Source: a virus
IMG/VR virus record: IMGVR_UViG_3300027754_000468
Coordinates: 1 to 22,619 of that record
DNA: 22,619 bases
Reading direction: 5' to 3' (one strand)
Both the position numbers and the translations under genes were made by a program. This document shows positions 1 through 22,619 of the stretch, piece after piece; within the stretch, counting starts at the first letter, position 1; each line of letters begins with the position of its first letter. A model generated the notes under the pieces. The model saw only the letters and a program-made list of their open reading frames with translations. It was not told where the DNA came from and did not search any database.

Positions 1-869
1 TTTTCCATTATTATTGAACCAATTTTATCTGACAATGCATTTAACTCGTCTGGAGTTTTTAGGCTTAATGCTGAAAATGTTCCGACACCGCAAATATCCG
101 ACAGGGCTTTGGCTTTTTGCGCAGTTGTTTCACCCTTTGTTAATTCTCCAAGCAAGACTCTTATACAGTCGATGGCTTGCTCATGATCTTTTACGTTTTC
201 TGGTTTTGATTTTTCGATCAATTTATCATATTTTTCTATTCTAACAGTGGCATCATTTTCTAATTTCTTTTCATCCTCATGCTTGTCAAAATCAGCGTTA
301 ATTGATTCCATTTCTTCCTCGCAATACATACCAGACAATGCTTCAGGAAAAGCCCTGCGTAAGGCTCCAGACAATGCGCATTTTTCTATCATCATATAAG
401 GCTTTGATGCCCAAGTTCCAGTAGCTTTACCATCTTTGACTTGAACATATTCGTCAAAATAAGCCGTGTAAGGAAACTCCCTTCCCTTTCTTTTTACAAC
501 GCAAGTCGAGGCAAGCATTTTTTTAGCTTCAAAAGTATTAATGTCGAACTTGTCTAGCAGTTCAGTTTTTATCGTATAGCCTTCATAATCACCTGTTTGA
601 TTCGCTATAGCCTGAATAAAATTGTATGAGAAAACTACTGTTCCAACTTTCTTCCACTCGAAACCAACTTTAGTGTTTCGCTCGATTAAAAAGATTTGAT
701 TCAGTGAAGGATTTGCCCCTGTCTGTTGGGCTTTGTGAATAAATTCTATTATGTCAGATTTTGGTAAGTCACGATGCCTTTCAAAAAGCATTTTAAGATA
801 GTTGTTTTCAAATGATCTTTTTACGTCTGTTGTTAGTAATACTTCTGAATAATTAATTACTGCGCTCAT
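1..869 (-). CDS. bet: Bet/RecT-family single-strand annealing protein, partial
   Basis: Phage recombinase of the lambda Red-beta/RecT type, which anneals complementary single strands during phage recombination. The reading frame opens with ATG at 869 (MSAVINYSEV) behind a good AAGGA ribosome site and runs open to the window edge, giving about 289 codons with no stop. Family features seen by eye are the N-terminal segment with QTGANPSLNQIFLI, a central beta-rich part (GTVVFSYNFIQAIA, YTAYFDEYVQ) and the signature-like WASKPYMMIEKCALSGALRR followed by AFPEALSGMY. After this comes a charged helical C-terminus. It is the last visible gene of a minus-strand operon with the Gp157-like gene. A partner exonuclease, if present, lies outside the window. 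Family assignment is confident; the exact end is unknown. Confidence 0.9.
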   Translation of the reverse strand, partial: MSAVINYSEVLLTTDVKRSFENNYLKMLFERHRDLPKSDIIEFIHKAQQTGANPSLNQIFLIERNTKVGFEWKKVGTVVFSYNFIQAIANQTGDYEGYTIKTELLDKFDINTFEAKKMLASTCVVKRKGREFPYTAYFDEYVQVKDGKATGTWASKPYMMIEKCALSGALRRAFPEALSGMYCEEEMESINADFDKHEDEKKLENDATVRIEKYDKLIEKSKPENVKDHEQAIDCIRVLLGELTKGETTAQKAKALSDICGVGTFSALSLKTPDELNALSDKIGSIIME

Positions 870-880
870 GGTTTAATCCT

Positions 881-1108
881 TTATAGTTGTTTGAATAAAT
901 CTTCTTTTACTACGACAGCAGACAGAGCGACTATTAACGACTCCTCGACTTGTAAAATATACCTATCAATAATCTGAACTGCGGAGCCAGTGTCCTCAAT
1001 TCCGTCAGCATCAATTAGTAAATTCTTTAGCTCAAAAAGCTTTTTGCAATAATCTTCTGCTTTAATGTTTAACGAGTTTTTAAAAGCAAAAATCTGTTTT
1101 TCGGTCAT
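881..1108 (-). CDS. small hypothetical protein in recombination operon
   Basis: 75-residue protein of no recognised family. It starts MTEKQIFAFK behind an AAGGGG ribosome site and lies 9 bases downstream of the Gp157-like gene and 11 bases upstream of bet, so all three are likely co-transcribed. The sequence looks mainly alpha-helical, with alternating hydrophobic and charged residues (DYCKKLFELKNLL, IIDRYILQVEESLIVAL). There is no signal peptide and no Cys-Cys motif. Position between two recombination-associated genes suggests a role in the same early DNA process, but that is inference only. Confidence 0.7.
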   Translation of the reverse strand: MTEKQIFAFKNSLNIKAEDYCKKLFELKNLLIDADGIEDTGSAVQIIDRYILQVEESLIVALSAVVVKEDLFKQL

Positions 1109-1117
1109 AAAATCCCC

Positions 1118-1615
1118 TTATTTAATTGTGAACATTAGAGAAACTTTCCCATCAACTAGCCTAGCCCCTTCGACTATTTCACCCTGTTTTAAAATCTTTG
1201 AAAGTTCTGCTTTCATAATTACAGGCTTTATTTCTGGGATTTTAATAAACTCGATAGGGATTAATTTCTCATCGTAAATTTCTACCGACTGGATTGGCTT
1301 TCGTTTTTTAATCTTGCAAAAGCTTCCGTTAAATTCTTCTTTTTCTTGTACTGCCATGCAGTTCAGAATGTACTCATCGAACTTCTCTATTTTATTATCC
1401 ATGAATTTAATTCTATCCATGAGTTCTTGCGTTTTGTTTTCTAGCAGCGATACATAATTCTTTAATGATTCTCGGTAATGTACGACCTGATCTGTTTTAT
1501 CAATCAATGCATCATACAACTTTACAAGAACAACATTAACGTCCTCTCCCTCTCCTGCCAGTTCATCAAGTAAATTTCTGATTTCGTTTTCAATCTTAAA
1601 TAAAGACATTTCCAT
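1118..1615 (-). CDS. Siphovirus Gp157-like protein
   Basis: 165-residue protein matching the layout of the Siphovirus Gp157 family (originally linked to phage resistance in Streptococcus thermophilus, and often found next to phage recombination genes). The N-terminal half (to about residue 95) is a helical coiled coil (VHYRESLKNYVSLLENKTQ, then ELMDRIKFMDNKIEKFDEYIL). The C-terminal half has the typical beta pattern: FCKIKKRKPIQSVEIYDEKL, PIEFIKIPEIKPVIMKAEL, then GEIVEGARLVDG. The start at 1615 has GGGAG upstream; a second Met two codons later is an alternative. It is the first gene of the minus-strand operon leading to bet. Its molecular role is not established. Confidence 0.82.
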   Translation of the reverse strand: MEMSLFKIENEIRNLLDELAGEGEDVNVVLVKLYDALIDKTDQVVHYRESLKNYVSLLENKTQELMDRIKFMDNKIEKFDEYILNCMAVQEKEEFNGSFCKIKKRKPIQSVEIYDEKLIPIEFIKIPEIKPVIMKAELSKILKQGEIVEGARLVDGKVSLMFTIK

Positions 1616-1641
1616 TTTTAACTCCCATTAAAAATATATTC

Positions 1642-1679
1642 ACCGAACCAAGGCAACTCGCACTTGATCTTGATTCGGT
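1642..1679. repeat. inverted repeat, candidate operator or leader hairpin
   Basis: Arms ACCGAACCAAG (1642-1652) and CTTGATTCGGT (1669-1679) are complementary at 10 of 11 positions with a 16-base spacer. The repeat lies 27-64 bases upstream of the start of the Gp157-like gene. It could be a dyad operator or a hairpin in the leader of the minus-strand transcript. The relatively GC-containing arms stand out from the AT-rich surroundings. Confidence 0.55.
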
Positions 1680-1687
1680 AAATAAAC

Positions 1688-1715
1688 GCATTGAAGCGTA
1701 TTGAAGCGTATTGAA
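1688..1715. repeat. 10-bp tandem repeat, about three copies
   Basis: Units GCATTGAA, GCGTATTGAA and GCGTATTGAA run head to tail; the last two are identical and the first is a shortened variant. The 10-bp period is close to one DNA turn, so a bound protein could sit on one face of the helix. Possible roles are operator half-sites or iteron-like sites, or it may simply be a slippage product. Confidence 0.6.
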
Positions 1716-1883
1716 TAATTGTGTGATTTTTTGCGAGTCACGAAAAGGTTATAAAACAATTAAAACGGAAAGAAAACTCATATATATAAAGACGGGTAAT
1801 AATTTCCCTATATAGTAAAATCAACTAGTTATTACGAGTTAAATAACCGTAACTTATCAATTTTGTTAGAATTTTGCATTATT

Positions 1884-1914
1884 TTTACTATTGAATTGAA
1901 TTGTATAGTATAAT
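1884..1914 (+). promoter_or_regulatory. possible promoter of the early plus-strand genes
   Basis: TATAAT at 1909-1914 preceded by a weak -35-like TTTACT at 1884-1889 (spacer 19) or TTACTA at 1885-1890 (spacer 18). It lies 27 bases upstream of the ATG at 1941, which has a GGAGG ribosome site. The -10 is perfect but AT-rich context makes chance matches common. Confidence 0.35.
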
Positions 1915-1940
1915 TAAATTATCAAAACAACGGAGGCTAT

Positions 1941-2333
1941 ATGTCGCAAAAAGGTTCATTTATAAATCATTTAGCATCAAATTCTAAACACGTTTTTAAG
2001 GTTCCAGAAATAGGTGACGGGGTAACTTTTTACCAATGGTCAGACAGAAGTGCAGGAACAGTGACAGGCGTATTCAATAAGGTGTTTGGTGATTCGCTAA
2101 TAATCCAAGTAAACAATGACAAGGCAACAAGAATTGATTCGAATGGAATGTCCGACAGTCAAACTTATTCTTACGAGACTGATTATAACGGCCATGTAAT
2201 TTTCTTCAGATGGAGTGAGAAAAAAAGCCAGTGGCAAGCAGTTGAAAAAAACGAAAAAGGAAGATGGGTTCTTTCAGGAGAAAGAAGTATCAGCATAGGA
2301 AATAGAGACGCATATCACGATTATTCTTTTTAA
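1941..2333 (+). CDS. conserved small phage protein of unknown function (WSDRxAGTV type)
   Basis: 130-residue protein with a GGAGG ribosome site. It carries a pattern I associate with small uncharacterised proteins in phages and some bacteria: GDGVTFYQWSDRSAGTV, then DKATRIDSNGMSDSQTYSYE, then FRWSEKKSQWQAV. It is rich in aromatic residues and beta-strand-like stretches, has no Cys, and has no signal peptide or membrane segment. It is the first gene of a run of closely spaced early-type genes, next to the control region. No biochemical role is known to me, and the family link is from memory of the motif, not a search. Confidence 0.72.
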   Translation: MSQKGSFINHLASNSKHVFKVPEIGDGVTFYQWSDRSAGTVTGVFNKVFGDSLIIQVNNDKATRIDSNGMSDSQTYSYETDYNGHVIFFRWSEKKSQWQAVEKNEKGRWVLSGERSISIGNRDAYHDYSF

Positions 2334-2344
2334 GAGGGGTTTAT

Positions 2345-2521
2345 ATGAAAGAAAACAAATGGGAATATTTTTTTGTAATTATAGGAAAAAGCAAATGGGG
2401 TAAGGAGGACATTGACCAGTTTGACAGCTTAAAAGTGGCAACTAAAATGATTGCCGAGTACAGAATTGCAATGCCATCTTTTAGTATGACGATAATCAAA
2501 AGAAGGGAGTTGAAAAAATGA
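2345..2521 (+). CDS. small hypothetical protein (58 aa)
   Basis: Short frame of 58 codons starting MKENKWEYFFVIIGKSKWG behind an AGAGGGG ribosome site, 11 bases after the preceding gene. It ends in an overlap with the next start (ATGA-type). Aromatic N-terminal half, then a helix-like segment (DSLKVATKMIAEYRIAM) and a basic tail (IIKRRELKK). It has the look of a small soluble phage early protein of about 60 residues. Function unknown. Support comes from the ribosome site, tight spacing and coupled overlap. Confidence 0.65.
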   Translation: MKENKWEYFFVIIGKSKWGKEDIDQFDSLKVATKMIAEYRIAMPSFSMTIIKRRELKK

Positions 2522-2688
2522 GCAAAAAAATAGAGTTAAATTTAACGATGCACCAATTAATAAACATTCGTTACATGATTGCATGCCACGACAAGAACGG
2601 AACTTTTTCTGATATTTATAATATTATAGACGAAAAGATAGAAATGAATACAGAGCCAGAAGAAAATAATAACGATGAGGAGGAATAA
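2518..2688 (+). CDS. small acidic-tailed hypothetical protein (56 aa)
   Basis: 56-residue frame starting MSKKIELNLTMHQLINIR, overlapping the upstream stop by 4 bases, with GGGAG upstream. Its stop abuts the next start directly. The N-terminal half looks like a strand followed by a helix (LTMHQLINIRYMIACHD), and the C-terminus is a run of Glu/Asn/Asp (EPEENNNDEEE). Coupled at both ends to its neighbours, so part of the same transcript. No family recognised. Confidence 0.62.
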   Translation: MSKKIELNLTMHQLINIRYMIACHDKNGTFSDIYNIIDEKIEMNTEPEENNNDEEE

Positions 2689-3096
2689 ATGGGAAGCGCA
2701 ACAATAAAAAATTATCACACTTTTGACGAGGATGATTTCGACATTGAGAAATTAACATCGGAACTCGCAAAGGCTTTAATTATGCCTGACTCTGTTTTGG
2801 AAATTTTTGAATCAGAATTTCAATGCTTCAGTTCAGGCTTCAGTAAAATATTAACAGACGTTGAAGTGACTGCGAATGTCAGTTTCACTAGGGGCTGTAT
2901 GTATATGTCAAATGGCGACCCTGGTTACCCCGATGAGGAAGAGTTTGAATTATTAATCGATGATATTCTAATTGGCGAAAAAAAGTTTAATTTCCAAGAT
3001 TGCTTGACCCCGAAATGTTTAGAAAAACTTGAGATAGAAATTTGGGAAAAAGCAGAAGACGATGGGCCAGAAGAACAGGAGCACGATAATGATTAA
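2689..3096 (+). CDS. highly acidic hypothetical protein
   Basis: 135-residue protein with a strong GAGGAGG ribosome site. By my count it has about 35 Asp/Glu against about 10 Lys/Arg, so it is strongly negative. Acidic clusters occur at the N-terminus (DEDDFDIE), the middle (YPDEEEFELLIDD) and the C-terminus (EDDGPEEQEHDND). A central part (VEVTANVSFTRGCMYM, GDPGYPDEEEFEL) looks beta-rich, and four Cys are spread through it. The last 8 bases overlap the next gene. Acidic early phage proteins sometimes mimic DNA or bind host enzymes, but nothing here proves this. A folded housekeeping-type phage protein is equally possible. Confidence 0.68.
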   Translation: MGSATIKNYHTFDEDDFDIEKLTSELAKALIMPDSVLEIFESEFQCFSSGFSKILTDVEVTANVSFTRGCMYMSNGDPGYPDEEEFELLIDDILIGEKKFNFQDCLTPKCLEKLEIEIWEKAEDDGPEEQEHDND

Positions 3097-3508
3097 AATC
3101 AGAAAAGACTCTATGGATTTAATAATGAAAAGATTATCCATATTGGAATATGATTTTCAGGCTCAGCTTGACTGTCTTGAAAACACTGGAGATATTGACT
3201 GGGATTGTTATGATAAGAATAATTGGAAAAACTCGGTTAAACATATCAGGCAGATTTACAAGGTTCTTGATAGAGCGAGGAGTAAAAAAATGAAACAATT
3301 AATCCGTCAAGAAATAGAGTCGAATTATGATTTAAGGAATTATGATTCATTCGAGGATTTTTGGAATGTTGTCTATCGAGAGCATTTAACTGCAACAACA
3401 CCGGATGGAATAACTGATAAATGGAGATCGTTATTAGCCAAGGGAATAGCTGCGGTTTATGCTGCGGTATATTTTGAAATAAAATCAGAAGAGAGGGTGA
3501 AAAGATGA
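3089..3508 (+). CDS. hypothetical protein (139 aa)
   Basis: I chose the ATG at 3089 (MIKIRKDSMDL) because AGGAG sits just before it; an upstream in-frame ATG at 3062 would overlap the previous gene further. The protein is mostly helical: MKRLSILEYDFQAQLDCLE, then WKNSVKHIRQIYKVLDRA, then FEDFWNVVYREHL and RSLLAKGIAAVYAAVYFEI. An internal AGGAG before Met at 3290 could start a shorter product of about 72 residues covering the second half. The stop overlaps the next gene's start (ATGA). Function unknown. Confidence 0.66.
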   Translation: MIKIRKDSMDLIMKRLSILEYDFQAQLDCLENTGDIDWDCYDKNNWKNSVKHIRQIYKVLDRARSKKMKQLIRQEIESNYDLRNYDSFEDFWNVVYREHLTATTPDGITDKWRSLLAKGIAAVYAAVYFEIKSEERVKR

Positions 3509-3690
3509 TTCGTTATGTCATTTTTTTGGCACTTATCTCATGTGGCGCACCAAAGAAGGATTGCATGAGCTTTAAAGAGTCCAGATTGCGTTGTCAGGCT
3601 GATGCCATTGGAAGGCTATACCCTGCAACGATAAGCACGTATGAGCTAAACTTGTGCGAATCAACGTACCCTGCCGGTGGATGCTATTGA
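3505..3690 (+). CDS. small Cys-rich putative lipoprotein
   Basis: 61-residue protein starting MIRYVIFLALISCGAPKK behind GAGAGGG, overlapping the upstream stop by 4 bases. One Arg at residue 3 is followed by a hydrophobic core and a lipobox L10-I11-S12-C13, predicting lipidation at C13 and a mature chain of 49 residues outside the inner membrane. Besides the lipidated Cys there are four more (C20, C30, C51, C60), enough for two disulfides, which fits an oxidising periplasm or cell surface. Small phage lipoproteins include superinfection-exclusion proteins (T5 Llp, Cor type) and o-spanins. The location far from any lysis gene and the lack of a Pro-rich chain argue against a spanin. The exact role is not known. 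Confidence 0.62.
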   Translation: MIRYVIFLALISCGAPKKDCMSFKESRLRCQADAIGRLYPATISTYELNLCESTYPAGGCY

Positions 3691-3723
3691 CCAGAACAAT
3701 TTTTAAATGGTAAAAAGTTATAT

Positions 3724-3906
3724 ATGAAAACAAAAGAAGAAAAAAAGAAAGTTGGTCGTCCTGCGTTATTAGTAAAGACTAAGAAAAGTCGAATGGTCTA
3801 CATATCTGACGATGCGCACGAGTTTTTTACACTAAATGGAAACGGGAATTTTTCCAAAGGTGTACAAGCAATATTTGACAAGCTGCGAAATATTCACGAA
3901 AAGTAA
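3724..3906 (+). CDS. small ribbon-helix-helix-like protein
   Basis: 60-residue basic protein. The N-terminus (MKTKEEKKKVGRPALL) has an AT-hook-like GRP tripeptide in a Lys-rich stretch. After it, RMVYISDDAHEFF looks like the strand and first helix, and GNFSKGVQAIFDKLRN like the turn and second helix, of a ribbon-helix-helix (CopG/Arc-type) fold. Such proteins bind DNA as dimers and often regulate transcription. No clear ribosome site precedes the ATG, although an A-rich leader does. It is the last gene of the early plus-strand group and is followed by a non-coding gap. It could be an early regulator; the fold call is from pattern only. Confidence 0.55.
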   Translation: MKTKEEKKKVGRPALLVKTKKSRMVYISDDAHEFFTLNGNGNFSKGVQAIFDKLRNIHEK

Positions 3907-4294
3907 CTATCTGAAAATTGTTTAGATCAGATCAGTTCAATATAAAATGCCGTGACGCAGCTTATTTTTGTTTCAAAACCATATTTTTAATTATACTTAA
4001 TCTTACCGTTCTATGGGATTGTCACTTCTCCATTGATTCAGTGAAAGAAACGGTTGATACACTGATGAAGCCTATGAAGTGACTCTATGAGCTTGGCTCC
4101 GACTTCAAATAAGAAGCGGTGGATGAAGTAATTAGAGCAAGGATTTGATTAATAAGAGTTTAAATGCTCGGTTTAGTTCATCTTCCTTCTCTTTCTATTT
4201 CACTTTCACCAACTTCAATTATAAATTCATTAATGTATTTACTTTTTAATTCTTATAGAGATAAATTATTCTAAACAATTCAAAGAGAGATTTA
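3907..4294. other. gap without a recognised gene; some RNA structure potential
   Basis: 388 bases with no start codon leading to a plausible gene on either strand. One plus-strand frame is open for about 55 codons up to a stop at 4081-4083 but lacks a start, so it may be chance or a gene remnant. Short complementary pairs exist: TCAGTG (4038-4043) with CACTGA (4060-4065), and GAGC (4089-4092) with GCTC (4096-4099) nested inside GAAGT (4076-4080) and ACTTC (4102-4106). Its base composition at 4020-4140 is less AT-rich than the rest of the gap. It could hold a small RNA or leader, or be decayed sequence. Confidence 0.4.
4238..4267 (+). promoter_or_regulatory. weak possible promoter before the ParB-like gene
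   Basis: TTTACT (4238-4243) and TAAATT (4262-4267) with an 18-base spacer, 27 bases upstream of the ATG at 4295, which has AGAGAG as ribosome site. Both boxes are imperfect and the stretch is AT-rich, so this is a low-confidence proposal. Confidence 0.25.
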
Positions 4295-4816
4295 ATGAAA
4301 TTTGATTGCTCTTACTCAGAAATTTTAGACATTAATTCTCTAAAGATTATTCCAAACCCGAAGAATCCAAATAAGCATCCAGAAGAACAAATTGAAAGAC
4401 TTTCAAAAATTATTGAGTATCAGGGTCAAAGGCATCCGTTAATTATTTCTAAACGATCAGGGTTTTTAGTTGTCGGACACGGAAGGCTTGAAGCAATTAA
4501 AAAGCTTGGATGGGAAAAGGTCGCAGTATCCTATCAGGATTTTGAAAATGAAGCGCAGGAGTATAGTTTTGTTGTTTCAGATAACGCAATTGCTTCATGG
4601 GCTGAACTTGATTTATGTATGGTTAATTCAGAAATGATCGACTTGGGGCCTGATTTTGAAGTTGATCTTTTCGGTATTGAGCATTTCAGTATTGACCCGA
4701 TTGAAAAATTTGGAGCTGAAGATTATTCAGACAAAAACAAAGAAATAGACACGGAAAACTTCGGAAACGATTTACTGCACCAATGCCCTAAATGCGGATT
4801 TGAATTTAATGAGTGA
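4295..4816 (+). CDS. ParB-like (Spo0J/Srx fold) domain protein
   Basis: 173-residue protein with a ParB N-terminal-type domain at about residues 10-115. Seen are IIPNPKNPNKHPEEQIERL, then IEYQGQRHPLIIS, then VVGHGRLEAIKKLGW with the conserved G-H-G-R (61-64), and YSFVVSDNAIASWAELD. In phages this domain is often fused to, or next to, an adenine or cytosine DNA methyltransferase; here it stands alone and overlaps a C5 methyltransferase gene by 8 bases. The C-terminus has CPKCGFEF, half of a zinc-ribbon (one CxxC only), so metal binding would need a partner or dimer. A plausible role is DNA recognition or nucleotide-dependent DNA processing linked to the methylase. It is not a plasmid-partition ParB: there is no HTH region and no ParA neighbour. 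Confidence 0.78.
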   Translation: MKFDCSYSEILDINSLKIIPNPKNPNKHPEEQIERLSKIIEYQGQRHPLIISKRSGFLVVGHGRLEAIKKLGWEKVAVSYQDFENEAQEYSFVVSDNAIASWAELDLCMVNSEMIDLGPDFEVDLFGIEHFSIDPIEKFGAEDYSDKNKEIDTENFGNDLLHQCPKCGFEFNE

Positions 4817-5846
4817 TTTTATCCCAACGTACAGATGGAACTTAACCGATCTTGAGAAAGTCAAAAAGAACGGATTAAAAGTTTTCTCGTGCTTTGCTTG
4901 CGGTGGCGGGTCAACGATGGGTTACAAACTGGCAGGGTTTGACGTTATTGGGGCAAATGAAATTGACCCTGAAATGGCATGGCATTACAAAACTAATCAC
5001 AATCCAAAACATTATTACCTTGAAGATATAAGAAAATTTAGAGTAAGAAATGATCTACCCAGGGAACTCTATGAGCTCGACATACTAGACGGGTCTCCAC
5101 CTTGTTCAAGTTTTTCAATGGCGGGAGCAAGAGAGAAAGGTTGGGGTAAAAAGAAAGTATTCAGAGAAGGACAGGCCGAACAAGTTCTTGATGATTTATT
5201 TTTTGACTTCATAGAGCTTGCCAGAAAACTGCAGCCAAAAGTTGTTATTGCAGAGAATGTTAAGGGCATGCTGCAGGGAAACGCGAAAGGGTACGTTAAA
5301 CAGATTATAGGATTATTTGGCGTGATTGGTTATGATGTGCAATTGTTCTTATTGAATGGTGCATCTATGGGAGTGCCTCAAAGAAGAGAAAGAGTATTCT
5401 TTATTGCCAAAAGAAAAGATTTGAAATTTTCTGATTTGAAACTTTCATTTCATCAAAAAGAAATATCTGTCAAAAATGCGTTTGAATCAATAGCCAATAT
5501 AAATACAAAAGGCAAAGATCTTTCAAAATCTTCAATGGTAAAATTTTGGCATTTATGCAAACCAGGTGAAGCTTTTAGTAAGTATCATCCACAAAATTCC
5601 TTATTTAATCAAAAGAAGATTCAAAAAAATGGTGCCAGCTTTACACTTACTGCTGGTTGCCCTCTTTGGCATTATGAGACACCAAGGGCTTTATCAGATC
5701 AGGAGGTATGCATATTAGGATCGTACCCACTTGACTATAAATTTATGAAAATTGGGATGCCGCATTATTTGATCGGAATGTCTGTTCCACCTTTAATGAC
5801 TTATGGCGTGGCAAAACATATTTATGAGCAATGGTTTAAAAAATAA
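4809..5846 (+). CDS. C5-cytosine DNA methyltransferase
   Basis: Transfers a methyl group from S-adenosylmethionine to cytosine C5 in DNA. I chose ATG at 4809 (MSDFIPTYRW) over an in-frame TTG at 4800. Motifs in order: I, VFSCFACGGGSTMGYKLAGF (about 25-44); IV with catalytic Cys, GSPPCSSFS (C99); VI, IAENVKGM (ENV 149-151); VIII, VPQRRERVFFIA (QRRER 191-195); and X, IGMSVPPLMTYGVAKHI (322-338). The target-recognition region between VIII and the late motifs spans roughly residues 205-290. At 345 residues it has normal family length and all catalytic motifs. It is translated in overlap with the ParB-like gene. No restriction endonuclease is seen nearby, so it is probably an orphan phage methylase that protects DNA or alters regulation. 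Target sequence unknown. Confidence 0.93.
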   Translation: MSDFIPTYRWNLTDLEKVKKNGLKVFSCFACGGGSTMGYKLAGFDVIGANEIDPEMAWHYKTNHNPKHYYLEDIRKFRVRNDLPRELYELDILDGSPPCSSFSMAGAREKGWGKKKVFREGQAEQVLDDLFFDFIELARKLQPKVVIAENVKGMLQGNAKGYVKQIIGLFGVIGYDVQLFLLNGASMGVPQRRERVFFIAKRKDLKFSDLKLSFHQKEISVKNAFESIANINTKGKDLSKSSMVKFWHLCKPGEAFSKYHPQNSLFNQKKIQKNGASFTLTAGCPLWHYETPRALSDQEVCILGSYPLDYKFMKIGMPHYLIGMSVPPLMTYGVAKHIYEQWFKK

Positions 5847-6071
5847 TCAGTAAATAATTTCCGTATCTTCATATGGGTCAAGATAAAGATTATCCCAAGA
5901 ATCAGAGCCAGAATCATAATCGTCAGGAATGTCTTCGCTATTATCGGGTTCAGTTGTTTCTGATTCGCACTCATTTTCTGCGCTCCAACTTTTAACCATT
6001 TCATCGAATAGATAATCTTTGGCGATTGAGTTTGCAGGGAACAGAATTAAGAAAATAATAATCCAGACCAT
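5847..6071 (-). CDS. small acidic protein with signal peptide
   Basis: 74-residue protein: MVWIIIFLILFPANSIAKDY gives a hydrophobic core of about 14 residues and a likely cleavage after S-I-A, although the N-terminus has no basic residue. The mature part is very acidic (ESETTEPDNSEDIPDDYDSG, LDPYEDTEIIY) with one Cys. It lies tail-to-tail with the methyltransferase, the two stop codons being adjacent with no gap, and follows the Fis-like gene on the same strand. No Shine-Dalgarno sequence precedes the ATG; instead an AT-rich palindrome occupies that spot. A downstream Met at residue 25 is an alternative start without the signal. Function unknown, and reality of the gene is moderately supported. 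Confidence 0.5.
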   Translation of the reverse strand: MVWIIIFLILFPANSIAKDYLFDEMVKSWSAENECESETTEPDNSEDIPDDYDSGSDSWDNLYLDPYEDTEIIY

Positions 6072-6103
6072 GATTTAATAATACGCATTGTATTAAATAA
6101 ATC
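6072..6103. repeat. AT-rich imperfect palindrome at gene junction
   Basis: GATTTA (6072-6077) and TAATAC (6079-6084) pair with GTATTA (6090-6095) and TAAATC (6098-6103) around the 5-base loop GCATT, with small unpaired bases in both arms. It fills the gap between the stop of the Fis-like gene and the start of the acidic secreted protein on the minus strand. It could be a hairpin affecting translation or termination, or an operator. Confidence 0.45.
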
Positions 6104-6362
6104 AACCATCAAGATATTTAAGCCGTTCCTCATTTGATGGCATACCTTTCCATATATGATCTTCTGGGGTGTACTTAACAAGCTCACTTTTTTCAAACAT
6201 CATATTAAATCTGTCTGGGAAAAGCTTTTTAATCTTTTTAAGCTTATTACTAAAGCCTCGATACGAAATTCCAAGGGATTTTGATGTTTTAGTGTAGTTG
6301 AATCCAAGGGCTGCAAGCCGGTGCAGAATAACCTCAAATTCAATTTCCTCAAGTGTTTTCAT
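6102..6362 (-). CDS. Fis-type helix-turn-helix protein
   Basis: 86-residue protein whose N-terminal half (about residues 5-43) reads VILHRLAALGFNYTKTSKSL then GISYRGFSNKLKKIKKLFP. This matches the Fis/NtrC C-terminal HTH pattern (helix, N-x-T/A-K, A/S-LGIS, R, then L/KLKK). The C-terminal half (YTPEDHIWKGMPSNEERLKY) is not recognised. It lacks the AAA+ domain of NtrC activators, so it would act as a small stand-alone DNA-binding protein. It is transcribed away from the terminase genes, 95 bases from the small-terminase start, which is a typical place for a regulator of late expression. Its target is unknown. The ribosome site is weak (TTTAGG close to ATG). Confidence 0.65.
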   Translation of the reverse strand: MKTLEEIEFEVILHRLAALGFNYTKTSKSLGISYRGFSNKLKKIKKLFPDRFNMMFEKSELVKYTPEDHIWKGMPSNEERLKYLDG

Positions 6363-6457
6363 ACCTAAATGATAATTTTAAATATTGCGTACTGGCAAAT
6401 AATAAAGTTAAATACACTAAGGACGAATGTCCCGAACTTAAAGCGAAGGCTTACATT

Positions 6458-6868
6458 ATGTCGTTAAACAACCCTGAAGTGCCAATCAGTCGCACAAAAA
6501 CCGCACTCTATAAAGACGAATACGATCAACTATTAATAAATCATATGGCACAAGGGTATTCTTTTGAATCATTCGGAGCCGATGTTGGATGCGGTCGCAG
6601 GACATTATTTGACTGGGTAGAAAAGTATCCTTCATTCAAGGCAGCACAAAGGGAAGGATTTGAAAAAGGTAAAAAACTTTTTGAGGGTTTGTTGATTGCT
6701 AAGATGCGAGGGATAGATGCAAAGGGTATGGATTTAAAAAAATCTGATACTGCATGTTTAATTTTCGCACTTAAAACACGTTACAGAGACACGTATTCAG
6801 AAAAAGTTGAAGTTGCCCACACGGGTGATATTAAAATAAATATTGATAATGACGACAGCAATCTTTAA
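6458..6868 (+). CDS. terS: terminase small subunit
   Basis: Recognises phage DNA for packaging and regulates the large subunit. I chose ATG at 6458 (MSLNNPEVPISRTKTALYK) because GAAGG lies 8 bases upstream; a longer frame from GTG at 6353 would overlap the divergent Fis-like gene. The 136-residue product has an N-terminal HTH (YDQLLINHMAQGYSFESFGA, then VGCGRRTLFDWVEKYPSFKA) followed by a helical oligomerisation part (EGFEKGKKLFEGLLIAKMRG) and a C-terminal tail (VEVAHTGDIKINIDNDD). It ends 20 bases inside the large-subunit gene, which is typical of coupled terS-terL pairs. Confidence 0.85.
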   Translation: MSLNNPEVPISRTKTALYKDEYDQLLINHMAQGYSFESFGADVGCGRRTLFDWVEKYPSFKAAQREGFEKGKKLFEGLLIAKMRGIDAKGMDLKKSDTACLIFALKTRYRDTYSEKVEVAHTGDIKINIDNDDSNL

Positions 6869-8120
6869 AAAAACGATAAAGCAAAAAGAACAAGCAATCC
6901 TTTTAGCAGACAATATTGCAAGATATTTAATGTCCTACGGCGGTTCGAGATCAGGAAAAACAACAGGCAAGATTAGGGCATTAATTATCAGGGCATGCAA
7001 AGTGAAGTCTAGGCATTTAATTGTCAGGCTTCGCTTTAATCATGTTAAAACTTCTGTATGGCTTGATACTTTACCGAAAGTTTTAATGCTATGTTTCCCA
7101 GATTTAAAAGTAGAATTTAAAGCGTCCGATTATTATATTCAATTCCCTAACGGCTCAGAAATTTGGATCGGTGGGCTAGACGATGCTGCAAGGGTAGAAA
7201 AGATTCTAGGTAAAGAATACTCCACAATCTATTTTAATGAATGTTCACAAATCCCTTTTAAGTCGGTCGAAATGGCCCTAACTCGTTTGGCTGAAAAAAA
7301 TGATCTAAAGAAAAAAGCATATTTCGATATGAACCCACCGACAAAAAGCCATTGGTCGTATTGGTTATTTATCAAAGGGCTTCATCCTGAAACAATGGAA
7401 CCTATCGACACTGAAAAATATAGAGCATTGATGATGAATCCTTTAGATAATATTCAAAATATTGATAGCGAATACGTTACAGAGATTCTTGATAAACTTT
7501 CCGACAATGAGCGCAGAAGATTCAGGGATGGTGAATTTCTAGACTCTGGCGAAGGGCAAGCATATTACTCATTTAACCGTTCTATGAATGTCCACGAGTT
7601 TGATAAAAAATATTCAGCCGGTACAGTAATGATCGGGATGGATTTTAACGTTAATCCAATGACCGCTGTTGTCGGGTATTATCAAAATAGTCAGTTTCAT
7701 ATTATGGACGAACTGTATCTGAATAACTCAGACACTTATAAAATGTGCGCCGAACTAATTAAAAGAGGGTACAAGGGAGCTTTAATTTTTCCAGATAGTA
7801 CCGGCTCAAACAGAAAAACATCGGGTCGATCAGATCATTTGATACTTAAAGACGCAGGGTTTACAATAAAAGACACTAGAAACCCTTTCGTTAAAGACAG
7901 GGTGAACAACGTCAATAGACTTTTGGGGGATGGTAAAGTTATCATTGACCCTAAGTGCAAAAAACTTATTCAGGACTTAGAAAAAGTTGTCTGGGATGGA
8001 AACGATATTGATAAAAAGAGTGATGATTCATTAACTCATATTTCAGACGCTATGGGTTATTGGTTATGGGCATTGGATAACATGGTTTATAGAACACCTT
8101 CACCGATTAGACTAACATAA
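6849..8120 (+). CDS. terL: terminase large subunit (ATPase and nuclease)
   Basis: Motor and nuclease that cuts concatemeric DNA and pumps it into the prohead. I chose ATG at 6849 (MTTAIFKKTIKQKEQ) over an in-frame TTG at 6843. At 423 residues it has the usual two domains. ATPase: Walker A GGSRSGKT (31-38), Walker B TIYFNEC with E131, and coupling motif FDMNPPTKSHW (159-169). RNase H-like nuclease: MDFNVNPMTAVV (D265), FPDSTGSN (D316) and DDSLTHISDAMGYW with D400. All catalytic acids appear present, so the enzyme should be active. Overlap with the small-subunit gene and the portal gene 9 bases downstream confirm the packaging operon. Packaging strategy (cos or pac) cannot be told. Confidence 0.96.
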   Translation: MTTAIFKKTIKQKEQAILLADNIARYLMSYGGSRSGKTTGKIRALIIRACKVKSRHLIVRLRFNHVKTSVWLDTLPKVLMLCFPDLKVEFKASDYYIQFPNGSEIWIGGLDDAARVEKILGKEYSTIYFNECSQIPFKSVEMALTRLAEKNDLKKKAYFDMNPPTKSHWSYWLFIKGLHPETMEPIDTEKYRALMMNPLDNIQNIDSEYVTEILDKLSDNERRRFRDGEFLDSGEGQAYYSFNRSMNVHEFDKKYSAGTVMIGMDFNVNPMTAVVGYYQNSQFHIMDELYLNNSDTYKMCAELIKRGYKGALIFPDSTGSNRKTSGRSDHLILKDAGFTIKDTRNPFVKDRVNNVNRLLGDGKVIIDPKCKKLIQDLEKVVWDGNDIDKKSDDSLTHISDAMGYWLWALDNMVYRTPSPIRLT

Positions 8121-8129
8121 GGGAAAGAA

Positions 8130-9587
8130 ATGCTAAACGATAACGACATAAGAAACCTACTTTCAGAAATAGAGCTTCCAGAAAATCAGAATAGAAAAAA
8201 ATACGCATACGACAGTTTTCAAATCTATGAAGGCAATTTAAGATTTTATGTCGAAAAGAAAATGAAACTCCTTTACCCAATGACTTATGGAATGTTTCAA
8301 ATTTCAGACTATTCTGCGCTTAAAAAAGTGGTTGATAAAAAATCAAAATCATATAAAGAAAATCCTAAAAGGGTACTAGATACTCCAGAGGAAAGTGATT
8401 TGTATCAATCGCTAGTTAAAGAATATGGGCTAAATAAAGCCATGAAGAAATTTGATCAGTATTTTAATCAACATAAATATACTCTGATGGCAGTTTTTTT
8501 TGAACGTGAAAAAAGCGAAAATGGAATAGTAGAAGATAACTGGAAATTTATACCATTAGCACCATACGAGTTCGATGTTGTTCTTGATGAAATGGGAGAG
8601 CTTGAAACAGTCATTCTTTCCTATCCAGATGCTCAAGTTATTTCAGGCCCAAGCACTGATGGAATAAATACGATCATTGCAGGAAATGTTCAGGATAAAC
8701 AAAGAGACATTAAAACCTATGCAATTTGGACCGATTCGCAGCACCTTGTTTATCAGAGTTCAATGAATCAAGAGGGGAAAAGAAATTTTCAACAAGTTCC
8801 AGTAAAGGGTAACGAAAATGGAATAAATCCTTACGGGAAGATTCCATTCGTTTATGTTCCAGAAGATTACTCAGAAGACTATCCAATAAATTCTCCTCTT
8901 CCAGTTCAGACAGTCGAGCTAAATGCCGAAATGTCTACCTATTACACTTCCGGTTCATTACAGATCGGAACATTGGTTTTAAAATATCCATCGTCACAAG
9001 CGATTGAAACAGTCACCAATGGATTATTTACGGGGATGAAGTTGCCACAATCTGAAAATCCAGACGCTAAAGAGACAACGGCAGAATACATTGCTCCAAG
9101 TCCAAATATGTCAGGGCACAAAGAAGCAATCCTGACGCACATGCAAGCCATACTTGACGAGCAAGGTATTAACTCGAATCAAATCATCTCACCTAACGAG
9201 AAATTCACATCGGGATTTGACAGGCTTCTTTCTAGTGCAGATGTTCAAGATATTATTTCTGATAATCAGCAAAACGTTTACTTTGCAGTTGAGTGTGAGA
9301 TTTACGGGATCATTCAGGCTATCCATAAAAACTTTCTTAAAAAAGATTTGTTTAAGTCGGAAGAAATAAGCATCGTTTACTCAAAGCCAAAAGTTTTAAT
9401 TTCAGACACGGAGAAACTTTCAAACATTGAGAAAATGGATCAGCTTGGATTACTAACACCTTGGGAAAAATTCATGCTTGTTGACCCAAACCTTTCAGAA
9501 GATCAAGCAAAAGAAAAATGGAACGAGATTAAGACCGAAAAAGTTAATCAGGTAGATGCATTTATGAAGGAGCCAATTATCCCATGA
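8130..9587 (+). CDS. portal protein
   Basis: Dodecameric ring at one vertex of the head through which DNA enters and leaves. The 485-residue protein sits directly after terL with ribosome site AAGGGAAAG. It has the general layout of siphovirus portals: an N-terminal part with RFYVEKKMKLLYPMTYG, a beta-rich wing (WKFIPLAPYEFDVVLDE, ETVILSYPDAQVISG, TYAIWTDSQHLVY), GKIPFVYVPEDY leading into a stem region, and a long helical crown (AILDEQGINSNQIISPN, YFAVECEIYGIIQAIHKN). No signature short enough to prove it by eye, so the call rests on position, size and architecture. Its last bases overlap the next gene by 4. Confidence 0.87.
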   Translation: MLNDNDIRNLLSEIELPENQNRKKYAYDSFQIYEGNLRFYVEKKMKLLYPMTYGMFQISDYSALKKVVDKKSKSYKENPKRVLDTPEESDLYQSLVKEYGLNKAMKKFDQYFNQHKYTLMAVFFEREKSENGIVEDNWKFIPLAPYEFDVVLDEMGELETVILSYPDAQVISGPSTDGINTIIAGNVQDKQRDIKTYAIWTDSQHLVYQSSMNQEGKRNFQQVPVKGNENGINPYGKIPFVYVPEDYSEDYPINSPLPVQTVELNAEMSTYYTSGSLQIGTLVLKYPSSQAIETVTNGLFTGMKLPQSENPDAKETTAEYIAPSPNMSGHKEAILTHMQAILDEQGINSNQIISPNEKFTSGFDRLLSSADVQDIISDNQQNVYFAVECEIYGIIQAIHKNFLKKDLFKSEEISIVYSKPKVLISDTEKLSNIEKMDQLGLLTPWEKFMLVDPNLSEDQAKEKWNEIKTEKVNQVDAFMKEPIIP

Positions 9588-10042
9588 GCGCACCCGATGA
9601 ATTTTTTTACAGGGTAAAGCCTGAAGACATTGAGGGATTAAAGAAAAAAGATCGTGCAGAGCTTCTTGATCAGATTGGTGAATATTTAAAATTTACCATC
9701 CTAGATTTTGTCGGTGAATCTGTTTCTCCTGTTGTTAAATCCCCAAACTTTAAGCCAAAGAAAAATGATGAGCCATCAGTTCTTGACGCTGAGGGCGATC
9801 TTTTAAATTCGTTAGACTTTAGACTTTCAAAAGATAAAACTTATTTAGAAATAGGATTCTTTGAGGAGCTACAGGCAGCAAAAGCTTTCGGGCATGCTTC
9901 ACGGATGGAAGATCATCCTTGGCTTGAAAATAAAGTTCCACGCAGACAGATAATTCCTTTTGAGGGGCAGAAATTTAAAGCAGAGATTCGTGACGGTATT
10001 GATTCAATCGTTCAGGAGTTTTTAGATGCCAATAAAGATTAA
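9584..10042 (+). CDS. putative head-tail or virion morphogenesis protein (gp10-like)
   Basis: 152-residue protein overlapping the portal gene by 4 bases, with AGGAG upstream. After a helical N-terminus (DRAELLDQIGEYLKFTILDF) comes LLNSLDFRLSKDKTYLEIGF, then AAKAFGHASRMEDHPW and VPRRQIIPFEGQKF. The order (short strands, a residue pattern ending in the head-proximal H, then P-R-R-Q/P-F-ending loop, then a helix) resembles Mu gpG/HK97 gp10-type virion morphogenesis proteins, which act at the neck or tail end. Similarity is by pattern only. It could instead be an unrelated minor head protein. It likely works with the next gene, which has a related layout. Confidence 0.5.
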   Translation: MSAPDEFFYRVKPEDIEGLKKKDRAELLDQIGEYLKFTILDFVGESVSPVVKSPNFKPKKNDEPSVLDAEGDLLNSLDFRLSKDKTYLEIGFFEELQAAKAFGHASRMEDHPWLENKVPRRQIIPFEGQKFKAEIRDGIDSIVQEFLDANKD

Positions 10043-10487
10043 AGCCGATTTGAAAAAGATGAAGAATTATACTAAAGACGTGAAGGAAAAGTATAAAATA
10101 GAGCTACAGAGTGGTGCAGCAGGGTATGAATTAATCAGAATCATTCAAGACATTATAGGTAAAGGCATTTCACCGGTCGATGGCGAGGGTAGGTTTGAGA
10201 AATATTCAGATTCGTACAGGAAAGATATTAAGGCCGGATATTACCCTTCTAAAAAAGTTTCACCAGTCAACATGTATCTGACTGGGGATATGATGGGGTC
10301 ATTAAGATTTATAGAAATTGATGGAAAGCTTTATTTGCAGTTCGAGGATAAAAAGGCAAGATGGCACGACAAAGGATTAGGCAATTTACCAGTAAGGAAA
10401 CTGTTGCCAACTGGTCGCATGGAGCGTTTTAATAAACGAATAACTGACCTTTTAGTTAAAGCATTGAAGAAAGTGCTAAAGAAATAA
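10026..10487 (+). CDS. putative neck/tail completion protein (phage structural family)
   Basis: 153-residue basic protein with AGGAG 5-9 bases before the ATG, overlapping the previous gene by 17 bases. Motifs GKGISPVDGEGRFEKYSDSY, then KKVSPVNMYLTGDMMGSLRF, then KKARWHDKGLGNLPVRKLLP match a small structural-protein family common in podo- and siphoviruses of Gram-negative bacteria, with a gp10-like fold (linker strand, membrane of strands, H in the loop, R-x-L-L-P, final helix). The C-terminus is strongly Lys-rich (LLVKALKKVLKK), which may contact DNA or the portal. Position between portal and scaffold suggests a head-neck role; the exact site in the virion is uncertain. Confidence 0.58.
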   Translation: MPIKIKADLKKMKNYTKDVKEKYKIELQSGAAGYELIRIIQDIIGKGISPVDGEGRFEKYSDSYRKDIKAGYYPSKKVSPVNMYLTGDMMGSLRFIEIDGKLYLQFEDKKARWHDKGLGNLPVRKLLPTGRMERFNKRITDLLVKALKKVLKK

Positions 10488-10530
10488 TTTGATTTCCTAA
10501 TTAAAGGGAATAATAATAGGAGCAAGCGTT

Positions 10531-11109
10531 ATGTCTGATGAACATCAGCCACTAATCCCGAACGGGACACCAACAGTCGAAGAACAATTAAAAAATCTTC
10601 AAGCTACAAATGCAAGGCTATTGGAAGAATCAAAAAAGTATAAAGAAAAAGCTAGGCTGTCTGACTCGGAACTTGAGCGATTAAGTGAAGAAACAAACGG
10701 CAAAGAAAAAGACGTTAACAAAATCATTGATGCTGCGAATAAAAAGAATGAGAAAATAGCAAACGAGAATAAAAAACTCAGAAGCGAAACTTTAAATTCT
10801 CGAATCAGGTCAGTGATTTCTAAGTATGCAGAGGGTGTTATTGACTTAGATGATTTACTCAATCAGCCTAAGTATGGTGATATTCTTAAAAAAGGCATCG
10901 ATGTTGACGAGCTAACAGTTGATGAAGATATTGCAAAATCGTATGTAGAGGCTGTTTTAAAAGACAAACCCTACTTGAAAAAGCAATCCGATGCGACTAC
11001 TCTTTTAACTAAGCGTCCTAGCTTTCAATTAGAAAAAGGCAAAACGCTCGCATCAATGACAACAAAAGAAATCGAAGAAATGGCGATTAATTTATACGGA
11101 AACAAATAA
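10531..11109 (+). CDS. capsid scaffolding protein
   Basis: Guides coat assembly and is lost before DNA packaging. The 192-residue protein lies just upstream of the coat gene (11 bases) with ribosome site AGGAG. An acidic/Pro-rich N-terminus (HQPLIPNGTPTVEEQ) is followed by a long charged coiled coil (about residues 15-90: NLQATNARLLEESKKYKEKA, NKKNEKIANENKKLRSE). A smaller folded part follows (VISKYAEGVIDLDDLLNQP, IAKSYVEAVLKD) and a tail (SMTTKEIEEMAINLYGNK) that could bind coat. Family assignment rests on coiled coil, size and the portal-scaffold-coat order; no protease is encoded next to it. Confidence 0.82.
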   Translation: MSDEHQPLIPNGTPTVEEQLKNLQATNARLLEESKKYKEKARLSDSELERLSEETNGKEKDVNKIIDAANKKNEKIANENKKLRSETLNSRIRSVISKYAEGVIDLDDLLNQPKYGDILKKGIDVDELTVDEDIAKSYVEAVLKDKPYLKKQSDATTLLTKRPSFQLEKGKTLASMTTKEIEEMAINLYGNK

Positions 11110-11120
11110 GGAGAATCTAA

Positions 11121-11969
11121 ATGTCTATTATTGCAAACACTGAAATGGCACCAACAAAAATGGATTTAATCGTTGCTATGGCTCAACGTGAATTAAAAGC
11201 TTCTGCTCAACTTGCAGGATTCTTTTCTGATAAATCAGCCTTCGCTGTTAAGGGAAATAAATCAATTTCTTTCCCAAAACTTTCTAGCTTCGCAGTTCTT
11301 GATAGAGCTTCTGGAGTTGCAGGAGTTGAACAGCAAGTTACTGCTACAGCAGACAAACTTGATCTTAATAAAAATAAACAAGTTCTTTGGGGAATTGACC
11401 CTAGTGATGAAATTCAATCAACTCTTAACTGGGAACTTGAAACAGTAAAGTTGGCAAGTTCAGCTCATGGTCGTCAATTTGATCTAGACCTCGTTGCTGC
11501 TGCTGTTGCTGCAATGACTGAAGTTTCTGACACAGGTAATATTACTCGTGACCTTATTCTTGAAATGATCGAATATCTTTCTAAGAACTTTGCAAACAAG
11601 AGCCAGATTGCCCTATTTGTTTCTCCTGCTCAAAAAACTGCTATGTTGAAAATCGCAGAATTTACACAGGCTCAAATTTTTGGAAACATGGTTATTCCTA
11701 CAGGAACAATCGGTCAGGTTTACGGAGTTCCAGTCGTAGAAGTTCCAGCTTTTTCTGACGCTCAATATTTCATGGCTGACAAGGATGGCTTGGCTTATGG
11801 CCTACAAAAAGCTCCTTCTTATGATTCTCAGAAAGATGTTAAATATGGTGCCGGTGGAACGCTTCACACTTTGGATCAATTGTACGGAATGAAAGCCTTA
11901 CAAATTGCTCAAGGTACTGCTGCTGCTGGTAAGTCTGCACTTATCATCGGATACAATAACGGAATCTAA
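11121..11969 (+). CDS. major capsid protein (HK97-like fold)
   Basis: Shell-forming coat protein of 282 residues with the best ribosome site in the region (AAGGAG, 7 bases before ATG). Features: N-terminal helix (MDLIVAMAQRELKASAQLAG), ISFPKLSSFAVLDRASGVAG and QQVTATADKLDLNKNKQVLW (E-loop/P-domain-like strands), the spine-like helix and segment FVSPAQKTAMLKIAEF, and IPTGTIGQVYGVPVVEVPAF, the last being a typical coat motif before the final beta strand. The frame uses T-ending codons (GCT, CTT, TCT) far more than its neighbours, as expected of a highly expressed gene. No N-terminal propeptide is evident; the scaffold is a separate gene. Confidence 0.87.
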   Translation: MSIIANTEMAPTKMDLIVAMAQRELKASAQLAGFFSDKSAFAVKGNKSISFPKLSSFAVLDRASGVAGVEQQVTATADKLDLNKNKQVLWGIDPSDEIQSTLNWELETVKLASSAHGRQFDLDLVAAAVAAMTEVSDTGNITRDLILEMIEYLSKNFANKSQIALFVSPAQKTAMLKIAEFTQAQIFGNMVIPTGTIGQVYGVPVVEVPAFSDAQYFMADKDGLAYGLQKAPSYDSQKDVKYGAGGTLHTLDQLYGMKALQIAQGTAAAGKSALIIGYNNGI

Positions 11970-12178
11970 TGTCTCGTAATGTAAATATTTCTCCAGATTT
12001 TGTTGCTGCTTCAACTCCTAGTGAGTTGAGGCGGCTTTTATATTTGAATCAAGTCACGCTTGGTGGTGAAGTAAAATACATTTCAATTTTACATGATGGC
12101 ACTCAATGGGTAGCATGGTTTTTTAACGATGTTTCCGACATGCCACTGACCGAATCGGTGGTTAAAAAGGCTAGATAA
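11969..12178 (+). CDS. small hypothetical protein after capsid gene
   Basis: 69-residue protein starting MSRNVNISPDFVAASTPSEL, sharing one base with the coat stop codon (TAATG). Helical start followed by a beta-rich end (YISILHDGTQWVAWFFND). Position next to the coat gene suggests a minor virion or decoration role, but no family is recognised. A weak ribosome site (GGAA) is consistent with translational coupling to the very highly expressed coat gene. Confidence 0.6.
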   Translation: MSRNVNISPDFVAASTPSELRRLLYLNQVTLGGEVKYISILHDGTQWVAWFFNDVSDMPLTESVVKKAR

Positions 12179-12468
12179 TGACATTCCCTTTTGACGCTAA
12201 AGAGATGGAGAATGGAAGTTACAGAGATGCTTCTGGTTTTGCGACTAGAAAAACAAAAATTGCCGTAAAGATAGAAAACTCTTCAAGCGAGCCTATTCTA
12301 GTTGAAGCCTCAGGGGTTGACTGGGACTTAATAGAAACAACTTTCCCCTCTATCATAACAGACCTTTTTACGTACAAGAAAAATTCAATTACGGTTCAGA
12401 CTGTTTTAGTCACTTACGCAAACAGTTCTAAAAAAGTAATAATATCAATATCTAAAACAAGGCTTTAA
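12178..12468 (+). CDS. hypothetical virion-type protein (96 aa)
   Basis: 96-residue protein overlapping the previous stop by one base (TAATG), with AAGG upstream. It looks all-beta (TKIAVKIENSSSEPILVEAS, ITVQTVLVTYANSSKKVIIS) with the shape of a single sandwich domain. This would fit a head decoration, fibre-attachment or joining protein. No diagnostic motif; assignment to virion function is from context only. Confidence 0.58.
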   Translation: MTFPFDAKEMENGSYRDASGFATRKTKIAVKIENSSSEPILVEASGVDWDLIETTFPSIITDLFTYKKNSITVQTVLVTYANSSKKVIISISKTRL

Positions 12469-12630
12469 ATGTCTTGGAAGTTTGACCCTAAATTACTAGA
12501 TATTGTTTTTGTTGTTGATGTAACAGAATTATCATCTGGGGTTATTGATCTGGGAACAGGAGACTTGTCAATCGATACGGGATTGAGAGAAAATGAGGGC
12601 TCAACACTCGATCAAGGGGAAAGAATTTAA
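12469..12630 (+). CDS. very small hypothetical protein (53 aa)
   Basis: 53-residue frame starting MSWKFDPKLLDIVFVVDVTE, directly after the previous stop and sharing one base with the next start, with AAGG upstream. The middle (GVIDLGTGDLSIDTGLREN) is Gly- and Asp-rich and may be a beta-turn segment. Short, but gapless placement among co-oriented genes and an open frame from ATG to TAA support it. Role unknown. Confidence 0.5.
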   Translation: MSWKFDPKLLDIVFVVDVTELSSGVIDLGTGDLSIDTGLRENEGSTLDQGERI

Positions 12631-13010
12631 TGGCAATTTTTAAAGCCCCTAGAATAACTTCAATACAAAGGTTAGCTATTTTGCTGTCACCTAGCGAAAT
12701 TGTATACGACACTGATCAAGCAATATTTTATGGTGGGGATGGAGAAACTATGGGAGGGTTCCCTATTGGCTCAGGTATTGGAAACACACCTTATTATTTT
12801 ACACTAAATGAAGAAGATATTAACAATAAGTATGTTACTCTCTCAGAGTCGCCTTTGTTCCCAATAAATGTCTCGCTGTTACCCATGGGTGGAATACACC
12901 AAATAAACGGGATAGATTTCCAGATTATTGATGGCAACAAGTTGAGCTGGGAAGGTCTAGGGCTTGATAATTTTTTAGAAATAAACGAAATGCTTTCTAT
13001 TAGGCATTAA
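12630..13010 (+). CDS. protein with tropism-determinant/hyaluronidase-like N-terminal motif
   Basis: 126-residue protein with a good AAGGGG ribosome site. The N-terminal segment TSIQRLAILLSPSEIVYDTD followed by QAIFYGGDGETMGGFPIG matches the short fibre-attachment motif found at the start of the Bordetella phage major tropism determinant and many tail or head fibres (consensus R-x-A-I, G-E-I-V-Y-D-T-D, Y-x-G-D-G-x-T-x-G-G). The rest (YYFTLNEEDINNKYVTLSES, FPINVSLLPMGGIHQINGID) is a beta-rich domain such as a fibre tip or a carbohydrate-binding fold, not identified. It probably belongs to the fibre set formed with the next two genes. Confidence 0.65.
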   Translation: MAIFKAPRITSIQRLAILLSPSEIVYDTDQAIFYGGDGETMGGFPIGSGIGNTPYYFTLNEEDINNKYVTLSESPLFPINVSLLPMGGIHQINGIDFQIIDGNKLSWEGLGLDNFLEINEMLSIRH

Positions 13011-13030
13011 TAAAAACCATTGGAGGGTTT

Positions 13031-14164
13031 ATGGCTCAACAGATTAAAAAGAAATATTTATCAAACGAAGTAATTAGTTATTTCGATGACCAAATTGACG
13101 CAGTAGAATCTGGTCTTTCAAGTGAAGTAACAAGAGCAACCGGTATTGAGGGTGGTTTAAATTCTCGACTAACAACCGCTGAAGGTGAGGTCGATGTTCT
13201 TCAATCAGAGCTAGATGCCGCAGAACTAGCTATTTCTAGTGAAGTGATGCGTGCTACTGGTGCCGAGGGTACATTAAATTCTCGCCTAACAACTGCTGAA
13301 AGCGAAATTGACACTCTTCAATTTGACTTAGATGCTGCTGAATCAGCTATCTCTGGCGAAATTATGAGGGCGACTGGAGTTGAAGGTGGAATCAATTCTA
13401 GATTGGTAACCGCTGAAAGCGAAATTAATGCCCTCCAGTTTGATTTAGATGCTGCCGAAGCTGCTATCTCTGCTGAAGTTATGAGAGCGACCGGAATTGA
13501 GGGATCATTACAATCACAGATTAACAATGTCCTTTCAAATTTAGATGGTGCTGCACTAGATTCATTGACTGAGATCGTGTCAGCTTTTCAAGCTGCTGAT
13601 TCAACTTTGAACGGAGCTATCACAAGCTTAGCATCTTCTGCTTCTTCTGCTTTGAGCACTGAACAGAGTGCCCGTATTGCTGCTGACTCTGCACTTCAAG
13701 GTGAAATTGATGCCGAAGAAGTTGCTCGTGCTGCTGCTGATACTACGCTCCAGAACAACATCAACTCAGAAGCCGCTTCTCGAATTGCACAAGATAGTGT
13801 TCTTAGTGGTCAGATCAGTGCTTTGTCTCTTGATGTAGTAGACCTAGATGGATACGCTCAAGATATTAGAAATGATCTTGATTCTCTCCAGTCTGCTTTT
13901 AACGCTCAAGTTGATGGGCCTTCTTTCAATAAAATGAAAGTTGTTATTGGTGCTGAGCTTGGATTTATTAACCTTGCCCATACAGCAATTGCAAATTCGG
14001 TTGTTGTCTGTGTTGGAAGATTGATGGCACATAAAGATGAAGATTTTACTTTATCCGTTGTTGGTGGAGTTTCTCGTCTTACTTGGATTGGTTCTATGGC
14101 CAACCCAAGTGGTGCGGAGAAGATCGAAGCAGGGGATAATGTTTTTGTAACTTACGCTTACTAA
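13031..14164 (+). CDS. coiled-coil repeat fibre protein
   Basis: 377-residue elongated protein with ribosome site GGAGGG. After a 21-residue N-terminus come about four copies of a 39-residue repeat (from residues 22, 61, 100 and 139; the last is partial), each with LDAAExAIS then EVMRATGxEG, LNSRLTTAES and EIxxLQ. A second series follows: three 18-residue copies at 211-264 of the E-x-x-ARxAADxxLQxxI type, a common trimeric fibre coiled coil. From about 295 a compact beta domain ends the chain (KMKVVIGAELGFINLAHTAI, EAGDNVFVTYAY). This architecture fits a trimeric tail or head fibre with a C-terminal knob. T-ending codon use resembles the coat gene, so expression is probably high. Position before the neck genes leaves open whether it sits on head or tail. 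Confidence 0.8.
   Translation: MAQQIKKKYLSNEVISYFDDQIDAVESGLSSEVTRATGIEGGLNSRLTTAEGEVDVLQSELDAAELAISSEVMRATGAEGTLNSRLTTAESEIDTLQFDLDAAESAISGEIMRATGVEGGINSRLVTAESEINALQFDLDAAEAAISAEVMRATGIEGSLQSQINNVLSNLDGAALDSLTEIVSAFQAADSTLNGAITSLASSASSALSTEQSARIAADSALQGEIDAEEVARAAADTTLQNNINSEAASRIAQDSVLSGQISALSLDVVDLDGYAQDIRNDLDSLQSAFNAQVDGPSFNKMKVVIGAELGFINLAHTAIANSVVVCVGRLMAHKDEDFTLSVVGGVSRLTWIGSMANPSGAEKIEAGDNVFVTYAY
13094..13561 (+). repeat. 117-bp in-frame repeat array in fibre gene
   Basis: Units at 13094-13210, 13211-13327 and 13328-13444 plus a diverged unit from 13445 each encode 39 residues. Protein conservation is higher than DNA identity (many synonymous differences, e.g. CTAGATGCCGCAGAA against TTAGATGCTGCTGAA), so the units are old and kept by selection, not freshly duplicated. 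Confidence 0.8.
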
Positions 14165-14170
14165 ATAAAG

Positions 14171-14197
14171 AATAGGGCAGATTAATTTTGCCCTATT
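14171..14197. terminator. hairpin between fibre genes
   Basis: AATAGGGCA (14171-14179) and TGCCCTATT (14189-14197) pair perfectly over 9 bp with a 9-base loop, just after the stop of the coiled-coil fibre gene. On the plus strand it is followed by an A-rich stretch, not a T run; on the minus strand T residues follow. So it may be a weak terminator, a processing or mRNA-stabilising hairpin. Confidence 0.6.
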
Positions 14198-14219
14198 AAA
14201 TAAAACTAAAAGGGATTAT

Positions 14220-15875
14220 ATGTCTACATTTTATGTGCGGAAAAATGGGTCAGGTACGCACACTGACATTACGAGAGCTTACATGGCGGCGGCTTCTGGT
14301 GATACAATTGATATTGGTGCAGGAACTTTTACTGAATCAATCGAAGTTTTTAAAAACAACTTAACCTTCGTTGGTGCCAGTAAAGAAACAACAATCATTC
14401 AAGGAATACCTTACGCTGCTGTCCAAACAGTTTCAGTCTGCTCTTGGACTTCAGGTAATAACTACTTTACCTTAAGTGGAACGGCTGCTCTTCCTGCTTT
14501 TACCGTGGGAATGTCCATAAGTGATTCGGTAAACGCAACTAACTCTCCATCTGGTGCACAAATTACATCAATTGATGTTGCCAATCGAAAAATCTATATT
14601 AATAAAAATTTCACAACGACTTTATCTAGCAGAATCATGAAGCATTGGGGAAAGGTTGCCGCGATTGAATTAAGAGCATCTGGCTTTACGATGTCAAAAA
14701 TTAAAGTAATGGACGACTCTGCAAGCTCTGCCGCAGTTGAATTATCTGCTATTTTTATTGGTGCCTCAATAGCGAACCAAGGTGCGAGTAAAGTATCTGG
14801 CACATCATCCACTGGCTTTAATATTTCAGATTGCGAATTTGTTGCTGTTGGCGACTATGCGATGCTTTCGGAGTCAAGCGTACTGGTAGGTAGTGGTACT
14901 GTAACAAATTGTTTATTTTCTGGAAAAACTTTTTCGGGTGTTAACTCGGTTGCTGGTGCTGTTCGTCAAGGTGTTGTTTTTCAAAACGCAAATTTGCCTA
15001 TCAATTTCACAAACAATACATTGGACATGGTCTGCGGTGGTCTTACTACGGCAGGTGTTTATTCTGGAAATCAAGTCGCAACAATTGATGCTTATGGCTC
15101 CGTTGTAACTGGGAACAGTTTCAAGGGTAGAGCTATAAATCCCTCTGGTGCTTATTTTAATTTGACCAGTCTTGCTCTCAGAATGAGAGGAGGAAATGCC
15201 ACTGTTAGTAATAACTCAATTAAAGGTTCTGGTGGTTTTACAACTTACGGATATTTAATTCTTCCAACTTTTACAAACTTGTCTGGTAAAACAATACCAG
15301 TGGACGAAGTCGTAACCAACTCAAGTCGTTATTTTAAGTGTACTCAAGCACATCTTTACGCTGCGGATAAAACTCCCGTATCAGGTGCTTCTTGGGCATC
15401 TTACTGGACCGAGTTAACAGGAGATGCTTCACAGGTTAATGCGCTGTTGATTGCAAATGGAAAAGCAAACTATCAAGCAAACTCAGGAACAAACATTACG
15501 ATCACTAGATTATTGATTGCGGTTGCACAAGCCGCTGCAAATTCGTTTATCAACTCTGAAATGGGTAAAGATGTTTTAAAGTCGATTTCTAAAGTATCTT
15601 CTGATGCTGTGTTTTCAAACGAAGCAAACTGGAAATTGGTAAGCTATATTTTTAAACATAACTCATCTTCGAGAAGATTGGTATCTTCATTTGAGTCTAA
15701 TTTTGAGTCTTCTAAAAAAACTAAACTCAAAACCAATATGAAAATTGGCGATGGTTTTCAGCTTCATAAAATTATCATTTCTAAACCTGGCAGGACTCTT
15801 TTAGTTATCAGTAGAAGTGAAATTGCCGATGTTTCAGGATTTGATTTTAGTTTAATTGCAGATGGTCCAATTTAA
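14220..15875 (+). CDS. right-handed beta-helix receptor-binding or fibre protein
   Basis: 551-residue protein with ribosome site AAAGGG. The start (FYVRKNGSGTHTDITRAYMA, then AASGDTIDIGAGTFTESIEV) is the classic entry to pectate-lyase-type parallel beta-helices; later turns are N- and S-rich strands such as NCLFSGKTF, FTNNTLDM, VTGNSFKG and VSNNSIKG (to about residue 340). Residues about 364-399 (VVTNSSRYFKCTQAHLY, ending SGASWASYWTEL) resemble small carbohydrate-binding modules of the CBM5/12 type. The C-terminal 150 residues are not recognised. Such proteins often bind or cut host polysaccharide as tailspikes; catalytic residues cannot be assigned by eye. Hairpins lie before and after the gene, so it may form a separate expression unit. 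Confidence 0.8.
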   Translation: MSTFYVRKNGSGTHTDITRAYMAAASGDTIDIGAGTFTESIEVFKNNLTFVGASKETTIIQGIPYAAVQTVSVCSWTSGNNYFTLSGTAALPAFTVGMSISDSVNATNSPSGAQITSIDVANRKIYINKNFTTTLSSRIMKHWGKVAAIELRASGFTMSKIKVMDDSASSAAVELSAIFIGASIANQGASKVSGTSSTGFNISDCEFVAVGDYAMLSESSVLVGSGTVTNCLFSGKTFSGVNSVAGAVRQGVVFQNANLPINFTNNTLDMVCGGLTTAGVYSGNQVATIDAYGSVVTGNSFKGRAINPSGAYFNLTSLALRMRGGNATVSNNSIKGSGGFTTYGYLILPTFTNLSGKTIPVDEVVTNSSRYFKCTQAHLYAADKTPVSGASWASYWTELTGDASQVNALLIANGKANYQANSGTNITITRLLIAVAQAAANSFINSEMGKDVLKSISKVSSDAVFSNEANWKLVSYIFKHNSSSRRLVSSFESNFESSKKTKLKTNMKIGDGFQLHKIIISKPGRTLLVISRSEIADVSGFDFSLIADGPI

Positions 15876-15884
15876 TTATTAACA

Positions 15885-15910
15885 AGGACAGGGTGTAAAA
15901 TCCCTGTCTT
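15885..15910 (+). terminator. hairpin after beta-helix gene
   Basis: AGGACAGGG (15885-15893) pairs with CCCTGTCTT (15902-15910) over 9 bp including one G-T pair, with an 8-base loop. It is followed by CTACTTAAATGG, only weakly T-rich. Probably a terminator or mRNA-end hairpin closing the fibre gene; the next gene starts 50 bases later. Confidence 0.6.
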
Positions 15911-15960
15911 CTACTTAAATGGTTTATATGATTGCAGAAGCTCTAAATTAATGAGGAATT

Positions 15961-16755
15961 ATGCTTAAAATATTTAAAGGCTCTAGCGATCTTAGTCTTT
16001 CACTTGAGAATTATATTCTAGACGATGAAACAATTGAGCTTTTAACAACAGAGTCAATTGATGTTGGATACTTTAAACCAATTAACAGTTTATTTATTGA
16101 ACTTACTACTCAGGTCATTGCAAATAAAATAGAACTTGAGTTCTGGAACGGTTCATCATGGTCTATCGTTGAAACAATCGATAAAACGAATGGATTAACA
16201 AGATCGGGATTCATTTCATGGGAGCGAAATCTAGACACACAAACAGAAACGACCCTGCACAGCAAAGCCTTATACTGGTACAGACTCAAAGTTTTAACCA
16301 ATGATATTCCGACTTTAGAATTAAAGGGAATAAATTTGGTTTTTTCTGACGACACTGATTTGAAAAGTGCATACCCTGACGTTATGGAATACCTCCACGA
16401 TGGGCAAACTTCTTTTATTTCTTACCATCAAAGCGCAAGGGATTTTATTATTAACTATCTCAGAAACAAAGGTAAAACTGTTTCTAGGTATGGTGTTTAT
16501 AAAATGCTGGACCAGTTCGATCTTCACAATTACGAAGAAATGAGACAGGCTTCAAGGTACAAAGCTCTGGCCATGATATTTTTTAATGAGTCTGATGCTG
16601 TTGATGACAAATGGTATCAGAAAGCAAAAGATTTTGACCGGCTATATGGCGAAGCAATAAGCATGGACTTTTTGTCAATCGATGCTAACAATGATGGTAA
16701 GGTTGACGAATCTGAAAATCAATCGGTGCAGTTTGTTAAAATAATGAGGCTTTAA
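15961..16755 (+). CDS. putative head-tail connector protein with EF-hand loop
   Basis: 264-residue protein with ribosome site GAGGA. Residues about 40-125 look like a beta sandwich (FIELTTQVIANKIELEFWNG, LYWYRLKV). The C-terminal half is helical and resembles phage neck/adaptor proteins: VMEYLHDGQTSFISYHQSAR, then MRQASRYKALAMIFFNE and WYQKAKDFDRLYGEAISMDF. Residues 241-252 (DANNDGKVDESE) fit the 12-residue EF-hand calcium loop at all ligand positions, D1-N3-D5-G6-V8-E12. It precedes the tail-terminator and tube genes, as connectors do. The connector call is by context and general pattern. Confidence 0.6.
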   Translation: MLKIFKGSSDLSLSLENYILDDETIELLTTESIDVGYFKPINSLFIELTTQVIANKIELEFWNGSSWSIVETIDKTNGLTRSGFISWERNLDTQTETTLHSKALYWYRLKVLTNDIPTLELKGINLVFSDDTDLKSAYPDVMEYLHDGQTSFISYHQSARDFIINYLRNKGKTVSRYGVYKMLDQFDLHNYEEMRQASRYKALAMIFFNESDAVDDKWYQKAKDFDRLYGEAISMDFLSIDANNDGKVDESENQSVQFVKIMRL

Positions 16756-16756
16756 A

Positions 16757-17194
16757 ATGAGTCTTGTCGAACAAATTAAAAACGCAATCGAATCTTATAT
16801 TGGAACATTGCTACCAAATTTTAGCAATTCTCAGTACATTTGGGAGCCGTTAAATAATTCCGAGTCAAAGAGTAAGTTATATTATGCAATACGACCAAGA
16901 TCAGCTTCTTTCGTTACTGGTACTTGTAACACTATTACAATTGATCAGGATTTTGTTATAGAGCTTGGGGATTCATTTCGTAATAAAAAAGATACAGATA
17001 GTGACGCAGACGAAAAAATCTATGCAATTTACTTAGCGCATGAAACAATCTACAAAGCATTAATGAGGGATAACTTTAATATTGCTAGGGTTCAGGTGGT
17101 TTCTGGGTTTAATATAAACGAGCCTGAAGTAAACAAAGATAATAAAACAGTAAAGATTGAATCAATATTCACAGTCAGATACAGAACGGAGTAA
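16757..17194 (+). CDS. putative tail terminator/completion protein
   Basis: 145-residue protein starting one base after the previous stop, 3 bases before the tail-tube gene. Pattern: N-terminal helix (LVEQIKNAIESYIGTLLP), a strand block (YYAIRPRSASFVTGTCNTIT, IDQDFVIELGDSF), a helix (KIYAIYLAHETIYKALM) and a final strand (KTVKIESIFTVRYRTE). This alpha-beta layout, length and position directly before the tube gene match lambda gpU-type tail terminators that cap the tail and join it to the neck. No sequence signature proves it. Confidence 0.68.
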   Translation: MSLVEQIKNAIESYIGTLLPNFSNSQYIWEPLNNSESKSKLYYAIRPRSASFVTGTCNTITIDQDFVIELGDSFRNKKDTDSDADEKIYAIYLAHETIYKALMRDNFNIARVQVVSGFNINEPEVNKDNKTVKIESIFTVRYRTE

Positions 17195-17197
17195 AAT

Positions 17198-18376
17198 ATG
17201 GGATTTGTAGTAAAAGGTAAATCATCGGTTTATTTAACAGAAGAAGTTACCGAGGGAGTTTATGTTGCTCCTGTTGCTGCTGACGCTGTTGAAGTTCTTG
17301 AGGATGGAGTAGGTTTTGAATTTACTCGTGACGAAATAGAAAGAAATTTAACTTCTGCCACAATCGAAATAGAGGCTTCACGTCTCGGATTAAAACAAGT
17401 GTCTGGTTCAATCCCAGTTGAGTTTAAAGCCGGTGCGGCTGAAGGTGCAAAGCCTAGGGAGAATGTTTTATTCAAATCACTCCTAGGTGGAAATAGACAG
17501 ATCGCAACCACTTCAACAACAAAGACTGGAAACACAGCGTCAATACTCCAAATTGAAGATGCAGATATTTCTAAATATAAAAAGAATGATATTATTTTAA
17601 TAAAAGAATCTGGTCGATATGAAGCCAGACCTATTTCACTTGTCGATTCAACAATTGGATTCGCTGAAATTACTTTAGCAATTCCTTTAAGTGCTGCCCC
17701 TTCTGACAACGTTGTGATTGGAAAGTCTGCAATTTATCACCACAAAGATGCTGCACCAACTTTTTCTGCAACTCACTACATCGGTGGAGCAATCAAGGAA
17801 ACAGTTACAGGTTCTAGGGCCATCTCTGCTTCACTTGAATCATGGGAAGGCGGCTCGGTTTCTAGTTTTAATTTTGCAATCGAAGCTCTTGACCTAGATC
17901 AAATTGATGAAACAATTCCACCACTTTTGGCAGCGTCATTTTCTGGCGAAGCATTACCTCCAGTTCTACTAGGGGCTTGTGTTTGGATTAACGGAATAAA
18001 GGTAAAATATAATTCACTTTCATTGAATCTTGAGAATACGAAAGCAGAAATTCTTTCAGCATGTTCTGAGTCTGGGAAGATCGGTTCAAGATTTACTCAA
18101 TTTGTTGCGACAGGCGAAGTTGCTCCGTATATGGATGATGATAACGTTGACAGATTTTCTGCGTTTAACAACAATGATAGCATTTCTGTATTCGGTTATG
18201 CGTCAAACCCTACAAGCGTTGCAGGAGAAATTGAGCAAGTTATTTCTTTTTGGTTCCCACAAGCAAAAATTACAGCTATGCCTAATGGAGATCAAGACGG
18301 GATTATGACTAACAATATTGCCTTCAAAGGCTTCAAAGATGCCGGTGAGGACACAGTATTCCTTGGATTTATTTAA
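17198..18376 (+). CDS. tail tube (major tail) protein
   Basis: 392-residue protein with ribosome site CGGAG, forming the hollow tail tube. Motifs in keeping with the tube family: SVYLTEEVTEGVYVAPVAAD, then GVGFEFTRDEIERNLTSATI, SGSIPVEFKAGA and GFEFTRDEIERN at the N-terminus, later AISASLESWEGG and VWINGIKVKYNSLSLNLENT. It is longer than minimal tubes (about 150-250 residues), and the region between 115 and 180 (ILQIEDADISKYKKNDIILI) looks like an inserted beta domain. Followed by a strong terminator, consistent with extra expression of this gene. No sheath gene follows, so the tail is non-contractile. Confidence 0.85.
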   Translation: MGFVVKGKSSVYLTEEVTEGVYVAPVAADAVEVLEDGVGFEFTRDEIERNLTSATIEIEASRLGLKQVSGSIPVEFKAGAAEGAKPRENVLFKSLLGGNRQIATTSTTKTGNTASILQIEDADISKYKKNDIILIKESGRYEARPISLVDSTIGFAEITLAIPLSAAPSDNVVIGKSAIYHHKDAAPTFSATHYIGGAIKETVTGSRAISASLESWEGGSVSSFNFAIEALDLDQIDETIPPLLAASFSGEALPPVLLGACVWINGIKVKYNSLSLNLENTKAEILSACSESGKIGSRFTQFVATGEVAPYMDDDNVDRFSAFNNNDSISVFGYASNPTSVAGEIEQVISFWFPQAKITAMPNGDQDGIMTNNIAFKGFKDAGEDTVFLGFI

Positions 18377-18416
18377 TTAATTAAGCGTTACTGCTCCCAC
18401 AGTGATTCTTAAATAG

Positions 18417-18452
18417 AAGCTCCTCCTTAAAAAAGAGGGGCTTTTTTATTTT
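18417..18452 (+). terminator. Rho-independent terminator after tail tube gene
   Basis: AAGCTCCTC (18417-18425) pairs with GAGGGGCTT (18435-18443) over 9 bp with one G-T pair and a 9-base A-rich loop, followed by TTTTATTTT (18444-18452). A classic intrinsic terminator; it would lower expression of the chaperone, tape measure and distal tail genes relative to tube protein. Confidence 0.9.
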
Positions 18453-18471
18453 GACGTGTTATGTTTTATAA

Positions 18472-18687
18472 ATGGATAATGTAAAAACTTTAAAGATCGA
18501 TCCATACCACCACCTAAGGCATTTCTTTGGTGAAAAGTTTTTAATAGTTTCACTGAATCCTATCGAGGGAGCAAGTGAAGCATCTTACGTTATGGGAAAC
18601 GATATTTCTGTTGAGGACATGGCATTTATTTGCAAAATAGTTCAAATGATGGGTGACGAATTTATACAAAACAACATGGGAGTGTAG
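18472..18687 (+). CDS. small hypothetical tail-region protein (71 aa)
   Basis: 71-residue protein starting MDNVKTLKIDPYHHLRHFFG, located 20 bases past the terminator and one base before the likely TTG start of the G protein. No Shine-Dalgarno sequence precedes the ATG; the AT-rich TTATGTTTTATA lies there instead, possibly part of a promoter. Sequence: strand-like FLIVSLNPI, then a helix (DMAFICKIVQMMGDEFI). No family recognised. Position between tube and chaperone genes suggests a tail-assembly link. Confidence 0.55.
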   Translation: MDNVKTLKIDPYHHLRHFFGEKFLIVSLNPIEGASEASYVMGNDISVEDMAFICKIVQMMGDEFIQNNMGV

Positions 18688-18688
18688 G

Positions 18689-19072
18689 TTGAAAATTTTA
18701 AAGAGTACCGATAAAATCAGGATAACAACACAGACAGAAGAACCAATTTCCGTAACGATTAGACCCATGACAGTTTCACAAAAAATTGAAATTGCATCAA
18801 AAGTTAAAATAGTTAAAGGGAACGAAATTCAAGATCATAATGCACAGGCATTGCTTTGCATAAAGTTCTGTTTACTAGAAATTTCAGGTGTTCAGAATTA
18901 CGATGGAACAGGCTATGCGCTTGATTTTGCCGATGGATACTTATCTGATTCTTGCGCTGACGATATTATGAGCTGCCTGTCTGAGGCTTCTTTATTGCTT
19001 CCCGTTGTACTAGGCTCTAATAAGAATATAGGAGCCATTACAGGAGTTTCAATCGAAGTAAACCCAAAGTAA
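18689..19072 (+). CDS. tail assembly chaperone, G-type
   Basis: Cytoplasmic chaperone for tail and tape measure, equivalent to lambda gpG. I chose TTG at 18689 (LKILKSTDKIRITTQ) since GGGAG lies 6 bases before it and it starts just after the previous stop; GTG at 18653 is the alternative and would add 12 residues. The 127-residue product has a beta start (RITTQTEEPISVTIRPMTVS) and helices with a G-type rhythm (NAQALLCIKFCLLEISGV, SDSCADDIMSCLSEASLL). It ends at TAA 19070-19072, directly after the slippery site C CCA AAG, so a fraction of ribosomes should continue as the GT fusion. Between tube and tape measure, this is the standard place. Confidence 0.75.
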   Translation: MKILKSTDKIRITTQTEEPISVTIRPMTVSQKIEIASKVKIVKGNEIQDHNAQALLCIKFCLLEISGVQNYDGTGYALDFADGYLSDSCADDIMSCLSEASLLLPVVLGSNKNIGAITGVSIEVNPK

Positions 19073-19539
19073 TAAGGTCTGCGTTAGATCATATCCTTAA
19101 TGCTATTTCAGAAATTTCAGAAGTCAGCAACGAGGAGTATGTTTATCTTGTTTCGACATACTGGTACAGGGCAGACCAAAATTTCAACTGCTCTAATTGC
19201 AAAAAAATGTATTCCGAAAATGTGAGGGATGGTAGAAAAGCTTGTTTTACGGAAAGAACTAAAGAGATTGTGAATTATAACAATTCTATCAAGTATTTCA
19301 AATGCCCAAGCAATTTCTACAACCCTGCTTATTCTCATATTATAGATTTATTTCGACATTTTCAGAATGGGGCATTACCCTTTAGTGGTGGGTTATTCGA
19401 GCAGCCTTCAAAGATAATTGAGGCTTTCAGAGTTCTTGAATATCTGGACAACGAGCGACTTGCAGATCAATCAAGGAAACAAAAATGGCAGAAGGATCAG
19501 TCCAAGTTGAGCTCTCGATCGATGAACAAAAAGCGTTAA
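18689..19539 (+). CDS. tail assembly chaperone GT, -1 frameshift fusion
   Basis: Predicted product of a -1 shift at 19063-19069. Translation reads the G frame to AAG (19067-19069), slips one base back, then continues GTA (19069-19071), ATA, AGG, TCT and on to the stop at 19537-19539. That adds about 156 residues to the 127 of G (283 total). The T part reads VIRSALDHILNAISEISEVS, then YVYLVSTYWYRADQNF, with CSNCKKM and YFKCP giving possible metal-binding Cys, and ends in a basic tail. Without the shift this 471-base frame has no start or ribosome site at its upstream end, so fusion is the natural way to express it. It overlaps the tape measure start by 55 bases. Equivalent to lambda gpGT. Confidence 0.8.
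19063..19069 (+). promoter_or_regulatory. programmed -1 ribosomal frameshift site
   Basis: CCCAAAG in zero-frame phase C CCA AAG fits the X XXY YYZ rule, and the zero-frame stop TAA follows immediately. The -1 frame is open on both sides, from 19030 at least to 19537. Two AGGAG sequences (19030-19034 region and 19042-19046) lie upstream and could act as Shine-Dalgarno-like stimulators, though the nearer is 16 bases away, longer than in dnaX. Confidence 0.8.
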
Positions 19540-21572
19540 GAGCACTAATAGCACTCACAAAAAAGATTGATGATTTTGGAAACGATGCAGCAAAAGCAAT
19601 CAAAAAATCAGATATTGCACTCGCTACTTTCGCAGGAAACATTGCATCATTAGCAATTTCTAAAGCTATTTCATTAGCAGGCGAAGCTTTTTCTGGAATG
19701 ACAGGGTTTATAAAAGAATCCGTAAATGCAGCAGCCGAATCAGAATCATCATTAGATAGTTTGAAGTTTGCACTAGCTTCCACAGGATTACTAACCGATG
19801 AAAATGTTAAGTCAATGGAGGATTTCGCTGCTCAATTGCAAGAGACAACAGCATTTGAAGACGATGCAGTAATAGCTTCAATGGCATTGCTTCAATCGCT
19901 TGCAAGGCTAGACACCGAAGGATTACAAAGAGCAACAACTGCTGCGGCTGACCTTGCAACGGTTCTAAAAATTGACATTGGAACAGCTTCAAGAATGCTA
20001 GCAAAGGCGGCAGAAGGAAACACTGCTGCTTTAGATAAGCTTGGTCTTGAGTTTAAAAAAGGTTCAACGGATGCTGAAACTTTCGCAAACGTTTTGGATA
20101 CACTTGAAAAAAGATTCGGAGGCGCAGCGCAAGCACAGGCGAAAACATTTGCAGGGGCATTGGCTCAATTGTCAAATCTTTACGGATCACTTCAGGAAAA
20201 TGTTGGTAAGATTATTGTTCAAAACCCTGCCGTAATAGCAGCATTTACCACAATAAAATCCGCAATCACTAAACTGGCTGAGTCAATCTCTAAAATGTTT
20301 GGTAAAAATAATTCTGACGCAGTTGCGGACTTTTTTAGATTAATGCTAGATGGTTCTGCTGCCGTTATATTAACAATGGATGCGGTTGGAAGGATTTTTT
20401 CAGTTGTTGCAGACACTGTAATGGCATCGATTAGAATCATGGCACTAGGAATAGTTACTCCTATCGCAGGGATTTTGGAGGTAATTTCATTAGTTCCAGT
20501 TATCGGAGAAAAATTTAAAGGTGCTGCTGATGTTGCGACCGCTGAAATGCAGAGATTGTCAGGCGCATTTGATAAAAATATTCAAGGAATGTCTGATGCT
20601 TTTAGTGGAGACACGGCATTAAGTAAAATGTCCGATCAAATTGCAGCGGCTCGTGGAGAGTTTGATGTTTTTTATGAAGACGTTAAAAACAAGGGTCCAT
20701 TATTAAAAAATAATTTGGCTCCAGATAAGCCTCCAATAGACCCAGAACTTCTTCAAAAGCAAAAAGAATTTAATGCTGCTTCACTCGATCTTGATAATCA
20801 ATTAATACTGGCCAAAAATGAGCTAGAATTTAATGACGATTTAATGCGACAGGAAAGATTTTTATCTCGCAACGAGGAGCAAATTGCCCAGATAACTTCT
20901 TTTGAATTAACAAAATCGGAACTCGTTTATCAGGCTGCTTTAAATAGTAATGCGTTATTAAAAACTGCCGAAGAAACAAAGCTTGCAAACAAAAAAGCCG
21001 CACAAGAAAAAGAATTAAGAGATTTAAATATTAATCAAAAAGGCAAAGCAGATATTCAGAAAAAAGAAATTTCAGACCAAAATGCATTTTTTAGTGCTGC
21101 AACATCTTTGGCATCGTCTAGCAATAAAGAACTTGCAATGATTGGAAAGGCTGCTGCATTAACACAGCTCGCAATTCAAACTCCCGAAGCGGTAGCGTCA
21201 TCATTTAGATTCGGTTCTGCTACGGGTGGGCCGGTTCTTGGTTTCGCACTCGGAGCAATTGCAGCAACAGCTATGGCAGCACAAGCAGCACGAATAGCAG
21301 GGGTAAAATTTGCAGAAGGTGGTATTGTGGGAGGTTCATCTTTCTCAGGAGACAAAGTTGCAGCAAACGTAAATTCCGGTGAAATGATTCTTAATAGGTC
21401 ACAACAAAAAACGCTTTTCGATATTGCAAATGGTGGAGGAAATGGAGGAATAATGTCAGCCATTGAATCCCTAGGAAACAAAATTCAAAATATGACTATC
21501 GTTGTTCAAGCCGATGGTCGAGAAATAGCAAGGCTCGTAAGAGATCAAAGATTAACGGGGTTTGCAGTATGA
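19485..21572 (+). CDS. tape measure protein
   Basis: Sets tail length and is ejected into the host envelope with DNA. ATG at 19485 has AAGGA upstream and lies inside the end of the T frame. At 695 residues (about 1.5 angstrom per residue in known tails, so roughly 100 nm by inference) it is largely helical. Features: N-terminal VQVELSIDEQKALRALIALT; a conserved-looking block (about 85-235: LKFALASTGLLTDENVKSME, TASRMLAKAAEGNTAALDKL, GGAAQAQAKTFAGALAQLSN) typical of tape measures; hydrophobic segments at about 285-345; coiled coil at 420-530; a Gly/Ala-rich hydrophobic stretch at 580-607 (LGFALGAIAATAMAAQAARI); and the end motif FAEGGIVGG...VNSGEMILNRSQQKTLFD. The last bases overlap the next gene (ATGA). 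Confidence 0.94.
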   Translation: MAEGSVQVELSIDEQKALRALIALTKKIDDFGNDAAKAIKKSDIALATFAGNIASLAISKAISLAGEAFSGMTGFIKESVNAAAESESSLDSLKFALASTGLLTDENVKSMEDFAAQLQETTAFEDDAVIASMALLQSLARLDTEGLQRATTAAADLATVLKIDIGTASRMLAKAAEGNTAALDKLGLEFKKGSTDAETFANVLDTLEKRFGGAAQAQAKTFAGALAQLSNLYGSLQENVGKIIVQNPAVIAAFTTIKSAITKLAESISKMFGKNNSDAVADFFRLMLDGSAAVILTMDAVGRIFSVVADTVMASIRIMALGIVTPIAGILEVISLVPVIGEKFKGAADVATAEMQRLSGAFDKNIQGMSDAFSGDTALSKMSDQIAAARGEFDVFYEDVKNKGPLLKNNLAPDKPPIDPELLQKQKEFNAASLDLDNQLILAKNELEFNDDLMRQERFLSRNEEQIAQITSFELTKSELVYQAALNSNALLKTAEETKLANKKAAQEKELRDLNINQKGKADIQKKEISDQNAFFSAATSLASSSNKELAMIGKAAALTQLAIQTPEAVASSFRFGSATGGPVLGFALGAIAATAMAAQAARIAGVKFAEGGIVGGSSFSGDKVAANVNSGEMILNRSQQKTLFDIANGGGNGGIMSAIESLGNKIQNMTIVVQADGREIARLVRDQRLTGFAV

Positions 21573-22330
21573 GTTTAAGATTTTGCGCAGACAATTTAGT
21601 TCAGCAATCAACAATAACAGCATCGGAAAATAATGCTCAATTCCCATCGTCAAATATTAAAGACGACAGGAGGACAAAGGTTTTCAAATCATTAACAACT
21701 TCATGTAATATCGTTTTTGACTTTGGAAGCGTTAGACAAATTGACACTATCTCAATAGTTGATAGTAATATTTCAGACCTTGGATTTGTTACAGCAACGA
21801 TTGAACTTAATAACGTCAATTCTTGGGGTTCACCACCTGTTTCTCAGGTGCTAACAATCGATTCTTTGAATGGATGGGTCAATTTTAACTGGCCTGTTGA
21901 CCAGAGTTACAGATTTGCGAGGCTTGTTTTAACAAATATTGTAAATCCTATTGAGGTTTCAAAAGTTTTCATCGGGAAAAGCTCATATTTTGCAGACATT
22001 TGCTTCAGCTACCCTGTCACGTACAGACAAAATAACAGAGCATCAATGTCGCAGAATCGTTATGGCCAGAAATTCTTCGATGAGATCAGTACACAAAAAG
22101 AAATTTCGGGAGAAATCCCAAGTCTAAATAAAAACGAAATGGATACAATGCTAGAAATTCTTGATTATGCATCATTTACTAGACCAGTATGGCTAAATTT
22201 TGATGCGCTGACATTTCTAAATGACCAGAACAGGATCAGTGGTTATTACTATCTAGCCGATGACCCTAGCATGATTCTTAATGCAGGGAATTTTTGGACA
22301 ATAGGGCTTAAATTTAATGAGGGTATGTGA
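21569..22330 (+). CDS. putative distal/minor tail protein
   Basis: 253-residue protein overlapping the tape measure stop by 4 bases. The N-terminal half (residues 1-140) looks like a discoidin-type beta sandwich: CNIVFDFGSVRQIDTISIVD, then ATIELNNVN and YRFARLVLTNIVNPIEVSKV, FIGKSSYF. The C-terminal half has YRQNNRASMSQNRYGQKFFD, MDTMLEILDYASFTRPVWLN and FWTIGLKFNEGM, resembling the tail-tip ring proteins found after the tape measure in many siphoviruses (distal tail-like). The position and both halves support a tail-tip role; the exact equivalent is uncertain. Confidence 0.65.
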   Translation: MSLRFCADNLVQQSTITASENNAQFPSSNIKDDRRTKVFKSLTTSCNIVFDFGSVRQIDTISIVDSNISDLGFVTATIELNNVNSWGSPPVSQVLTIDSLNGWVNFNWPVDQSYRFARLVLTNIVNPIEVSKVFIGKSSYFADICFSYPVTYRQNNRASMSQNRYGQKFFDEISTQKEISGEIPSLNKNEMDTMLEILDYASFTRPVWLNFDALTFLNDQNRISGYYYLADDPSMILNAGNFWTIGLKFNEGM

Positions 22331-22619
22331 GTACATTAATCGTAGAAGAATTACATACATTATTAGAGCAAGAAATAATAAATCATAAGCAAATAACAGT
22401 TGCCACGATTAGGCCTTGGCTATATTTCCACAACAATCCAGTAGGAACTTTTTATTTTAATATTTATGGAACCGATGGGCTAGTCAGGAGCTTTTCATTT
22501 TCATGTTCTGACGTTAAAACAGCAAGCTCATTAACCCAGCCTTATTTTCATTCTTACTTTTCAATTGAAATGACTCCATTTGTTCTAAATAGAGGAACCT
22601 ACACAATAAAACTCGAACA
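22327..22619 (+). CDS. tail-region protein, 5' part only
   Basis: Frame opening with GTG at 22327 (MSTLIVEELHTLLEQEIINH), overlapping the previous stop by 4 bases with GAGGG upstream, and running open to the window end (97 codons). Visible sequence is a short helix then beta-rich (TIRPWLYFHNNPVGTFYFNI, YFSIEMTPFVLNRGTYTIKL). This looks like a jelly-roll type domain of a minor tail or tail-tip protein. The end and function lie outside the window. Confidence 0.65.
   Translation, partial: MSTLIVEELHTLLEQEIINHKQITVATIRPWLYFHNNPVGTFYFNIYGTDGLVRSFSFSCSDVKTASSLTQPYFHSYFSIEMTPFVLNRGTYTIKLE

Follow-up and report, generated by a model that had tools for sequence, protein, structure and literature searches.

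A predicted −1 ribosomal frameshift in an uncatalogued family of probable phage tail assembly chaperones

The DNA analysed, called the window throughout, is the 22,619-base virus record IMGVR_UViG_3300027754_000468. Its tail region carries, between the tube and the tape measure genes, a pair of overlapping reading frames termed G and T. The features of this region are the following.

17198–18376, plus strand: tail tube protein (Pfam Phage_tube_2, E 2e-9; phrog_290).
18422–18450, plus strand: terminator-like hairpin with a T run, between the tube and chaperone genes.
18472–18687, plus strand: 71-aa open reading frame between the tube gene and G.
18689–19072, plus strand: G, probable 0-frame tail assembly chaperone, an open reading frame of 127 aa with a TTG start, ending at TAA TAA.
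19058–19077, plus strand: 20-nt block without differences among the window and relatives L002 and L031; no other identical run in the G–T alignment is as long.
19063–19069, plus strand: predicted slippery heptamer C_CCA_AAG for −1 frameshifting, kept in phase in relatives.
19069–19539, plus strand: T, predicted −1 frame extension of 156 aa plus stop, with a four-cysteine (Cys4) signature, an LPFxGG..QP motif, and a codon-position and pN/pS signal.
19207–19539, plus strand: 110-aa orphan open reading frame expected from a gene caller, which lacks the invariant C41 and C44 of T.
19485–21572, plus strand: tape measure protein (PHROGs tape measure, E 3e-17), sharing its first 55 nt with the end of T.

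The placement of a chaperone pair between tube and tape measure, first proposed from the sequence alone, is borne out by the Pfam and PHROGs matches of the two flanking genes, with the 71-aa frame and the hairpin also lying between tube and G. The 71-aa frame is present in relative L002 and absent in L027. The hairpin recurs in this position in L002, L026, L027 and L031 and could lower the level of chaperone mRNA relative to tube mRNA. Upstream of this region, the protein encoded at 13031–14164 contains near-identical repeats of about 33 residues (of the SEVTRATGIEGGLNSRLTTAE type) and is probably a tail or fibre protein; the C-terminal part of the frame at 15961–16755 includes the stretch DANNDGKVDE, which weakly resembles an EF hand (Pfam E 0.0066, short of the cut-off). 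No tRNA genes were found in the window.

The TTG at 18689 is taken as the start of G, being aligned with the ATG of L002; the upstream GTG at 18653 was rejected on this ground. The last codons of the G frame read GTA AAC CCA AAG TAA TAA, so that a full X XXY YYZ heptamer, CCCAAAG in the phase C CCA AAG, abuts the tandem stops, just as the sequence-only reading had described; it is the sole CCCAAAG in the window. The −1 frame is open across 19024–19539, from before the site to the end of T, and its earliest ATG, GTG or TTG is found only at 19207, 46 codons in, which also agrees with that reading. Slippage at C_CCA_AAG is predicted to yield a fusion with the junction VNPK-VIRSALDH, and translation through the slip gives the 283 residues announced for it (127 + 156). 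In-phase XXXYYYZ heptamers occur at 58 of the 5912 in-gene codon positions of the window, and the site stands beyond chance because, among these 58, only the overlapping AAACCCA at 19060 and CCCAAAG at 19063 lead into a −1 frame that stays open for at least 60 codons.

Relatives were collected with T as a query, alone and then as an alignment, and with the tube protein as a second bait independent of T. Annotated phages gave no match to a nucleotide search, nor to a protein search with the G and tube proteins of the window. The loci covering both the site and the T frame number 37, on 32 contigs, many of which are near-identical, and represent about 17 lineages. An in-phase X XXY YYZ heptamer is present at the start of T in all 37, and none of them displays the opposite pattern, in which the downstream frame is kept and the heptamer lost, that had been named as the observation speaking against a frameshift. 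The relatives found with the tube bait, which were sampled without bias as regards T, likewise keep the heptamer wherever they reach the site.

Comparison of related phages, suggested at the outset as a check, reveals that the heptamer is kept in phase at the T start while its letters change. CCCAAAG is shared by the window, L002, L031 and L027–L029; L026 has CCCAAAA overlapping AAAAAAA; AAAAAAA occupies the site in L006 and L007. The remaining heptamers are AAAAAAC (P24 type, Marinomonas and others, many of these loci sharing the heptamer by descent and hence not being independent) and GGGAAAC (Rhizobium phage L338C); CCCAAAAAAA is likewise among the relatives' sites. Five heptamers at one homologous site amount to a natural experiment on the slippery sequences that phages accept. 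At the nucleotide level, the longest identical run over the 851 bases compared between the window and L002 and L031, the two relatives matching it most closely, consists of the 20 bases around the site, GTAAACCCAAAGTAATAAGG; the next two identical runs fall within the overlap of T with the tape measure gene, which codes for two proteins.

The distance from the heptamer to the G stop is 0–2 codons in most loci and ranges from 0 to 32 codons. The G stop lies 4 codons downstream of the heptamer in L038, about 20 in L007 and 32 in L035, and the heptamer is still found where T homology begins. As judged from these alignments, the position of the heptamer is tied to the T start and not to the G stop. 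A frameshift site predicts this arrangement, whereas a motif that fell close to a stop codon by chance does not.

The T frame itself bears the marks of a protein. It contains cysteines C41, C44, C59 and C79, which form the Cys4 signature, and C41 and C44 do not vary among the 15 T sequences aligned. Between the window and L002, 27 of the 47 substitutions in T codons 1–46 fall on third positions, and pN is 0.22 against a pS of 0.82, a value close to saturation that makes the pN/pS ratio only indicative. These patterns indicate that, from the slip site on, the −1 frame is under constraint at the protein level.

Together, the heptamer conserved in relatives and the protein-level constraint on the −1 frame support the original proposal of a canonical −1 frameshift joining G and T, and a programmed −1 ribosomal frameshift of the lambda type, predicted from sequence, almost certainly makes G and GT here. 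Most ribosomes would translate G (127 aa) and terminate at TAA TAA. In a minority of them, tRNA-Pro on CCA and tRNA-Lys on AAG would each shift back by one base to pair with CCC AAA, and these slipped ribosomes would continue into T to produce GT, a fusion of 283 aa. If lambda and HK97 are a guide, G and GT would then coat the tape measure protein, the T part recruiting tube subunits, and the G:GT ratio would set tail assembly. Lambda G and GT are present in a ratio of about 30:1 and attach to the tape measure, with T serving to recruit the tube subunit (reviewed in PMC5009743). The same review describes C_CCA_AAG as highly shift-prone in E. coli, whose tRNA-Lys set may not be that of the host of this virus. 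In another tail chaperone cluster, the measured frameshift efficiency is 7% (PMC3711429). As to stimulatory elements, none was convincing in the window, where the z for downstream folding at 80 nt is about −1.9 and the SD-like AGGAG is located 16 nt upstream. AGG-type purines are found about 10 nt upstream of the site in four relatives, and downstream structures or upstream SD-like stimulators are suggestive in some of them.

Separate translation of T is one alternative, with initiation either at Met 19207 or, by coupling, at a non-standard start codon close to the stop of G. An open reading frame from ATG 19207 does exist, and a TTG occurs at T codon 8–9 in L002, L026, L027 and L031. The window, however, offers no start before T codon 47, and initiation at Met 19207 would drop C41 and C44. 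Moreover, T of the P24 type is devoid of ATG, GTG and TTG before codon 90 of its 101, and the conserved in-phase heptamer would be left unexplained. Because starts are absent in the P24 type, C41 and C44 would be lost, and codons 1–46 are constrained, independent initiation of T is considered very improbable.

Formation of the fusion by transcriptional instead of ribosomal slippage has in its favour the runs of A7–A9 at the site in L006 (2986–2994) and L026 (2687–2696). The window site, on the other hand, contains only CCC and AAA, and runs of this length are too short for slippage by RNA polymerase. Across relatives, the letters vary and the pattern that permits re-pairing of two tRNAs is kept, so that slippage during transcription is scarcely credible. 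The idea that the two frames reflect a sequencing or assembly frameshift within one gene has a negligible probability and is refuted by independent records: contigs of independent samples and the isolate genomes of P24, L338C and Marinomonas have this frame break at this place.

The ribosomal frameshift can be compared with several known systems. The locus shares with lambda gpG/gpGT the order tube, G, T, tape measure, a T read in the −1 frame, and a heptamer close to where G ends. The lambda slippery heptamer is GGGAAAG and thus differs from the CCCAAAG of the window. With hhalign, G has a weak 24-column match to lambda gpG (probability 2.4) and T has no detectable homology to lambda T (probability 0.1), on which basis T was rejected as a homologue of lambda T; the pair thus appears to share no sequence homology with lambda gpG and T. 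HK97 gp13/gp14 is similarly an annotated −1 frameshift chaperone pair, with a putative terminator separating the tube gene from the chaperone gene, but a sequence comparison of the window proteins with the HK97 PHROG family gave no match. Alteromonas phage P24 (MK241539.2) contains an unannotated G/T pair whose T is homologous (29% over 86 aa) and lies in the −1 frame, with A_AAA_AAC directly before the G stop. Its heptamer is unlike that of the window, and its T is shorter (101 aa).

The profile search against tail chaperone families that had been envisaged as a check did not succeed: G and T have no match in Pfam, PHROGs or NCBIfam, whereas lambda and HK97 controls do match their own families. 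Against PDB sequences, the G profile found matches at chance level only. The identity of G was approached through its AlphaFold2 model (pLDDT 92.4), of which the top PDB match is 2ob9, the HK97 tail assembly chaperone gp13, at a weak Foldseek E of 0.33. VIA-align also ranks 2ob9 first, again weakly (Z 5.2, rmsd 4.3, 85 residues). In a viral structure library, many of the matches that bear a name are called tail assembly chaperone or tape measure chaperone. Each match is statistically weak, and G is likely to be a tail assembly chaperone because Foldseek, VIA-align and gene position agree. For T, the model is of low quality (pLDDT 71); viral structures gave nothing with an E below 2.8, and PDB alignments were weak (Z up to 2.8) and uninformative.

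A known recoding mechanism, an ordinary case of the lambda G/GT kind, is thus well supported in an uncatalogued family, and extends a textbook event to proteins absent from Pfam, PHROGs and NCBIfam. By sequence comparison, what is new is the family itself, the Cys4 signature in T and the turnover of the heptamer. A more specific proposal is tentative and has somewhat less than an even chance of being right: in this uncatalogued tail chaperone family, the four-cysteine, possibly metal-binding, module of T would recruit tube subunits, and the heptamer would have undergone several replacements without leaving the T boundary.

The expectation that annotation truncates or misses T holds for deposited genomes. 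In the P24 record (L003:4929–5267), no annotated gene covers the T frame, and in that of Rhizobium phage L338C the T open reading frame begins at an internal ATG.
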